NCBI GenBank assembly: GCA_013289795.1
Contig: JABCZH010000016.1
Span: 1 to 64,000, forward strand
DNA length: 64,000 bases
Reading direction: 5' to 3'
Source: Acidobacteriota bacterium
GTDB lineage: Bacteria; Acidobacteriota; Terriglobia; Terriglobales; Acidobacteriaceae
The notes below the pieces were generated by a model. It was not told the origin of the DNA and searched no databases. It saw nothing but the letters and a program-made list of their open reading frames with translations. How positions within the stretch are numbered: position 1 is the first letter of the stretch; every line of letters begins with the position of its first letter. Shown here piece by piece: positions 1 through 64,000 of this stretch. The position numbers were made by a program, and so were the translations under genes.

Positions 1-1
1 T

Positions 2-607
2 TTCCTGATCGATACGGTCCGTTGTGCCTTGAATCCAATTCGCGGAGGAGCCGACATGCTGCACGGAGAACCGCCATGGTATCGCGCCTCCCGCGATACT
101 CGAGAAGTAGGAATTCCGTTGGAAGGAAAAACGGCTTTCTCGCCCTCCGAGGTACAAACGATCCAGGTTCCTCACCGTGGGGGCGTGTTTCTTGGATACT
201 CACATATGAGCGGGGACCCCCTATCCGGCGGAGCGGCAAGTGAGAGTGGCTGGAACTTCTCTGCAGAGAAAAAGCTGTTGCGATATTTTGGGGCGGTTGC
301 CGATTTCAGCGGGCAAAGTGGCAGTACGGCTCAGCGTGGCTTCCTGTTTGGTCTGCGCGGCGGGGCCTCGATCAGGAGGGTCCGACCCTTTGCACAGGTT
401 TTGTTCGGAGCTGCGCAACTCCGTCAGAGTAGCTACCACCCTTCTAAACTCACTACGTCTTTTGCCGAAGCCTTGGGAGTTGGGATCGATTCTCCGGTGA
501 CTCATCTTCTCAGTTGGCGCGTTGAGGCGGACAGTTTGATGACCTCTTTCGACGGCCACCTGCGACAGGACCTTCGGCTGTCCACCGGACCAGTGCTCAA
601 TTTCTAA
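2..607 (+). CDS. outer-membrane beta-barrel protein, 5' end outside window
   Basis: The frame is open from the first codon of the window, so the gene starts upstream; the first internal start-like codon is a TTG at 29. From about position 170 the translation alternates short beta strands with turns and ends in LSTGPVLNF, a terminal aromatic residue typical of beta-barrel outer-membrane proteins. The pattern (a VFLGYSHM strand, a GWNFSAE region, then a VADFSG strand) matches the small secreted barrel family common in Acidobacteriota. The substrate or role cannot be told. It ends one base before an ATG at 608, and the next gene encodes another outer-membrane enzyme, so the two may be co-transcribed. 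Confidence 0.6.
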   Translation, partial: FLIDTVRCALNPIRGGADMLHGEPPWYRASRDTREVGIPLEGKTAFSPSEVQTIQVPHRGGVFLGYSHMSGDPLSGGAASESGWNFSAEKKLLRYFGAVADFSGQSGSTAQRGFLFGLRGGASIRRVRPFAQVLFGAAQLRQSSYHPSKLTTSFAEALGVGIDSPVTHLLSWRVEADSLMTSFDGHLRQDLRLSTGPVLNF

Positions 608-643
608 ATGCTTGGTCTTCTGCAGTGGGACCAAGGAGTGGAG

Positions 644-1252
644 ATGCTATTGTCGAGATTCGGTGCCGCAGTCTTAGTTCTGACCCTGACAATCGTGCTG
701 TCTCATCATGCAGCTAACGCCCAGGAGCCTTTTCCTTCTGAAGGAAGGTGGGACATAAGTGTGTGGGTGGCTGGCGCAACCGGTGAAGAGACCAGCAACT
801 CGTTTGCGCAAGCCCAGATTTCAACCGCGGGAGTATTTGTTGGACGATTTGTCACCGGCGAATTCGGTGGAAGTTGGCGCAGCGGCAGATTGGAGTACGG
901 AGTCAACCTGGTTCCGGTACTGGTGCAATCAAGAATTCAAACTGTATACGGTGGCGGTTTTGAGCCTGTCGTACTCCGGTGGACGTCCAGCCATCGTTTA
1001 GGTCGCGGAGCGCCGTATATCGAACTGGCGGGAGGCGGCGTATTTACGAGTGCAAATCTACCTCCTGGGCGCAATACTTCACCCTTTAACTTCACCGCCC
1101 GAGGTGGCGGGGGGATTCTTATTTTCACCACCAAGCGGCGGTCATTGGATGTCGGTTGCCACTGGATGCACGCCTCCAACGCGAATCTGGCTTCGTTCAA
1201 CCCGGAATTCAACGGTGTCCAGATCAGCTTTGGTTACCACTGGTTTAAGTAA
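644..1252 (+). CDS. PagL-like lipid A deacylase / acyloxyacyl hydrolase
   Basis: This is a predicted outer-membrane enzyme of the PagL family, which removes the 3-O-linked acyl chain from lipid A. I chose the ATG at 644 because AAGGAG lies at 633-638 and because it opens a clean signal peptide ending HHAANAQ; an in-frame ATG at 608 lacks both. The C-terminal block HASNANLASFNPEFNG carries the His-x-Ser-Asn signature of the family (His176, Ser178), with Glu188 a possible third catalytic residue. It ends in GYHWFK, a barrel-type terminus. Length (202 aa) is usual for the family. The substrate is inferred from the family only. Confidence 0.72.
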   Translation: MLLSRFGAAVLVLTLTIVLSHHAANAQEPFPSEGRWDISVWVAGATGEETSNSFAQAQISTAGVFVGRFVTGEFGGSWRSGRLEYGVNLVPVLVQSRIQTVYGGGFEPVVLRWTSSHRLGRGAPYIELAGGGVFTSANLPPGRNTSPFNFTARGGGGILIFTTKRRSLDVGCHWMHASNANLASFNPEFNGVQISFGYHWFK

Positions 1253-1360
1253 GGACGCGATGAGCACGGGTATACCCCAGCAATAGCCAGTAACACCCCT
1301 AACGCCTTCGGTGCGTCGCTGACCAAGGGCCGTGAAAGGGCAATCACCCCGGGTTTCTTG

Positions 1361-2030
1361 CTAGTCTCCGGTTGGGCGACCACCCCGTGGAGTGCCGCAT
1401 TCGCGCTGCCAGCGTGCCGCCGCCTCGAACTTGGGTCGATCGACTTCGATCAGAACGTTACGCCGACCAATGTCATTCCATAGTGCCGCATCTTCCAAAA
1501 AAAATGAGCAGGCCTGCGTTCGCAGGCGTGTGATCTGCTCTACGTCTCCGTTGCCTGCAAACTGCCGCGTGGCGAGTCCCGCAGCAGAGTACAGATTCGC
1601 GAGGGTGCGCTCCATCAGCCAATCTTCAGGATCGGCCGCTACCATCGGTGCCAGAATCGCGATGCCGTCCTGGTAGCTCCGCAAAGCATGATCGGGATTC
1701 CCTCTCGCCTGAATATTCCCGAGGCCTAACAGGTTCTTTGCCAGAGCGTAACGGCCGCGAGCATCGGTGGGATCAGCCAACAGCAGAGATTGTCGAATCT
1801 CTGCCCCCTTTCTCGAATTCTCCTCGGCCTCCTTGAGCTTTCCAACTGCGGCTAACGCATTGCCCAGCGCTTGGTAGCTGTTGGCGAGGCGGTACCGGCT
1901 GTCGGAATTGGTCGGGCCGTTGCGGATCCTTGCGCAGCGCCATCAATACGATGTTGTCCAGGTCACCTCGCAATCGCTTGCGGAGGCTGGCGGCGGAGTC
2001 GCCAGTCGAAATCTGCTTACTGCTCGGGGT
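1361..2030 (-). pseudogene. remnant of Ser/Thr protein kinase with TPR tail
   Basis: Two overlapping minus-strand frames together look like the wreck of an acidobacterial receptor kinase. The upstream frame (about 2030-1930) retains the end of the kinase domain, RGDLDNIVLMALRKDPQR, the usual subdomain XI motif. The downstream frame (about 1930-1361) encodes TPR-like helices (RLANSYQALGNALAAVGK, RYALAKNLLGLGNIQA, LANLYSAAGLA). The catalytic core, the membrane segment and several hundred intervening residues of a normal member are missing, and the two parts are in different frames. It therefore cannot make a working kinase. The downstream frame could still express a small TPR protein, but no good start with a ribosome site is visible. 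Confidence 0.6.
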
Positions 2031-2078
2031 TTGCCGGGCGTTTTCAGATATAGGAAATACGTTCATGATCCGGCACAC

Positions 2079-2621
2079 GGAAGTTAATAAAGTGGCGGTC
2101 GAAGATTCCGAACACGTCGACTATTTATTTCATCGTCTCTTCGCATTGATTCGCCTTATACTTAGAAAATCGGGTCGTGGCGGCTAGATCTAATTTAAAA
2201 CTCGAATCCCTCTTTAGTATTTAGTTTTTTTGTTTCCTTGAGCAAGCGACTTCCCCGCCGGATTTTTAATAGAAATCTACTGTGCCGTTGTCCTTTCGAC
2301 CCCTTACAACGATTTCAAGACGCACTGAGGCGCGAGCGTACGCTCGATTTCCGGCATCATGGCCTGATAGTCCATACTGTTCCCTTTGCCAGTGAGTATT
2401 TCTCCTCGTCCCGGCGAAGAAGTCAAGTTATTAAATCGCACATGCGTCTTCGTTTTCCGGAGGTCGAACCGAGCTTTTCGTTGGCTACCGTCAACCGGTT
2501 AAGGCATGACTCGCTCTGGTTTCCCTGGCTGTCGGCGTTTCTGCGTGCTGTCTCGCCACGATTGAGGAACACTGGGCAATTACGGGCAGCGCGAAAACGG
2601 TCCGTCACGAGTCAATCAATC
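2079..2621. other. gene-poor spacer
   Basis: No convincing gene is seen here. A 140-codon plus-strand frame at 2238-2660 has no ribosome site, no recognizable motif and an Arg/Ser-rich composition typical of a chance frame. The first third is unusually AT-rich for this window, including a run of seven T near 2225. It separates the dead kinase from a small regulator gene and is probably decayed sequence. Confidence 0.4.
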
Positions 2622-2798
2622 TCAGGTCCTTTTCGTCTCTCGTCGTCTTGGGGTGGTTAGTTCCTGTTCCTCCCAGAGCCTTGTCAAAGTTGTCTCCAAA
2701 TAATTCGTCAGGGACCGTCGGTCTTTTTCGGCCTCTTCGATCAGGCGTCGTTTGAATTCAGCGGAAACTCGGAAGTTTAAAGTCTCCTTCTTTTTCAT
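2622..2798 (-). CDS. ribbon-helix-helix (CopG/Arc-like) DNA-binding protein
   Basis: A 58-residue protein starting MKKKETLNFRVSAEF. The short beta strand (LNFRVS) followed by two helices (EFKRRLIEEAEKD, SLTNYLETTLTRLWEEQE) is the ribbon-helix-helix fold used by CopG/Arc repressors and many antitoxins. An alternative TTG start lies nine bases upstream; neither has a strong ribosome site. No toxin gene is adjacent on either side, so this is either a solitary repressor or an orphan antitoxin. It is transcribed away from the operator-like palindrome at 2880-2909, a plausible target site, though that link is inferred from position only. Confidence 0.6.
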   Translation of the reverse strand: MKKKETLNFRVSAEFKRRLIEEAEKDRRSLTNYLETTLTRLWEEQELTTPRRRETKRT

Positions 2799-2869
2799 AT
2801 GACCCAACGCAAACCCCGGAGCGATGCTACAGAACGCACAGATGAATGGTCAAGCGGATCATTTTGGGC

Positions 2870-2909
2870 TTGACAATCTGTAATGCATATTGCATCATAT
2901 GTGCATTAC
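2870..2909 (+). promoter_or_regulatory. promoter -35 box with palindromic operator
   Basis: A consensus TTGACA lies at 2870-2875. Immediately downstream is a perfect 8-base inverted repeat, GTAATGCA at 2880-2887 and TGCATTAC at 2902-2909, with further near-symmetry inside (ATAT and ATATG). The repeat covers the place where a -10 box would sit (CATCAT at 17 bases spacing or TCATAT at 19), so a protein bound there would block transcription of the gene starting at 2928. The nearby ribbon-helix-helix protein is the obvious candidate ligand. This is read from sequence only. Confidence 0.5.
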
Positions 2910-2927
2910 GTTTTCGGGAGGCACACC

Positions 2928-3719
2928 ATGCCAGTTTCCACAGACTCCTTATTCCGCCGTAACAAAAGACTTGCACGTCAGAGGTGGGGACCAGCAATCA
3001 ATTACGATGCTCTAGAAATCCTGAAGTCCTTCTCTAAGGACTTCTGCCTTTCCATCTCCTCTGGGGACTTGTTATTTCTGGACAGAGGCTGGTACGTGAC
3101 TCACGTTGGCCTCATCCGACTAGCCCGACGAAACCGGTGCCACGGGATCCTAGCTGAACCTGCACAAGAGTTTTGCGATCCCAAAGAGGCACGTTGGGCC
3201 TTTCGGGCGACCGTCTACAAGTCCCGAACCTGCAAAGGCTTTGTTGGCTATGGCGACGCCGATCCTTCCAACGTGTCTGCCCTCGTTCACGGCGCCGAGA
3301 TGCGTGTCGCGGAAACCCGAGCCGTCAACCGCGCCCTGCGTAAGGCCTACGGAATCGGCATCTGCTCGGTCGAGGAGATTGGATCCTTTGCTGGTAAACC
3401 CACTTCGTCTCCAGAGTCGAGGAAGTTGCCACGGCCGGCAAATGGCAACGGGAACGGCGGTGGCCGCACCGTCCGCGATCGCCTATGCCAACTCATTCGG
3501 CAACATCAACTCGACGCCACTTTGGTCAAGGCCTACGCGACCGACTTTTGTGGCGTAAAGGCGTTGCGTGACGCTACCAAGGAGCAGGTCGAGACCTTCG
3601 TCGCCCACCTGGCCGACTGGGCCGAGAAAGACCGCAATGCCCTGCTCTGCCAACTCACCTTCGGGCGCGGTTCGACCCGAAGCTATCGCGGAACTAGAAA
3701 ATGCCCGTTTGTCCACTGA
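2928..3719 (+). CDS. Rad52/ERF-like single-strand annealing protein, chimeric C-terminus
   Basis: The ATG at 2928 follows GGGAGG at 2916-2921. The central segment GFVGYGDADPSNVSALV then AEMRVAETRAVNRALRKAYG has the 'AETRAxxRAL' helix seen in phage and bacterial ERF/Rad52-type DNA annealing proteins. A Gly/Asn-rich linker (about residues 170-182) leads to a small helical C-terminal domain. I recognise the sequence type as recurring in Acidobacteriota without a firm name. From about residue 246 the frame runs into sequence that, one frame over, encodes arsenate reductase, so the last 18 or so residues are foreign and the original C-terminus is lost. It may still be functional because both visible domains are complete. 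Family assignment is tentative. Confidence 0.5.
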   Translation: MPVSTDSLFRRNKRLARQRWGPAINYDALEILKSFSKDFCLSISSGDLLFLDRGWYVTHVGLIRLARRNRCHGILAEPAQEFCDPKEARWAFRATVYKSRTCKGFVGYGDADPSNVSALVHGAEMRVAETRAVNRALRKAYGIGICSVEEIGSFAGKPTSSPESRKLPRPANGNGNGGGRTVRDRLCQLIRQHQLDATLVKAYATDFCGVKALRDATKEQVETFVAHLADWAEKDRNALLCQLTFGRGSTRSYRGTRKCPFVH

Positions 3720-4026
3720 CTGGCTCCGAAGCAAGAGCTGGGATGAGTTCGCAAAGCCTGATGCCCCAAAACTCGATTTAGTCTTCACCGTTTGTGACAA
3801 CGCTGCCAAAGAAGTGTGCCCCATCTGGCCGGGTCAGCCTATGACCGCTCACTGGGGAGTTGCCGACCCGGCTGCGGTTCGTGGCACGGCGGAGGAAATC
3901 AAGCGTGTATACCGTGATGCCTTTGTGACTCTAGAACGCCGTATCGGCCTCTTCCTTTGCCTTCCCCTCGCTACCATCGACAAGCTGGCAATCAAGAAAG
4001 AAATCGACAGTATCGGTCACCAATGA
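3667..4026 (+). pseudogene. 5'-truncated arsenate reductase (ArsC, LMW-phosphatase type)
   Basis: From RPEAIAEL onward the frame matches the C-terminal two thirds of low-molecular-weight phosphatase-type arsenate reductases: LRSKSWDEFAKPDAPKLD, then VFTVCDNAAKEVCP, WPGQPMTAHWG and the DPAAV block. The N-terminal P-loop with the catalytic CX5R and the first strand are absent. They have been replaced by the preceding annealing-protein gene, so this cannot reduce arsenate. Its TGA stop at 4024-4026 overlaps the ATG at 4023 of the aquaporin gene, preserving the ATGA coupling of an original arsC-aquaglyceroporin operon. Confidence 0.72.
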
Positions 4027-4721
4027 AATTCAATCTGCGTGCCAGACTCACGGCTGAATTTCTAGGCGCGCGTTTCTCGTTGCCGCCGTGATCGGCTGGC
4101 ATCATGGGCGAACGCCTGGCGGATGGAAACGTGTCAATTGCGCTGCTTGCGAACACGATTGCGACCGGCGCGGCGTTGGTCGCTCTGATTCTGACGTTTG
4201 GGCCGATTTCCGGCGCACACTTGAATCCAGCGGTTACGCTCGCCGATGCAATTGAGCACGGTATTCCTTGGCCCGAAGCGGTGGCTTACGTATTTGTGCA
4301 ATGCGGAGGAGGAGTTGCCGGAGCGGTCACAGCTCATCTGATGTTTGGACTGCGCTGGTACTCCTTCTCCTCACATTCCCGGCATGGATGGGCGCTGGTT
4401 CTGAGTGAGTTTGTGGCAACGTTCGGACTATTGTCGGTGATCTGGGGCTGCTCACGATTACGCTCAGGAGCGGTGCCATTCGCCGTCGCGAGCTACATCA
4501 CCGCCGCTTACCGGTTCACCGCGTCAACCTCCTTTGCGAATCCGGCAGTCACAATGGCCCGCTCATTGTCCGACAGCTTTGCTGGGATTCGACCGCCAGA
4601 CGTTCCGTTGTTTATAGTGGCGCAGATCGCAGGCGCCGTATGTGCGACCTTCTTGTTTCGTTGGCTCGTCCTGGACTTGCGGGCACACGCGGACGAGGTG
4701 TTGGTGCCTCACTCTCGTTAG
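4023..4721 (+). pseudogene. aquaglyceroporin (MIP family), frameshifted N-terminus
   Basis: From 4104 a 205-codon frame encodes a MIP channel with both pore motifs, HLNPAVT near residue 47 and FANPAVTMARSLSD near residue 149. Such channels in ars operons let arsenite out. The original start is the ATG at 4023 (MKFNLRARLTAEFLG), but two small indels, about one base lost near 4068 and two near 4098, shift the frame through the first helix and create a TGA at 4089. The frame is restored at 4104. Translation from 4104 would lack helix 1. No strong ribosome site precedes 4104, so I treat it as a probable pseudogene; a shortened product cannot be excluded. Confidence 0.65.
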
Positions 4722-4772
4722 AGAACAGCCAAGCCGCCATTTCATCTTGACTCTGGACTATGCTCCATTACG

Positions 4773-4964
4773 ATTGTCGAGGAATGGAGCACTGCACAAG
4801 CTGCTTCACGTCCTGGTCTCGCTGCTGGTCGGCGTGTCTCGCTCGATCCTGTCACCTATCTCGGAGTGATCGCACTGCTCGCAGGCGTATCGGTGATCGC
4901 GTGCTGAGCGCCCGTTTGGCGCGCCGCGCAAGTTGATCCCTCAATTACTTTGCGGACGGAGTAG
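4773..4964 (+). pseudogene. internally deleted copy of an ADOP permease gene (both ends only)
   Basis: Bases 4773-4816 resemble the leader and first codons of the intact permease gene at 17052 (about 23 of 30 bases across the start region). Bases 4813-4964 match its last 153 bases (19332-19484) at roughly 85% identity. The two halves meet at a shared CTGG, as expected if about 2.26 kb was deleted between short repeats. The remaining tail has a one-base deletion (about 4834) and a Trp codon changed to TGA (about 4905). It is a dead paralogue whose 3' end now overlaps the convergent lipoprotein gene. Confidence 0.7.
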
Positions 4965-7736
4965 CACCGTACCCGACGGCTCTGCACCTTGAGCTGGTCT
5001 CAGGCCATCGTTGTCGAGACCGCGCCGTTTCGGCGCCGGCGGTGAAATGTCAATGCACATCGTCGCCTCGCAGGTCTCGGAACCGCCCGGGCAGTTCGGT
5101 ATCCCGCCGATCGCGGCCGTGACCGCCACAAAGCCGTCAGTCTGCCCCGGCTGTGTGTTGCACTGAGCGACCTGCACGTAGCTAGTGCCGAGAACTCCAG
5201 GAGCCTTGTACCCAAGGTCGTCTCCGCCGGGCACGTTAAAGGATTGGTTGTTGCAGACTGGGAACCCCCCATCTCCAGGATAGGAAAAGCATCCCGGCCC
5301 GCCTTTGTCCTTGTACTGTCCGAACGGCTTGCCGCAGTTTTCGCCCGAAGGCGCCAGGGAATTGCAGCTCATCGTCCAGTTCACATTGTCCGCGTTGAAA
5401 TCAGGAATGTTGATCGCAGTCGCGAAGAAGGTGACTTGGTTTTGGGAACCGGCCTGGATTGAAAGCGTAGAGGGGTTTATGGAAATTGATGCCTGCGCGT
5501 TGTTGGTAACTTCCTGTGTAACCGTCTGCTGCACGCCGGCGGCAGCCTGCGCGGTCGCGGTTATGTTCACAAAATAGGGATCGGGCAGCCCCACGACGTC
5601 AGGCGCGGTGTAGGTCGTAGAGGTACCGTTGGTCGTCGTGGGGCTGATGGTTCCGCACGGCGTGGGTAAACCCGTCGTGCAAACTCCACCACCCTTGGGC
5701 GAGAGTGTCCAGGTGACCATCTGGTCGCTGGTATTGTTCACGGTGGCCGTATAGTTGGGATTGCTTTGCCCCGGCAACAACGGCGGAGGCGGATCCGGCG
5801 AAATCTGGATGGTGATGTTGCTCTGCAAGGGTATGATCGTCACTTGCACCTTGTTGGATACGACCGCAGGGTCGGCTTCCGGAATAGCAGTGATGAAAAC
5901 CGGATTCGAATTCGGTACGATCGCCGGCGCGATGTAATCCTCCTCGCTCAGGTTCTGGCTGTCCTGCACCATCACGCCCACCGTCGAGTTCCCTCCGAGA
6001 ATGTTGTTTACATACCAGGACACGGTTTGATCGGTCGAGCCAATCACGTTCGCCGTGAATGGCCCTCCCTCTAGCGTAGTTTGCACGGTAAGTGGACCCG
6101 GCGGTGTAACTTGCACGCTGATCTGGTTGGGGCTAATCATGACTGTGGCCGTAGCGAAGCGCGAAGGAGCTCCTTCGGGAACGGCTTTTATGATGACCGT
6201 CGCCGGCGTCGGAACCTCTGCCGGCGCCGTGTAGGTCACTAGGTCGGAGCCTTGATCGGGGGAAATCGTTCCCAGCGTCGCGTTACCGCCAAGCACACAG
6301 TTGGATGGATTCGAATTCTGCGTGCACACGTACCAATCGCCATTGATGTTGCTTATCCCGCTGACTTGCAGAAGGAACTGTTGCGAGTCATTGATTCCCA
6401 ATTGCTCGGTCCCATTTAGGCAAGCCGTCGGGTAGCAGACCAACGAAACCGTCACGATTGGAGCGGTTATGGTCACCGGGACCGTGGCGTGTAGCGCAGG
6501 GTCGGCGTTGGGAATGGCGCTCACAACTATGACGGGGGGCGTGGGCGCGGTCGTCGGCGCGGCGTAGTCACCCTGGTCGGCAACGACCGCGTTCGGCGTG
6601 ATCGTTCCGAAGGTTGAATTGCCGCCGGTGATTCCGTTCACCTGCCAGGTCACCGTCTGCACGTTTGTATTTCCGACGGTCGCCGTAAAAGGCGCTTGCG
6701 CACCCGTAAGAATGTTCTCCTGCCCGGAGACTGAAACTGTGACACCGAGCGCCGGTGGCGGACTGATGGTGAGGCTTGCATTGCTGCTCCGCGACGGCTG
6801 CGCGTTCGATACCGCTGTCACGATTACAGCGCTTCCAAGAGCAGGAACCTGGGCGGGGGCGGTATAGAGTCCCGTGGTGGCGCTTGGTGATCCGATGGTC
6901 CCATTGAGTGTCGAGCCGCCGGGACTGCCATCCACCCGCCAGGAAACCGAATCGTCGCTGGCGTTGATCACATCGGCGGTGAAGGTGAAGTTGGTTTGCG
7001 CCTGGGCCACGGCCAGCACGGGGGTGACGGTGACAGTCGCAATGCTGGGCGGCCCTGCGGAAAGCGTGACCGTGCACGACGTAAAGTGCGTGGGCTCGGC
7101 ATGCGAAACCGACTTGATGGTGACCGTCGGAGGACTTGGAAGCGTGGCCGGAGCCGTGTACACGGCAGTATTGTTCGGTCCTGGGGCAATCGTGCCCACC
7201 TTCGAATTACCGTTCGCAATGCCATTGACCTGCCACACCACCGACGTGTCGGCCGGGCCGGTCACCCCGCCCGAAAGTTTGAGTCCAGCCCCGGCTTGCA
7301 CATAAGCAGCCCCCGTCGGAGACATGAAAACCTGCGCAGGAAACAACGTCCCGGTAATCGTGGCCGTGGCATTCCCGCTCTTCGTACTGTCCGCAGTCGC
7401 CACCGCCGTGATGGTGACTGTAGGCGGACTCGGAACGAATTGCGGAGCCGTGTAATTTCCCGAGCTGTCGATGGTGCCAATAATCGGGGCGCCTCCCGGT
7501 AGCCCGTTGACCTGCCATTGCACGGTTTGTTCGCCGGAGTTATTCACCACTGCGGTGAAGGTCCGAGTGGTGGTGGTCCCCACGGTCATGACGGGGGGGG
7601 TGATGGTCACCGAGACCTCACCGAGTGGGTTGAAGCCGCTGATGGGGGCAGAAGTCGCGCCACCACAGCCCACTACCACAGCCATCGCGCTCAAGCAGAC
7701 AACCACGAAAACGGCACGCCACATATTGTTGGACAT
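4941..7736 (-). CDS. large lipoprotein with about eight tandem Ig-like domains
   Basis: The start at 7736 follows GGAG and opens a lipoprotein signal ending VVGC (Cys24); an in-frame ATG at 7847 adds 37 unlikely residues. The 931-residue product is built from about eight repeats of roughly 100 residues, each with an FTA.V.N strand, a VxWQVNG motif, a GTI...YTAP turn and a VTI.AV... strand ending in TITP/TISP. These are bacterial Ig-like domains of a kind common in acidobacterial surface proteins. The last repeat is longer and has eight or more Cys residues. The final codons (VLLRPQSN) are antisense to the tail of the dead permease gene, so the original C-terminus has probably been replaced. 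Function is likely adhesive or structural at the cell surface. Confidence 0.75.
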   Translation of the reverse strand: MSNNMWRAVFVVVCLSAMAVVVGCGGATSAPISGFNPLGEVSVTITPPVMTVGTTTTRTFTAVVNNSGEQTVQWQVNGLPGGAPIIGTIDSSGNYTAPQFVPSPPTVTITAVATADSTKSGNATATITGTLFPAQVFMSPTGAAYVQAGAGLKLSGGVTGPADTSVVWQVNGIANGNSKVGTIAPGPNNTAVYTAPATLPSPPTVTIKSVSHAEPTHFTSCTVTLSAGPPSIATVTVTPVLAVAQAQTNFTFTADVINASDDSVSWRVDGSPGGSTLNGTIGSPSATTGLYTAPAQVPALGSAVIVTAVSNAQPSRSSNASLTISPPPALGVTVSVSGQENILTGAQAPFTATVGNTNVQTVTWQVNGITGGNSTFGTITPNAVVADQGDYAAPTTAPTPPVIVVSAIPNADPALHATVPVTITAPIVTVSLVCYPTACLNGTEQLGINDSQQFLLQVSGISNINGDWYVCTQNSNPSNCVLGGNATLGTISPDQGSDLVTYTAPAEVPTPATVIIKAVPEGAPSRFATATVMISPNQISVQVTPPGPLTVQTTLEGGPFTANVIGSTDQTVSWYVNNILGGNSTVGVMVQDSQNLSEEDYIAPAIVPNSNPVFITAIPEADPAVVSNKVQVTIIPLQSNITIQISPDPPPPLLPGQSNPNYTATVNNTSDQMVTWTLSPKGGGVCTTGLPTPCGTISPTTTNGTSTTYTAPDVVGLPDPYFVNITATAQAAAGVQQTVTQEVTNNAQASISINPSTLSIQAGSQNQVTFFATAINIPDFNADNVNWTMSCNSLAPSGENCGKPFGQYKDKGGPGCFSYPGDGGFPVCNNQSFNVPGGDDLGYKAPGVLGTSYVQVAQCNTQPGQTDGFVAVTAAIGGIPNCPGGSETCEATMCIDISPPAPKRRGLDNDGLRPAQGAEPSGTVLLRPQSN

Positions 7737-7839
7737 TCGGGGACTCCGGCTCAGGTATGACGTTCTAGCCAGCATGTAATTCTGATTTCTCGCCCTTTCG
7801 CCAGGGTGCGGACCGGGCGGCCGCTGCATCCACCGCCCG

Positions 7840-8949
7840 CTAGTCATCGTGCCTCTCCGCGACCTGTGCAGTGGGTGGCAGAGTGCGTGTGTTCTCTACG
7901 CCCGGATTAGCTTCGGGAATCCGGCGGATCTGCTCTTTTACCCATTGGAAGAGCCTGCCTGCGGACGCGGCCTCATAGAACTGGCGCGTGCTTTCGTAAC
8001 GCTGCAGCTTGGCGGAGGCCGGAGCTGCAGACTCAATTCGCGCCTGTACCGCCTTCGTCGTAATCGTGTCGTCCGCGATGTTCTGAATGCGGACATGCTC
8101 TGCCTTCACCTTTGGCAACCAAAGAACCGGATCAAGCGGCGCAACTTTCTTCAGGAATTCCGGCTTGATGAAGTTGGGGCGCTCGTTTTCCGGGATTCTC
8201 GACGATGTAGCCATCCAATCCGGCCAGTCTCCCCAGGGACCGAGGACGTCGATGGCCTTGATGCGTGGGTCAACCGCAGCCGCCAGGATGGCAATAGTTC
8301 CGCCCGAGCCTGTCCCGAACATGCCCACATTGCTTACATCCAGGTCATCACGGGCAGAAAGAAAATTCAGGATCATCTGCACATCGTGGACCGAGCTGCC
8401 CAGGGCTTCCTGCAATTCACTCACGAACCATTCCTTCATCGGCCGCATGGCATAGCGATGGCCGGTGAGCGCCGATACGAACCCCACCGCCGCAACTCCG
8501 CCTGAAGTGACGCGCGCGCAATATTCGTTGTCGCGGAAACGCTCGGTTTCCGAGGGATAGCTGTAGAGATACAAGATCACCCGCGGCTTTGGCACGTACT
8601 TTGGCCGGATGATGTAAAGATCAATGGGATCGCCGATCCGCCACTTCACCTGAATCAATTCACGCGTGAATCCAGGCAGGTCGTCCTTCTCTCCAAACGT
8701 GGGCGTCTGCGGCACCAATTCACTGCCCGACAGCGAAAGCGAACTCCAATCCTCCACTGTCCTGCCACGAAGCGGGGCGGGGGGCGCAGCGTTGGCAGGG
8801 TTGGTAGCGACCGCAGGGTTAGCAGGGTTGTTGGCGGGGTTGGCGGTCTCGCCGCGCTCTTGCGCCCGGCCTGCTTCAACTTGCGAGAAGCAGAGCAGCA
8901 CAACTAAGGCAAGCTGCTGGGCCCGATGTTTACTCCACAAACTCCGCAT
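7840..8949 (-). CDS. secreted alpha/beta-hydrolase-fold protein
   Basis: A 369-residue protein with a signal peptide (LALVVLLCFSQVEAGRAQ) and then a low-complexity linker made of repeated ANPAN units. The body has an alpha/beta hydrolase layout: VILYLYSYPSE as an early strand with oxyanion region, and VGMFGTGSGGTIAILAA as the nucleophile elbow with Ser in a TGSGG setting, a variant of GxSxG. Asp in IADDT is a candidate acid; the catalytic His is not clear. The substrate is unknown, but dienelactone-hydrolase-like or acetyl-xylan-esterase-like enzymes are possible. It lies between two other secreted proteins on the same strand with gaps of about 100 bases. Confidence 0.62.
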   Translation of the reverse strand: MRSLWSKHRAQQLALVVLLCFSQVEAGRAQERGETANPANNPANPAVATNPANAAPPAPLRGRTVEDWSSLSLSGSELVPQTPTFGEKDDLPGFTRELIQVKWRIGDPIDLYIIRPKYVPKPRVILYLYSYPSETERFRDNEYCARVTSGGVAAVGFVSALTGHRYAMRPMKEWFVSELQEALGSSVHDVQMILNFLSARDDLDVSNVGMFGTGSGGTIAILAAAVDPRIKAIDVLGPWGDWPDWMATSSRIPENERPNFIKPEFLKKVAPLDPVLWLPKVKAEHVRIQNIADDTITTKAVQARIESAAPASAKLQRYESTRQFYEAASAGRLFQWVKEQIRRIPEANPGVENTRTLPPTAQVAERHDD

Positions 8950-9081
8950 TCATCTCTCTTTGTTCTCGAAATTGGTCGCGCAGTGAGCGCTGCGTCCAGT
9001 TGCCCGTTGGGAACAGGCCCGCTCAGTGGAGGCAGGATGTCGTACCAGACACCCTGCCTCCGTTGGCGGAATCGATTTTGC

Positions 9082-10644
9082 CTACTGTTTGATGTTGACA
9101 AACTGCAAGCCGGTATCGCTAAGGAAATCGGCGTCGGCATTCTTGGTAAATACCGCGCCGCCTTCGTCACCACCGGATTCGGCGGGTTCGCCGGGGTTGC
9201 CGTTCGAAGCCGGAGCCAGCTCCTCGGGGCGGTCGAAGTGAGAACGGAACACCTGCATGGACTTTATCGGAACCAGATCAGGAACCTTGCTGGCATGCGT
9301 CTGCGCCGCCGCAACCAGCTTGGTGACTCCCGTCGGACAGGGGCTGTAGCACTGCACCCGCAGAATGGTCCACGCCGGATAGGATCCGTTCAGGATATTG
9401 ACGAACGGGACGAGACCGGGGCACGGGGCCACGCAATTGGGAAAGGCTCCCTTGCTCTGGTACCAGGAATAATTGAGAGGATCCACGCCATCCACTGACA
9501 GATATTTGGCAGTAGTGAGCACGTTGGCGAAGTTGCCGGTGCTCCAGAAAGCGTAGCCGATGCCATTCGCGGTCTTGCCCACGGTCGAAACCATCTCGCC
9601 CGTGCCGACCACGCGCTCACGTGAACCGCCGCTGGCGTAGGTGATGTTCAGCGGGTTTTCGGTAGCGGGGTTTACGTTAAGTTCCTGGCATGAACCCACC
9701 TCGACGCTGCCCGGAATGTCGAATTCGGTCGTATTGTAAGTTCCGGAAGTCGGCTCACGCAAGAAAACGTGCATTCCATTCGATGGCAGTCCCGCCACAT
9801 TGGCGATGTCACGAGTACGGGTGAGAGTGCCATTCAGGACGTCCGACAAAACAAAGCGATCCACGTTGGTGAAGCTTGCGCTTGCGAAATCGCTCCCCGT
9901 CTGGGTGTTCACGAAAACAACGATCGGGTACGCCCCCACGGCGAGTGAGGACCAGGCTGGAATCGGCGTTCCGTTAAACGGATCCGTTCCGCTGATCGCA
10001 AATGCTACCGGAGTGACCTGTTTGCTGCTTTGCGAACTCAGGATCGGCGCTCCGATAAGGCCGTTACCGGTGTATCCCAAGCCAGTGCAGTGAGGATCGT
10101 TGCTCCAGGGCGCCAGAGTGCGGTTCATGGCGAAAACCGCATCTTCCGCTCGGATGTCGGAAGGCGCGGCGTTGAACGGTTGATTATTGATGGCATTGTA
10201 CGCCGCCTGAGTCAGCGGGACATCGGTCAAGGTGGGGATCAAGTCGTTTCCGGCAGTCCCGATAGCGGTCGAAGGAATCGACAGTGTCGCGGTGGGTTGG
10301 GCGAAGAGCAGAAGGTTGCCAATCACCGAATCAACCGCAAGATATGAGCAGATGGTCGTAACCGCGCCTTGACTATTTGTGGCCCACACAATCCAGATGT
10401 TTGCGGTTTGTACTGGGATCTGGGTATTGCGGCTGTCAACGCCCGAGGCTCCGCTTTTCTGCGTCCAGATGTTGGTTCCGCACGATGTAGTTGAATATGC
10501 AGCCAGCGCGGCCAGATTGAACATGCCGGTGGAACCTGCACCGTTAAACTGCACCACCGGTGTGGCGGCAAAACTGTTTAGTCCTACAAACACGACCAGG
10601 GCGAGGGATAGCGCCGTCGTGATTTTTGTCGTCCGTTTAGTCAT
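9082..10644 (-). CDS. secreted PstS-like periplasmic binding protein
   Basis: I chose the ATG at 10644 (signal MTKRTTKITTALSLALVVF... to SFAAT) because AAGGA lies just upstream; the frame opens 15 codons earlier. The mature protein begins VVQFNGAGSTGMFNLA, closely resembling the GAGST phosphate-binding loop of PstS-type substrate-binding proteins. DNLIP-like and SGTYNTTEF segments also fit the two-lobed binding-protein fold. At 520 residues it is much longer than PstS (about 350), with a Ser/Asn-rich body and an acidic Gly/Glu tail. No ABC transporter genes are nearby, so it may be a free-standing extracellular binder. The ligand is not established. Confidence 0.6.
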   Translation of the reverse strand: MTKRTTKITTALSLALVVFVGLNSFAATPVVQFNGAGSTGMFNLAALAAYSTTSCGTNIWTQKSGASGVDSRNTQIPVQTANIWIVWATNSQGAVTTICSYLAVDSVIGNLLLFAQPTATLSIPSTAIGTAGNDLIPTLTDVPLTQAAYNAINNQPFNAAPSDIRAEDAVFAMNRTLAPWSNDPHCTGLGYTGNGLIGAPILSSQSSKQVTPVAFAISGTDPFNGTPIPAWSSLAVGAYPIVVFVNTQTGSDFASASFTNVDRFVLSDVLNGTLTRTRDIANVAGLPSNGMHVFLREPTSGTYNTTEFDIPGSVEVGSCQELNVNPATENPLNITYASGGSRERVVGTGEMVSTVGKTANGIGYAFWSTGNFANVLTTAKYLSVDGVDPLNYSWYQSKGAFPNCVAPCPGLVPFVNILNGSYPAWTILRVQCYSPCPTGVTKLVAAAQTHASKVPDLVPIKSMQVFRSHFDRPEELAPASNGNPGEPAESGGDEGGAVFTKNADADFLSDTGLQFVNIKQ

Positions 10645-10689
10645 TTCAGTTTTCCTTATGGCGCAAGTTTGCGCGGCTGTGGGGAGCAC

Positions 10690-11053
10690 CCCGTGGTCGA
10701 ACTGCGGCGCGCGGATGTTCTCCAGCCCGCACGCCAGGATTTTCTGAGGCGGCCCAGCTAAGTAAAAAACGACTCGAAACCCTGGCGCGAACCCGGGAAA
10801 ACAGCGGAAACAGCGGAAAATCTGCCAGCGCGAGTCCTGTGGACTATCGCCGATGTTTGTTGCAGCAAAACGACCGCGTGGTTAAAATCACGTGAATTTC
10901 TCCCAGTCGGCATGCTATGCAATGTGCTTTCGAAGTGCTCCAGACTTCACGCCCGCAGGCCTTTTGGCTGACGTTTCGGATCTCGTGAATTTTCGGTTTT
11001 AACCTGAAATTAACCCTCCCGTCATCATTTCGTCACATCTTCTCTGTAACTAT
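10690..11053. other. divergent intergenic region
   Basis: About 360 bases between the divergently transcribed PstS-like gene and the giant receptor gene. It must hold both promoters, but I see no consensus pair or strong palindrome that I would assign. It becomes AT-rich toward the receptor gene, with GGTTTTAACC at 10996-11005 and AATTAACC nearby. Confidence 0.35.
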
Positions 11054-11089
11054 GTGGCTCCTTTGACTCATAGGCGAAGGGTGAACCCT

Positions 11090-14000
11090 GTGCGATTGTT
11101 GACAGTCTTGCTCTGCTTGGCTGCCGTGTTGAGCTTGCCCGTGGCTGCTTCCGCTCAAACCAGCCCCAGCACGGCTCAGAAACCAGGTTCGATGTCGGGT
11201 ACGGTCACCGACCAAACCGGCGCCGTACTTCCCGGTTCGACCATCACAGTTCGTGACGCCACAGGCGTCACCCAAACTGTCACCACCAACGAGCGTGGAG
11301 AATACTCGTTTCCCCGCTTGCCGATCGGCACCTATAGCATCACCGTCTCCTCTGCCAAGTTCAAAGACTTCCACGCCGATGGCATCGCCCTGACGGCGGG
11401 ACAGTCCATCCCGATGGACGCCGTTCTTGAGCCTGCCGGCGAGACCACATCAGTCAACATCGAGGGGCAAAAGGTCTCCCAGGTCGAAACCGAAACCTCC
11501 CAGATCGTCGGAACCATCACTCAGAAAGAACTGGTAAGCCTGGGCCTGAATGGACGGAATTTTACCCAACTCATCACCTTGACTCCGGGTGTGAGTAACC
11601 AGACCGGACAGGACGAAGCCAAGGTGGGTGCGCTCGGCAGTGTGCGCTACAGCGTCAACGGCGGACGTGTCGAATACAACTCTTTCAATGTGGACGGCGG
11701 CGACGTGCTGAATGCCGGACTCAACGGCAGCCAAAGCACTCTCGTCGTCTATCCCAGTCTCGATGCTTTGAGCGAGGTGCAGGTCCTGACTTCGAATTAC
11801 GGCGCCCAGTACGGCCGTACCGCCTCCGGCACCGTCCTGGCTGAAACCAAATCCGGCACCGATCAACCGCACGGCAATGCCTACGAATTCATTCGCAACG
11901 AGTTCTTCAATGCCCGCAACTACTTTGATCTGACCACCAAGGCCCCACTCTACCGCAGAAATGATTTCGGTGCCACTCTGGGCGGACCAGTCTTAATTCC
12001 CTATATCTACGACGGCCGAGGCAAGACGTTCTTCTTCTTCTCGGAAGAGTTCCGCTTTGAACGCACTCCCACTCCTTACAACCAAGGCGTCCCTTCGGTC
12101 GCCGAGCGCAGCGGAAACTTCAGCGACGTGTGTCCGTTTGTCACTCCTGCCATCGGCGCCACCCCCGGTGGTCAGGCGAATTTCACCCGAGCCAAGTTTC
12201 CGGATTGCCCCGGCGTACCTGCTTCCGCCGCCGGTCAATTTCAAACTTACCCAGGAAACATTATCCCCATCGATCCCAACGCAGCCGCCATTCTGAGCAC
12301 CAACATTATTCCTTTCCCGAACGCAACCACCGGCTGCAATTCAAGTATCGGTTCCTGCTTCGATGCCGATGTTTCTCCCAGCACTTATTGGCGGGAGGAG
12401 CTATTCAAGATCGACCACAACATCACCCCCAAGATGAAAGCGAGCTTCCGCTACATCCATGATTCCTGGGACACGACCATCCTGACGCCGCAGTGGGGCA
12501 CCGTCCAGAATAATTTTCCGACGGTGCAGAGCCAGTTCACCGGGCCGGGAATCAGCATGGTGACCCATCTCACCAACACGATTTCGTCGAGCCTGCTGAA
12601 TGAAGTCATCGTCGGCTACACCACCGACCACATCACCCTCAAGAACATCGATTCTAATGGCGCCACCTTCCAGCGGCCCGCCGACCTGCACATGGGCTTT
12701 CTCTTTAATAACGGCTTCGGTAACAAGGTCCCCGGGATTGTCATCGGCGGCACCAATGCCGCTTACGGCGGGAACGGTTTCTCCGTCGATCCCGGATATC
12801 TTCCCTGGCACCATTCCAATCCGACTTACAACTTCCGTGACGACCTGAGCAAAGTGGTCGGCAAGCACACCCTGCAAATGGGGGTGCAATGGGTCATCGC
12901 CCAGCGCAATGAACTTAATCAAGCGGTGGGCGCGAATACCGGTGACGTCCAGGGCATCCTGGGTTTCAGCAACGTCAGCAGTTCTTTGAGCCTGGGCAAC
13001 TCCTTTGCCGATTTTCTGGTCGGCCCCGGCAGCTTCAGACCGAACGCGTCCGGAGGCATCAAGTACTTTCAGCAGGACAGCGCTCAGCATACGTACTTCA
13101 ACCGCTATAACGTGATCGAACCCTATTTTCAGGATGACTGGCGAGCAACGCCCCGCCTGACCCTCAACATGGGATTGCGTTTCAGCCTCTTCGGACTGTG
13201 GCACGAGAAATACAACAACGTATACAACTGGGTGCCTTCAGCCTTCAACAGTGCGCTGGCCGCTACCACCACCATCGACACCCTAACCGGCGGGCTGGCC
13301 GAAGCCGGAAGCTGCGACGCCAATGGGCAACACTGCACTCCGATCCCGCTGAATCTAAGCAATCTCGATCCCCGCATCACCAACGGCCTGGTGCGATGCG
13401 GCGCAAACGGAGTGCCCGACGGCTGCATGACCAACCACTTCGTCAATCCCGCGCCCCGTGTCGGATTCGCCTGGGACCCAACCGGCACTGGCAAAACTTC
13501 CATCCGTGGTGGCTACGGAATGTTCTTCCACCATGGGACAGGCAACGAAGCCAACACCGGCTCGCTCGAAGGCAGCGCGCCCATGGTGCTCGATATGACC
13601 GAGAACCGCCCCTACGACTACGGTTGCATCGGCGGCGTCGGAACCGTCCCCGGCACCACCGGTCAATGTCCGGGTGCCGGAGCCTATCCGCTCAACGTAA
13701 CCGCAATTCCAACCCGCGCGGTTTGGCCCTACGTCCAGCAGTGGAGTTTCAGCGTACAACGCCAGCTCTCATCGAGCACTGTCGCAACCGTCGCCTATGT
13801 CGGCAGCAAGGGCACCCATCTGACGACTGACTTACAAGTCAACCAACTGGCCCCCAATGCCGGCAATAACCCGTTCTTGCCGGGCCAGCCCATCACCATT
13901 CAAGACTGCAAGAGTTTCCAATCCACCACCGGATTCACTCTATTCGGGCCGCCGGATCCCCTCACCGGAGTCGCTCCCGTCACCGCAACCGTGGCTCCCA

Positions 14001-15010
14001 CCAATCCCGCCTTCGTCAACCTGGAAGCCGCCTGCTTCGGAACTCCCGGAATCACCGTCCCTGATCCCAATGCCCTGCGAACCTTTGCACCCGGCCTCGG
14101 TAGAATCTTTTCGTTGCAGAACGTCGCCACGTCGACTTACAACGCAATGCAGATGACCGTGCGCCGTTCGACCGGTCCATTTACTCTGGGCATCGCCTAT
14201 TCCTATAGCCATTCCATCGACGATTCTTCCGACCGGTCTGACACCACTCTGGTGAATGCTCTCGACATCGCAGCCAACAAAGCCAGTTCCAACTTCGATC
14301 AGCGCCACTTGCTTAACATCAGCTACCTTTACCGGCTTGACTCCGTAGTCTCCAGGTTGCGCTACTGGTTCTCCGACGTTGACTACGACGCCTCGCCATC
14401 CACCACTCCGCTTCCGGATGCCTCCCACGCTGGACACGTGCTGTTCGACGGCTGGGAGCTGTCCGGCATCACCACTTTCCAGTCAGGCACCCCCTTCAGC
14501 GTGATCAACGGCGCCAGTTCCAACGGCATCTCGGTCCTCGACAACGCGGGCGTCGCCAACGGCACCGGCGCAGGCTCTTACCCGGACGTGATCGGCAACC
14601 CCCATACCCGCGCCCCTTATGGAAGCACTAACCCGCTGAGTATCGGTCCGCAACTGCTGAACTCCGCCGCCTTCGCCGCGCCAACGGGACTCACCTTCGG
14701 AGACGCCGGCCGCAACTTCCTCAACAACCCCAGCCGTCTGAACTTCGATGTCGCCCTGTTGAAGCATTTCAAGATCACCGAAGGCAGCACTCTTGAATTC
14801 CGTGCCGAAGCCTTCAACGTCTTCAACCACAACCAATTCATCATCTACGACCCCGACCGCGGTAATCAGGCCAACAACACCGTGAACTGCTATGGAGGAA
14901 CTAACTTCTCCGCCGGCGATCCCAGTTGCCTGGCCGGGAGTGCGTTTCTGCATCCCATTGAAGCCCACCGCTCCCGCACCATGCAATTCGGATTGAAGTA
15001 CGCTTTCTGA
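11090..15010 (+). CDS. TonB-dependent-receptor-like outer-membrane protein with carboxypeptidase regulatory domain (Oar-like)
   Basis: A giant outer-membrane receptor of about 1306 residues. GTG at 11090 is preferred because GAAGG lies 9 bases before it and it opens the signal RLLTVLLCLAAVLSLPVAASAQ; GTG at 11054 or 11081 is possible. Residues 30-115 are a carboxypeptidase-regulatory-like domain (SGTVTDQTGAVLPGSTITV). A plug domain follows with LNGRNFTQLITLTPGV, VNGGRVEYNSFNVDGG and QYGRTASGTV. The rest is a 22-strand-type barrel ending MQFGLKYAF. This Oar/SusC-like family is hugely expanded in Acidobacteriota and is thought to import complex carbohydrate or other large ligands. No TonB box is identifiable, and no partner lipoprotein is adjacent. 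Confidence 0.85.
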   Translation: MRLLTVLLCLAAVLSLPVAASAQTSPSTAQKPGSMSGTVTDQTGAVLPGSTITVRDATGVTQTVTTNERGEYSFPRLPIGTYSITVSSAKFKDFHADGIALTAGQSIPMDAVLEPAGETTSVNIEGQKVSQVETETSQIVGTITQKELVSLGLNGRNFTQLITLTPGVSNQTGQDEAKVGALGSVRYSVNGGRVEYNSFNVDGGDVLNAGLNGSQSTLVVYPSLDALSEVQVLTSNYGAQYGRTASGTVLAETKSGTDQPHGNAYEFIRNEFFNARNYFDLTTKAPLYRRNDFGATLGGPVLIPYIYDGRGKTFFFFSEEFRFERTPTPYNQGVPSVAERSGNFSDVCPFVTPAIGATPGGQANFTRAKFPDCPGVPASAAGQFQTYPGNIIPIDPNAAAILSTNIIPFPNATTGCNSSIGSCFDADVSPSTYWREELFKIDHNITPKMKASFRYIHDSWDTTILTPQWGTVQNNFPTVQSQFTGPGISMVTHLTNTISSSLLNEVIVGYTTDHITLKNIDSNGATFQRPADLHMGFLFNNGFGNKVPGIVIGGTNAAYGGNGFSVDPGYLPWHHSNPTYNFRDDLSKVVGKHTLQMGVQWVIAQRNELNQAVGANTGDVQGILGFSNVSSSLSLGNSFADFLVGPGSFRPNASGGIKYFQQDSAQHTYFNRYNVIEPYFQDDWRATPRLTLNMGLRFSLFGLWHEKYNNVYNWVPSAFNSALAATTTIDTLTGGLAEAGSCDANGQHCTPIPLNLSNLDPRITNGLVRCGANGVPDGCMTNHFVNPAPRVGFAWDPTGTGKTSIRGGYGMFFHHGTGNEANTGSLEGSAPMVLDMTENRPYDYGCIGGVGTVPGTTGQCPGAGAYPLNVTAIPTRAVWPYVQQWSFSVQRQLSSSTVATVAYVGSKGTHLTTDLQVNQLAPNAGNNPFLPGQPITIQDCKSFQSTTGFTLFGPPDPLTGVAPVTATVAPTNPAFVNLEAACFGTPGITVPDPNALRTFAPGLGRIFSLQNVATSTYNAMQMTVRRSTGPFTLGIAYSYSHSIDDSSDRSDTTLVNALDIAANKASSNFDQRHLLNISYLYRLDSVVSRLRYWFSDVDYDASPSTTPLPDASHAGHVLFDGWELSGITTFQSGTPFSVINGASSNGISVLDNAGVANGTGAGSYPDVIGNPHTRAPYGSTNPLSIGPQLLNSAAFAAPTGLTFGDAGRNFLNNPSRLNFDVALLKHFKITEGSTLEFRAEAFNVFNHNQFIIYDPDRGNQANNTVNCYGGTNFSAGDPSCLAGSAFLHPIEAHRSRTMQFGLKYAF

Positions 15011-15054
15011 CCAATCCGTCTAGTGTGCGCATGATTTGCGGGTCGGAGTGAGAT

Positions 15055-15325
15055 TCAGCTTCTGGCGTGGGCGGAATTGACTCTTCGTTTGGTACTTGCA
15101 GGAGACAGTCTGGCGCTTCCCGCTGGCCGGGCACATACCGCGCAGTCGCAGCTTTCATTTGGAGTCGAACGCCAGACTGAGACGGCATCCAGACGGTAGC
15201 CCACGCCGCGGATGGTCTTGAGGTAGGTTGGCCGGGAGCGGTCGGGCTCAATCTTTTCCCGCACCCGGCGAATGCATGCGTCCACGCTGCGCGGAGTCAC
15301 GGATTGCATGTCGCCCCAGTCCGCG
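15055..15325 (-). pseudogene. duplicated 3' fragment of an OmpR-type response regulator gene
   Basis: This segment is about 90% identical to 21745-22015, the last third of the response regulator gene at 21744-22550. It covers the recognition helix (RSVDACIRRVREKIE), the wing (YLKTIRGVGYRLD) and the cysteine-containing tail. The match ends abruptly near 15325 after WGDMQ. Receiver and most of the DNA-binding domain are missing, and the apparent start at 15393 lies in unrelated sequence. It is a non-functional partial copy left by duplication or recombination, placed tail to tail with the giant receptor gene. Confidence 0.75.
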
Positions 15326-15862
15326 ACGCTGCAGTCAGCAGAAGACGCCGCAGCCGAGAAGATTGCGAGTGCCAGAGTGATTGTTGGTGTCACCAGCTAC
15401 AGCAACCACAAAACGATTCGTGTCTTCACCAAAAAAAACCACTACTACCAGTGGCAGTTCGTTTACGATCCCACCACTGACAGGGCGATAATGACAGGTC
15501 CGAACCAGCCTCTTCCGATCGGAGCACGGCCGGCTGTCCCTCTGGGGGAATGAAGAAGCTCCAACCTCAAATGCAGGAACGAATCCCGGCCAACAGTAAA
15601 GTGCAGATCGCCTGCTAGATGGCCCGCGACGGCCATGTCCCACGCGGGCCTGTCGACCAGAGAATCTCACTGTATCTCGCTGCGGTATGGGCTAGACTGC
15701 CATTGCGGCCCTGCAAGTTGTTGAGTTAAGGTTCGAGAGTGGATTCGACGCGCTCACCGGCCTATTATCGTTGTCCAGCTGCGGCGCGGGTGTATGATCA
15801 GTGGCGCTTTTGAACCTAACCGCTGCGGTGCCATCTGCGGCTGCGAAAGGGTGGACGACAAC
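15326..15862. other. spacer with an unassigned reading frame
   Basis: After the regulator fragment, a plus-strand frame continues to 15553 and encodes about 75 residues ending with a stretch like SYSNHKTIRVFTKKNHYYQW and then DPTTDRAIMTGPN. Its composition is protein-like, so it may be the 3' end of a gene whose front was lost at the fragment boundary; I do not recognise it. From 15554 to 15862 nothing is evident except the leader of the next gene. Confidence 0.35.
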
Positions 15863-16357
15863 ATGACATTCAGAAGTCATCGATTGCTAAGCACATCTGC
15901 CATAGTTGGGTTGTGCCTCTTTGTCGTAGCCGGAGCACAACTCAAGGCTCAGACCCCCGCCGCATCGTCCACGAAAAGCTCGAGCTCGGAATTGGTCGGA
16001 AAGTTGACCAAGGAACTTTCCATCACCCGCCCGCAGGCTCGCGGCGGCGCAGGCACGCTGTTCGCACTGGCTAAGACGCGATTGAGTGAAGACGAATTCA
16101 GCAAAGTGTCAGCCGCTGTGCCGGGCATGAGCGGTCTGCTGAAGGCGGCTCCTGCTTCGGCTGAACACTCCGAGTTCTCAAGTCTCGAAAGCGCCCTACC
16201 GGGAAACATGGGCCGCATGGCCGAAGCGGCGGAAGCCTTCCACAAACTGGGTCTCTCCCCGGAGATGGCAGGCAAGTTCCTGCCGGTGATGACTGAGTTC
16301 GCAGAGTCCAAAGGCGGCCTGAGCACTGCCTCTTTGCTGGAAAAAGCGTTGAAGTAG
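15863..16357 (+). CDS. DUF2780 family secreted protein
   Basis: A 164-residue protein. The ATG at 15863 follows AAGGGTGG and opens a signal peptide (AIVGLCLFVVAGAQLKAQ). The mature part is helical: ELVGKLTKELSITRPQARG, then GGAGTLFALAKTRLSEDEF and VSAAVPGMSGLLKAAP, matching the DUF2780 (VcgC/VcgE-like) pattern of two sequence halves rich in Ala and Leu. The family has no known biochemical role. It stands alone between a decayed region and a convergent STAS gene. Confidence 0.72.
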   Translation: MTFRSHRLLSTSAIVGLCLFVVAGAQLKAQTPAASSTKSSSSELVGKLTKELSITRPQARGGAGTLFALAKTRLSEDEFSKVSAAVPGMSGLLKAAPASAEHSEFSSLESALPGNMGRMAEAAEAFHKLGLSPEMAGKFLPVMTEFAESKGGLSTASLLEKALK

Positions 16358-16391
16358 ACGCGGTTCTTGACTATCCAGCGCCAGCCTTTTA

Positions 16392-16766
16392 CTACGCGGC
16401 AGTGGCCTCCTCGGCCGCGCCGACGGAATCGAAAAAGCGAAAGAACTTCTCCACCTGGGTTATTTTGAGCGCGTTATGAATCCGGTCACTCACTCCCACC
16501 AGCGCCAGGCCCCGTCCACTGTTCTGGCGCGTGACGTAAGCTCCCACCAGCGCCCCGATCCCCGCCGAATCGACATAGGCAACGCCGCTGAAATCGATAA
16601 TCAGAGACCGCGATTGGTCGGCGCGCACGGTCGCCTGAAAATCAAAGAGCGTGGTTAGAACCAGCGCTCCAACAAGGCTCAGAATGCGTTGTCCCGGCTG
16701 CGCCCCGGGCCGATCGTCGATGCGCAGAGAGTCCTTGGGCATGGGTAAAGATACCACTCTCGGCAT
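16392..16766 (-). CDS. STAS-domain anti-sigma factor antagonist
   Basis: A 124-residue single-domain STAS protein. The hallmark SLIIDFSGVAYVDSAGIGAL includes Ser67, equivalent to the Ser phosphorylated in SpoIIAA/RsbV. Such proteins bind an anti-sigma kinase when unphosphorylated and so release a sigma factor. No partner kinase or sigma factor gene is adjacent. A second start at 16742 (MPKDSLRIDD) is possible. It is convergent with the DUF2780 gene and divergent from the permease gene. Confidence 0.78.
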   Translation of the reverse strand: MPRVVSLPMPKDSLRIDDRPGAQPGQRILSLVGALVLTTLFDFQATVRADQSRSLIIDFSGVAYVDSAGIGALVGAYVTRQNSGRGLALVGVSDRIHNALKITQVEKFFRFFDSVGAAEEATAA

Positions 16767-17051
16767 TCGTTACGGGATTGTTAAAGCAATGTCAATTTCC
16801 GCGTGATTGGCGGTGAGACGGCCCCCGACCCCAGCGGCTTGGTGCCCCATGTTCACTTCCGGACAGCAACGTCCGAGAGTGGACACAACACTGGTGCGGG
16901 TTCCCAACCAGAAAGCTGCTTCCGTGTTGGAAACCTTGCACTTAGCCAAGGTTTGACTCTGGCCGGGGGTTTGCACTCCAGCCCCTGAATCTGCATTCTC
17001 GTCAGGCGATTGTTGAGGATATTGTAGAGGAATGCTGTCGAGGACGAAGCC

Positions 17052-19484
17052 ATGCACAACCTGCTTCAGGATCTGGCGTATGCCGTTCGCCAGTTGCGGA
17101 ATAATCTGGGCTTCGCCTTCACCGCTATCCTAATCTTAGGTCTCGGCATTGGCGCCAGCACCGCGATCTTCAGCGCGGTGAATCCTATTCTGTTCCAGCC
17201 TCTGCCGTATCCGGACGCCGGCCGCATCATGATGATCTCGTACATCAGCGAGGACGGCTCCCGCATTGCCCAGACCTTCCACACCTATCGTGAACTGGCA
17301 GAGCGCAATCGTTCCTTCGAGACGCTGGCCGTGGCGGACCCGTGGCAACCAACTCTTACCAGTGCCGACCGGCCCGAACGCCTCGATGGTCAAAGAGTGA
17401 CCGCTGATTACCTCCGCGTTCTGGGCGTGTCGCCAGTCTTGGGCCGCGACTTCGAGCCTGCGGAGGATGTTCTTAATGGCCCCAAAGTTGTAATCATCAG
17501 CAATCGGTTGTGGCGGCGTTTCGGGGCCGACAACGCCATCATCGGACGCCACGTCAAGCTCAATGACGACAGCTATACCGTGATCGGGGTAATGCCGGCG
17601 GCATTCGATAGCGTCTTGGCCTCATCGGCAAATGCGTGGGCACCATTGCAGTTTGATAAAACCAATATCGCTTCCACTGAGACGCGGGAGTGGGGTCATC
17701 ACCTGAAAATGGTAGGGCGCTTGCGCCCAGGCATCGGCATAGACCAGGCCAGGAGCGATTTCGATCGCATCGCCCGCACCCCTGTGCCTGAATTTCCCCG
17801 GCCATCCTGGGCAGCTATGGAGCACGGGGTTGCCACCAACTCACTTCAGAGCGAACTCACCAGCGGCGTCAAGCCGGCGCTGCTCGCGGTTCTGGGCGCA
17901 GTGGTTCTGGTCCTCCTCATCGCCTGTGTAAACGTAACCAATTTACTGCTCGCCCGCGGGGCACAGCGGCGTGGCGAGTTCGCCATGCGCGCGGCACTGG
18001 GGGCCGCACGGTCGCGGCTGGTTCGCCAATTGCTGACGGAGAGTCTGCTGTTGGCTACGCTCGGCGGTGGGTTCGGCATGATGGTGGCACGCTTTGGCAT
18101 ACAAGCGCTGGTGGCGCTCAGCCCAACTGAACTGCCACGCGTGAACGCGATCCATCTTGACGCAGCAGCATTTGCTTTCGCGCTTGGCATCACCATCCTC
18201 GTCGGCCTCTTCGTCGGACTGATTCCAGCACTCAATGCTTCTCGCGGTGACCTCTACATCGGAGTACAACAAAGCTCACGACGCACCGCCAGTGGGCATC
18301 AGTTCACCCGCCGTACGCTGGTGGTGGCGGAAGTGGCGCTGGCGCTGGTGCTGATGGTCAGTGCCGGATTACTGTTGCGCAGCCTCCAGCGTCTGTTCGC
18401 CATCGATCCCGGCTTCGATGCCTCCCACGTCCTCACCATGCAGGTGCAGGAGGCCGGTCATCGATTTGACTCCGATAGCGCCAGAGCGCGGTTCTTCACC
18501 CAGGCTCTCGACGCTGTCCGGCAAGTGCCTGGGGTCGCCACCGCGGCATTCACCAGCCAGTTGCCATTGAGCGGCGATTTTGAGTCCTACGGCATACAGT
18601 TCGAGGTGGATGCGACCAGCGACGGCGACAACGGGTTTCGCTACGCCGTGAGTCCAAGCTATTTCGAGACCATGCACATTCCGCTTCGCCGAGGCCGCCT
18701 GCTCAACGACCATGACATTGTCGGCGCGCCCCAGGCCGTTCTCATCAGCGAATCATTCGCCAAGCGGAAGTTTCCCAATCGAGACCCGCTTGGACAGGGG
18801 GTTCGCATTGGGCCTGACATTGGCCATCCGGAGCGACCCTGGGGAACCATTGTCGGCGTGGTCGGCGACGTGAGGCAGGCATCGCTGGCGCTGAGCGATT
18901 CCGATGCGTTTTATACCTCGTCCACACAGTGGGCCTGGGTGGACAGTGTGCAGTCGCTGGTAGTCCGCACCCGGGGCGATGCGGCCGCGCTCGTTCCTGC
19001 CATTCGACAAGCCATCTGGTCGGTGGACAAAGATCAGCCCATCGTGCGCGTCGCCACCATGGACAGCCTGCTTGCCACCTCCGAAGCCGAACGGCGTTTT
19101 GTGCTGATCTTATTCGAGGCCTTCGGTCTGGTGGCGCTGGCCCTAGCGGCCACCGGAATCTACGGGGTCCTGTCCGGCAGCGTCACCGAGCGTACACGCG
19201 AGATCGGAGTGCGAGTAGCCTTGGGCGCAACGCCCCGCAACATTCTCGCGCTGGTGGTTCGTCAAGGGATGACGCTCACCGTCCTGGGTATCGTGATCGG
19301 CCTGAGCGGAGCAGTGCTCGCGAGCCAGGCACTGGTTTCGCTGCTGTTCGGCGTGTTGCGGCTCGATCCCGTCACCTATCTCGGCGTGATCGCGTTGCTG
19401 GCCGGCGTATCGGCAATCGCATGCTGGGCGCCCGCTTGGCGCGCAGCGCAAGTTGATCCTTCGATTACTTTGCGGGTGGAGTAA
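17052..19484 (+). CDS. ADOP-type orphan ABC permease (MacB_PCD plus two FtsX modules)
   Basis: An 810-residue permease with the layout typical of Acidobacteriota: N-terminal helix (FTAILILGLGIGASTAIF), periplasmic MacB-type domain, a FtsX membrane module near residues 275-395 (ALLAVLGAVVLVLLIACVN), a second helix and periplasmic domain from about 410, and a final FtsX module ending ACWAPAWRAAQVDPSITLRVE. The segment TREIGVRVALGATPRNIL is characteristic. No ATPase gene is adjacent, hence 'orphan'. Related MacB/FtsX permeases export substrates or signal to cell-wall enzymes using a partner ATPase. Its last 20 bases overlap the convergent gene. A deleted paralogue lies at 4773-4964. Confidence 0.85.
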   Translation: MHNLLQDLAYAVRQLRNNLGFAFTAILILGLGIGASTAIFSAVNPILFQPLPYPDAGRIMMISYISEDGSRIAQTFHTYRELAERNRSFETLAVADPWQPTLTSADRPERLDGQRVTADYLRVLGVSPVLGRDFEPAEDVLNGPKVVIISNRLWRRFGADNAIIGRHVKLNDDSYTVIGVMPAAFDSVLASSANAWAPLQFDKTNIASTETREWGHHLKMVGRLRPGIGIDQARSDFDRIARTPVPEFPRPSWAAMEHGVATNSLQSELTSGVKPALLAVLGAVVLVLLIACVNVTNLLLARGAQRRGEFAMRAALGAARSRLVRQLLTESLLLATLGGGFGMMVARFGIQALVALSPTELPRVNAIHLDAAAFAFALGITILVGLFVGLIPALNASRGDLYIGVQQSSRRTASGHQFTRRTLVVAEVALALVLMVSAGLLLRSLQRLFAIDPGFDASHVLTMQVQEAGHRFDSDSARARFFTQALDAVRQVPGVATAAFTSQLPLSGDFESYGIQFEVDATSDGDNGFRYAVSPSYFETMHIPLRRGRLLNDHDIVGAPQAVLISESFAKRKFPNRDPLGQGVRIGPDIGHPERPWGTIVGVVGDVRQASLALSDSDAFYTSSTQWAWVDSVQSLVVRTRGDAAALVPAIRQAIWSVDKDQPIVRVATMDSLLATSEAERRFVLILFEAFGLVALALAATGIYGVLSGSVTERTREIGVRVALGATPRNILALVVRQGMTLTVLGIVIGLSGAVLASQALVSLLFGVLRLDPVTYLGVIALLAGVSAIACWAPAWRAAQVDPSITLRVE

Positions 19485-20262
19485 CGCCGTGTCCGGACGC
19501 GCCTTGCGCCAATCGCCCGAGAGTGGTGGGTTGAAGGACACCGACGTGCGGCCTCTTGGTCTGGCCCGCGATTATCGGCTTGCCGGGTATGGTCTCATAA
19601 GCGTAGCCGGTCAGCGTCGCCACAATTCCATTTTTTCCATCCCGCGTCACAGCAACTCGCGCCCAGCCGTAATGGACCTGCCCACTGATCATGAACTGTA
19701 AACCGAGATAGCGATGCTGGGTGTACTGCCATTGGCCGTAAGTAATGCTGCCGGCGACGTTACCTTGATAGCTGTAGAACATCGAAAGTTTGGCCAATCG
19801 CCCCTTCGGACCCGGCTGAAAGTAGGACTTGTTAGGGCCCACGGAAAAACCGGGGCGCAGCGCGGAGGCAAACCTGCCGTATCGGGAACCAACTCCCCTG
19901 CCCCAAACTTCATTTCCCTGATTCTGGCACGTATTTCCGGAGCCGCAGCCTACATACAAAGAGGCAATGAATCGGGCACCGCCAGAGAACGAGGAAAAGT
20001 AGTTCCGATTCCAAAAGGCAAAATCCGTAACGCCATCGTGGTTCAGGTCGACAAGAACTGGGCTTCCGTTGGCGGGGATACTGATGTTTGCCGGCGTGTA
20101 CACTACCTCGGCTTCGGCGGACTTTGTCATGGCCAGCATACTTACTCCTGCCGCAATCGCTGCGCTCGCGTACGCCGACAATGACTTTTCCAGTCCCGGG
20201 GCAAGCCGAATCGTGTCTCGAACGCTGCCTAAGTCTCTGCGTTTTGATCCTCGCACGATCAT
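19465..20262 (-). CDS. secreted protein of unknown function, acidobacterial family
   Basis: Start at 20262 chosen because AGGAGAAG precedes it. A twin-basic-like N-terminus (MIVRGSKRRDLG) leads to a hydrophobic segment (ASAAIAAGVSMLAMTKSAEA), so it is probably exported. Mature residues include VLVDLNHDGVTDFAFW, an FG-GAP/calcium-loop-like DxNxDG motif, and a C-terminal block YLGLQFMISGQVHYGWARV typical of a repeated acidobacterial protein family. The last codons (HGVTPPAK) are antisense to the end of the permease gene, so the C-terminus overlaps it by 20 bases. Function unknown. Confidence 0.6.
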   Translation of the reverse strand: MIVRGSKRRDLGSVRDTIRLAPGLEKSLSAYASAAIAAGVSMLAMTKSAEAEVVYTPANISIPANGSPVLVDLNHDGVTDFAFWNRNYFSSFSGGARFIASLYVGCGSGNTCQNQGNEVWGRGVGSRYGRFASALRPGFSVGPNKSYFQPGPKGRLAKLSMFYSYQGNVAGSITYGQWQYTQHRYLGLQFMISGQVHYGWARVAVTRDGKNGIVATLTGYAYETIPGKPIIAGQTKRPHVGVLQPTTLGRLAQGASGHGVTPPAK

Positions 20263-20287
20263 GCTCTTCTCCTCCGTTCGAAAACCG

Positions 20288-21583
20288 TCAAGGCGTAACC
20301 TCGTACACCGTTCCGCAACCGTTTTGACCACATTCTGTTCCGCCACCGCCGGTCAGGGTTGTGCCATAAAGATGCCCGTGCGAGTCGGAAACTACGCCTG
20401 CTGCGGGACCACTTCCATCGCTGCCACCTGCAAAACTGTGAAGGACTCTCTCCTTCCAGCGGTTCACTGCGGAGTGCTCCAACCCGAATACCGTTCCCAC
20501 GCCGTTCGTCCCACCGTAACGAGTCACCCCGAAGCTGACACCAGCATTGATCTCCACTTTGCCGAATGGCATATCCCCGTCCGGGCTCCCGTAGAAGCGA
20601 TAGAGCACCCTCTGCTCCCAGCCTTTTTGCGACTTGGTAAGCTCAACTACCGTGCCCAGGCCGTCGCCGCCCGCTACGGTCGTGATAAACAGATGGCCCG
20701 GATGGTCCAAAATCAATCCACTCGACGGGCCCACACCAAACCCGCCTCCCCGCGTGAAGTTATAGATCACGGTTTCCGTCCAGCTTTCGCCCGAACCAGG
20801 TGTGAGTTCGTAGACGATGCCACAACCCAGGACTTTGAGATTAAGTTCACACTTCCCGGTGCCGCCGGACTGGGTCATCCCATAGACATTGCCCAACGAG
20901 TCCAGGACCACGCCAGAGGACGGAATTGCGCCGTCGGGTGCGCCGTTGAACTCGTGGATCGTTACCTCATTCCAGGAGCCGTTGGATTGGGGTACCAGTT
21001 CAAATACTGCGTTTCCTGCTGTGCCAAACAAGTCCCCCTTGCCGTCGAAGACCAGGTCTGTTTGGGGGTTATAGCCACCGCTCTGACAGGTGAAGCTGTA
21101 GAGGACAGTTTCAGTCCACACACCTTGGGAGTTTGGCGCTAGCTTAAAGACGTTTCCCTGTCCGCAATCATTGGGGTTTCCCTCGGTCGTGCCGTAGAGA
21201 TTCCCTGCACTGTCGAAGATCAGGCCAGCTCCGGGCAGGGCGCCGCCGTTGCCATTGACATTGAACCTGTTCAGAATTTGCTCCTGCCAGCCAACCGCGG
21301 TACGCTTCAGTTCAAAAACTGTCCCGCAGCCCGGCCAGGTTAAGCCCAGGTACACGCAGTTGGCCTCGCCGCCAAACAAGGTCGTCCCGTAGAGGTTGCC
21401 TTCTGAATCGAGAATTAAGTCCGAAGACGGATTCTCTCCATCAGTGCCGCCAGTGAATGAGTGGATGATCTTCTCATTGCTCGGCGGCGATGCGCCGGAG
21501 GAGCGGGCACGGAGCTGAAAAGGGAGCAGGCCAGCCACTGCCAGAATGCAACTGCTGGCGATCCAGAAGAGTTTCCTTCCCAT
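20288..21583 (-). CDS. GloVer-repeat (TIGR03803-like) secreted protein
   Basis: A 431-residue exported protein (signal FWIASSCILAVAGLLPFQLRA) preceded by GAGGTGA five bases from the ATG. It consists of about seven to eight copies of a roughly 50-residue repeat with the core G.LYGTT..GG...GCGTVFEL, the 'GloVer' repeat found in choice-of-anchor proteins. Such repeats are expected to fold as a beta-propeller. Ligand unknown. It ends 26 bases before the start of the next minus-strand gene, so the two could be one transcript. Confidence 0.75.
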   Translation of the reverse strand: MGRKLFWIASSCILAVAGLLPFQLRARSSGASPPSNEKIIHSFTGGTDGENPSSDLILDSEGNLYGTTLFGGEANCVYLGLTWPGCGTVFELKRTAVGWQEQILNRFNVNGNGGALPGAGLIFDSAGNLYGTTEGNPNDCGQGNVFKLAPNSQGVWTETVLYSFTCQSGGYNPQTDLVFDGKGDLFGTAGNAVFELVPQSNGSWNEVTIHEFNGAPDGAIPSSGVVLDSLGNVYGMTQSGGTGKCELNLKVLGCGIVYELTPGSGESWTETVIYNFTRGGGFGVGPSSGLILDHPGHLFITTVAGGDGLGTVVELTKSQKGWEQRVLYRFYGSPDGDMPFGKVEINAGVSFGVTRYGGTNGVGTVFGLEHSAVNRWKERVLHSFAGGSDGSGPAAGVVSDSHGHLYGTTLTGGGGTECGQNGCGTVYEVTP

Positions 21584-21743
21584 GGAGTCACCTCGATTCT
21601 GAGAATCTGACTACCATCCGGACGGTCACGGGGACACTGCAACCTGCAGTGGGGGCAATTGTGGTCCGGAACCAGACTGAATGTCAATGTGCAATGACCG
21701 TGGCAAAACTGGAGCAGATGCAAGAAGGTCTGTGATCGCGAGT

Positions 21744-22550
21744 TCAACTTCTGGCGTGGGCGGAATTGACTCGTCGTTTGGCACTTGGGGGCGAAAGTCT
21801 GGCGCTTCCCGCCGGCCGGGCACATACCGCGCAGTCGCAGCTTTCATTTGGAGTCGAACGCCAGACCGGGACCACATCCAAACGATAGCCCACACCGCGG
21901 ATGGTCTTGAGGTAGGTTGGCCGGGAGCGGTCGAGCTCAATCTTTTCACGCACCCGGCGGATGCATGCGTCCACACTGCGCGGAGTCACGAATTGCATGT
22001 CGCCCCAGACCGCATCCAGCAACAGGTCGCGCGTGAACACCTGTCCGCGATGCTGGGCCAGATATTCGATCAGGCGAAACTCCAGACTGGTGGTTGGCAC
22101 TTCCGCGCCGCGGACGGACAGTCTCATTGCCGAGCTGTCAATCACAAAGTCCGATGTCGCGGTCCCAGGGAACGAAATCTCTGGCGAGAAGCGCCGCAGC
22201 ACGGCTTGCACCCGCGCCACCAGTTCCCGCGGACTGAATGGCTTCACGACGCAATCGTCGCCTCCCGACTCGAGCGCGAGAATGCGGTGCTCCTCGGTGG
22301 CGTCGTCGAGCAGAAAAAGCAGGGGTGTGCGCGCCAGGAATGGATTTTCGCGAATGCGGCGGCAAAGACTGATTCCACTTCCGTCGGGCAGAAGCAGTGA
22401 AATCAGCATCAGCGCGGGCCGGTCGATTTCCGCCTCGGCAATCATTTCACTGGTCGAAAAGGTGCGTACTTCGTATCCAGCGGTCTCTAAGCAGTCCCTT
22501 GCCGTCTCGCAACCCTCGACTTCGTCAACCACAAAGATGAGTTGTCTCAT
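21744..22550 (-). CDS. atypical OmpR/PhoB-family response regulator
   Basis: A 268-residue regulator. Residues 1-120 are a receiver: acidic pair Asp9-Glu10 and Lys103 (VVKPFSPREL) are kept, but the phospho-acceptor position is Ser51 (PALMLISLLLPDGSG) and the usual Thr/Ser of the switch is replaced in LLDDATEE. Residues about 135-228 are a winged-helix domain (RSVDACIRRVREKIE, TIRGVGYRLD). A 40-residue tail follows with CDCAVC, a CxCxxC cluster. Canonical phosphorylation therefore looks impossible; the tail might bind metal or sense redox (inference). No histidine kinase is adjacent. A partial duplicate lies at 15055-15325. Confidence 0.82.
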   Translation of the reverse strand: MRQLIFVVDEVEGCETARDCLETAGYEVRTFSTSEMIAEAEIDRPALMLISLLLPDGSGISLCRRIRENPFLARTPLLFLLDDATEEHRILALESGGDDCVVKPFSPRELVARVQAVLRRFSPEISFPGTATSDFVIDSSAMRLSVRGAEVPTTSLEFRLIEYLAQHRGQVFTRDLLLDAVWGDMQFVTPRSVDACIRRVREKIELDRSRPTYLKTIRGVGYRLDVVPVWRSTPNESCDCAVCARPAGSARLSPPSAKRRVNSAHARS

Positions 22551-22796
22551 ACCGTCCGCAAGCCGCTCTGCTCCCAGCGATCGAAGACACCAAGACCCCC
22601 GGCGTCCCCTGAAGTTAGTCGGTGCGGCAGTCTAGCCCGGCACGTGTTACGGCGGTGTGACGGCAGGATGAATCCTGTGTAAATTTCAAGAAGAAGCCAC
22701 TGAAAAAGACCGGGTTGCGGTGATTAAGGGCTGGGTGATGAAGAAACAGATTCCTCGCCGCTAAGCGATTCGGAATGAGCAGGAAGTTGGGAAGTC

Positions 22797-23204
22797 CTAG
22801 TTCTTCTTTTCCGCAACTTCCAGCCGGGTTTCGGCGCGCTGCAAGTCTGCTGTTACGCGCTCGAAGTCTTCTTCCGTGGCTGAACTCGCAAGATTCGCCT
22901 CGGCGCGCTGCTTGGACGCCTGCGCACGCGTGATGTCAATTTCGGCAGCCCGCTCGGCGGTTTCGGCCAGGATCGTGACTCTGTCAGGCAATACCTCGGC
23001 GAATCCCCAAGCCACCGCGAGGCGGGTCGTAGTATTTCCGTTGCGATACGTGATTTCTCCCACGGCCAGTTCCGAGATCAACGGGGCATGACCGGGAAGA
23101 ATTCCCAGGTACCCGTTCTTGCCAGGAATCTGGATCTCTTCCGCGACGTCGCGCACCACCAGCTTTTCTGGGGTCACGATCTCGAGTTGGAATGTGTCGG
23201 GCAT
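22797..23204 (-). CDS. atpC: ATP synthase F1 epsilon subunit
   Basis: A 135-residue subunit of the central stalk that inhibits ATP hydrolysis. The N-terminal beta-sandwich (FQLEIVTPEKLVV, GYLGILPGHAPLISEL) and the two C-terminal helices (ERAAEIDITRAQASKQRAEANLA, FERVTADLQRAETRLE) are complete. It is the last gene of the minus-strand atp operon, 93 bases after atpD. Confidence 0.95.
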   Translation of the reverse strand: MPDTFQLEIVTPEKLVVRDVAEEIQIPGKNGYLGILPGHAPLISELAVGEITYRNGNTTTRLAVAWGFAEVLPDRVTILAETAERAAEIDITRAQASKQRAEANLASSATEEDFERVTADLQRAETRLEVAEKKN

Positions 23205-23208
23205 AAAT

Positions 23209-23295
23209 TCAGCTTTCAGCTCTCAGCCTTCAGCTTTCAGACTTGTCATGAACCGTCGGTTTCAGCGGGTTGGCTGACAGCTGATGGCTGAAAGC
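23209..23295. repeat. palindromic reiterated-word block, TTTCAGC family
   Basis: The left arm (23209-23240) is made of TTTCAGC/CTTCAGC/TCTCAGC words and the right arm (about 23272-23295) of their complements GCTGACAGCTGATGGCTGAAAGC-like words, so the atpD-atpC junction can form a long imperfect hairpin (the core GCTTTCAGC pairs perfectly). No coding content. Confidence 0.6.
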
Positions 23296-23297
23296 TC

Positions 23298-24755
<1,458 letters not shown>

Positions 24756-24757
24756 CT

Positions 24758-24859
24758 AGCAGTTAGCACTTGGCATTTAGCACTTAGCCACTCAACGGCG
24801 TTGCTAATGTCTACTCGAACCCCTGTTGGCTAAATGCTGAGTGCTAATTGCTAAGTGCT
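24758..24859. repeat. palindromic reiterated-word block, TTAGCACT family
   Basis: Left arm 24758-24790 is a series of AGTTAGCACTTGGCATTTAG-type words. Right arm 24826-24859 is the complementary series (GGCTAAATGCTGAGTGCTAA and GCTAAGTGCT). They are separated by about 35 bases, forming a long imperfect stem in the atpG-atpD gap. Confidence 0.6.
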
Positions 24860-25906
24860 CTACTGTGCTGCTGCTGCTCCACTCACAATTTCAATAATCT
24901 CTTTCGTAATCTTGGCCTGGCGCGCGCGGTTCATGACCAGAGTCAGCGAGTCGATCATGTCGGTCGCATTGCTGGTGGCGGCGTCCATGGCGGTCATGCG
25001 GGCGGCATGCTCGGCGGCCACCGATTCCAGGAGACCGCGGAAAATCTGTATGCCCACATATTTCGGCAGCAGCGAGCGAAACAATTCTTCGGCCGGTTGC
25101 TCATAGATGTAATCCACCGGACCAGTCGCGAACTTGGCTGCCGCGGCGTCCGCCTCATGCGTGTCGGGAGGACGAATTCCTACGCCAGCTCCTTTGGCTG
25201 CTTCCAGCGCACGTTTCCGTTCTTCTTCGCTCATGCCCTCGGCCAGAGCGACGCTGACCTCGCCGACATGCTCAATAGGCAGCACCTTCTCGACAATGAG
25301 CCGCTGGGTGATCACCGACTTGAATTCGTTATAGACCAAATACACGGCGTCGATATCGTTGTCCGCATAGCGCTTGATGACCCGCTCCGCCATCTCGGAA
25401 GCGAGGGAGTAATCAATCCTGTTGAACACACCAATTTGCTCACCGACGAGAGCGATGCCAACAGGGGTCTGCGACTCCGCCGTCCGTGGCGCGGCGGTTG
25501 GGTACCGGCGGCGGAGAAAATCGCGTCCCTTGCGCCCAATTGTTTCGATCTCAATGTTCTCTCCAGCCTGGGATTGCAGGAATCGGACCGCCGCTTTCAG
25601 GATATTGGTATTGAAAGCGCCAGCCAGGCCTTTGTCTCCGGTGACCACGATCAGAAGAATGTTGTGCTCCGGGCGCTGCGCCAATAGAGGATGCTTGGGC
25701 TCGCCAGTTTCGGAATCGTAGATCTCGGCCCGCGAGACCAGCGACTTGAGCACGTTGGTCAACATTTGCGCATAAGGCCGGGCGGCCAGGGCGCGTTCCT
25801 GCGCACGGCGCAGCTTGGCCGCCGAAACCATTTTCATGGCTTTGGTGATCTGCCGCGTGTTGGTCACGCTGCGAATACGGCGGCGAATGTCGAGAATGTT
25901 GGCCAT
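24860..25906 (-). CDS. atpG: ATP synthase F1 gamma subunit with internal insertion
   Basis: The rotary shaft subunit, 348 residues against the usual 285-295. Both coiled-coil ends are normal (MANILDIRRRIRSVTNTRQI; MIDSLTLVMNRARQAKIT). The extra length is mainly one insertion at about residues 212-262 (EVSVALAEGMSEEERKRALE and on to AAAAKFATGP), between the VEKVLPI strand and VDYIYEQPAEELF. That is where cyanobacterial and chloroplast gamma carry their regulatory insertion. There is no Cys in it, so thiol control as in chloroplasts is excluded. A smaller expansion lies near residues 133-148. Confidence 0.95.
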   Translation of the reverse strand: MANILDIRRRIRSVTNTRQITKAMKMVSAAKLRRAQERALAARPYAQMLTNVLKSLVSRAEIYDSETGEPKHPLLAQRPEHNILLIVVTGDKGLAGAFNTNILKAAVRFLQSQAGENIEIETIGRKGRDFLRRRYPTAAPRTAESQTPVGIALVGEQIGVFNRIDYSLASEMAERVIKRYADNDIDAVYLVYNEFKSVITQRLIVEKVLPIEHVGEVSVALAEGMSEEERKRALEAAKGAGVGIRPPDTHEADAAAAKFATGPVDYIYEQPAEELFRSLLPKYVGIQIFRGLLESVAAEHAARMTAMDAATSNATDMIDSLTLVMNRARQAKITKEIIEIVSGAAAAQ

Positions 25907-25910
25907 ACTT

Positions 25911-25976
25911 TAGCTCTTGGCTCTTAGCTTCTTTTGTTGGCACCAAGCCAAAAGCCAACAGCTAAGAGCCAAGGGC

Positions 25977-25979
<3 letters not shown>
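25911..25979. repeat. palindromic reiterated-word block, CTCTTAGC family
   Basis: Left arm from 25911 (TAGCTCTTGGCTCTTAGCTT then TTTTGTTGGC) pairs with the right arm 25954-25979 (GCCAACAGCTAAGAGCCAAG). The 13-base core TTGGCTCTTAGCT is perfectly self-complementary across the loop. It fills the atpA-atpG gap and just overlaps the atpA stop codon. Confidence 0.65.
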
Positions 25980-27618
<1,639 letters not shown>

Positions 27619-27633
<15 letters not shown>

Positions 27634-28155
27634 CTCTCTGATTTTTTCCAGCTGCCCTTCCACGGAACCGTCATAAATGGTGCTGCCGACTCTGACGACG
27701 GCACCTCCCAGCAGCGAGGCGTCCCGCGAATAGCGCGCGCGGACTCTCTTCCCCATCATGATCTGCACCTGACTTTCGAGCGCGGCGCGTTCGGTCTCGC
27801 CGAGTTCGTGGGCGCTGGTGATTTGTGCTTCGGCGAATCCCATGCGGGCGTCCAGTTCCAGTTCGAACTGTTTGACGAGCGCCGCCAGGAAACCGATACG
27901 GCGATGGTCCATCAGGACGGCGACAAAGTTTCGTACTGTACGCGAGATCCCTTCACGTTGCACGATCGCGTCCAGCACCGCACGCTTTTGCTCGGCCGGA
28001 ATCGATGGCGTTGCCCAGACGTCCCGCAGTTGCTTGTTTGCAGCCACCAGTTCGGCTAGATCCTGCGCTTCTTTCAGGGTCTTGGCTGGGTCGAGGTGGC
28101 TGGCGAAAACCACATCGGCAAAGGCGCGAGCGTAGGTGTTGATGACGGTGGCCAT
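27619..28155 (-). CDS. atpH: ATP synthase F1 delta subunit
   Basis: A 178-residue peripheral-stalk subunit (OSCP type) linking F1 to the b subunits. It has the helical N-terminal domain (YARAFADVVFA, then ELVAANKQLRDVWATPSIP) and the conserved C-terminal end (VRARYSRDASLLGGAVVRVG, then DGSVEGQLEKIRE). Its ATG shares one base with the atpF stop codon, indicating translational coupling. Confidence 0.95.
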
Positions 28156-28925
28156 TACTGTTTGCCCTTCGGCACATCGCCACTCGCGGCGGCAATGTGT
28201 TGCGCGAAGTTGCGTACTAAAGCCTGATCAGTGGCAGCGTCCACCTGGATTTGCTTTCTTGCCAAGGCGACCGCGAGATCGGCGGCATAGGCAGTGAGTT
28301 CCCGGCGCACAGACTTTGCGGCTGCCGCAATTTCTGCTTCCGCGGAGGCAATAATCTTACGGGCATCTTCCGCCGCCGCAGCTTTAATTCGTTCTTCCTC
28401 CGCAGCCGCCTCCCTTTCAACGGAAGCACGCATCTCCCCGATTTCAGCATCCAGCCGGGAAAGCCGCGATTCGATATCGCCAATACGCCTGCGGGCGTCT
28501 TCGCTGGCCTGGCGCGCGTCCTCCATCGCCTGGCGTATCCGCACCGACCGTTGGCGCATATACGGCCCCGGAGCCGGGATCAGCGTTGGTATCCCCCACC
28601 TGTAAAAAGCATGCACTAAGAGGCCTATACCAACGAAATTCAGGAGTAAGCTTAGCAAGTAAGTCTGCTCAATGCTCAGGCCCGTGTGCTTGGCTAACCA
28701 CAGCACCGCACCCGAGTGTTTGAGCTTAGCAGTGTCGTCCTCGCCCGCAGCTTCACGGGTTTCTCTCACCAGTTGCTGTCCGACACCGGGCTGGTGATTG
28801 GGCTGCGGCTGAGGGTTTGACGGCTCCTGGGCATGGCAGAGAGTCGTCAGGCTCAGTGCCGCGGTGGCGAGAAGCGACAATAAGATCCGGCGCATCGTTG
28901 CCCATGTCATCGTGGTCAATGTCAT
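28155..28925 (-). CDS. atpF: ATP synthase F0 b subunit with signal-like N-terminus
   Basis: A 256-residue b-type subunit, longer than the usual 160. It begins with a signal-peptide-like segment (MRRILLSLLATAALSLTTLCHAQ) and a Pro/Gln-rich stretch; the membrane helix (TYLLSLLLNFVGIGLLVHAF) is at about residues 88-107. The rest is a long Ala/Glu/Arg-rich coiled coil. The N-terminal extension is seen in other acidobacterial b subunits. It overlaps the upstream b' gene by ATGA. Confidence 0.9.
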   Translation of the reverse strand: MTLTTMTWATMRRILLSLLATAALSLTTLCHAQEPSNPQPQPNHQPGVGQQLVRETREAAGEDDTAKLKHSGAVLWLAKHTGLSIEQTYLLSLLLNFVGIGLLVHAFYRWGIPTLIPAPGPYMRQRSVRIRQAMEDARQASEDARRRIGDIESRLSRLDAEIGEMRASVEREAAAEEERIKAAAAEDARKIIASAEAEIAAAAKSVRRELTAYAADLAVALARKQIQVDAATDQALVRNFAQHIAAASGDVPKGKQ

Positions 28926-29392
28926 CGTGCGCCTCCCGCCGCGGGAGCGCTTCCCTGCTGGAGCACAGTGCGAATGATTTCGGCTGCGATTCTGCCGCTC
29001 TCAGCTTGCAGCCTTTCCTGGGCGGCGATCTTGTCCTTTTCTATGGCGGCGTGCGCCTGCTCCACTTGAGCTTGGGCTTTGCTGCGGGCTTCGGCGGCAA
29101 CCGCATTCCGGGCCTGCAACACCTGCTGCCGCCGCGCTTCCTGGCTCTTGAATACTGCCAAGCGGGCTTCCCGTAGGCGCTGTTCGTATTCCGCGGTTCG
29201 AGCTTCGGCGGCGGCAATGTCGGCGCGCGCCTTTTCGACGGCTCCCTCGGTCTTGCTGCGGCGCTCGTCGAGCACGCGGGTCAGAGGCTTATGCACCAGC
29301 AGGTTGTAGAGTCCGTAGAGCAGCACCATCAAGATGATGGTGGGTACGGATCCGAGCAGTAATTCCCCTACTTGTCGAAGCGTCTGGTCCAT
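28922..29392 (-). CDS. atpF: ATP synthase F0 b' subunit
   Basis: A 156-residue second b-type subunit: N-terminal helix VPTIILMVLLYGLYNLLV then a continuous charged coiled coil (RADIAAAEARTAEYEQRLREA). Having both b and b' implies a heterodimeric peripheral stalk. It is the first gene of the operon here; subunits a (atpB), c (atpE) and AtpI are not in the window, so F0 membrane genes must be elsewhere. Confidence 0.92.
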   Translation of the reverse strand: MDQTLRQVGELLLGSVPTIILMVLLYGLYNLLVHKPLTRVLDERRSKTEGAVEKARADIAAAEARTAEYEQRLREARLAVFKSQEARRQQVLQARNAVAAEARSKAQAQVEQAHAAIEKDKIAAQERLQAESGRIAAEIIRTVLQQGSAPAAGGAR

Positions 29393-29562
29393 GTTGGGTC
29401 TTGAAATATCTTGAGCGAATGAGGGCCTAAGAAACCAATAAACCTAACATCCTGTGAGGCTTAGTGTCAACGCAGGTGAGGGCGGGGAGGAGCGGCGCGT
29501 TCCGCATCGAGACTGTACTTTCGGCCAATTGTCAAGCGGCCAAATTTCCGTGGAAAGAATGC

Positions 29563-29590
29563 TTGACTTCTGAGGTGAGGGGACTAGCAT
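29563..29590 (+). promoter_or_regulatory. candidate sigma70 promoter reading away from the atp operon
   Basis: TTGACT at 29563-29568, a 16-base spacer, then TAGCAT at 29585-29590. It would start a plus-strand transcript at about 29598, directly before the paired hairpins at 29605-29671. Confidence 0.35.
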
Positions 29591-29604
29591 AAAAGCATCA
29601 CCTC

Positions 29605-29671
29605 CGATCCAATTCAGGATCGAATGGGCCGGCAGCCAAGGAATGTCACCGCTTCTTGGTAGCTGGCCCAT
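29605..29671 (+). other. tandem hairpins; possible structured RNA in the atp-hflX gap
   Basis: The gap 29393-29870 has no convincing gene. Inside it, CGATCC (29605-29610) and GGATCG (29617-29622) form a perfect 6-bp hairpin. It is followed immediately by a 19-base stem, ATGGGCCGGCAGCCAAGGA (29624-29642) with TTCTTGGTAGCTGGCCCAT (29653-29671). In plus-strand RNA three non-Watson-Crick positions become G-U pairs, leaving a single A-A mismatch; in minus-strand RNA they become A-C mismatches. This favours a plus-strand transcript. On the minus strand a short frame with GGAGGTGA before an ATG is a competing reading. Its identity is unknown. Confidence 0.4.
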
Positions 29672-29870
29672 TTAAATGCCAGTCGATAGTCGTTGGCCTG
29701 GGAGCGTAAGTCGAAGTCAGAGATTCGTGACGAAAGCACCGGACGGCCGAACCACTGGATCTGTTGGTGAGAACCAGGCTTCACCGACGAGAGAAGCGGG
29801 ATTTGGTATTTCACCCGATCAAGGGCGAACCCCTCTCCGAGACTATCATTCGAATGCGGCGAGAGCGGCC

Positions 29871-31253
29871 TTATTGAGATTTCTGGGTATCCCGAATCCA
29901 CTCCTTTACCCTTCTCACCACCGACTCCGGCGCCTCAACTTCCAGCTCCACCGAGCCGTCTTTGTAGGCGCGTGAGTAGATCCGCGCACGGGCTTCCAAC
30001 ATGGCCAGCGTCTTTCCTTCTTTTTGCGGGATGCGCAAGCGAATCCGGCTGATGGCATCTTCGGAAAGCGCCTCGTCGATCCGATCCATCAACGTGCTCA
30101 TACCGACGCCTTTGGCTGCCGAAACATGGACCGACGTCGCGTCGTCTCGCAGGCTGTCGCGTTGCCGGGGAGGCAGCAAGTCGATCTTGTTCATCACGCG
30201 CAGGCGTGGCTTGGTGTCCGCCTCCAACTCCTTCAGTACGCGGTCCACCTGGGCGTCTTGTTCGGCAGACATGGGGCTGCTGGCGTCCGAGACTTGCAAG
30301 ATCAAAGCTGCGCGCTGTACTTCTTCGAGCGTCGCGCGGAATGCCGTAACCAGGGTGTGCGGCAGGTTGCGGATAAATCCCACGGTATCGGAGAGCAACG
30401 CCTTGCGTTTCGATGGTAGCGTTACGCCGCGGATGGTGGGGTCCAAAGTGGCAAACATCTTGGGCGACGCCAGCACGGTGGCCTGGGTCAGGGCGTTAAA
30501 CAGCGTGGACTTCCCGGCGTTGGTGTAGCCCACCAACGCAACCGTCGCCACCGGAACTGACTCGCGGCGCTGGCGTTGCTGGGCTCGAGTGCGCCGCACA
30601 TTTTCTATTTGTTCCTTAACGTGGCGAATGCGGCGATAGATTTTGCGGCGGTCGGTTTCCAGTTGAGTTTCACCGGGGCCGCGGGTTCCGATGCCGCCGC
30701 CGAGTTGCGACATCTCGATGCCCTTTCCGCCGAGTCGCGGCAACATATATTCCAGTTGAGCCAGTTCCACCTGTAACTGGCCTTCACGGGTTCGGGCGTG
30801 GCGGGCAAAAATGTCGAGAATGAGCTGAGTTCGGTCAATCACCCGAATGTTGACTACTTTTTCGATATTGCGCTGTTGGGAGGCGGTCAGGTCGTGATCG
30901 AAGAGGAGGAGGTCAGCCGACACTGAAGCCGCAGCACCGGCAATTTCCTCGAGTTTTCCCTTGCCGATTAGCGTGGCTGGATCTGGGCGGTCGCGATGCT
31001 GGAGGAATTCGCCAGTGACTTCCGCCCCGGCACTCAGTGCGAGAGTCCGCAATTCTTCCAGCGATTCTTCGGCACTGAACTGCGGAATGGTCGGCGCTTT
31101 CGATTTTGACGCCGCGCCGCTGGCATTGTCGCGGGCCGCCTGGGCTTCGCTGGTGAGGGATTTCTTTCCAGCCTTGCCTTGCGGCGTGCGGACCCGGTAT
31201 TCGATCCCAACCAGAAAGGCACGCTCGGTCGAGGACCGCTGAACGGTCTTCAT
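29871..31253 (-). CDS. hflX: ribosome-associated GTPase HflX
   Basis: A GTPase that splits stalled ribosomes. The ATG at 31253 (MKTVQRSSTERAFLVGIEY) fits the family; a TTG at 31310 would add 19 residues. The HflX N-terminal domain includes DPATLIGKGKLEEI and GEFLQHRDRPDP, then the glycine-rich linker QLGGGIGTRGPGETQLETDR. The G domain carries GYTNAGKST (G1), DTVGF (G3) and NKIDLLP (G4). A C-terminal domain follows. The downstream partner of hfq, as in many bacteria. Confidence 0.92.
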   Translation of the reverse strand: MKTVQRSSTERAFLVGIEYRVRTPQGKAGKKSLTSEAQAARDNASGAASKSKAPTIPQFSAEESLEELRTLALSAGAEVTGEFLQHRDRPDPATLIGKGKLEEIAGAAASVSADLLLFDHDLTASQQRNIEKVVNIRVIDRTQLILDIFARHARTREGQLQVELAQLEYMLPRLGGKGIEMSQLGGGIGTRGPGETQLETDRRKIYRRIRHVKEQIENVRRTRAQQRQRRESVPVATVALVGYTNAGKSTLFNALTQATVLASPKMFATLDPTIRGVTLPSKRKALLSDTVGFIRNLPHTLVTAFRATLEEVQRAALILQVSDASSPMSAEQDAQVDRVLKELEADTKPRLRVMNKIDLLPPRQRDSLRDDATSVHVSAAKGVGMSTLMDRIDEALSEDAISRIRLRIPQKEGKTLAMLEARARIYSRAYKDGSVELEVEAPESVVRRVKEWIRDTQKSQ

Positions 31254-31322
31254 CTTCGAGGGATCACCCCGGGAAACCTCGCGAAAAGTCTTGCCTTCTG
31301 ACCTGCGCAAAAAAAGACTGCC

Positions 31323-31640
31323 CTATCCTTCCGTGCCCGAAGCGGCCGCTGCAGCCGAGCCCGCGTCAACCGCCGGAGCCGTGGACGATGATGACGGCAT
31401 TACTGTTGGCTTGTCGGTGTGGCCATGGATGGCTCGGCCCATGGCTATGGTTGAAATAGCGTGCTTGAAGATTAGCTGCTCCTGATTATTGGTCTCAAGC
31501 ACGACGGAGTATTTGTCGAAGGAACGAATGCGCCCGGTCAACTTGACGCCGCTTAACAGATAGATGGTTATATTCAACCGCTCTTTACGCGCAGTGTTAA
31601 GAAACGAGTCCTGAATGTTCTGTGCCGGCTTGCTGTCCAT
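31323..31640 (-). CDS. hfq: RNA chaperone Hfq
   Basis: The ATG at 31640 is preceded by GAGGAG seven bases upstream. Residues 1-70 are a full Sm-like domain: Sm1 ([25 protein letters not shown]) and Sm2 ([13 protein letters not shown], in place of the proteobacterial YKHAIST). Gln8/Gln at the proximal face is present as NIQD. The 35-residue tail is Ser/Ala-rich and likely disordered. It is directly upstream of hflX. Hfq binds A/U-rich RNAs and pairs small RNAs with mRNAs. Confidence 0.92.
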
Positions 31641-32053
31641 GCCAATCTCCTCGGCTCCCTGACTACAAGAGCATTCTGAAGCGCCACGGTACATCAATCC
31701 CACATGCCAATTGGGCATGAGGAACGGGGGGGGAATTCGAGATCCGCCAGTACCGGTCTTCCGGGCGTGCAGGCTCTCGAAGCAATGTCCGTACAATACG
31801 GCCTTGCTGGCCACTTTTCAAGCTAATCAAGCTGCCACCTCATTGGTAACGCGTTACTCCTCGCAGCCGCCGGTTGACATAAGTACCTTAAAGTGCAAAT
31901 ATTCCAGCGCCGCACTTGCAACTAGAACAAAATGCAGGTACCTGTGGCTCGCAGTGCAGGTCCAGCGAACGGCCTTACTTTGCGGATACGCTGCGGTGCT
32001 CCTCCGGCCCAGAACCGGGGAGAGCGACTTAACAGATTTGCCGGAGGAACAAA
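31641..32053. other. divergent hfq / PuuD-like intergenic region
   Basis: No gene is seen. It holds the hfq leader and, on the other strand, a plausible promoter with an upstream palindrome, listed separately. The rest is unremarkable. Confidence 0.35.
31846..31902 (+). promoter_or_regulatory. palindrome and candidate promoter for the PuuD-like gene
   Basis: A perfect 12-base palindrome GTAACGCGTTAC (31846-31857) lies 16 bases upstream of TTGACA (31874-31879). With a 17-18 base spacer the -10 would be AAATAT or AATATT (31897-31903). An inverted AAGTGC/GCACTT pair (31891-31896, 31912-31917) flanks the likely start site. The gene begins at 32054. Confidence 0.4.
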
Positions 32054-32782
32054 ATGCACGATCTGATTGCGGTCACCACGTCATTGGTGATGCCCACGCA
32101 CACTGGCACCGAGGCTCTGACTTTCCTTCTACGATGGGTACACTTCCTGGCCGGTATCACCTGGATCGGATTGCTCTACTTCTTCAACCTGGTTAACGTC
32201 CCCTTCATGAAGCAGGTGGATGCGGGGATGAAGCCGAAAGTTTTCCAATACATGACTCTGCCCACGCTGCAATTGTTTCGCTGGAGCGCTCTGATCACGG
32301 TTTTCGTGGGATTCTGGTATTGGGCACAGGTTTTCGTGGCTGGCGATGCCCAGCGCATGGGAGTCAGCCCCCTGAGCACCATAGGGTTCTTTCTGCTGGT
32401 TTGGATCGTCTCCTGGGGAATCCTCTTCTTTGTGATCTCCAAAGCGCCCAGTGGATACGTGCTGGGTCTGATTACGACCGTCGTCGTGATCGCGGCAGGT
32501 TACCTGTTCTTGAACTACACGCCGGTGGGCCGGGACGACAACCATGTGCTTTCGATTGGCGTCGGTGGCGGCATGGGCATCATCATGTTATTTAACGTCT
32601 GGGGGATCATCTGGCCGAATCAGAAGAAGATAATTCTGGGAACACTGGCCGGGAACCCGCCCGCCAACGCGGCAGTGCTTGCCCGTCAGGCCTTTCTGGC
32701 ATCGCGGACAAACTTTTTTCTTTCGGTCCCTTTGCTGTTCTTCATGGCCTCGAGTTCCCACTACGGGATTTTCGGCAGCTAG
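32054..32782 (+). CDS. PuuD-like urate-oxidase membrane domain protein, no cytochrome domain
   Basis: A 242-residue membrane protein with GGAGGA six bases before the ATG. It has seven or eight hydrophobic helices, among them FLLRWVHFLAGITWIGLLYF and SIGVGGGMGIIMLFNVWGII, matching the N-terminal membrane domain (formerly DUF989) of the urate hydroxylase PuuD. In proteobacterial PuuD this domain is joined to a cytochrome c; here there is no CxxCH and the protein stops. No purine-degradation gene is nearby. Urate activity is therefore doubtful; the fold resembles membrane haem-binding proteins (conserved His in RWVHFLAG). Confidence 0.72.
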   Translation: MHDLIAVTTSLVMPTHTGTEALTFLLRWVHFLAGITWIGLLYFFNLVNVPFMKQVDAGMKPKVFQYMTLPTLQLFRWSALITVFVGFWYWAQVFVAGDAQRMGVSPLSTIGFFLLVWIVSWGILFFVISKAPSGYVLGLITTVVVIAAGYLFLNYTPVGRDDNHVLSIGVGGGMGIIMLFNVWGIIWPNQKKIILGTLAGNPPANAAVLARQAFLASRTNFFLSVPLLFFMASSSHYGIFGS

Positions 32783-32800
32783 GTGCTGGGCTGGTTTTAG

Positions 32801-32830
32801 AACCTCGCGCTGCGGCGCGAGGTTTTGTTT
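32801..32830 (+). terminator. intrinsic terminator after the PuuD-like gene
   Basis: A perfect 10-bp stem AACCTCGCGC (32801-32810) / GCGCGAGGTT (32815-32824) with loop TGCG, followed by TTGTTTT. It lies 18 bases after the stop codon and only 16 bases before the next gene's start. Confidence 0.8.
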
Positions 32831-32846
32831 TCTGGGGGCACTCGCG

Positions 32847-33206
32847 GTGACGGCCAACGAACATGAATATCTCCACGGGATCGCGTTGTTCAACCGGGGC
32901 AAGTTCTTCGCCGCACACGAGGTGCTCGAAGACGTGTGGCGGGCTGCGCCCCAGGAAGAGAAGAAAATTTGGCAGGGACTCGTCCAGGTAGCCGTCGCCC
33001 TTCATCACTACTCCACGGGAAACCGCGTGGGCATGCGGTCGGTGCTGCTGCGAGCGATGAAGAACCTTGCCGGGCATCCGCGGGACTTCCACGGCGTTCA
33101 AGTGCCGCGATTGCTGAAATCGCTCGCCCAGTGGCTGGATGCATTCGATAAGGGCCAGCCGCTTCCGTCTTTGCCGCGGATCGAAGTGGCCGAACGGGAG
33201 CCCTAG
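32847..33206 (+). CDS. DUF309 family protein
   Basis: I take the GTG at 32847 (VTANEHEYLHGIALFNRG) as start, with GGGGG about nine bases upstream; the frame runs further up through the terminator and into the previous gene. The 119-residue product is an all-helical DUF309 domain with its typical GKFFAAHEVLEDVWR and KKIWQGLVQVAVALHHYSTGN blocks (conserved His/Glu pairs). Function unknown. Confidence 0.78.
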   Translation: MTANEHEYLHGIALFNRGKFFAAHEVLEDVWRAAPQEEKKIWQGLVQVAVALHHYSTGNRVGMRSVLLRAMKNLAGHPRDFHGVQVPRLLKSLAQWLDAFDKGQPLPSLPRIEVAEREP

Positions 33207-33216
33207 AAGCGCGGAA

Positions 33217-34239
33217 TCACTGCTGCCCATGGCGCTTCTTCCCTGCCGGTTTCGCAGCCGTCTCTCCCGGCGCGAGCACGCGCTTCACGATCGGCGTGTT
33301 CAGCTTGTATTTCCGTTCGGAGGTATTGCCGCCATCGTCTTTCACTCGCAGCACAAACACCGGCAGCGCGCCTTCTTTGTCAAAGTCCTCCTGGGTAACG
33401 GCCGCGGGCAAGACTCCGTTCAGGTTGTGTTCGCGATAGGCGGTTTCGTAACGATGGCGTTTCACGTTCCAGGTGTAGACCCGCGCCTGGTTGAAGTCGA
33501 AATCCAAGCCATCGCGGGGCTCGGTCAGCAGAACCAGATACTGCGGGACTTTCTTGTCCCCATCCGCGACCTGGTTGAGCACAAAGAATGCGACGATGCG
33601 CTGGCCTTCGGCGTACTGTGCAATTTCGAGCGGTGCGTCAATATCCACCAACCGCGCCAGCACCCAGCCGACGTGCTGCTCGGGATCACGAATCAGCCAC
33701 CAATCTTCGACAATCGCGGTGGGAGAGTTCGGCGACTTCCCATCGGCTTTCGCAGTGGGAGCGACTCCGGGAATAACTTTCTCGGCGGTGGCGCGTTTCA
33801 GGACTGATACTTTTGCACCCTGGCTGAGCAGGAACAGGTGTTCGGCCTCACGCCCCGGCTCCAGATGGATGTTCGTATCGTTGCGCGTGGTCCCGATGGC
33901 CTGGACAGGATGGTTCTGCTCCTGCTGCAACAGCTTTTGGAACCCGTCGAACACCTGCTGACTCACCAGGTAGCGTTGTTCCATCCAGCCTTCAAGGCCA
34001 CCCTGGGTGTGCACACGGGCAAAGCGTTTCTCTCGCTCCAGGATCTGGACCTGTTCGCCGTTTTTCACCGTTCCATTCTTATTGAAGACTGCGGCCACGC
34101 GATCACGCAGAACCACCTGTGGAGCGGAAACATAAGCCATTTCCTGGATTTTGCTGTGGCGGTTGCAAGCTGTGAGTGATAGCACAGCCAGCGCCAGCGG
34201 CACCAAGCTGGAAGCCGACCTGATTTTCAGGGAGGTCAC
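33217..34239 (-). CDS. SH3-domain lipoprotein
   Basis: A 340-residue predicted lipoprotein with GTG start and lipobox LTAC (Cys25). Two bacterial SH3-like segments are visible: APQVVLRDRVAAVFNKNGTV through RFARVHTQGGLEGWMEQRYL, and a second around LEPGREAEHLFLLSQGAKVSVL to DPEQHVGWVLARLVD. The C-terminal half is a separate beta-rich domain (QYLVLLTEPRDGLDFDFNQ, ARVYTWNVKRHRYETAYRE). It is convergent with the DUF309 gene and probably binds peptidoglycan or protein partners at the envelope. Confidence 0.72.
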   Translation of the reverse strand: MTSLKIRSASSLVPLALAVLSLTACNRHSKIQEMAYVSAPQVVLRDRVAAVFNKNGTVKNGEQVQILEREKRFARVHTQGGLEGWMEQRYLVSQQVFDGFQKLLQQEQNHPVQAIGTTRNDTNIHLEPGREAEHLFLLSQGAKVSVLKRATAEKVIPGVAPTAKADGKSPNSPTAIVEDWWLIRDPEQHVGWVLARLVDIDAPLEIAQYAEGQRIVAFFVLNQVADGDKKVPQYLVLLTEPRDGLDFDFNQARVYTWNVKRHRYETAYREHNLNGVLPAAVTQEDFDKEGALPVFVLRVKDDGGNTSERKYKLNTPIVKRVLAPGETAAKPAGKKRHGQQ

Positions 34240-34300
34240 AAACTCAATATAGCGCAGGTAGTGGACGAGGAATGTTTAGCGAATTGGTGAGTGGCGCGGA

Positions 34301-35365
34301 TCAATCCCCAAAACACATGCCGATCGCGCGGGCGGCGCAGACCAACTCTCCCTGAGGATCGACGGTTTTCAACTGGCCGACGGCATCCCCTATGTCCACG
34401 GAACCAATGCGTTCATTGCGCAGGCAGACCATTTTTCCGAACGCGCCTTTGGCGATCAGATCCACGGCAGCCACACCGAAGCGCGTAGCCAGGATGCGGT
34501 CAAACGGGGTAGGGGAGCCGCCGCGCTGGATGTGTCCCAGAATACTGACTCGCACTTCCTTGCCGGTACCTGCGGCCACGGCGTCGCCGATGCGGGGGCC
34601 GACGGAGCCGGTGCGACGCTTTTCCTTCCACTCCTGCGGCAGCTTGATTCCCTCGGCCACCACAATAATGGTAAAGCGCTTGCCGAAGCTCTCTCGCAAG
34701 GCAACATGCTCACAGATCTTTTGCACGGAAAAGGGAATCTCGGGGATCAGAATGACATGCGCGCCGCCTGCAATGCCAGCTTCAATGGCGATCCAACCGG
34801 CGTCGCGGCCCATGACTTCCACCACCATAATGCGGTGGTGGGATTCGGCGGTGGTGTGAATCTTATCGACGGCATCGGTCGCAGTGTGCAGCGCGGTGTC
34901 GAAGCCGAATGTCACTTCGGTGGCGCACAGATCGTTGTCGATGGTCTTGGGGACGCCCACAATCTTCATGCCTTTTTCGAAGAGTTCCTGGGCAATCTTT
35001 TGTGAACCGTCACCGCCGATGCTGATGACCGCGTCGATCCCCAACTTCCGGGAGTTGGCAATCACTGAGTCGGAGATGTCCCGAATCACCTCGACCCCGT
35101 TCTCCATAATTTTGTAGTGGAAGGGATTGCCCCGGTTGGTGGTGCCCAGAATAGTGCCGCCGCGCGGCAGGATGCCGCTGACATCGGTGAGCGTAAGTTC
35201 GCGCGATTTCTCCGGCCAGATCAGGCCATCGAAGCCATCAGGAATGCCGATGACCTTCCACTTGTATTTCAGGATTGCGGCTTTGACCGCGGCGCGAATC
35301 ACCGCATTGAGGCCGGGAGCATCGCCCCCTCCGGTGCAGATGCCGATGCAGCGAATCTCAGACAT
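34301..35365 (-). CDS. pfkA: 6-phosphofructokinase, ATP-type active site with Lys substitution
   Basis: A 354-residue phosphofructokinase of glycolysis. GGDGS at 117-121 has Gly at the position that favours ATP over pyrophosphate. The catalytic loop is PKTIDND (139-145) with Lys instead of Gly, as in the 'mixed-substrate' group III enzymes. MGRDAGWIA and HIQRGGSPTPFDR complete the active site. Donor choice (ATP rather than PPi) is inferred from those two residues. Confidence 0.92.
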   Translation of the reverse strand: MSEIRCIGICTGGGDAPGLNAVIRAAVKAAILKYKWKVIGIPDGFDGLIWPEKSRELTLTDVSGILPRGGTILGTTNRGNPFHYKIMENGVEVIRDISDSVIANSRKLGIDAVISIGGDGSQKIAQELFEKGMKIVGVPKTIDNDLCATEVTFGFDTALHTATDAVDKIHTTAESHHRIMVVEVMGRDAGWIAIEAGIAGGAHVILIPEIPFSVQKICEHVALRESFGKRFTIIVVAEGIKLPQEWKEKRRTGSVGPRIGDAVAAGTGKEVRVSILGHIQRGGSPTPFDRILATRFGVAAVDLIAKGAFGKMVCLRNERIGSVDIGDAVGQLKTVDPQGELVCAARAIGMCFGD

Positions 35366-35381
35366 AGTGACGGGGCAATTG

Positions 35382-36029
35382 CTAGGTTCCCGTAACCGAG
35401 AAATTGAGCACCCCTGTAATGTTGGTTGTCGGGTCGGTGGCGATCACCTGGAAAGTCTGTGCTGTACCTCCGGCTCCGGATGTCGTGGTTAGGAATCCCG
35501 AATTCGGATCGATACTCACACCCGTGATGGTGGCTGGATTAGTGGTCCAGGTGACCGATGTGGTTACGTCAACCTGTTTTCCATCTGCGGTGGCGGTCGC
35601 TACAAATTGTTCAGTGGTGCCAAATGGGATGCTCGTCTTACCGTCGGCGGTCGTGACCTTGATCGACGTGATTCCGCCAATGGTGACTGTAATAGTTGCC
35701 GTGCCGGTTTGAGTACCGGAAGCGGCCGTAATTATTGAACTCCCTTGTCCGACGCCGGTAACCAGCCCAGATTTGCTGACTGATGCCGCGCTGGGAGTGC
35801 CGGTGCTCCAACTCACGCCGCTGGTCAACGACGAAGTGCTGCCATCGTTGAAGGTGCCCGTTGCGCTCATTTGGACGGTTTCTGTGGTCTGAATGGTTGC
35901 AGTCGGACCGACTGTGATCCCAGTCAGCACGGGGTCAACAAAGAAGCCGTTGCAGGCCACTCCTACAGCGAACAAAAGTAGGGTCGCAAACGCAGCCAGA
36001 ATCTCGAGTTTCTTCTTGCCAGTTAACAT
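35382..36029 (-). CDS. lipoprotein with two BIG2/Ig-like domains
   Basis: The ATG at 36029 follows GAGGA with nine bases spacing (a TTG at 36038 abuts it). Signal ends LFAVGVAC (Cys26). Two Ig-like repeats follow, each with the BIG2 hallmark: LTGITVGPTATIQTTETVQM to SWSTGTPSAASVSKSGLVTG, and ITSIKVTTADGKTSIPFGTT to TTNPATITGVSIDPNSG. Ends 16 bases before pfkA on the same strand. Surface-exposed structural or adhesive role likely. Confidence 0.72.
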   Translation of the reverse strand: MLTGKKKLEILAAFATLLLFAVGVACNGFFVDPVLTGITVGPTATIQTTETVQMSATGTFNDGSTSSLTSGVSWSTGTPSAASVSKSGLVTGVGQGSSIITAASGTQTGTATITVTIGGITSIKVTTADGKTSIPFGTTEQFVATATADGKQVDVTTSVTWTTNPATITGVSIDPNSGFLTTTSGAGGTAQTFQVIATDPTTNITGVLNFSVTGT

Positions 36030-36228
36030 GTTAAACAATCCTCAACCAAGTATCTTTCTTGCTCGCCGCGCCCCTATGAAAATTGTAGCAGAGAAAAACA
36101 CGGGCTAGCGCGGTTACGGGTACTTCGGTTACCAAATCGGGAACGATGCGCTCTTTGATAGAACGTAGCCGAGGAGCAGAACTTGCACGGAAGATTTGGA
36201 CGCTTGAGGAAGCGGCGTTTCGGAGAAG

Positions 36229-36663
36229 CTAGTTGGCTCTCTTCGCCTTGGCGATGCGCTCGTCAATCGGCTTGCGGCCGGCAAACCCCTCGCTCACGCT
36301 GTGCCAGTGAGTGATTCCAGTTTCTCCCAGCTTCCAGCACAGCAGCACGATGCGGCCATCCACTTCGCAGGGGAAATCGAGCAGGCCGGTGTCGAGGTCT
36401 TTCACCTGCACGCCGGTGGAGTCGATCTCCGCCAGGGCATCTTTGACCCGCTGAATCGCCTTCTCGCGCTCCGCTTTGCGGCGCGCCATGTGAACCACAC
36501 TCACTTGCAGCCCGCCCTGCAGGAACACCCGATGCGCCAGTTCTTGCAGCTCAGTGTCCACGCATTCGATGAGCTTCTTCCCCTCAATCGAAGCACGCAG
36601 GAGTGACTCGAGGGTGGATAGCAACATCTGGGCTTCTTCGAGGGTGAAAGTGCGGTCGGCCAT
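36229..36663 (-). CDS. DUF2203 family protein
   Basis: The ATG at 36663 begins MADRTFTLEEAQMLLSTLES, the normal start of this family; the longer frame to 36747 reads through a repeat block. The 144-residue protein has a helical N-terminal half and the conserved end GLLDFPCEVDGRIVLLCWKL plus HWHSVSEGFAGRKPID. Biochemical role unknown. Confidence 0.78.
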   Translation of the reverse strand: MADRTFTLEEAQMLLSTLESLLRASIEGKKLIECVDTELQELAHRVFLQGGLQVSVVHMARRKAEREKAIQRVKDALAEIDSTGVQVKDLDTGLLDFPCEVDGRIVLLCWKLGETGITHWHSVSEGFAGRKPIDERIAKAKRAN

Positions 36664-36702
36664 GGGGTATAGATCTATCTTAGCACCGGGCTTGGGTGGC
36701 GC

Positions 36703-36794
36703 GTCGTCGGTCGTTGGCCGTTGGCAGGAACTGTTCGTGATCTGCACATATTAAAGCTTTGGGCCTACGACCGACGACCCACGACCAACGACGG
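36703..36794. repeat. palindromic reiterated-word block, GTCGTTGG family
   Basis: Left arm GTCGTCGGTCGTTGGCCGTT starts at 36703. Right arm 36764-36794 holds the complementary words (ACGACCGACGACCCACGACC, AACGACGG). GTCGTCGGTCGT pairs perfectly over 12 bases. It fills the gap between nadA and the DUF2203 gene. Confidence 0.6.
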
Positions 36795-36795
36795 T

Positions 36796-37908
36796 TTATT
36801 GGATTTCCAGCATCCGATCCAGCGCCACCTTTGCCCAGTGCTTTACATCGTCTTTCACTTTGATCTGGTTGACGATGTTGCCTTCGGCGAGGTTCTCCAG
36901 CGCCCAGCACAGGTGCTGTGGCGAGATGCGGAACATGGTCGTGCACAGGCAGCCAGAGTCGTCGAGAGTGATGACTTTTTTCCCTTCGTCTGCGAATTCC
37001 TTGCCCATGCGATTGACCAGGTGAATCTCGGTCCCGACCGCAAACATGGTGTGCGACGGCGCCTCACGGATGATCTTGAGCAGGCCTTCGGTGGAACCGA
37101 TGCCATCGGCCTTCTGGCAGACTTCCCAACGGCATTCGGGATGCACAATCACGCGAATGCCAGGATACTTGGCGCGAACGTTGTCCACGTGCTCGGGCAG
37201 GAAACGCTGGTGGACGGAGCAATGACCTTTCCACAAGATCACCTTGGCCTGGCGCAAACGATCTGGAGTCAGACCACCGTTGAGCATATAGGGATCCCAG
37301 ACCACCATTTCATTGAGCGGAATGCCGAGGTTGTAACCAGTGTTGCGGCCAAGATGCTGGTCGGGAAGAAAGAGAAGTTTGGGAGTTTTCGCGAAGCCCC
37401 ACTGAAATGCACCATCCGCGTTCGATGATGTGCAAACGACGCCGCCCCGCTCGCCACAGAAAGCTTTTATAGCAGCGGTAGAATTCATATAGGTGATGGG
37501 CGTCACGCCCGCACCGGAATCGTCGGTCAAACCGGCGGCCACCAGATGCTCCCAGCAATTCTCCACTTGCGTGATTTCTGCCATATCAGCCATGGAGCAG
37601 CCGGCGTTGAGATCGGGAAGGACCGTGACCTGGCCGGGACGGCTGAGAACATCGGCGCTCTCGGCCATGAAGTGGACGCCGCAAAAGACGATGTATTTGC
37701 CTCCGGCGCGCGCCGCCTGCTGGGCTAGCTTGTAGGAGTCGCCACGATAGTCGGCGAAGCGGATGACTTCATCGCGTTGATAGTGGTGCCCGAGAACAAC
37801 GCATTCGCGGCCCAGAGCTCCGCGGGCAGCGGCGATGCGCTCGTCCATGGTGCTATCGGGCAGAAGGAGATAATTTTCCAGACTGCAAACTGCGGTCGCT
37901 GTAGCCAT
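36796..37908 (-). CDS. nadA: quinolinate synthase
   Basis: A 370-residue NadA, which condenses iminoaspartate with dihydroxyacetone phosphate to quinolinate in NAD synthesis. Candidate 4Fe-4S ligands are Cys104 (LNAGCSMADM), Cys259 (HPECRWEVC) and Cys320 or Cys322 (DSGCLCTTM). VVLGHHYQRDEVIRFADYRG and TYMNSTAAIKAFCGERGG are family blocks. No nadB or nadC lies next to it. Confidence 0.93.
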   Translation of the reverse strand: MATATAVCSLENYLLLPDSTMDERIAAARGALGRECVVLGHHYQRDEVIRFADYRGDSYKLAQQAARAGGKYIVFCGVHFMAESADVLSRPGQVTVLPDLNAGCSMADMAEITQVENCWEHLVAAGLTDDSGAGVTPITYMNSTAAIKAFCGERGGVVCTSSNADGAFQWGFAKTPKLLFLPDQHLGRNTGYNLGIPLNEMVVWDPYMLNGGLTPDRLRQAKVILWKGHCSVHQRFLPEHVDNVRAKYPGIRVIVHPECRWEVCQKADGIGSTEGLLKIIREAPSHTMFAVGTEIHLVNRMGKEFADEGKKVITLDDSGCLCTTMFRISPQHLCWALENLAEGNIVNQIKVKDDVKHWAKVALDRMLEIQ

Positions 37909-38243
37909 CGTTATGTCTCGCCTTCAGCTCCAAATAAGCAGTAGCGCGCTTGGCGCGCACTCCGCTCGATCTGGAACGGGGATGTTGAAAGCAACTCAGC
38001 GGCTACAGCCGGTTCACTACGTCTTTCGACGCCCAACCGGCGGGGATGTTGATAGCCGTTTAGTGATTCTTCACTAATAGTAGGATGCCTAGCCGCGGGA
38101 GAAGGTTCGCCTTTTTGTGCTAACCGAAGTCACACCCGCAAATGACTGGGTAACCTGCGTACATTGTGCACTTCCGACAGTGCAAAACGCAAATTGCATT
38201 GCCTTTTCCCCGTGGCCCTCTGTGTTCTCTGTGGTTGCGGTTG
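37909..38243. other. intergenic region between nadA and the glycoside-hydrolase-like gene
   Basis: No gene is supported. It contains a small hairpin TAGTGA/TCACTA near 38060 and, at 38217-38241, a CTCTGTGTTCTCTGTGG block of the same word family as at 52612 and 59155. Confidence 0.35.
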
Positions 38244-39092
38244 TCAGCGACTTCTGCCTTGCGACGGATCCGGCGACGTGGCCGTCTCGACGTCAATGTG
38301 CAGCTTTTGTCGGACATCCACCTGCGGCGGATAGCAATTGCCGTCGGCGTTGTGGGTGGCCGGGCATCCAGCCGAAACGTCTCTTCGCGGTGATTGAGCA
38401 AACTGCCAGACATCGGCAAAGCCAATTCCGCTGTCTGCGGGGCTCGGTGGCTTTCTCGGAAAAGCACATCCTGGAGCGGGCGGACAGGCGTCATCCGTGA
38501 CGAAGTAAACGATCTTGCGGCCGCCGGCATTCTGGCGAATGTCGTTGGCCGTGACAATCGTTGTGCCCCGATCTTCTTCAGCCGGAATGCCGGAGCAATA
38601 AATGCCGGCGCGAAAGCCGGAAGCGTTCACGCCATCGACCCAGGCATAGATGTAGGCTTTCTGCTCAGGCAGCATGCGTCCACCCTGTTCCTGGTCGAGA
38701 AAGATGATGGTGTCGCCGGGAAATCCCTCGCGATGAGCCGCCGCAACCGCGGCTTTCGCATCGGATTTGCCAAGAGCCGTCGCGCGGGAAACGGTTTTCA
38801 GGTCGGCGTAGAGCCTGCCGTTAAACAGCACCAGAAATCCAAATCCCGCGGCTTGCAGTTTGGGACGCTTCCCTATCCAGGTGTTGACGCGCGCACTCGG
38901 AGGCCGGCTTAGCCAGTACCCTGCGAATGAAAACGCCTTGCGCAGAGCTTGTAGATTCTGGTCGCCGGGATAGTTGTTGCGGTCGAAACCGAGATAGGCC
39001 TGTTGGCTCGCTGTGGGATTGGATTGGGCTCTAGCGTAGTGGCTTGAACCCAGTACGGCCATCGCGACGACACCTAGCGCGATTCGTTTCAC
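38244..39092 (-). CDS. secreted glycoside-hydrolase-like (DUF1906 / Rv2525c-like) protein
   Basis: A 282-residue exported protein (signal ALGVVAMAVLGSSHYARA) with a GTG start overlapping the stop of the upstream gene. The mature part begins AYLGFDRNNYPGDQNLQALR and has GFLVLFNGRLYADLK, DTIIFLDQEQGGRM and FRAGIYCSG, the TIM-barrel pattern of the glycoside-hydrolase-like domain related to GH25 lysozymes. The acidic DQE after the IIFL strand would be the catalytic area. A peptidoglycan target is possible but unproven. Confidence 0.68.
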   Translation of the reverse strand: MKRIALGVVAMAVLGSSHYARAQSNPTASQQAYLGFDRNNYPGDQNLQALRKAFSFAGYWLSRPPSARVNTWIGKRPKLQAAGFGFLVLFNGRLYADLKTVSRATALGKSDAKAAVAAAHREGFPGDTIIFLDQEQGGRMLPEQKAYIYAWVDGVNASGFRAGIYCSGIPAEEDRGTTIVTANDIRQNAGGRKIVYFVTDDACPPAPGCAFPRKPPSPADSGIGFADVWQFAQSPRRDVSAGCPATHNADGNCYPPQVDVRQKLHIDVETATSPDPSQGRSR

Positions 39093-39706
39093 GCAGACGA
39101 TCTTACCGCAACGACACTTGGATCACCGCTCAGGGCTGCAATACATTCCTCGCGAATTCGCCAAATCTCATCGAGGTCATACCCAGAAGCCCCGCTGGAT
39201 TCGGCTATCCAGCGCCGCAGGAATTGCCGATGAAGAGTGGCCTTGTAATCGGTGATCTGTTCGGCGCCGATGTCTTCCTCGTATAAGAATTGCGCAATAG
39301 CCTTCGGGGGATGAGAACCGATCTCGCGCGTAACATCGATTCGTTTTTCGCTGTACCGAAGATAACAATGTGCTTCCGGAAGGACCACTAGTCCATGCTT
39401 CTTGAGGATGAGCCCAACGCCGGGCGTGTTGCGCTCGTGCATTTCGTAAATTCCGAGGACGAGCGCCACGTTCAATCCTTGCTCGGTGGCCAGCCTGCGA
39501 AGAAGCGCGTGCTTAGTGCTGCAGGTTCCGCGGTTTTCGCGCATGACGATCAGGGGATCGCTGATATTGGGGTTCCGACCGTATGGCAAGCGACTGACCA
39601 GCCTGGCGGCTGCGCGATAATCGAGCGATCCGGCCCGGATGAAGGCTGCGGAGACGTCGCCGGCTGGTTTCAGCGCTACAGGCTCAAGAAGGTTCCAGGA
39701 ATGCAT
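39089..39706 (-). CDS. transglutaminase-like cysteine peptidase superfamily protein
   Basis: A 205-residue, probably cytosolic protein. A Cys-His-Asp triad in transglutaminase order is visible: Cys in RGTCSTKHALLRRLA, His in LPEAHCYLRY, Asp in EKRIDVTRE. GLNVALVLGIYEM lies between, as in that fold. Substrate unknown. It overlaps the downstream glycoside-hydrolase-like gene by four bases and follows moaA by 20 bases, so the three form a likely operon. Confidence 0.62.
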   Translation of the reverse strand: MHSWNLLEPVALKPAGDVSAAFIRAGSLDYRAAARLVSRLPYGRNPNISDPLIVMRENRGTCSTKHALLRRLATEQGLNVALVLGIYEMHERNTPGVGLILKKHGLVVLPEAHCYLRYSEKRIDVTREIGSHPPKAIAQFLYEEDIGAEQITDYKATLHRQFLRRWIAESSGASGYDLDEIWRIREECIAALSGDPSVVAVRSSA

Positions 39707-39726
39707 TGCTGCGCCCCTTGCTTTAA

Positions 39727-40716
39727 CTAGCCCCCAATGTGCACCATCGTCCGCGACGCCGGCACGAAATCCGGTTCGCCGATGTGGTGCCGCTCTTCTT
39801 TCTTCTGGATTACGCCACGGATGAATTCGGCCAACTCTTCATCCGACGCTCCACGTTGCATCTGCGTGTGCAGATCGTGGTCCCAGACCGAGAACAGGCA
39901 GGTACGAATTTTGCCGTCGGAAGTGATGCGAATTCGGCTGCAGTGGCCGCAGAAGGGATGAGAAACCGGCGCGATAATTCCAATCTCGCCGACGCCGTCA
40001 TCGAAACGATAGCGCCGCGCGGTTTCACTGCGAGCGTGGGGAATCTCGACCAGCGGACGGTACTCGGCCATGCGTTGCACGATTTCATCCAGCGTGACTA
40101 CGGTCTTGGGTGACCAGCTGCGATCTTCTTCCAGCGGCATGAATTCGATGAAGCGCACGACTACGCCCTCCTCGCGAGCAAACATGCCGAAAGGGATGAT
40201 CTGGTCTTCGTTGAAGCCACGCATCAGCACGCAGTTCACTTTGACTGGCCACAGACCGGTTCGCCGGGCAGTTCGAATTCCCGCCAGGACGTTGTCGTAT
40301 CCATCCGGCACCCTGGTGATGCGGGCGAAACGGTCGGGATCGACCGCGTCCATGCTGACGGTCACGCGTTGCAGCCCGGCTTCTCTCAGCGGCTGCGCCA
40401 TGTCCGCAAGCAGATGTCCGTTGGTGGTGAGAGCGAGATCGAGCGGGTCACCGTCAACATCGCGCAGTTTGGCAAGCTCACGGACAAAGTCGATGACGCC
40501 TCCGCGCAACAGCGGTTCACCACCTGTCAGGCGAACTTTCTTGATCCCCATTCCCGCAAGTACGCGGGCCATGCGAAAGTAATCCGAAAACGGCAAATCG
40601 CCATAGAGTGCGCCTTCGTTGCCGGTGCGGCAGTAAACACACTTGTAGTTACAGCGGTCGGTGATGGAGATCCGCAGGTCGGTGATGGCGCGTCCGAATT
40701 TGTCGGAGAGGAACAG
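39727..40716 (-). CDS. moaA: GTP 3',8-cyclase MoaA, apparent CTG start
   Basis: The radical-SAM enzyme of the first step of molybdenum cofactor synthesis, 329 residues. In frame upstream of the first TTG (40596) lie the essential CNYKCVYC cluster motif (Cys22, Cys26, Cys29) and FLSDKFGRAITDLRISITDR, so the real start is upstream. Between the in-frame TAA (about 40744) and that motif there is no ATG, GTG or TTG. The best candidate is CTG at 40716, with CAGGAG seven bases before it. The C-terminal cluster FCGHCSRIRITSDGKIRTC is complete; it ends MVHIGG. Confidence 0.88.
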   Translation of the reverse strand: MFLSDKFGRAITDLRISITDRCNYKCVYCRTGNEGALYGDLPFSDYFRMARVLAGMGIKKVRLTGGEPLLRGGVIDFVRELAKLRDVDGDPLDLALTTNGHLLADMAQPLREAGLQRVTVSMDAVDPDRFARITRVPDGYDNVLAGIRTARRTGLWPVKVNCVLMRGFNEDQIIPFGMFAREEGVVVRFIEFMPLEEDRSWSPKTVVTLDEIVQRMAEYRPLVEIPHARSETARRYRFDDGVGEIGIIAPVSHPFCGHCSRIRITSDGKIRTCLFSVWDHDLHTQMQRGASDEELAEFIRGVIQKKEERHHIGEPDFVPASRTMVHIGG

Positions 40717-40778
40717 CTTTTGGCTCCTGGCCTCTGGCTCTTAGCTAACACACTTCGTGAACGGAAAAGATACGCAGG

Positions 40779-40958
40779 CGGGATAAATCCCGGGGGCATT
40801 TCCTTTCCAATGGTCCTCGTAAGGACGGGGAGGCGCGGGCGTTTCCACCCGCACCCTCGGAATGTAGCGCCGCCGTGCTGGCGGATGTCCTGCGGGCGTG
40901 ACGCCCCGCAGACCACATCCCTCGCCGCCGCAGCCGGGTATGCCCGAGGCTGCGGTGG
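40779..40958. repeat. array of six consecutive hairpins
   Basis: Six stems in 180 bases: CGGGAT/ATCCCG (40779-40792), GTCCT/AGGAC (40813-40826), GCGGG/CCCGC (40835-40852), CCGCC/GGCGG (40870-40884), CTGCGGGCGT/ACGCCCCGCAG (40890-40911, one bulge) and CCGCAGCC/GGCTGCGG (40928-40955, extendable to 11 bp with one mismatch). No coding frame. It lies between the divergent moaA and vapB genes. Confidence 0.55.
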
Positions 40959-41013
40959 TCGGAAACTCATGTTTATTATAAGCCGCCACTGGGGACGGCG
41001 CATCGCAATGCGC

Positions 41014-41055
41014 TTGTCAAGCCGAAATCGTTTCGTATATACTCTACATATATAC
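41014..41055 (+). promoter_or_regulatory. vapBC promoter and operator
   Basis: TTGTCA (41014-41019), 16-base spacer, TATATA (41036-41041). A 7-base inverted repeat GTATATA (41035-41041) / TATATAC (41049-41055) overlaps the -10, as expected for an autorepressed toxin-antitoxin operon. Confidence 0.55.
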
Positions 41056-41071
41056 ATTCAAGGAGGTGCGC

Positions 41072-41302
41072 ATGGGCACTGCCCGGGTATTCCGGTCGGG
41101 GAACAGCCAGGCGGTCCGGTTGCCGAAGCAGTTTCGGGTGAAGAGCAAGGATGTTGAGATCTTTCGCCGGGGGGACGAGATCGTCCTGCGAGAGGTTAAG
41201 GGAAACATGGTCCGGGCGTTCGACCTGCTGGCGGGCCTGCCCGAGGATTTCGAAATCCCTGGCCGAGGCAAGGATCGCCCGCAAAAGCGGAAGGGCCTCT
41301 AG
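41072..41302 (+). CDS. vapB: VapB antitoxin, AbrB/MazE-type
   Basis: The ATG at 41072 follows AGGAGGT; the frame's GTG at 41066 is inside that ribosome site. The 76-residue protein starts with an AbrB-like swapped-hairpin domain (TARVFRSGNSQAVRLPKQF, then VEIFRRGDEIVL) that would bind the operator. The basic C-terminus (IPGRGKDRPQKRKGL) would wrap the toxin. Its TAG is directly followed by the vapC GTG. Confidence 0.88.
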   Translation: MGTARVFRSGNSQAVRLPKQFRVKSKDVEIFRRGDEIVLREVKGNMVRAFDLLAGLPEDFEIPGRGKDRPQKRKGL

Positions 41303-41710
41303 GTGGAGACCCGGTTTCTGCTCGATACCAATATTTGCATATACATCCGGCAGAAACGACCGGAAGAAGTCTTGCGCCGCTTCCGGAATCTTCGCACCGG
41401 AGAGGCCGCTATTTCGGTCATCACCTACGGAGAGCTGATCTTTGGCGCGACCAAGAGCCAACAACGAACACAAGCGCTTGAGCGTCTGGCCGAACTGCTC
41501 AACTGGCTGCCCGCGTTGCCTCTTCCTGAGAACGCCGCACAAGCTTATGGCATGATGCGCGCCGACCTGGCAGCGCGGGGTCAGATGATTGGCAACAACG
41601 ACCTCTGGATCGCCTCTCATGCTCTGGCAGCAGAACTGACGCTGGTTACCAACAACGAGAAGGAATTCCGGCGCGTGCGGGGGCTGAAGGTGCAGAACTG
41701 GGCGGAATAG
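41303..41710 (+). CDS. vapC: VapC PIN-domain toxin
   Basis: A 135-residue PIN-domain ribonuclease starting with GTG and preceded by GGAAGGG. The acidic catalytic residues are Asp8 (LLDTNICIY), Glu44 (TYGELIFGA) and Asp100 (GNNDLWIASHALA). All are intact, so the toxin should be active. VapC toxins usually cut tRNA or rRNA. It is translated directly after vapB with no gap. Confidence 0.9.
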   Translation: METRFLLDTNICIYIRQKRPEEVLRRFRNLRTGEAAISVITYGELIFGATKSQQRTQALERLAELLNWLPALPLPENAAQAYGMMRADLAARGQMIGNNDLWIASHALAAELTLVTNNEKEFRRVRGLKVQNWAE

Positions 41711-41725
41711 GCAGCTGTGTCGATG

Positions 41726-42217
41726 CTATTTACGGCGTATATTCTGGGTCAGAATAAGCCGAAACTCCTCCAACTGCGCTCCGGCGAAAGCACGTTTCGG
41801 GATGACTTGGAACTGTCGAGGCTTCAAGTAGAGTACAAAGAGATTTGGGGTTTCGCGAAATCTCGTGAAACCACTCCATTTTGTCTCGCCTTGTCCCAGA
41901 TCGTTCTGATCAATCACTCCGCTTTCCTCAACACGTAACACCCGTGGCTTGACAAAGTCTGGATGCTTGCGAAACCACCTTCGGATCAATACGGGTCGTG
42001 TAAACCAGAATGCAAGCACAACAGCCATCCACAAGACGAAAATAATCACGGCAGCCGCCGCTTGCTTAAGACCCAAGGTCGTCAGAAAGAAAATTGCGAA
42101 TAGAATAAACACACCGGCCAGAACCGAGGTTAGCATCTTCCGCCCCAAGGGCTTCGCCTCAGGCGTACCGAGGGCTTCCGTGTAGTCGCTTAAGTCGCAC
42201 TGGTATCGGACCTCCAT
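41726..42217 (-). CDS. YcxB-like membrane protein
   Basis: A 163-residue protein with two membrane helices (MLTSVLAGVFILFAIFFLTT, AAAVIIFVLWMAVVLAFWF) and a soluble C-terminal domain: VLRVEESGVIDQN, WSGFTRFRETPNLFVLYL, FQVIPKRAFAG then LEEFRLILTQNI. This is the YcxB-like C-terminal pattern. Function unknown. It is convergent with vapC, 15 bases away. Confidence 0.7.
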   Translation of the reverse strand: MEVRYQCDLSDYTEALGTPEAKPLGRKMLTSVLAGVFILFAIFFLTTLGLKQAAAAVIIFVLWMAVVLAFWFTRPVLIRRWFRKHPDFVKPRVLRVEESGVIDQNDLGQGETKWSGFTRFRETPNLFVLYLKPRQFQVIPKRAFAGAQLEEFRLILTQNIRRK

Positions 42218-42269
42218 GGGTCGACTTGTTCAACGCGTCGCGGGAGATTTTCGAAAACGCAACAATGCT

Positions 42270-43985
42270 TCACATCCCATCATAATTCGGCCCACCGCCG
42301 CCTTCAGGCGGGACCCACGTAATGATCTGATACGGATCGGCGATATCGCAGGTCTTGCAGTGTACGCAGTTCGACGGGTTCAGGCTGATGCGTTTGCCGT
42401 TGGGCTGCTCGGCGTCGTCCACCATTTCATATACGTTGGCGGGACAGAAACTCTGACAGGGACTGCCGAATTCTTTCACACAACGGGCATTGCAGATGTT
42501 GGTATCGTGGATGATCAGGTGCGACGGTTGGTCTTCTTCGTGTTTCGTTCCTGAGTGATAAAGGTCAGTGAGCTTGTCGAAAGTCAGTTTGCCATCGCCC
42601 TTGGCGGGGCCCAGCAGGTGCGCTTCAGCGCCGCCATCGGCGGGCAACTCAGCCAGTCTTTTCATGTGCTCGGGTCCGCTGCGGTTGGTGTAACGGGCGC
42701 GCAGGCCGCGTCCGCCGGTGAACTGCTGAATGCCGGCGTTGAACATGCCCGCCCAGAAGCCGTGCTCGAACCCCTGATGGAAATTGCGCACCTTCCATAG
42801 CTCGTCTTTGATCCAGCTGGATTCCACTTTCTTCTGAAAGCCGCTCAGCGTCTTCGCCGACGAATCACCTTTCGTTACCGCTTCGAAAGCGGTCTCGGCC
42901 GCCAGCATTCCGCTCTTGATCGCGAGATGGATTCCCTTCAATCGTTGAGAATTCAGGAATCCTGCCGCGTCTCCCAGAATCATCCAGCCATTGCCTGCGA
43001 CTGGCGGAATCGCCCACCAGCCGCTATAGGGAAACGACTTCGCCCCATAGCGAATCATCTTCCCGCCCGCGAGCAGCTTAGCAACCATGGGATGCTGCTT
43101 GAAATCTTGCAATACGCGCTGGGGATCGAGCCGTGGATCGGGATAGTCGAGCGCCGTCACAAAACCGAGCGAGACTACGTTGTCCTTGCCGCCGTAAATC
43201 CAGGCGCCGCCGTAATCCTTGGTGGTCAGCGGCCAGCCCATGGTGTAAATGACTTCGCCAGGCGCGACGCGGCCCCCCGGAACTTCCCACAGCTCTTTTA
43301 CTCCCTGACCGTAGACCTGCGGATTGCAGCCTTTCGCGAGATCGAACTTGGCAATAAGCTGTTTGGTCAGTGATCCGCGCGTGCCTTCGGCGAGAATTAC
43401 GACTTTGGCATTCAGGTCATAGCCCGGTTCGAAGTTGGATTTCTGATGGCCTTCCTTGTCGATTCCCTTGTCGTCGGTGCGGACGCCGGTAACACGGTCA
43501 CCGTCAAACAACAGTTCCGAACCGGCAAACCCAGTAAACACGGTGATCCCAGTGGCTTCAACTTTGCTGCCCAGCCACTTCACGAAGCGGTTGAGCGAAA
43601 TGACGTAGTTGCCGTGATCACGGAGCGGCGGTGGGGTGATGGGAAACTTAAGCTTGCCTTTCTCGGTGAGGAAGTAAACGGATTCTTTCGTGACCTCAGC
43701 ATCGAGCGGCGCTTCTTTCTCGAAGCCAGGCAGCAGCTCACGCATCGATCGCGGATCGAGCAGCGCGCCGGAAAGACAGTGCTGACCGATCTCCCGCGCT
43801 TTCTCGAGGACGTAGATGTTTTCTTTGCTGAGCTGAGAATCAGGGTTTTTGGCGTTGTGTTCGTCGATCAACTGGGAGAGGCGCAGCGCGCACGCCATGC
43901 CCGCGGGCCCGCCGCCGACGATGACCACGTCAGCCGGCATCTGTGGGCGGTCGATGCCTTCGAGAGGTTTGCGAAAGATCAGCAC
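42270..43985 (-). CDS. electron-transfer-flavoprotein:ubiquinone oxidoreductase
   Basis: A 571-residue ETF-QO, which passes electrons from ETF to the quinone pool at the membrane surface. The FAD-binding loop is VVIVGGGPAGMACALRL. The C-terminal ferredoxin-like part carries the 4Fe-4S cysteines in SPCQSFCPANVYE and NCVHCKTCDIADPYQI. The start used is a GTG at 43985 with weak ribosome site; an ATG 45 bases in is also possible. It is the last gene of the etfB-etfA-ETFQO operon. Confidence 0.92.
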   Translation of the reverse strand: MLIFRKPLEGIDRPQMPADVVIVGGGPAGMACALRLSQLIDEHNAKNPDSQLSKENIYVLEKAREIGQHCLSGALLDPRSMRELLPGFEKEAPLDAEVTKESVYFLTEKGKLKFPITPPPLRDHGNYVISLNRFVKWLGSKVEATGITVFTGFAGSELLFDGDRVTGVRTDDKGIDKEGHQKSNFEPGYDLNAKVVILAEGTRGSLTKQLIAKFDLAKGCNPQVYGQGVKELWEVPGGRVAPGEVIYTMGWPLTTKDYGGAWIYGGKDNVVSLGFVTALDYPDPRLDPQRVLQDFKQHPMVAKLLAGGKMIRYGAKSFPYSGWWAIPPVAGNGWMILGDAAGFLNSQRLKGIHLAIKSGMLAAETAFEAVTKGDSSAKTLSGFQKKVESSWIKDELWKVRNFHQGFEHGFWAGMFNAGIQQFTGGRGLRARYTNRSGPEHMKRLAELPADGGAEAHLLGPAKGDGKLTFDKLTDLYHSGTKHEEDQPSHLIIHDTNICNARCVKEFGSPCQSFCPANVYEMVDDAEQPNGKRISLNPSNCVHCKTCDIADPYQIITWVPPEGGGGPNYDGM

Positions 43986-44007
43986 AAAGACAAACCCGGC
44001 CGCGGAT

Positions 44008-44072
44008 TTACACAGATCTTCACGGATTGTTTGATTAGGAGATCAGCGTTCATCAGCGTTAATCAGCGGCGA
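44008..44072. repeat. reiterated-word block, ATCAGCGTT family
   Basis: GATTTACACAGATCTTCACG is followed by tandem GATCAGCGTT, CATCAGCGTT, AATCAGCGG words in the gap between etfA and the ETF:quinone oxidoreductase gene. It is the same kind of word repetition as in the atp operon gaps, but tandem rather than palindromic. Confidence 0.45.
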
Positions 44073-44076
44073 AAAA

Positions 44077-45072
44077 CTAGCTTCCAGCCTTCGCCTTCTT
44101 TACTTCTTCGATCAGCGGCGGAACGATGTCGAACAAATTTCCTACAACGGCGAAATCGGCGATCTCGAAAATCGGCGCTTCTGAATCCTTGTTGATCGCA
44201 ATGATCGTCCGCGCTCCTTTCATTCCAACAATGTGCTGAATGGCGCCGCTGATGCCGAGAGCGAGATACAGCTTGGGCGCAACCGTCTGGCCGGACGATC
44301 CAATCTGCCGGTCCATGGGCAACCATCCGGAGTCGCAGATAGGACGCGAGGCCGCAAGCTCGCCGCCCAAGGCTTCGGCTAATTGTTTGGCCAGTTCGAT
44401 GTTCTTCTGCTCTTTGATTCCGCGGCCGACGGAAACAATGATCTCGGCCTGCGTCAGGTCAACCGCCTGCTTGGCTTCTTTGAAAACATCCTGCGGTTTG
44501 TTGCGTATGACACCGTCAGCAATATTTACGTTGACGGTCTCAACCGGGGCTGCGCTTGCCCCAGCTTCGGCCTTGTCACCGCGGAAAGCGCCGTTCTGGA
44601 AGGTCACAAACCACGGAGCATCGCACGCGAAGCTAACATCGGCGGTTAGCTTGCCCTGAAACATCTGGCGGGTAAACAGCAGGTTGGAGCCGTCTTTCTT
44701 ATAACCGATGCAGTCGCTGATGGCGGTGCGTCCCATGGCGGTCGCCAGCTTGGGGACGAAGTCGCGTACCTGGTAGGTATGCGGCATGAGCACCAGCTTG
44801 GGCTGCTTCGATTCGATGAACTGCTTTAGCGCGGCGGAGAATGCTTCAGGAGTGTAAGGCTCGAGCTTGGGCGACTCGACCGCATAAACCTTGGACGCTT
44901 TCTTGGCAGCTATTTCGCCAGCGAAACCCGCCACGCCGCGGCCGACGACAGCAGCTTCGAGCGTCCAGCCCGTGTCGACGGCGATAGCCTGGCCGGCAGC
45001 GACCGTCTCCCAGGAAACGCGGTTGAGCTTGCCTTCACGTTGTTCGACGACTACGAGGATGCTATCTGCCAT
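44077..45072 (-). CDS. etfA: electron transfer flavoprotein alpha subunit
   Basis: A 331-residue ETF alpha chain. The C-terminal FAD-binding domain has SRPICDSGWLPMDRQIGSSG and KLYLALGISGAIQHIVGM; Arg/Ser contacts are intact. The N-terminal domain is of normal length. Forms a heterodimer with EtfB encoded just upstream and carries electrons from acyl-CoA dehydrogenases to ETF-QO. Confidence 0.95.
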   Translation of the reverse strand: MADSILVVVEQREGKLNRVSWETVAAGQAIAVDTGWTLEAAVVGRGVAGFAGEIAAKKASKVYAVESPKLEPYTPEAFSAALKQFIESKQPKLVLMPHTYQVRDFVPKLATAMGRTAISDCIGYKKDGSNLLFTRQMFQGKLTADVSFACDAPWFVTFQNGAFRGDKAEAGASAAPVETVNVNIADGVIRNKPQDVFKEAKQAVDLTQAEIIVSVGRGIKEQKNIELAKQLAEALGGELAASRPICDSGWLPMDRQIGSSGQTVAPKLYLALGISGAIQHIVGMKGARTIIAINKDSEAPIFEIADFAVVGNLFDIVPPLIEEVKKAKAGS

Positions 45073-45129
45073 GAATGCCTTTTCTTCAAAAACCAGTTAT
45101 TAGTTGCCAGATCTCAGTTCTCAGTTGCG

Positions 45130-45900
45130 CTAGAGTACGCGCACTTCGTTTCGTAGTTTGTCCACCAGCTTCTTGGCAATTTCGGCGGCCGGGCCTTCCA
45201 GAAACTGTGTCTGTTTAGTCTTCTGGGGAACGTAGAGCCGCTCGATCTTTTGCAGGTTGGTGCTTAACGCCGATTGCACATCCGCCATCGCAACCTTGCG
45301 CAGGGGCTTATTCTTGGCCTGCTTGATGCCGATCAAGGTCGCGTAGCGCAATTTGTTGATACCGGATTGAATCGTCAGAACCGCTGGCAGCGGCATGTCC
45401 ACGAACTGGAAGAATCCGGCTTCGAGTTCGCGTTTGACGCGAATTCCGGCGTCGTTCTTTTCGATGTGCATGATGATGGTGGCGTGCGGCCAGCCCAGCA
45501 GTTCGGCGAGAACCACACCGGTTTGTGCGTAACCGTAGTCATCGGATTGCAGACCGGTAAAGATCAGGTCGAACTGCTCCTCTTTGACGGCCGCCGCGAA
45601 GGCGCGGGCGGTGTTGAGAGCATCAAGGCCAACGAAAGCGTTGTCTTCGAGGTGGATGGCGCGGTCAGCACCTTTGGCCAAGGCTTCGCGCAAAACCTGC
45701 TGGGAGCGAGCGGGGCCGGAGGTGATGACGACAACTTCTCCGCCATGTTTCTCTTTTTGGCGGAGCGCTTCTTCCAGCGCATAGGCGTCTGGTTCGTTGA
45801 CTTCGTAAGAAACGTCTTCCCGGATCCAGGTGCCCGACTCGTTCAACTTGAGCGGCGCGTCTTTCTGCGGCACCTGCTTCATGCAGACCAGAATCTTCAA
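45130..45900 (-). CDS. etfB: electron transfer flavoprotein beta subunit
   Basis: A 256-residue ETF beta chain. MKILVCMKQVPQKDAPLKLN is the family start; the AMP-binding and partner-recognition region GLQSDDYGYAQTGVVLAELL and the LTIQSGINKLRYATLIGIKQ loop (equivalent to the recognition loop) are intact. First gene of the operon; about 57 bases separate it from etfA, including a CAGTT word repeat near 45100. Confidence 0.95.
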   Translation of the reverse strand: MKILVCMKQVPQKDAPLKLNESGTWIREDVSYEVNEPDAYALEEALRQKEKHGGEVVVITSGPARSQQVLREALAKGADRAIHLEDNAFVGLDALNTARAFAAAVKEEQFDLIFTGLQSDDYGYAQTGVVLAELLGWPHATIIMHIEKNDAGIRVKRELEAGFFQFVDMPLPAVLTIQSGINKLRYATLIGIKQAKNKPLRKVAMADVQSALSTNLQKIERLYVPQKTKQTQFLEGPAAEIAKKLVDKLRNEVRVL

Positions 45901-46001
45901 GGAACACTCCTGAGACGTCGCAAAGAACGGTCTCTACAGATACACAGTCATTGGCAGACCAGTCAGTATAAATGAGCGGAACGGAACTGAGGAAACGCCG
46001 G

Positions 46002-46235
46002 TTACTCGGTGAACACAACCGACTGCACGCCGGAAATCTCGAAGCGCTTGCGGCAGCGGAGGTTCTTGCAGGCCATCATGTCATCTTTGCGGAGCATGTA
46101 GGAGCGGGCTTTGGCGAACTTGGCGCGATCGCGGTCGTCCCCGCGGCCCGGGAGTTGCCTTTTCTTGGTGCGCACAAACCAGGTGATTTCGTATTCCCCG
46201 GACTGCTGGCAGTGGGGACAGTTCAGGTTCGCCAT
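46002..46235 (-). CDS. small zinc-ribbon protein
   Basis: A 77-residue protein if started at the ATG at 46235, which is preceded by AGGA eight bases upstream; the frame could extend to 46277, but that end lies against a repeat block. A Cys4 zinc ribbon is formed by CPHC near the N-terminus and CKNLRC near the C-terminus, with a basic middle. Likely nucleic-acid or ribosome associated; not recognised further. Confidence 0.55.
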   Translation of the reverse strand: MANLNCPHCQQSGEYEITWFVRTKKRQLPGRGDDRDRAKFAKARSYMLRKDDMMACKNLRCRKRFEISGVQSVVFTE

Positions 46236-46280
46236 CTTCTTTTCCTGGCGCTCGTCGAAAAAGTCGCGTTCGTCCATAGC

Positions 46281-46315
46281 GGTCGTTGGTCGTTCGTCGT
46301 TGGTCGTCGGTCGGG
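46281..46315. repeat. reiterated-word block, GTCGTTGG family
   Basis: GGTCGTTGGTCGTTCGTCGT followed by TGGTCGTCGGTCGGG, the same word family as at 36703-36794, here without an obvious complementary arm. Confidence 0.5.
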
Positions 46316-46379
46316 CCCCAACGGCTTACCCTTGATTATTGCACGTCAGCCGCAGGTCAGGTGTGGCAAGATGTGAATT

Positions 46380-46544
46380 ATGCGCAGGAAGAAGAAGCCA
46401 AAAACATTTCGGGCGGTCGAGGCGGTGAAGGCGATGGCACGGGAGCGAATAGGCGCGCCTAAGGCGTCGCAAGTGGTCGTAGGCCGGAAGAAGAAGGACG
46501 AAAAGCACAAGCCGACGCTGGAGCGGCTTTTGGGTGAGGAATGA
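46380..46544 (+). CDS. small basic protein, 54 residues
   Basis: Read by hand: ATG at 46380, TGA at 46542-46544. The product starts MRRKKKPKTFRAVEAVKAMA and continues with a Lys-rich middle to LERLLGEE. It is strongly basic with an amphipathic helix, has no codon breaks, and resembles short conserved proteins I associate with Acidobacteriota genomes. No clear ribosome site is visible (GTGGCAAG is nearest). Function unknown. Confidence 0.45.
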   Translation: MRRKKKPKTFRAVEAVKAMARERIGAPKASQVVVGRKKKDEKHKPTLERLLGEE

Positions 46545-46574
46545 ACAGACCACCGTAAGAGTCCCGCGCCGGAA

Positions 46575-46976
46575 CTACGGCGTCGTCGTGGGGCAATTGT
46601 TTATGCTAGGCCCGTCCACCGTCACGCTCGTCGTGCCCGTGATCACGTTCCCCGTAGGGTCATTCGTCGTCAGGCTCGCCGTAACCGTGGAAACCCCACA
46701 GTTAGTATTCGGAGTAACCTTGCCAGCGCTCGTGACCTGTGCCACCAACGTGACCGACGACGCCCAGGTAACCTGGCTGGTGAGGTCTTTGGTGGCCGGA
46801 GGATGCTCGTAGACACCCGTAGCCGTGAGTTGGGCAAAGAGCGCGGGATCCGCCGCGCCAAAGACAACGGCGGCAGGGGTGACATTGATTGACAGGAGAT
46901 GTTGGTTACTCCCACAACTGGGGAGCAGCGTTGCCGCTGCCCAAATCGCGACCAATCCAGACCACTTGTGCCTCAT
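46575..46976 (-). CDS. small Ig-like lipoprotein
   Basis: A 133-residue lipoprotein: signal SGLVAIWAAATLLPSC with Cys21. A single BIG2-like domain follows (LLSINVTPAAVVFGAADPAL, DLTSQVTWASSVTLV, STVTASLTTNDPTGN). Same style as the larger Ig lipoproteins in this window. Ends 30 bases from the convergent small basic gene. Confidence 0.65.
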   Translation of the reverse strand: MRHKWSGLVAIWAAATLLPSCGSNQHLLSINVTPAAVVFGAADPALFAQLTATGVYEHPPATKDLTSQVTWASSVTLVAQVTSAGKVTPNTNCGVSTVTASLTTNDPTGNVITGTTSVTVDGPSINNCPTTTP

Positions 46977-47072
46977 GGCTGCTCCTGGACAACCGTTCTG
47001 CCGGCCTCAGGGAAATCTATTGAAAGTCGTGGCCGAAATCAATAGCGCCTTTGTTACCCGCCGATCTTGGAC

Positions 47073-48107
47073 CTAGCCCTTAACCGTTTCCGCCACAAAC
47101 CCAGCGAACCGCCTGACATCCGCTTCCGTGGTATCGAATGAGCACATCCAGCGCACCACCGACTCCTCTTCGCTCCACACGTAAAAGAAGTAACGTTTCT
47201 GCAGTTTGGCGATCGCCCGTCGCGGGATCTGCGCGAATACTCCATTCGCTTCCACCGAGTAAACGACCTTTACTCCAGAAATCCTGCCAACTTCTTTCTT
47301 CAGTAGAGCCGCCATGCGATTGGCATGTTGAGCGTTTTTCTTCCACAAGCCGTCCGACAACAGCGCTTCCAATTGTGCCGAGATAAAGCGCATTTTGGAA
47401 GCAAGCTGCATGCCCTGCTTGCGCATGTACAGGAAGTCGGTCGCCAGTGTCTTGTCGAAGAAGACGACTGCCTCCGCGCCCATGGCGCCGTTCTTGGTCC
47501 CGCCGAAAGATAAAACATCGACACCCAAGTCCCGTGTGGCTTGGCGCAGGTTCAATCCCAAGCTGACCGCCGCGTTGGCGATGCGGGCCCCGTCCATGTG
47601 CAGAAACATGTCTCGGTCGTGGGCAAAACGGGCCAGGTCGCGAATCTCCTTCGGCTCGTAGACCGTCCCCAATTCGGTGGCTTGAGTGATGGAAATGACC
47701 TTCGGCTGAACGTGGTGCTGGTCGCCGATGCCATGGTAAGCGTGGCTGACCGACTCGACTGTCAGCTTGCCGTCCGGCGCATCGATGAGAACCAGTTTGC
47801 AGCCGGTAAACTTTTCCGGAGCGCCGCATTCGTCGGTATGAATGTGTGCCGCATCGGTGCAAATTACCGCGTGGAAGGACTCGGTCAGCGCCTTCAGGCT
47901 CAGGCAATTGGCCGCCGTGCCGTTGAACACAATGAAGACTTCCGCGTCCGCCCCGAAGTGCTGCTTGAACTTAGCGACCGCCCTTCGGGTATGGGGATCG
48001 TCGCCATAACCCACCGCGTGCCCGGTGTTCGCCCGGGCAACTGCTTGCAACACATCGGGATGGATACCGGCGTTATTGTCGCTGGCGAAGCTGCGGGCGG
48101 GTTTCAT
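47073..48107 (-). CDS. ltaE: low-specificity threonine aldolase family enzyme
   Basis: A 344-residue PLP enzyme that cleaves threonine/allo-threonine to glycine and acetaldehyde. The PLP lysine is Lys205 in LSFGGTKNGAMG. SFASDNNAGIHPDVLQAVA, FNGTAANCLSLKAL and MFLHMDGARIANA are fold-type I landmarks. Complete length, clean ATG. The gene symbol follows the family; substrate specificity is not proven. Confidence 0.85.
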   Translation of the reverse strand: MKPARSFASDNNAGIHPDVLQAVARANTGHAVGYGDDPHTRRAVAKFKQHFGADAEVFIVFNGTAANCLSLKALTESFHAVICTDAAHIHTDECGAPEKFTGCKLVLIDAPDGKLTVESVSHAYHGIGDQHHVQPKVISITQATELGTVYEPKEIRDLARFAHDRDMFLHMDGARIANAAVSLGLNLRQATRDLGVDVLSFGGTKNGAMGAEAVVFFDKTLATDFLYMRKQGMQLASKMRFISAQLEALLSDGLWKKNAQHANRMAALLKKEVGRISGVKVVYSVEANGVFAQIPRRAIAKLQKRYFFYVWSEEESVVRWMCSFDTTEADVRRFAGFVAETVKG

Positions 48108-48256
48108 GGCACCAATAATGTAGCAGAGGTATTCAGCCCGGAATGATAACTTTCTCTTTCTTTTCCAGTCTAACCGGGCCTGATTGAAATGATTTTGGCA
48201 GCCGGGGAAGGCCTGCTAAAGGTTTCGGCTTCAAGCCTCGAAGAATTCAGGGTTAC

Positions 48257-49399
48257 GTGGTAGGGTACTGGGGAATGCCGCAAGACTGGTCCACTTCCGC
48301 CGAAGAGAACAAGCTTGTTCGGGCACTGGGTCTGGGCTGTCTGCTGGTCGCCGCCATGGTGTCAGCAGCGTGCAGCAACGCGTCGGTCAAGGGCGCATCC
48401 CCACAGGACGTTCCCAGCATCCCGGTCAAGATCGAAGTCGCCCGCTCCGTTCCCCTCAGCGATACGACCGAATACGTCGCCACGCTGAAATCCCGCGACT
48501 CCGCCATCCTGATGCCGCAGGTCGAGGGACAGATCACCGAGATACGGGTGCGCTCCGGTGATCATATTTCTGCGGGCGCGATCATGATGCAGATCGATCC
48601 CGCCAAACAGCAAGCCACCGTGACCAGCCAGGAGAATGCCAAGGCGGCACAGTTGGCCAACTTGAAACTGTCGCAACAACAATATGAGCGTACCAGCGGA
48701 CTCTATGCCGCGGGCGTGGTCAGCAAGCAGGACCTCGATCAGGCTAAAGCCGCGCTGGACGCGGCTCAGGCGCAGTTGCAGTCTATGGACGCACAAGTCC
48801 GCGAGCAGCAAGTGCAGCTTCATTACTACAACGTGGTTGCGCTCTGGGCCGGAATCGTGGGCGACATTCCGGTCCGCGTGGGCGATCGCGTGACCACCAC
48901 GACCATGCTCACCACGGTGGACAAGCCCGGCAGTCTCGAGGCCTACATTTACGTTCCGGTCGAGAAGTCTTCTCAACTCAAGGCAGACATGCCGGTACAA
49001 ATTGTCGACGGTACAGGCAATGTGATGGCCGACAGCCGAGTCAGTTTTCTTTCGCCGCAAGTGGACAACACCACCCAGACGGTGCTGGTGAAGGCGCGCA
49101 TTGCCAACAACGAAGACAAGCTGCGCAATCTGCAGTTCATTCGCGCCCGCATGATCTGGGGAACGCGTCAGGGCCCGGTGGTTCCAGTGCTGGCGGTTAC
49201 GCGAATCGGAGGGCAGTATTTCGCGTTTGTAGCGGAAGACCAGAATGGAAAGCTGGTGGCGCACCAGAAGCCACTGCGGGTCGGCGAGATGGTCGGTAAT
49301 GACTATGTGGTGCTGGAAGGCATCAAGCCGGGCGACAAAGTGATTGTTTCCGGAACCCAGTTTCTGGTGGATGGAGCGCAGGTGGCCCCGCAAGGTTAG
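48257..49399 (+). CDS. RND efflux periplasmic adaptor (AcrA/MexA type) lipoprotein
   Basis: About 380 residues, starting at GTG 48257 or ATG 48275. A lipobox (AMVSAAC) anchors it to the inner membrane. Lipoyl half-motifs (AILMPQVEGQITEIRVRSGD; IVGDIPVRVGDRV) flank a coiled-coil hairpin (NAKAAQLANLKLSQQQYERT to AKAALDAAQAQLQSMDAQVR). A beta-barrel and membrane-proximal domain follow. It would link the pump encoded next to an outer-membrane channel; no TolC-type gene is present here. Confidence 0.9.
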   Translation: MVGYWGMPQDWSTSAEENKLVRALGLGCLLVAAMVSAACSNASVKGASPQDVPSIPVKIEVARSVPLSDTTEYVATLKSRDSAILMPQVEGQITEIRVRSGDHISAGAIMMQIDPAKQQATVTSQENAKAAQLANLKLSQQQYERTSGLYAAGVVSKQDLDQAKAALDAAQAQLQSMDAQVREQQVQLHYYNVVALWAGIVGDIPVRVGDRVTTTTMLTTVDKPGSLEAYIYVPVEKSSQLKADMPVQIVDGTGNVMADSRVSFLSPQVDNTTQTVLVKARIANNEDKLRNLQFIRARMIWGTRQGPVVPVLAVTRIGGQYFAFVAEDQNGKLVAHQKPLRVGEMVGNDYVVLEGIKPGDKVIVSGTQFLVDGAQVAPQG

Positions 49400-49457
49400 T
49401 TTCTGGTTTCTAGAATGTGAAGGACCAGAAGCTGGAAACTAGAAGCTAGAAGCTCGC

Positions 49458-52400
49458 ATGTTTGTTGATTTCTTCATTCGTCGTCCGGTTTTCGCGACTG
49501 TCTGCGCTCTGCTGATCATCCTGGCGGGCGCGGCAGTGATCCCCACTCTGCCGGTCTCGCAATTCCCCGACCTCGCACCGCCGCAGGTTTCGGTGTCCAG
49601 CGGATATACCGGCGCTAGCGCGCAGACCGTCGAGTCTGCGGTCACCATCCCGCTCGAACAGCAGATTAACGGCGCGCAGGGGATGAAATATCTGACTTCA
49701 ACCAGCGGGAACGACGGCTCCAGTTCCATCACCGCAACCTTCGAACTGGATCGCGACCCCGACCTTGCCGCCGTCGATATTCAAAATCGCGTGAACACAG
49801 CCCTCGGACGGCTGCCGGCCGCGGTCAAGACGACTGGCGTCACGGTGGCCAAGTCGTCGCAGAACTTTGTGCTGGGGGCGGCGGTGTATTCCCCGGACGG
49901 CCGTTACACACCGCTCTTTATGAGCAACTACCTGGACGTCTACGTGAGAGACACGCTCAAGCGCGTGCCCGGAGTTGCCGACGTCTTTGTCTTCGGCGAG
50001 CGCAAGTATTCCATGCGGTTGTGGCTCGATCCCGTGCGCATGGCGAGCCGCGCACTGACCGCGACCGACGTGGTCAACGCTCTTCAAGAGCAGAACGTGG
50101 AAGTGGCCGCCGGGCAGGTGGGACAGCCGCCGATCAAGACGGGGCAACAGTTCCAGATCAGTGTCCGCGCTGTGGGCCGGCTTAGCGAACCGGTGCAGTT
50201 CGAGGACATCATTCTAAAAACCAACGCTGACGGCACGCTGGTGCGGCTGAAAGACGTTGGCCGAGCCGAACTCGGGGCCGAGGATTACAGCTCGGACCTG
50301 GTTTATAACGGGCACGATTCCGTGGGCATCGGTGTCACACAGCTCTCCACCGCCAACGCCATCGATGTGGACCACAAGATTCTCGCCGAACTGGACCGGC
50401 TCTCCAAGCGCTTCCCGCCGGGGATGGTCTATGAGAACGCTTTTGACACTACCGAAGCGGTCACGGAATCAATCCAGGACGTGCTCACGACGCTGGTCGA
50501 AGCCATCGTGCTGGTGATTTTGGTGATCTTCATCTTTCTCGAAGATTGGCGCAGCACCATCATTCCAGCGGTTACGATTCCAGTCTCGTTGATTGGGACA
50601 TTCGCCTTCGTCAAGTTGCTGAATTTCTCGGTCAATACACTAACTCTCTTCGGCATAACGCTAGCGACGGGGCTGGTGGTGGACGATGCCATCGTAGTGA
50701 TCGAGAACATCGAACGCCATATCCAGGAGGGTGAAGCCGACCCCCACAAGGCGGCATCCGTCGCCATGAAAGAAGTCGCGGGTGCGGTGATTGCGACTTC
50801 CCTGGTTCTGGTCGCCGTGTTTGTTCCGGTAGCATTTTTCCCGGGCACCACCGGGATACTGTTCCGCCAGTTCGCGCTCACCATCGCGTTCTCGATTTCC
50901 ATTTCGGCGTTCAACGCTCTGACCCTGACACCGGCTCTTTCGGCAATTCTGCTGGGCCGCACCCATGGCGGGAAGATCTGGCTTTTCCGTGGAGTGGACA
51001 GGGTCGTCGGCGCAGTTACGAATGGATACCAAGCTTCTCTGCGCGCTTTCCTAAGGTTCCGTATGGCGGCGGTAGTGCTGTTTTTTGTCGGGCTAGGCCT
51101 GACCTATTTCATTTTCCAGCGCGTGCCCAAAGGCTTCGTGCCTGAGGAAGACCAGGGTTGGTTTCTGATTGCGGTGCAGTCGCCACCCGGGGCTTCCACA
51201 GAGTACACGCGCGCCATCGAAGATCAGATTACCGCGATCATGCGGAAAGACAACGACATTGAGAATATGTTCGCGATCACCGGATCGGGCGTCGCTGGAA
51301 ATGCTCCCAACCAGGGAGTGATTTATGTGGGGCTGCAGGGTTATTCCAAGCGCAAGGGCCCAGAGCATTCGGCAGATGCAGTAGTGAACCGTTTGCGCGA
51401 TCGGGTGTCGTCTATTTCGGGGGCGGTCGTACTGCCCTTCCTGCCCCCAGCCGTCAACGGACTCGGTCAGTTGGGTGGCTTCCAGTTCGAAGTGCAAGAC
51501 CAGAGTGGGCACACCCTGGAAGAACTGGCTAAGGTCACTCAAGAGATGGTGCAAAAGGGTGGCGCTCGCAAGGACCTCGCTGGCTTGTTTGCCAGTTTCA
51601 CCGCGGGAGATCCTCAGTTTCTGGTCACCATCGACCGTGAGAAGGCCAAGAGCTTGCATGTGCCGCTACAGCAGATCACTGACACTTTGGGCGTGTACAT
51701 GGGATCGGCGTACGTGAATGATTTCGACTTCAACAACCGGTCTTATCGGGTCTATGTGCAGGCCGACCAACAGTTCCGCGCCCAAGCCAGGGACATGAAG
51801 CAGTACTACGTGCGCTCCGACAACGGCGCGATGATTCCGTTGGACAATCTTGTCGCCATCTCCCAAACCGCGTCGCCGACTGTCATCAGCCATTACAATC
51901 TGTTTCGTTCCACTGAAATCGACGGATCGGCCGCGCCGGGTTTCAGCTCAGGGCAATCGATTGCGGCGATGGAAGACCTCAGCAAGAAAATTCTGCCCCA
52001 GGGATTTAACTACGAGTGGTCGGGGATTTCGCTCGAAGAGCTGGCTTCTGGCCGCACCACGTTCCTCCTTTTCGGCCTGGGAGTCCTGGTGGTTTACCTG
52101 ACGCTATCGGCGCAGTACGAGAGTTTCGTGCTGCCGTTCATCGTGTTGCTGGCGGTTCCTATGGCGATGCTGGGCGCTTTGCTGGCCCAGTCTTTACGCG
52201 GCTTACAAAATGACGTCTATTGCCAGATCGGACTGGTAATGCTGGTGGGGCTGGCCAGCAAGAACGCCATTCTGATCGTGGAATTCGCCGAGCAGTTGCG
52301 GCAACGCGGCATGCCGCTGGTAGAAGCGGCCATCGAAACCGCCAGAATTCGGCTACGACCCATTCTTATGACGTCGTTCGCATTCATCCTGGGCGTGGTG

Positions 52401-52601
52401 CCGCTGATGGTGGCGCATGGCGCTGGCCAGGAAGGCCGCCACTCCGTGGGAACGACAGTTTTCGGTGGCATGATTATGTCCACGGTGCTGAATCTGTTCT
52501 TCATCCCTGTGCTCTATCTGATCATTGAAGGCTGGCGCGAGGCACGCGGAGTCAAAGTCGGACACATGGTGCCGCAAGCTTCCGAGAGTCCGGGGGATTA
52601 A
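49458..52601 (+). CDS. RND multidrug efflux pump, HAE1 (AcrB/MexB) type
   Basis: A 1047-residue proton-driven pump. The start MFVDFFIRRPVFATVCALL is characteristic. The proton-relay Asp-Asp pair lies in TGLVVDDAIVVIENIERH (helix 4) and the matching Lys/Thr helix in LMLVGLASKNAILIVEFAE. Two large periplasmic loops and 12 helices are present at standard length. It follows its adaptor gene by 58 bases containing a reiterated CTAGAAGC-type word block. Substrates cannot be predicted. Confidence 0.95.
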   Translation: MFVDFFIRRPVFATVCALLIILAGAAVIPTLPVSQFPDLAPPQVSVSSGYTGASAQTVESAVTIPLEQQINGAQGMKYLTSTSGNDGSSSITATFELDRDPDLAAVDIQNRVNTALGRLPAAVKTTGVTVAKSSQNFVLGAAVYSPDGRYTPLFMSNYLDVYVRDTLKRVPGVADVFVFGERKYSMRLWLDPVRMASRALTATDVVNALQEQNVEVAAGQVGQPPIKTGQQFQISVRAVGRLSEPVQFEDIILKTNADGTLVRLKDVGRAELGAEDYSSDLVYNGHDSVGIGVTQLSTANAIDVDHKILAELDRLSKRFPPGMVYENAFDTTEAVTESIQDVLTTLVEAIVLVILVIFIFLEDWRSTIIPAVTIPVSLIGTFAFVKLLNFSVNTLTLFGITLATGLVVDDAIVVIENIERHIQEGEADPHKAASVAMKEVAGAVIATSLVLVAVFVPVAFFPGTTGILFRQFALTIAFSISISAFNALTLTPALSAILLGRTHGGKIWLFRGVDRVVGAVTNGYQASLRAFLRFRMAAVVLFFVGLGLTYFIFQRVPKGFVPEEDQGWFLIAVQSPPGASTEYTRAIEDQITAIMRKDNDIENMFAITGSGVAGNAPNQGVIYVGLQGYSKRKGPEHSADAVVNRLRDRVSSISGAVVLPFLPPAVNGLGQLGGFQFEVQDQSGHTLEELAKVTQEMVQKGGARKDLAGLFASFTAGDPQFLVTIDREKAKSLHVPLQQITDTLGVYMGSAYVNDFDFNNRSYRVYVQADQQFRAQARDMKQYYVRSDNGAMIPLDNLVAISQTASPTVISHYNLFRSTEIDGSAAPGFSSGQSIAAMEDLSKKILPQGFNYEWSGISLEELASGRTTFLLFGLGVLVVYLTLSAQYESFVLPFIVLLAVPMAMLGALLAQSLRGLQNDVYCQIGLVMLVGLASKNAILIVEFAEQLRQRGMPLVEAAIETARIRLRPILMTSFAFILGVVPLMVAHGAGQEGRHSVGTTVFGGMIMSTVLNLFFIPVLYLIIEGWREARGVKVGHMVPQASESPGD

Positions 52602-52611
52602 CAATTTCAGC

Positions 52612-52646
52612 TGTCCTCTGTGTCACTCTGTGTCCTCTGTGGTTGA
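52612..52646. repeat. reiterated-word block, CTCTGTG family
   Basis: Tandem words TGTCCTCTGTGTCACTCTGT and GTCCTCTGTGGTTGAC lie between the pump gene and the CRTAC1 gene. The same words occur at 38217-38241 and, in complement, at 59152-59180. Confidence 0.5.
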
Positions 52647-52688
52647 CTTCTTTGCCGCAAGTCAGACGGACTATAATTCTCACTCCCC

Positions 52689-54392
52689 ATGCGCACACTC
52701 CCCCACTTGGTTCTAGTCCTCGCGTTTCCATACATTGTGTTGAGCCAGGCTGCTCCGCCCGCTCCCCCGCTCCCCAAGTTTGTCGACGTCGGCCAACAAG
52801 CCGGCTTGACTGTCTCCCACATCTCGTCGCCGGAAAAGCACTACATTGTCGAATCCATGAGCGGCGGCGCAGGACTGATCGACTGCGACAACGACGGCAA
52901 ACTCGACATCATCACCGTGAACGGCTCTACGGTCGAGCGTTTCAAGGCGGGTGGCGATCCCATGATCACGCTCTATCACCAGGAGGATGGTTTCAAATTC
53001 ACCGATATCACCAAATCTGCTGGCCTTACTCGCAAAGGCTGGGGGATGGGAGTTGCCGTTGCCGATTACGACAATGACGGCCTGCCTGATATCTACGTCA
53101 CCGGATACGGCGGCAACGCCCTCTATCACAATCTCGGCAATTGTAAGTTTGAGGATGTTACCGAAAAGGCCGGAGTAGCCGGAGGAGGGTTCAGCACTGG
53201 CGCGGCCTGGGGCGACTATGATCGCGACGGACATGTGGACTTGTTTGTGTCGCGCTACGTTCATTTTGACGTTGACCACCTGCCCGATTTCGGCAGGAAC
53301 GAGAAGAATTGCAGCTTCAAGGGAATCCCAGTGCAGTGCGGGCCGTGGGGGATGCTGGGCGAGTCCGACTTGCTTTATCACAATCGCGGCGATGGAACAT
53401 TCGAGGAAGTCTCCAAGAAAGCAGGCGTGGATGATCCCAATAAGTATTACGGCCTGGGTGTGATCTGGGGGGACTACGACAATGACGGCTGGCCGGATCT
53501 GTACGTCGCCAACGATTCCGGGCCGAACTACCTCTATCACAATAAGCATGACGGCACTTTCGAGGATGTCGGCATGCTGTCGGGAGCAGCGGTTAGCCCT
53601 GATGGTCTTGAACAGGGATCGATGGGGGTGGATTGGGGCGACTATTTGCACGAAGGCCGCCTCTCGATGTTCGTGACCAACTTCACCGAGCAGCCTGATG
53701 CGCTGTATCGCAACCTTGGAGCGCGGGGATTCTCGGATGTGAGCTACGCCGCGAAACTGGCGCGGCCCACTTACGCCATGGTCGGCTGGGGAACCGGATT
53801 CATCGACGTAGACAACGACGGCTGGCTAGACCTGTTCATCGCCAACGGGCACGTGTATCCACAGATGGATCAGGTCCACGGAACCGCGCCTTATCGCGAA
53901 CCCATGCAGCTATTCCGCAATTTGCGCGACGGTACTTTTGAAGATATCTCAAGCGTACTGGCATCGATTCCGGAGGCATCGCGTCGAGGGGCCGCGTTCG
54001 GCGACCTCAACAACGACGGCAGGGGTGACGTGGTCCTGGTGAACACCGATGGACCTCCTACTTTGTTGCTGAATGAAACTGAGAACAAGAACCACCGCGT
54101 GCTGTTCAAGTTGGCCGGCAGCAAGAGCAACAAAGCTGCAATCGGTGCGCGGGTAACCGTAAGAGCTGGAAAGCTGGTTCAGATGAGCGAAGTCCGCGGC
54201 GGTGGCAGTTATCTGTCGCAGAACGACCTGCGACTGCATTTCGGCCTGGGCGCCGCATCCGCAATGGACGAAGTCGAAATCAAATGGCCGAGCGGGAAGG
54301 TCGAGATCTTGCATGACGTTCGCCCAGATTTCATCTACACCGTGGTCGAGGGTTCGGGGATTCAGGGAAAGCTGGCACTCCCGCCGTTGTGA
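52689..54392 (+). CDS. CRTAC1-family secreted protein: FG-GAP repeats plus ASPIC/UnbV domain
   Basis: A 567-residue exported protein (signal LPHLVLVLAFPYIVLSQA). Several FG-GAP/VCBS repeats carry calcium loops such as DCDNDGKLDI, DYDNDGLPDIYVTGYGG, DYDNDGWPDLYVANDSG and DVDNDGWLDLFIANG, predicting a beta-propeller. The C-terminal ASPIC/UnbV domain is ARVTVRAGKLVQMSEVRGGG through VEIKWPSGKVEIL. Extracellular binding role likely. Its stop overlaps the start of the next gene by four bases. Confidence 0.88.
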   Translation: MRTLPHLVLVLAFPYIVLSQAAPPAPPLPKFVDVGQQAGLTVSHISSPEKHYIVESMSGGAGLIDCDNDGKLDIITVNGSTVERFKAGGDPMITLYHQEDGFKFTDITKSAGLTRKGWGMGVAVADYDNDGLPDIYVTGYGGNALYHNLGNCKFEDVTEKAGVAGGGFSTGAAWGDYDRDGHVDLFVSRYVHFDVDHLPDFGRNEKNCSFKGIPVQCGPWGMLGESDLLYHNRGDGTFEEVSKKAGVDDPNKYYGLGVIWGDYDNDGWPDLYVANDSGPNYLYHNKHDGTFEDVGMLSGAAVSPDGLEQGSMGVDWGDYLHEGRLSMFVTNFTEQPDALYRNLGARGFSDVSYAAKLARPTYAMVGWGTGFIDVDNDGWLDLFIANGHVYPQMDQVHGTAPYREPMQLFRNLRDGTFEDISSVLASIPEASRRGAAFGDLNNDGRGDVVLVNTDGPPTLLLNETENKNHRVLFKLAGSKSNKAAIGARVTVRAGKLVQMSEVRGGGSYLSQNDLRLHFGLGAASAMDEVEIKWPSGKVEILHDVRPDFIYTVVEGSGIQGKLALPPL

Positions 54393-55384
54393 CGCCTATG
54401 CTCCCGTTCAAGCTTGTTTATAGCGAGCACTACTATCTTCCCATCAGGGCACACGTCTTTCCGGCCGAGAAGTACCAGCGCGTCCACAAACGGCTTATGG
54501 AGATGGGAGTCGCCGAAGCAGCGGATTTCCTCACTCCTCAGCCTGCCTCCGATCAAGACATACTGCTGGTGCATACGCCGCAGTACGTGCAGAAACTGAA
54601 AACCGGAACTCTTTCCCCTCGCGAAGAACTGGAGATGGAGATTCCCTTTTCCCCCGAGTTGGTGCGTGCATTCTGGCTAGCCGCCGGCGGTTCGATCCTG
54701 GCTGCCGAGCATGCTCTGCAAGACCGGGTCGCCTTCAACATCGGCGGAGGGTTTCATCATGCCTTTCCCGATCATGGTGAGGGCTTCTGCATGATTCACG
54801 ACGTGGCGGTAGCGATACGCCGCATGCAGCGCGATGGCAAGGTTGTGCGGGCCATGACTGTCGACTGCGATGTTCACCAGGGGAACGGGACGGCCGCTAT
54901 TTTCGCTGGCACACGCGTCCCTGGTGGCCCGTTGCCTTCGACATCGGCCTCGGTCCTCAATCCGGCGGCAACAGTGCGTAGCGGTCATGCGGGCGATGTG
55001 TTCACCATCTCGCTGCATCAGGAAAACAATTATCCCGCCTCAAAGCCGCCCTCTTCGATCGATGTGAACCTGCCGGACGGAATCGGCGATGACGACTATC
55101 TCGTGTGGCTGGACAATGCCCTGAGTTCCGGGCTTCGGCAGTTCGAGCCGGAGTTGATTTGCTATATTGCCGGGGCTGATCCTTATCGCGAAGATCAGCT
55201 GGGCGGCCTGGCGTTGTCCATCGAAGGTTTGAAGCGACGTGATGAGCTGGTATTTCGCGTGGCCCTCGCCCGCGATATTCCGGTGATGGTGACCTACGCC
55301 GGCGGTTACGCCCGACGGGTTGAAGACACGGTGACGATTCACTGCAATACGGTGATCTCGGCGAAGGAAGTGTTCGGCAGGTAG
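54389..55384 (+). CDS. histone-deacetylase-family (AcuC/HdaH-like) amidohydrolase with insertion
   Basis: A 331-residue arginase/deacetylase-fold enzyme. Active-site landmarks: His123-His124 (GGGFHHAFPDHGEGFC), zinc ligands Asp161 and His163 (VDCDVHQGNG) and Asp264 (GADPYREDQLGG), then YAGGYA. An extra segment of about 28 residues (174-203, TRVPGGPLPSTSASVL and on) interrupts the usual path between AIF and VFTISLH. GTG start overlaps the upstream stop, though an ATG at 54398 is possible. Likely deacetylates a small acyl-amine or protein; substrate unknown. Confidence 0.86.
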   Translation: MTPMLPFKLVYSEHYYLPIRAHVFPAEKYQRVHKRLMEMGVAEAADFLTPQPASDQDILLVHTPQYVQKLKTGTLSPREELEMEIPFSPELVRAFWLAAGGSILAAEHALQDRVAFNIGGGFHHAFPDHGEGFCMIHDVAVAIRRMQRDGKVVRAMTVDCDVHQGNGTAAIFAGTRVPGGPLPSTSASVLNPAATVRSGHAGDVFTISLHQENNYPASKPPSSIDVNLPDGIGDDDYLVWLDNALSSGLRQFEPELICYIAGADPYREDQLGGLALSIEGLKRRDELVFRVALARDIPVMVTYAGGYARRVEDTVTIHCNTVISAKEVFGR

Positions 55385-55472
55385 AGATGGATCCCACGCT
55401 TCTGTCCTCGACTAAATGCTCGTGGCTGAGTGCTGACTGCTCGTCCCGGCTGCTAAAATAGCCACCTAAGCC

Positions 55473-56831
55473 ATGTTTGAGAATCTCCAGGAAAAACTAC
55501 AGCGCGCCTTCAAGACCTTACGTGGTCAGGCCGTCCTCAATGAGGAAAACATTCAGGAGGTGCTGCGCGAGATTCGTCTTGCGCTGCTTGAAGCGGACGT
55601 CAATTTCAAGGTTGTAAAACAGTTGATCGATCACATTCAGGTCAAGGCTGTCGGCCAGGAAGTTGCGACTTCCTTTTCGCCCGGCGAGCAGGTCATCAAG
55701 ATCCTGCGCGATGAGCTGATCGAGACCCTCGGCCGCGATACTGCCCGCTTGAAATTTGCCTCCCAGCCGCCGACAGTCGTGCTGATGGCGGGATTGCAAG
55801 GTTCCGGCAAAACCACAACCTCAGGCAAGCTGGCTAACTGGCTGAAGAATGGCGGGCATCGACCGTTGCTGGTGTCGGTTGACGTTTACCGCCCCGCGGC
55901 CCGCGAGCAGCTCAAAGTCGTTGCCCAGGCGATCAAGGCCAACATCTACGAAGGCGAAGTCGGCGAAGCAAATACGGCCACGGTCGAGCGGTTGGCCAAG
56001 GAAGCCCGCCGCGAGGCCATCAACACCGGCTCGGACGTGCTAATTATCGATACTGCCGGCCGCCTGCACATCGACGAACAACTGATGGAGGAGATGCAGT
56101 CGCTGAAGCGGCTGCTGAACCCAAGTGAAATTCTGTTTGTGGCTGATGCCATGACCGGCCAGGATGCAGTGAACTCCGCTGAGGAGTTCCACAAGAAGCT
56201 CGCGCTCACCGGCGTGGTGCTCACCAAAATGGATGGCGACGCCCGCGGGGGGGCGGCGCTCTCCATTCGCCAGGTCACCGGCCAGCCCATCAAATTCATC
56301 GGCGTGGGCGAAAAGTACGATGCGCTGGAGCCGTTTCATCCCGACCGCATCGTGTCGCGCATTCTGGGCATGGGCGACATTCTCTCGCTTATTGAAAAAG
56401 CCGAGCAGAACGTCGACAAGAAGAAAGCTCAGGAGATGGCCAGCCGTGTCCTGGCGGGCGATGGTTTTTCACTCGAGGACTTCCGCGATCAGTTGCGCAG
56501 CGTAAAGAAGATGGGTTCGATCCAGAACATCATGGGCATGCTGCCCAACGTGGGCCCGTTTGCCGGATTGCAGAAACACGCCGACAAGGTGGACGCCAAG
56601 CAACTCGACCGCGTGGAAGCCATCATCAATTCCATGACCGGCCACGAACGGCTGCATCATGAAGTGATCAACGGCAGCCGCCGTAAGCGCATCGCACGCG
56701 GCTCCGGAACCAGCGTGCAGGAAGTGAACAATCTCTTGCGGCAGTACGCTCAGATGCGGAAGATGTTCAAGCAGATGGGCAAGGCTAGCTTTGGACGAAA
56801 GCTGGCGGGCATGAAGTTCTCGGGAATGTGA
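55473..56831 (+). CDS. ffh: signal recognition particle protein Ffh
   Basis: A 452-residue SRP GTPase that targets nascent membrane and secreted proteins. N domain (MFENLQEKLQRAFKTLRGQA), P-loop GLQGSGKTT, DTAGR, TKMDGDARGG, then the Met-rich M domain ending QMRKMFKQMGKASFGRKLAG. Normal length. It heads the classical ffh-rpsP-khpA-rimM-trmD-rplS cluster, though two other genes now separate it from rpsP. Confidence 0.96.
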   Translation: MFENLQEKLQRAFKTLRGQAVLNEENIQEVLREIRLALLEADVNFKVVKQLIDHIQVKAVGQEVATSFSPGEQVIKILRDELIETLGRDTARLKFASQPPTVVLMAGLQGSGKTTTSGKLANWLKNGGHRPLLVSVDVYRPAAREQLKVVAQAIKANIYEGEVGEANTATVERLAKEARREAINTGSDVLIIDTAGRLHIDEQLMEEMQSLKRLLNPSEILFVADAMTGQDAVNSAEEFHKKLALTGVVLTKMDGDARGGAALSIRQVTGQPIKFIGVGEKYDALEPFHPDRIVSRILGMGDILSLIEKAEQNVDKKKAQEMASRVLAGDGFSLEDFRDQLRSVKKMGSIQNIMGMLPNVGPFAGLQKHADKVDAKQLDRVEAIINSMTGHERLHHEVINGSRRKRIARGSGTSVQEVNNLLRQYAQMRKMFKQMGKASFGRKLAGMKFSGM

Positions 56832-56888
56832 TGGAACCGCTTCTGGCTGCTAACTTCTAGTTTTAGCCAACGACCAACGACGGGTTCT

Positions 56889-57578
56889 ATGAAATGGCGA
56901 TCCCTCGAAGAATCGACGCTTGGCACGGATAGCCGCCCTCTCCGCGAAATCTTTGCTGAGCGCAAGGCACTGATCGCCCAATACGTCCCGCGGGAAACCC
57001 AAGCAATTCATGAGAAGGTGATTGCCGAACTTCGCGAGCAAGGAATTTCCGGGAGTGCCCTAGCAGTCGGCACGAAGGTTCCATCGTTCGAGCTGAAAGA
57101 TCACAACGGCAAGGCGGTTTCTTCGCCCGAACTCTTGAAAAGAGGCCGCCTTGTTCTCTGCTTCTTTCGCGGACGCTGGTGCCCTTTCTGTGTCGGGCAA
57201 TTGGAAGCGATGAACCGGATCCTCCCACAGATACGAGACGCTGGCGGCAAACTCCTGGTCATTTCGCCGCAAACCGTGCAGCAGTCGTTCTTCATGGCAG
57301 ATCAGCATCGGCTGGGTTTTCCGTTGCTGAGTGATGCTGGCAATCAGGTCGCCCGCCAGTTTGGCCTGGTGTACCGCATTCCCGACTATCAGGAGACGAT
57401 CTACCGCCGCGTGCTCATCAACCTTCCCTTCACCAATGGCGATGAAAGCTGGGAACTACCGGTTCCGGCGGTGTATGTGGTCGACCGCGACGGCACCGTT
57501 CTTTTCGCCGCGGTCAACCCCGATTACAAAGAACGCCCCGAACCCGAAGAGATTCTTGAGCAGTTAGTACGGCCTTAG
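56889..57578 (+). CDS. peroxiredoxin-like (AhpC/TSA) protein
   Basis: A 229-residue thioredoxin-fold protein with an extra 65-residue helical N-terminus. The active-site loop FFRGRWCPFCVGQLEAM holds a CxxC pair, as in the 'peroxiredoxin-like' AhpC/TSA group, and VPAVYVVDRDGTVLF is the usual C-terminal strand. It probably reduces peroxides or disulfides in the cytosol. An AACGACCAACGACGGG block precedes it. Its TAG overlaps the convergent small gene. Confidence 0.82.
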   Translation: MKWRSLEESTLGTDSRPLREIFAERKALIAQYVPRETQAIHEKVIAELREQGISGSALAVGTKVPSFELKDHNGKAVSSPELLKRGRLVLCFFRGRWCPFCVGQLEAMNRILPQIRDAGGKLLVISPQTVQQSFFMADQHRLGFPLLSDAGNQVARQFGLVYRIPDYQETIYRRVLINLPFTNGDESWELPVPAVYVVDRDGTVLFAAVNPDYKERPEPEEILEQLVRP

Positions 57579-57805
57579 TACTGCAAGCAGATCCGCAACT
57601 GGTTTTCTGCTTCATCAATCGCGCGGATGGCGTCAACTCGATGCCCACCGAAATCGTGAGCTGCCTCCTGCAGATGACCCTTCGCCCTCTCCAACGCCTC
57701 GATCGCGGCGTGAATCTGGGGATGGCGACCCGCCGCCGGCGAAGGCGAGGAAAGCATCAACAACATGGCAAGAACAGCGAACGAACTCATGATTCTATGC
57801 TTCAT
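57575..57805 (-). CDS. small exported protein, 76 residues
   Basis: Signal peptide FAVLAMLLMLSSPSPAAG, then a helical mature part HPQIHAAIEALERAKGHLQE and AHDFGGHRVDAIRAIDEAEN. A recurring small periplasmic type in Acidobacteriota as far as I can recall; function unknown. His residues (His28, His32, His43, His50, His55 region) could bind a metal. The tail-to-tail overlap with the peroxiredoxin-like gene is four bases. Confidence 0.62.
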   Translation of the reverse strand: MKHRIMSSFAVLAMLLMLSSPSPAAGRHPQIHAAIEALERAKGHLQEAAHDFGGHRVDAIRAIDEAENQLRICLQY

Positions 57806-57902
57806 GGATCCTCCTTACACTTCGTCCGACTTGAGGCGCGGACCGGCCGCTTGAGTGTGGATAGCCTATCCAACCCCAATTCCGGGGGCAAGTTGCAGGG
57901 AG

Positions 57903-57936
57903 GTTACGTGGTAGTAGGGCCAGGTGACCTGGTCAC
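57903..57936. promoter_or_regulatory. palindromic site upstream of rpsP
   Basis: GTGACctgGTCAC (57924-57936) and the overlapping CCAGGTgACCTGG (57920-57932) are perfect palindromes. Just before them GGTTACGTGGTAG (57903-57915) is repeated at 48252-48264 before the RND adaptor gene. A regulator-binding site is plausible; none is identified. Confidence 0.35.
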
Positions 57937-58023
57937 GCCGTCCTTGCCATTCCGGCTAAATTCTGCAAAAATAATGGTTTGTCTTAGACCTGCCAGAGAG
58001 ATCAGGAAAGGAAACTAAGTTCT

Positions 58024-58278
58024 GTGTTGATGATTCGTCTATCGCGCATGGGTGCGCGCAAACAACCGCATTATCGCGTGGTGGTAATTGAAAAGGAACG
58101 CGCGCGCAATGGCCGGCCGGTGGAGGTGGTGGGCACATACAATCCCCGCACCACGCCTGCCAGCATCGAACTGAAGCGCGAGCGTATTGACTACTGGGTA
58201 TCGAAGGGCGCCAAGATGTCGGACCGGGTCAAAAAGATCGTCTCCCGCCCGGCCCCGGCCGTCGCCTCGGTCGCCTGA
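58024..58278 (+). CDS. rpsP: 30S ribosomal protein S16
   Basis: An 84-residue S16: MIRLSRMGARKQPHYRVVVI, then VEVVGTYNPRTTPASIELKR. GTG at 58024 suits the AAAGGAAA ribosome site better than the ATG at 58030. First of the rpsP-khpA-rimM-trmD-rplS genes. Confidence 0.95.
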   Translation: MLMIRLSRMGARKQPHYRVVVIEKERARNGRPVEVVGTYNPRTTPASIELKRERIDYWVSKGAKMSDRVKKIVSRPAPAVASVA

Positions 58279-58329
58279 TTCGGGCGAACCCTAGCAGCAA
58301 ATTCATTCCCACCCAATTGGAAACGTTCT

Positions 58330-58578
58330 ATGGGCGAGCAAAGCGTGGATGTGCGGGCATTGATCGAGCAGATTGCGAAAGCGCTGGTCGATGCTCCCGA
58401 GGAAGTCTCGGTGGAACAGATCGAAGGCGAGACCACGGTGTTTGAACTTACAGTGGCGCCGGACGACCTGGGCAAAGTGATTGGCAGGCAGGGACGCGTG
58501 GCGCGGGCGCTGCGGGCCTTGGTCGGCGCCGCGGGAATCCGCGCTCACAAGCGCTTCGGGCTTGAAATTATTGAATAG
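58330..58578 (+). CDS. khpA: KH-domain RNA-binding protein KhpA
   Basis: An 82-residue single KH domain. The RNA-binding GxxG loop is in LGKVIGRQGRVARALR. It sits between rpsP and rimM, its usual place, and partners with KhpB in other bacteria to bind RNA and influence cell division. Confidence 0.9.
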   Translation: MGEQSVDVRALIEQIAKALVDAPEEVSVEQIEGETTVFELTVAPDDLGKVIGRQGRVARALRALVGAAGIRAHKRFGLEIIE

Positions 58579-58592
58579 CAGGAGGGCCGGCA

Positions 58593-59153
58593 ATCGCTGA
58601 TGAGTTCATCACCCTGGCCCGCGTTCTTAAGGTGCAGGGCCGCCGCGGCGAAGTCTTAGTCGAGCCGCACAGTGACATCCCCGATAGGTTTCGGGTGGGC
58701 TTGAAGCTATTGGCGCTGGGAAAGAATGAAGCCCGGCGGGAGTTGCGGGTCGAAGAGTTGTGGCCGCACAAGAATCGCCTGGCTTTGAAGTTCGCGGGAG
58801 TTGATTCTATCTCCGACGCTGAAGCCCTGGTGGGCAGCGAACTGCAGGTGCCGCGGGGAGAGAGAGCGCAGCTTGCACCGGGCTGGACCTATGTCAGCGA
58901 TTTGGTTGGCTGTCTAGTTTTTGATGATGATCGCGAAGTCGGACAAGTTGAAGATGTACGCTTCGGCGCTGGCGAAGCCCCGCTGCTGATCGTGAAGGCG
59001 GGGGGTAAAGAGCATCAGATCCCTTTCGCCGAAGTGTATTTGCAAAGCGTGGATCTTGAGAAGCGACAGATCAAGATGCTGTTGCCGGAAGGCATGTTGG
59101 AGCTAGATGCACCGCTGACAGCGGAAGAGAAGCAGCAGCAACAGAAGCGTTAA
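58593..59153 (+). CDS. rimM: ribosome maturation factor RimM, apparent ATC start
   Basis: RimM assists 30S assembly and binds S19. The N-terminal beta strand IADEFITLARVLKVQGRRGE is encoded in frame upstream of the first ordinary start codon (GTG 58632), which would delete it. Between the in-frame TGA at 58572 and that GTG there is no ATG, GTG or TTG. The codon in the expected place, seven bases after GGAGG (58581-58585), is ATC at 58593, consistent with ATG changed to ATC. From there the 186-residue protein is complete, with the PRC-barrel C-terminal domain GWTYVSDLVGCLVFDDDREV. Confidence 0.9.
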   Translation: MADEFITLARVLKVQGRRGEVLVEPHSDIPDRFRVGLKLLALGKNEARRELRVEELWPHKNRLALKFAGVDSISDAEALVGSELQVPRGERAQLAPGWTYVSDLVGCLVFDDDREVGQVEDVRFGAGEAPLLIVKAGGKEHQIPFAEVYLQSVDLEKRQIKMLLPEGMLELDAPLTAEEKQQQQKR

Positions 59154-59200
59154 CCACAGAGAGCACAGGGTTGCACAGGGGAAAACCTGAGCCCTGTGAT
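59154..59200. repeat. CACAGAG word block with hairpin
   Basis: CCACAGAGAGCACAGGGTTG then CACAGGGG, with GCCCTGTG completing a stem against CACAGGG. In the gap between rimM and trmD; complement of the CTCTGTG family seen at 52612. Confidence 0.45.
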
Positions 59201-59217
59201 TGATTTGCGGCGTGGCG

Positions 59218-60018
59218 ATGCAGATTGACATCGTAACCATCTTTCCGGATTTCTTTCGCGGGCCACTGGATTACGGTATCATTCGCCGGGCGCAGGAAGC
59301 GGGCCTGGTAACGATTGTGGTGCACGATCTGCGGGCGTTTGCGCATGATCGTCACCGCACTGTAGATGACCGCCCTTTCGGCGGCGGCGAAGGCATGGTG
59401 CTGAAGCCGGAACCGATCTTTGAATGTATTGAAGCGATGGGCATCGTCCCTCGCGACGAGCGAGCGGCGGCGAAGCAGAGTGTGGTATTGCTCTCCGCTC
59501 AGGGCAAGAAGTTCGATCAGAGCCTGGCAAGAGAGCTTGTCGGCCTGGAACGGCTGGTCCTGATCTGTGGCCGCTACGAAGGCGTGGACGAGCGAGTGGG
59601 CCGGTTTCTGGCGGACCGCGAGTTGTCCGTTGGAGACTATGTTTTGAGCGGTGGCGAGCTGGGCGCGGCCGTGATTGTGGATTGCGTCACCCGGTTGATT
59701 CCCGGGGCCGTGGGCAATGAAGCCTCGACCCAGCAGGAGTCGTTCACGAGTTCGGAGTTAGGCACGGTCGAGGGGGCGAATTCGACGTGCGCATCGGGCG
59801 GATTGCTGGATTATCCGCACTACACACGTCCGGCGGACTTTCGTGGCATGGAAGTTCCGGAAGTGCTGGCGTCGGGGAATCACGAGGAAATACGCCGCTG
59901 GCGGCGCAGTTCGGCGTTGGAAAAGACGCTGCGCAACCGGCCTGATCTTTTGGAAGACATCGCGCTCAGCGCGGAAGACGAAGAATTCATGGCCCGAAGC
60001 AGGGGCAAACAGACTTAG
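59218..60018 (+). CDS. trmD: tRNA (guanine-N1)-methyltransferase TrmD
   Basis: A 266-residue SPOUT enzyme that makes m1G37. The trefoil-knot motifs are PFGGGEGMVLKPEP, LICGRYEGVDERV and SVGDYVLSGGELG. Start at ATG 59218 (MQIDIVTIFPDFF) is the family start; TTG 59200 is upstream in frame. The C-terminal tRNA-binding domain is complete (HYTRPADFRGMEVPEVLASG). Confidence 0.94.
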   Translation: MQIDIVTIFPDFFRGPLDYGIIRRAQEAGLVTIVVHDLRAFAHDRHRTVDDRPFGGGEGMVLKPEPIFECIEAMGIVPRDERAAAKQSVVLLSAQGKKFDQSLARELVGLERLVLICGRYEGVDERVGRFLADRELSVGDYVLSGGELGAAVIVDCVTRLIPGAVGNEASTQQESFTSSELGTVEGANSTCASGGLLDYPHYTRPADFRGMEVPEVLASGNHEEIRRWRRSSALEKTLRNRPDLLEDIALSAEDEEFMARSRGKQT

Positions 60019-60036
60019 AACGAAGGGGAAAAGATC

Positions 60037-60411
60037 ATGTCGAACCTTATCATTGAAAAACTTCTGGCCAAGACCAAGCGCACCGATCTGCCGACCTTTG
60101 CACCCGGCGATTCCATCCGCGTGCATGTCAAAATCAAGGAAGGCGACAAAGAGCGCCTGCAGGCGTTCGAGGGCGTGGTGATTGCGCGCTCCCGCGGACC
60201 GCAGGCCAGTTTCACCGTCCGCAAGATCAGCTTCGGCCATGGCGTGGAACGCATCTTCCCGGTGAACTCGCGAGTCATCGACAGAGTGGAATTGGTGCGC
60301 TCGTCGAAAGTCCGGCGCGCCAAGCTCTATTATCTGCGTTCCCTGCGTGGCAAGGCGGCGCGTCTGCGCGATGTAGAGCGCGAGCACGTCGAGGCAGGAG
60401 CGAAACAGTAA
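60037..60411 (+). CDS. rplS: 50S ribosomal protein L19
   Basis: A 124-residue L19: [71 protein letters not shown]. Last gene of the cluster, 18 bases after trmD. Confidence 0.95.
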
Positions 60412-60438
60412 TCTCTGCTTTCAGGAACCTTCTCTTTG

Positions 60439-60467
60439 GCGGGCCGGCGACAACGGCCCGCTTTTTT
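60439..60467 (+). terminator. intrinsic terminator after rplS
   Basis: Stem GCGGGCCG (60439-60446) / CGGCCCGC (60454-60461), 7-base loop, then six T. A strong Rho-independent terminator closing the ribosomal cluster. Confidence 0.85.
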
Positions 60468-60571
60468 CTGCGACCTGCCACCATTCGCTCAGAGGTACAT
60501 GTCCTTATTCTTCAATCGGTTAGTCCCTAAATGGGGCTGTCTTACCGTCGTTTTTCGACGACGATGATCGG

Positions 60572-61873
60572 ATGGGATCTCATCCGAATTGCGTGTTTGC
60601 CGCTAGTCTGTTAAGCCTGAGCCTCGCCCTTTGCAGCTGCGGGGGCGTGAGTTCACCCGGCACTACGGGTGGCGGCACTACTGGAGGCTCAGGCGGGGGC
60701 ACAGGCGGAGGAACTGGAGGCGGTCAAACCACGGCCTGTAGCGCGATGAGCACCGGCGTGGGAGCGAGCCTGAATGGGTTCCACTCGTTCACCTCGGCCA
60801 ACCTCTGGAACACCGACATCTCCAGTTCACCCGTGGACGTCAACTCCGGCGCGATCATCAACTTCATTGGTTCGAGCATCGGGCTGCATCCCGACTTCGG
60901 GTCGGGTGAATACAACGGCTCCGACATCGGGATCCCATACACAATCGTGGGCGGATCACAGGGGATGGTGGGCATCAATTTCACCGCCTATGGAAATGAA
61001 AGCGACCCGGGGCCGATGCCCTTTCCCGCGAACGCGCCGATTGAGGGTGATCCGAATCCGGGCAACGGCGACCGTCACTCGCTGGTTCTGGACAGTGGCA
61101 ATTGTTTTCTCTATGAACTTTACAGCGCTTCTCCCAATAACGACGGAACCTGGAACGCTGGCTCGGCAGCGGTTTGGGATTTGACCACCGATGAGCAGCG
61201 CCCCTACACATGGACTTCGGCTGACGCCGCTGGGCTGCCGATTTTCCCCGGGCTGGTTCGCTACGACGAGGTAGCAGCGGGCAAGATTCAGCACGCTCTG
61301 CGCTTTACTCTGCCGCAGAGTCAGCCGGCGTTTACGCCGCCTGCTTCGCACTGGGCCGCTAACTCGAGCAACCCTCTGGCCGCGCCTATGGGGATGCGCC
61401 TGCGGTTGAAGTCGAGTTATGACATTTCTTCCTTCTCAACCAGTGTCCAGGTCATCCTGACTGCCATGAAGAAGTACGGCTTGATCATGGCCGACAACGG
61501 CAGCGCCATGTACATCAGCGGCGCGCCCGACAGCCGCTGGGACAACAACGACTTGCACAATCTCTCGCAGGTGCCGGCGTCGGCGTTTGAAGTGGTGGAG
61601 ATGAATCCGATTTATACCCAAGCCAACGTGCCGCAGGGTGCGGCTCCGGCCATTTCCAGCTTCACGGCGAGCGCAGCATCGGTTTCCGCGGGTACCAGCG
61701 TGGCTCTTTCCTGGAGCGTGAGCGGCGCTTCGTATTTGATCATCTCCCCGCAAGTGGGAGCGGTTCGCGGAACCAATGTCACCTTCACTCCCAGCCAGAC
61801 CGCAACCTACACTCTGTACGCCACCAATCAATATGGCCGCACCACCGCGGCGGTCATGGTCAGCGTGCAGTAG
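60572..61873 (+). CDS. secreted lipoprotein with Gly-rich linker and Ig-like C-terminus
   Basis: A 433-residue lipoprotein: signal AASLLSLSLALCSC, then a Gly/Thr-rich linker (residues 27-52). The central 280 residues contain HSFTSANLWNTDISSSPVD, IEGDPNPGNGDRHSLVLDSG and ALRFTLPQSQPAFTPPASHW, a beta-rich domain I have seen in acidobacterial and other soil-bacterial proteins but cannot name. The last 85 residues form an Ig-like domain (SVSAGTSVALSWSVSGASYL). The ribosome site is weak. Confidence 0.65.
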   Translation: MGSHPNCVFAASLLSLSLALCSCGGVSSPGTTGGGTTGGSGGGTGGGTGGGQTTACSAMSTGVGASLNGFHSFTSANLWNTDISSSPVDVNSGAIINFIGSSIGLHPDFGSGEYNGSDIGIPYTIVGGSQGMVGINFTAYGNESDPGPMPFPANAPIEGDPNPGNGDRHSLVLDSGNCFLYELYSASPNNDGTWNAGSAAVWDLTTDEQRPYTWTSADAAGLPIFPGLVRYDEVAAGKIQHALRFTLPQSQPAFTPPASHWAANSSNPLAAPMGMRLRLKSSYDISSFSTSVQVILTAMKKYGLIMADNGSAMYISGAPDSRWDNNDLHNLSQVPASAFEVVEMNPIYTQANVPQGAAPAISSFTASAASVSAGTSVALSWSVSGASYLIISPQVGAVRGTNVTFTPSQTATYTLYATNQYGRTTAAVMVSVQ

Positions 61874-61917
61874 GCGCGTGATGGCTTATACTGCCGCCTT
61901 GCTTTAGCTCGGCGCAG

Positions 61918-63021
61918 ATGCCATCTGTTCCTCCATCCCGGCTTTCTTACATCGACTGGATGCGCGGCTTGGCTTGCGTTCTGATGTTCCAGACGCATTG
62001 CTACGATGCCTGGCTGGGTGGCGACGCCCGCAAATCGACGCTCTTCATGTGGTCGCAGTTGGGAGGCACTCTGCCCGCGCCTCTATTTCTCTTCCTTGCG
62101 GGAATCTCGTTTGCGCTAGTCGTAGACAAGCTGCGGCAGAAGAACCTTTCTGCCAGCCAGATTGCGCGCACCACCATTCGACGCGGCGCTGAAATCCTCG
62201 CTCTGGGCCTGCTTTTCCGAGGGCAAGAATTCGCTCTCGCCTGGGGGTGGGCGCCGTGGACTGACCTGTTCCGCGTGGACATCCTCAACACGATTGGGGT
62301 TTCGATGATGCTGATGGGGGTGTTTTGCTGGATCGTGCTTAGCTCTGCCCGGGGAAGCCTGGCCCAGGGACCACGCGTCCGACTTGTGCTGGGCGGCAGC
62401 GCGGTTGGGGTTGGTCTGGCGATCTCTCTACTGACGCCGCTGGTGTGGACGAGTTGGCGCCCGCACTGGCTGACCTGGCCGCTGGAATCTTACATCGACG
62501 GGGTTCACAACCTCGGCCAGCCACAGGCCTGGCTCTTTCCCATCTTTCCCTGGACAGCTTTCGCCTTTGTGGGTCTCGCCGTCGGGTTGTTCCTGGCCAG
62601 CGATTGGGCGAAGAAAAACAGTGCAACGGCGGTTGCGTTGGGAGTGCTCGGCGGGTTGCTGATCTATCTGGCGAAGTGGTTGGATGTGCGTCCGGGGCAA
62701 CTCTACGCTGTCTACGATTTTTGGCATACGAGCCCCGACTTCTTCTTGATCCGCGTAGGTCTTTTATTGCTGATCCTGGCGGCGGCCTACATGTGGTGCC
62801 GGTGGGGCGCGGGCCAATGGGGCTTCAGCCCTCTCATTCAAATGGGACAAACGTCACTGCTGGTTTACTGGGTGCACATCGAGTTTGTGTATGGAAAGTT
62901 CTCCATCCTGCCGAAAAGAGCGCAAGACATTCGCACCGCTTCGCTGGGACTGCTGGCTATTTTCCTTTCCATGCTATTGCTGTCGGTGTTGCGCACCCGA
63001 TGGAAAGACCGCCGCGTATAG
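61918..63021 (+). CDS. polytopic membrane protein, DUF1624 / heparan-acetyltransferase-like
   Basis: A 367-residue protein with about ten helices. It opens SRLSYIDWMRGLACVLMFQT and has LFLFLAGISFALVVDKL, as in the HGSNAT-catalytic/DUF1624 group of acyltransferase-3-like membrane proteins. The His in QTHCYD and FWHTSPDF are candidate functional residues. Probably transfers an acyl group to a periplasmic sugar or polymer; not proven. Confidence 0.7.
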   Translation: MPSVPPSRLSYIDWMRGLACVLMFQTHCYDAWLGGDARKSTLFMWSQLGGTLPAPLFLFLAGISFALVVDKLRQKNLSASQIARTTIRRGAEILALGLLFRGQEFALAWGWAPWTDLFRVDILNTIGVSMMLMGVFCWIVLSSARGSLAQGPRVRLVLGGSAVGVGLAISLLTPLVWTSWRPHWLTWPLESYIDGVHNLGQPQAWLFPIFPWTAFAFVGLAVGLFLASDWAKKNSATAVALGVLGGLLIYLAKWLDVRPGQLYAVYDFWHTSPDFFLIRVGLLLLILAAAYMWCRWGAGQWGFSPLIQMGQTSLLVYWVHIEFVYGKFSILPKRAQDIRTASLGLLAIFLSMLLLSVLRTRWKDRRV

Positions 63022-63026
63022 TGGCT

Positions 63027-63587
63027 CTACCGCGACACTTGCAGGATGGCGTTCTCCACCAGTTTCAGGCCGACCGCCCAACGCTGGCGCGACTGAGGCT
63101 CGTCTTCCCCGTAACCGAACATGTACAAGGTGATGTAGAAGCCCTCACGCATGCCGTCCGCACCGTGGTAGTAGCAGCGCCGAATAAGAAATTCAGCGGC
63201 GGCAGGAATCTCGGGAGCCTTCTTCAGCAGGTCGTTCAGCCGTTTCGCCCACTGTTCGTGATCCGCAAATGAGAACCGGGGGAGGTCATCGGAGAACAAG
63301 ATATCGACGTAGGAACCGAACTTGTGCGCTGCGGCGAAAATCTCCTCTTCCGGATTGATTTCCGTACTTGACCAGACATCGCACTTGGCGGTTTCCAGGA
63401 CACCCGCATTCGAGTTTACCGCCGTTAGGAATTCACCCAGTTCCCGAAATCGCTGTGCTTCCTCGACCTCGCGCAGCAATTCGGGATGACGCTTCAGATC
63501 GTAGTAGCGAGGGCCATTTTCGGAGGCCCAAGGGATCTCTAGAGTCTCGTCATCTCGTCCGAGTTCGACCGCAAAATCAGCTTGCAC
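63027..63587 (-). CDS. unknown soluble protein downstream of lemA
   Basis: Start GTG at 63587 chosen because it lies one base after the lemA stop and because upstream of it the frame becomes nonsense-like. A 186-residue, acidic, mostly helical protein (LKRHPELLREVEEAQRFREL, DHEQWAKRLNDLLKK, RQRWAVGLKLVENAILQVSR). I do not recognise it. Position suggests it is expressed with lemA. Confidence 0.5.
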   Translation of the reverse strand: MQADFAVELGRDDETLEIPWASENGPRYYDLKRHPELLREVEEAQRFRELGEFLTAVNSNAGVLETAKCDVWSSTEINPEEEIFAAAHKFGSYVDILFSDDLPRFSFADHEQWAKRLNDLLKKAPEIPAAAEFLIRRCYYHGADGMREGFYITLYMFGYGEDEPQSRQRWAVGLKLVENAILQVSR

Positions 63588-63588
63588 G

Positions 63589-64000
63589 CTATTTTGCTGG
63601 AGCAGGTTGAGGGGCTGGCGCAGGCGGCGTGGCGAAATTGACCTTGGGTACCTGCCGCGATTGGTCAGTCGCAGCAAAATAGGCCTCGTTCGGCTTGAAT
63701 CCTGCCCACCCGGCATAAATGTTGTTGGGGAACTTCTGAATGTAGGTGTCGTAGTCTTGCAGGGTGTCGTTGTATCGTTTGCGCTCGACTGCGATACGGT
63801 TCTCGGTCCCAGCCAACTCATCCTGCAGACGCAGGAAGTTCTCATTCGATTTTAATTGCGGGTAGTTCTCGACGATCAACAGCAAGCGTCCCAGAGCGCC
63901 GTCGAGTTGCTGGTTGGCGGCAATCTTATCTTGAGGAGTGCCAGCCGAAAGCAGTGCGGAGCGAGCCTTGGCAATGTCGCCGAACACTGTTTGCTCCTGC
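63589..64000 (-). CDS. LemA family protein, 5' end outside window
   Basis: The C-terminal about 137 residues of a LemA protein: VFGDIAKARSALLSAGTPQD, LDGALGRLLLIVENYPQLKS, NENFLRLQDELAGTENRIAV then RYNDTLQDYDTYIQKFPNN, ending in a Pro/Ala tail. LemA proteins are membrane-anchored helical proteins of unknown exact function. The frame stays open to the right edge of the window. Confidence 0.88.
   Translation of the reverse strand, partial: QEQTVFGDIAKARSALLSAGTPQDKIAANQQLDGALGRLLLIVENYPQLKSNENFLRLQDELAGTENRIAVERKRYNDTLQDYDTYIQKFPNNIYAGWAGFKPNEAYFAATDQSRQVPKVNFATPPAPAPQPAPAK

Follow-up and report, generated by a model that had tools for sequence, protein, structure and literature searches.

The 64-kb window, by which we mean the whole stretch of DNA that was analysed (64,000 nucleotides), comes from a soil acidobacterium and carries a response regulator gene on its minus strand, with atpC lying 246 bp upstream on the same strand. 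The gene and the parts of its product are as follows.

21744..22550, minus strand: orphan Asp-less PhoB-type response regulator (268-aa ORF; Pfam domains; clade and tree)
22191..22550, minus strand: degenerate receiver, residues 1-120 (Response_reg, 4e-14)
22398..22400, minus strand: Ser51 codon at the phospho-Asp position (alignment with relatives)
21876..22148, minus strand: winged-helix DNA-binding domain, residues 135-225 (Trans_reg_C, 1.7e-24), with the clade-specific Cys196
21747..21875, minus strand: C-terminal tail, residues 226-268, with W230 and C238-x-C240-x-x-C243 (Trp and three Cys invariant, n=5)

Both Pfam domains, Response_reg and Trans_reg_C, pass the cut-off. Their pairing places the protein among the OmpR/PhoB response regulators, and its full-length PDB matches are also of OmpR/PhoB type. 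The key residues are D9, E10, Ser51, Leu81, Cys100 and Lys103. The protein was aligned with a canonical set of 52 distinct sequences (E 1e-50 or better among the fetched loci, excluding the clade described below), all of which have Asp at position 51, Thr at position 81 and Tyr at position 100. The Ser at the phospho-Asp position and the loss of the switch Thr, both proposed by an earlier sequence-only reading, were borne out by this alignment. That reading had also taken Asp9, Glu10 and Lys103 to be retained. The residues do read so, but the acidic-pair region is one residue shorter than in the relatives (VVD-EVEG compared to VVEDEIEV), so the phosphorylation pocket is altered too.

Relatives sharing these features were sought at several levels. 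A scan for short exact peptides in one genome per species (84,980 species) returned 16 loci, two of which (L001 and L002) belong to the same clade as the window protein. Genome searches covered 61 genomes of relatives, 300 + 398 of the family and 399 of the class, in draws that overlap. The class search used a threshold of E 1e-90, and the phylum search one of 1e-92, which is too strict for G330 (1.7e-91) and G092 (3.2e-91; genomes are given here as G numbers). Inspection of the best 30 loci of each relatives and family search revealed at least seven clade members, in the window's genome, G061, G100, G094, G330, G133 and G092; the G061 member lies on the same contig as L001 and the G133 member on the same contig as L002. 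The distribution is patchy, with at least seven members among 398 family genomes and, in genus g7, a member in 1/45 genomes at E 1e-89.

In the order given above, residue 51 is S, T, S, A, G, N and A. The seven are thus aspartate-less receivers (ALRs), in contrast to the 52 canonical proteins, and the acidic pair and the Lys are also absent from some of them. These losses support the earlier statement that normal phosphorelay is not possible. In a tree with the 52 canonical and four outgroup rows, the seven orphans are monophyletic (100/99). Within the clade G133 branches first and then G092, and the five members with a Cys tail form a nested clade (100/96). The program warned of long branches for G330, G092, G133 and G094, and the branches that place the clade inside the canonical rows are weak (94/84, 88/49, 86/78). 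Since the two members that branch first lack the tail Cys, the tree suggests that the Asp was lost before the tail appeared and that the tail was gained once. The search for homologues with both Asp loss and a Cys tail, proposed in the sequence-only reading, found them in four other genera. The same reading had named homologues with a canonical Asp and no conserved Cys tail as a sign of a one-off mutation. Such homologues exist as more distant canonical paralogues, namely the 52 canonical sequences and 16 further PhoB-like copies from 15 genomes (Asp51 in 16/16, Cys tail in none). Inside the clade that objection fails, and a one-off mutation of Asp51 is ruled out by the seven-member clade and by the features shared with the four other genera.

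The orphans are most closely related to PhoB-like regulators that have the Asp and are linked to a kinase. In the window's genome the closest paralogue (50% identity, G000:C11:69724-70401) stands first in a regulator-kinase-PhoU operon, with a HAMP-PAS histidine kinase gene and then a PhoU gene after it. An Asp51 copy is also kept in all five other orphan-bearing genomes examined (G061, G092, G094, G100 and G133). The PhoB model TIGR02154 is the nearest curated model for both the orphan and its canonical paralogue, at scores below the cut-off of 296.2 (177.3 and 249.2, respectively); the phosphorylatable Asp that a PhoB-type two-component system requires is absent from all seven orphans. A HisKA-like motif was found within 1.5 kb downstream in 46/52 canonical loci, one of the other six having a flank of 777 bp. 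No match to this motif was found in the 64-kb window or in the DNA flanking the six other orphans, where flanks can be short (334 bp upstream in G061, 552 bp downstream in G100) and where the motif, being narrow, overlooked a KdpD-like kinase that lies 0.7 kb from the G133 gene and is encoded on the other strand. That no kinase gene was found directly behind any orphan, the G100 downstream flank being 552 bp, further backs the claim about phosphorelay. In G092 a TPR protein gene lies ~29 bp from the orphan, apparently in one operon with it (L106 5741-7331), and the ORF downstream of the G100 orphan is the beginning of a PF04185 phosphoesterase gene (E 2.1e-9, L103 2-373(-)).

To what extent the orphan is still constrained was examined domain by domain. 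Mean pairwise identity of the receiver is 43% in the clade compared to 69% among canonical relatives, and that of the DNA-binding domain is 74% (77% for residues 135-225) compared to 78%. Mean pairwise pN/pS is higher in the receiver (0.52) than in the DNA-binding domain (0.22). The receiver is itself uneven: identity in the clade is 36% for residues 1-85 and 60% for residues 86-120, and 8 of the 14 invariant receiver columns fall within 86-120 (hypergeometric p 0.019). Residues 86-120 span alpha4-beta5-alpha5, the usual dimer face of the family. Judged by conservation, the DNA-binding domain and the dimer face appear to be maintained, while the rest of the receiver decays. Asp-less receiver proteins are described as largely keeping the dimeric interface (PMC4395418).

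The window also holds part of a second copy of the gene.

15054..15324, minus strand: truncated copy of the regulator gene's 3' third (271 nt, 92% identity; synteny with G061)

This partial copy had not been noted previously, nor had the promoter array at 22640-22683(-) described below. It lies directly after an Oar-like gene. In G061 this is where the intact regulator sits, separated from the Oar-like gene by one 496-aa ORF, so the intact gene of the window seems to be the copy that moved. An ORF fragment follows the 15054-15324 copy, which suggests a deletion junction. Copy and intact gene differ at 21 sites in 270 nt, with dN/dS 0.15 (bootstrap 0.05-0.36). A gene that is turning into a pseudogene as its receiver erodes would account for the 271-nt fragment, for the high receiver pN/pS (0.28-0.57 against the window protein) and for the finding of members in only seven, a lower bound, of 398 family genomes. 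We regard such decay as very unlikely, since the DNA-binding domain is nearly as conserved in the clade (74%) as among canonical relatives (78%), five members share the tail Trp and three Cys without exception, the promoter array is likewise conserved, and the low dN/dS indicates that the divergence between the copies mostly arose under constraint.

Ten columns are specific to the clade, including 20, 195 and 196. Residue 20 is Cys in 7/7 clade members and H, N, Q or T in canonical proteins. In the recognition helix, residue 195 is Ala in 6/7 and Thr in 1/7 compared to Val in 52/52 canonical relatives, and residue 196 is Cys in 7/7 compared to Tyr in 52/52. By alignment with E. coli PhoB, its residues T194, V197, R201 and R219 presumably correspond to S192, A195, R199 and R218 here. 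The canonical relatives have Ser, Val, Arg and Arg at these four places; the window protein departs from them at one (A195) and also at the neighbouring C196. In PhoB these four residues are reported to make base-specific contacts (PMC3264566).

The tail had been read as a 40-residue extension ending in a CDCAVC cluster. Three Cys do lie in a C-terminal extension, which is 43 residues long (226-268), but the cluster (238-243) is in mid-tail, with 25 residues after it. CxCxxC stands exactly 12 residues after GYRLD in the window protein, G061, G100, G094 and G330, and in these five W230, C238, C240 and C243 are the sole invariants of 27 columns. Synonymous divergence among them is at or near saturation in most comparisons, which puts this invariance beyond chance. 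Control through the tail, by metal or by redox, is plausible in view of the strong conservation of the three Cys. Taken further, Cys chemistry could have replaced phosphorylation outright, in principle as in RitR or HP1021, leaving any link to phosphate secondary. The W-x7-C-x-C-x-x-C motif, invariant in 5/5 Cys-tail members, and C20 and C196, present in 7/7 where canonical proteins have H/N/Q/T and Y, point in that direction, as do the two precedents. We nevertheless judge this somewhat unlikely. The tail Cys are absent from G133 and G092, the two earliest branches. The Cys conserved in the five Cys-tail members (20, 196, 238, 240 and 243) are unlike those of both precedents in position, lying neither in the linker nor in the alpha1-beta2 loop. 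The AlphaFold model of the tail is also of low confidence (mean pLDDT 60 for residues 231-240, then 48, 38 and 40 in the last three blocks), in a model whose pTM of 0.54 leaves the domain arrangement unsure. Phosphorylation of Ser51 by a Ser/Thr kinase is a further conceivable input, given that the window protein and G100 have Ser and G061 has Thr; the other four clade members have Ala, Gly, Asn and Ala, so residue 51 is not conserved, and we rejected it as a phosphorylation site, its use being barely credible.

Upstream of the gene the promoter region contains two further features.

22640..22683, minus strand: four 7-bp half-sites with an 11-bp period, a Pho-box-like candidate operator (R2, E 6.7e-8 in the window)
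22629..22634, minus strand: -10-like hexamer TAGACT, 9 bp after the last half-site (AT-rich hexamer likewise in G061, G100, G094 and G330)

The half-sites TTTACAC, TTCATCC, GTCACAC and GTAACAC are separated by AGGA, TGCC and CGCC and followed, after 9 bp, by TAGACT. The same half-site layout and 9-bp gap precede the hexamers TAAACT in G061, TAAACT in G100, TAGATA in G094 and TACAAT in G330. Best matches to the window array, out of 55, were 39 (G061), 36 (G100), 31 (G094), 29 (G330), 26 (G133) and 23 (G092), and were equalled or bettered by 0, 0, 1, 5, 148 and 1652 of 2000 shuffles, respectively. In the first five orphan promoters the half-sites are better matched than the spacers (24/28 compared to 10/21 in G061; 18 compared to 7 in G330). 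As a control, 52 canonical upstream regions gave best scores of 32, 30, 28 and 28 out of 55 and a median of 24, two of them reaching the G330 score of 29 or more; a looser 17-bp form of the site, with at most four mismatches, occurs in 8/52. In G092 the array lies farther upstream, before the TPR gene, where it is found at E 7.6e-8 in the genome by R1, a model built from the five Cys-tail orphan promoters and hence without G092. In G133 two half-sites face the orphan and a separate array faces a divergent gene.

PhoB is reported to bind direct repeats, the pho boxes (PMC10294691), at sites that overlap the -35 region (PMC3348028), and for M. tuberculosis PhoP a spacing of 7+4 bp is reported (PMC4832192). 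A scan for the sigma-70 consensus found none upstream of the gene (22551-22850), the sole promoter match lying downstream (21687-21658). This would fit a promoter whose -35 region has been replaced. By its sequence the orphan promoter contains a predicted operator of the Pho-box-like kind that marks membership of the Pho regulon. For the function of the orphan this promoter is stronger evidence than the tail.

To see what else such arrays precede, we applied R1 to 250 family genomes. With stricter filters and E 0.05, 29 genomes matched, six of them orphan-bearing and 23 in which no orphan was found; in most of the 23 only some PhoB-like copies were read, those of G011, G015 and G082 having Asp51. 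The best array of each of the 23 genomes was assigned to its neighbouring gene. PstS lies behind it in three (G015, G234 and G119), and at least three PstS in 22 has p 1.5e-6 if 0.1% of genes are PstS, an assumed rate, with 22 genomes used where the actual number is 23. A metallophosphoesterase is directly behind the array in G066 and, named by eye, beside it in the opposite direction in G011 and G135; a PF04185 phosphoesterase follows in G105. Relatives of a 535-aa protein of the window follow in five (G166, G146, G270, G088 and G188) and TonB/CarboxypepD_reg (Oar-type) genes in two (G193 and G174). The other 9/23 comprise a malic enzyme (G021), an Ig-like protein (G150), four proteins with no Pfam match (G260, G080, G129 and G251) and three array matches with no assigned gene (G178, G082 and G076). 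By eye the G080 protein is phosphoesterase-like, and the G178 array is ~0.3 kb from an ORF, also named by eye, that resembles polyphosphate kinase and runs in the opposite direction (L180).

A second model, R2, was built from 14 arrays of the 23 genomes; its sites were first picked with R1, itself derived from the orphan promoters, and so the two models are not independent. In the 64-kb window R2 ranks the orphan promoter first (22642-22686(-), E 6.7e-8), followed by a divergent pair, 10999-11039(+) at 1.7e-4 and 10856-10899(-) at 1.9e-4, and by lower matches at 41914-41943(+) (1.2) and 16768-16798(-) (0.007). The last of these, which covers model positions 2-32 or about three half-sites, stands right before a STAS-domain gene (16392-16766). 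The divergent pair belongs to the following features.

11000..11041, plus strand: Pho-box-like array before an Oar/TonB-receptor-type gene (R1, E 0.003 in 20 kb; R2, 1.7e-4)
11054..15010, plus strand: Oar-like outer-membrane beta-barrel protein (OMP_b-brl_4, CarboxypepD_reg), a likely regulon member
10856..10899, minus strand: Pho-box-like array before the gene of a 535-aa protein (R1, E 0.011 in 20 kb; R2, 1.9e-4)
9082..10689, minus strand: 535-aa secreted-type protein, divergent from the Oar-like gene, a likely regulon member

Across the full genome from which the window comes, R1 has four matches up to E 10, namely the orphan promoter at 2.7e-13, C7:104925 at 0.02, the Oar array at 0.71 and C7:123404 at 4.3. 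The two on C7 are array-like sites at G000:C7:104925-104973 (L130) and G000:C7:123404-123432 (L132), the latter preceding another Oar-like gene. The same divergent Oar/535-aa pair, with arrays on both sides, is present in G100 and G092, the Oar relative behind the G100 array being 78% identical. Divergent pairs of a secreted protein and an Oar-type protein recur beside arrays in several family genomes. The 535-aa protein (9082-10689(-)) has no Pfam family. PstS-like motifs seen by eye made it a candidate PstS homologue, which the searches did not support: hhalign against PstS gave a probability of 1.4, Pfam PBP_like_2 was found in 1/5 members at E 0.0024, under the cut-off, and a PDB profile search gave nothing below E 0.72. 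In control DNA, 95 kb of loci from other bacteria, the best R2 match was E 0.37. Among 24 canonical operon loci (89 kb) R2 found none below E 0.05, the best (0.077) being the window genome's own canonical operon, and R1 gave two matches in 44 canonical loci (0.003 and 0.006; L068 and L071). With canonical operons mostly lacking arrays, the parent regulator is not clearly autoregulated by an array of this type.

Together, these results suggest that the orphan is probably a phosphorylation-independent, PhoB-derived regulator that acts as a second tier inside the phosphate regulon. A kinase-linked PhoB-like gene would have been duplicated and one copy would have lost its kinase and its phospho-Asp, keeping the DNA-binding domain and the dimer part of the receiver (alpha4-beta5-alpha5). 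Two neighbouring residues of the recognition helix would have changed, V to A and Y to C, and in the promoter the -35 region would have given way to four tandem 7-bp half-sites, a layout bound by PhoB-type activators. Arrays of this kind precede phosphate genes even where no orphan was found in the genome, and on that basis phosphorylated canonical PhoB would be expected to activate the orphan gene. Phosphate starvation may in this way, perhaps with the orphan itself contributing, raise the amount of the orphan regulator, which would need no phosphorylation and would act on these arrays or on an overlapping set, among them the ones before the nearby Oar-like and 535-aa genes. As a second tier it could extend, tune or compete with PhoB. 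The Cys3 tail, which arose a single time within a sub-clade, probably adjusts the orphan's activity by metal binding or redox. We infer which protein binds the arrays, the induction by phosphate, the sign of action and the role of the Cys tail.

The sign of action bears on a narrower reading, in which the orphan made during starvation is a brake, occupying arrays in competition with phosphorylated PhoB but not activating transcription. A DNA-binding domain and dimer face kept after loss of the phospho-input, and one type of array in both its own promoter and its likely targets, would suit such a role. PhoB, however, is itself described as a dual regulator, depending on site position (PMC10294691), and we consider the brake unlikely. 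A bolder version of the second-tier reading, to which we give slightly more credence but which we still think rather unlikely, is that the duplicated PhoB gave up phosphorylation, gained in its place a metal or redox site at the C-terminus (W-x7-C-x-C-x-x-C) and became a PhoB-induced integrator.

The orphan resembles the PhoB/PhoR system (TIGR02154) in domain order, best curated model, the frame of the recognition helix and a tandem-repeat operator overlapping the -35. It differs in lacking the phospho-Asp and the switch Thr, in that no neighbouring kinase was found in the flanks, in having Ala and Cys at the places of PhoB V197 and H198, in its 43-residue Cys tail and in scoring below the cut-off. 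With ChxR, HP1043 and GlnR, which have Asp-less or pseudo-receivers, it shares an atypical OmpR/PhoB type, the DNA-binding domain and, by conservation, the dimer face (for ChxR, see PMC3960148). Unlike these, the orphans are an acidobacterial lineage of their own that arose from a PhoB-like gene still represented by its canonical form, and 5/7 have the Cys3 tail. RitR of Streptococcus pneumoniae is likewise an Asp-less relative of two-component regulators in which Cys may supply the input, and it is a precedent for Cys-based redox (PMC5965902). It has a single linker Cys, compared to the three Cys after the winged helix, putatively sensing, in the orphan. The redox switches HP1021 and Cj1608 are also orphan atypical regulators with functional Cys, a role that is putative here. 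Their Cys lie in the receiver alpha1-beta2 loop, unlike the modelled Cys20 in alpha1 and the C-terminal cluster of our protein.

Asp-less receivers make up ~4% of receivers, and Acidobacteria belong to the phyla in which a genome has most of them (PMC12632262, PMC4395418). The direct mechanisms given for them comprise covalent modification, ligand binding and multimer state, the last of which includes Cys disulfides as in RitR and HP1021 (PMC12632262); the words zinc and cysteine are absent from the main text of that 2025 review. A literature search for a response regulator with CxCxxC returned no matching regulator, what turned up concerning plant proteins, and searches for Asp-less Acidobacteria regulators and for an orphan PhoB paralogue gave none that matched among the matches listed.

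If the integrator reading is true, phosphate scavenging, and notably the outer-membrane/secreted pair, would depend not on phosphate alone but also on the metal or redox state. The arrays also provide a Pho-box model for one family of Acidobacteria, a subject on which there was nothing among the literature matches listed. A single bacterial family shows the canonical form, its decayed paralogues (some with the Cys tail, others lacking it) and the DNA operators. It is therefore possible to place on the tree both the loss of phosphorylation and the possible gain of a new input, and to test them part by part.
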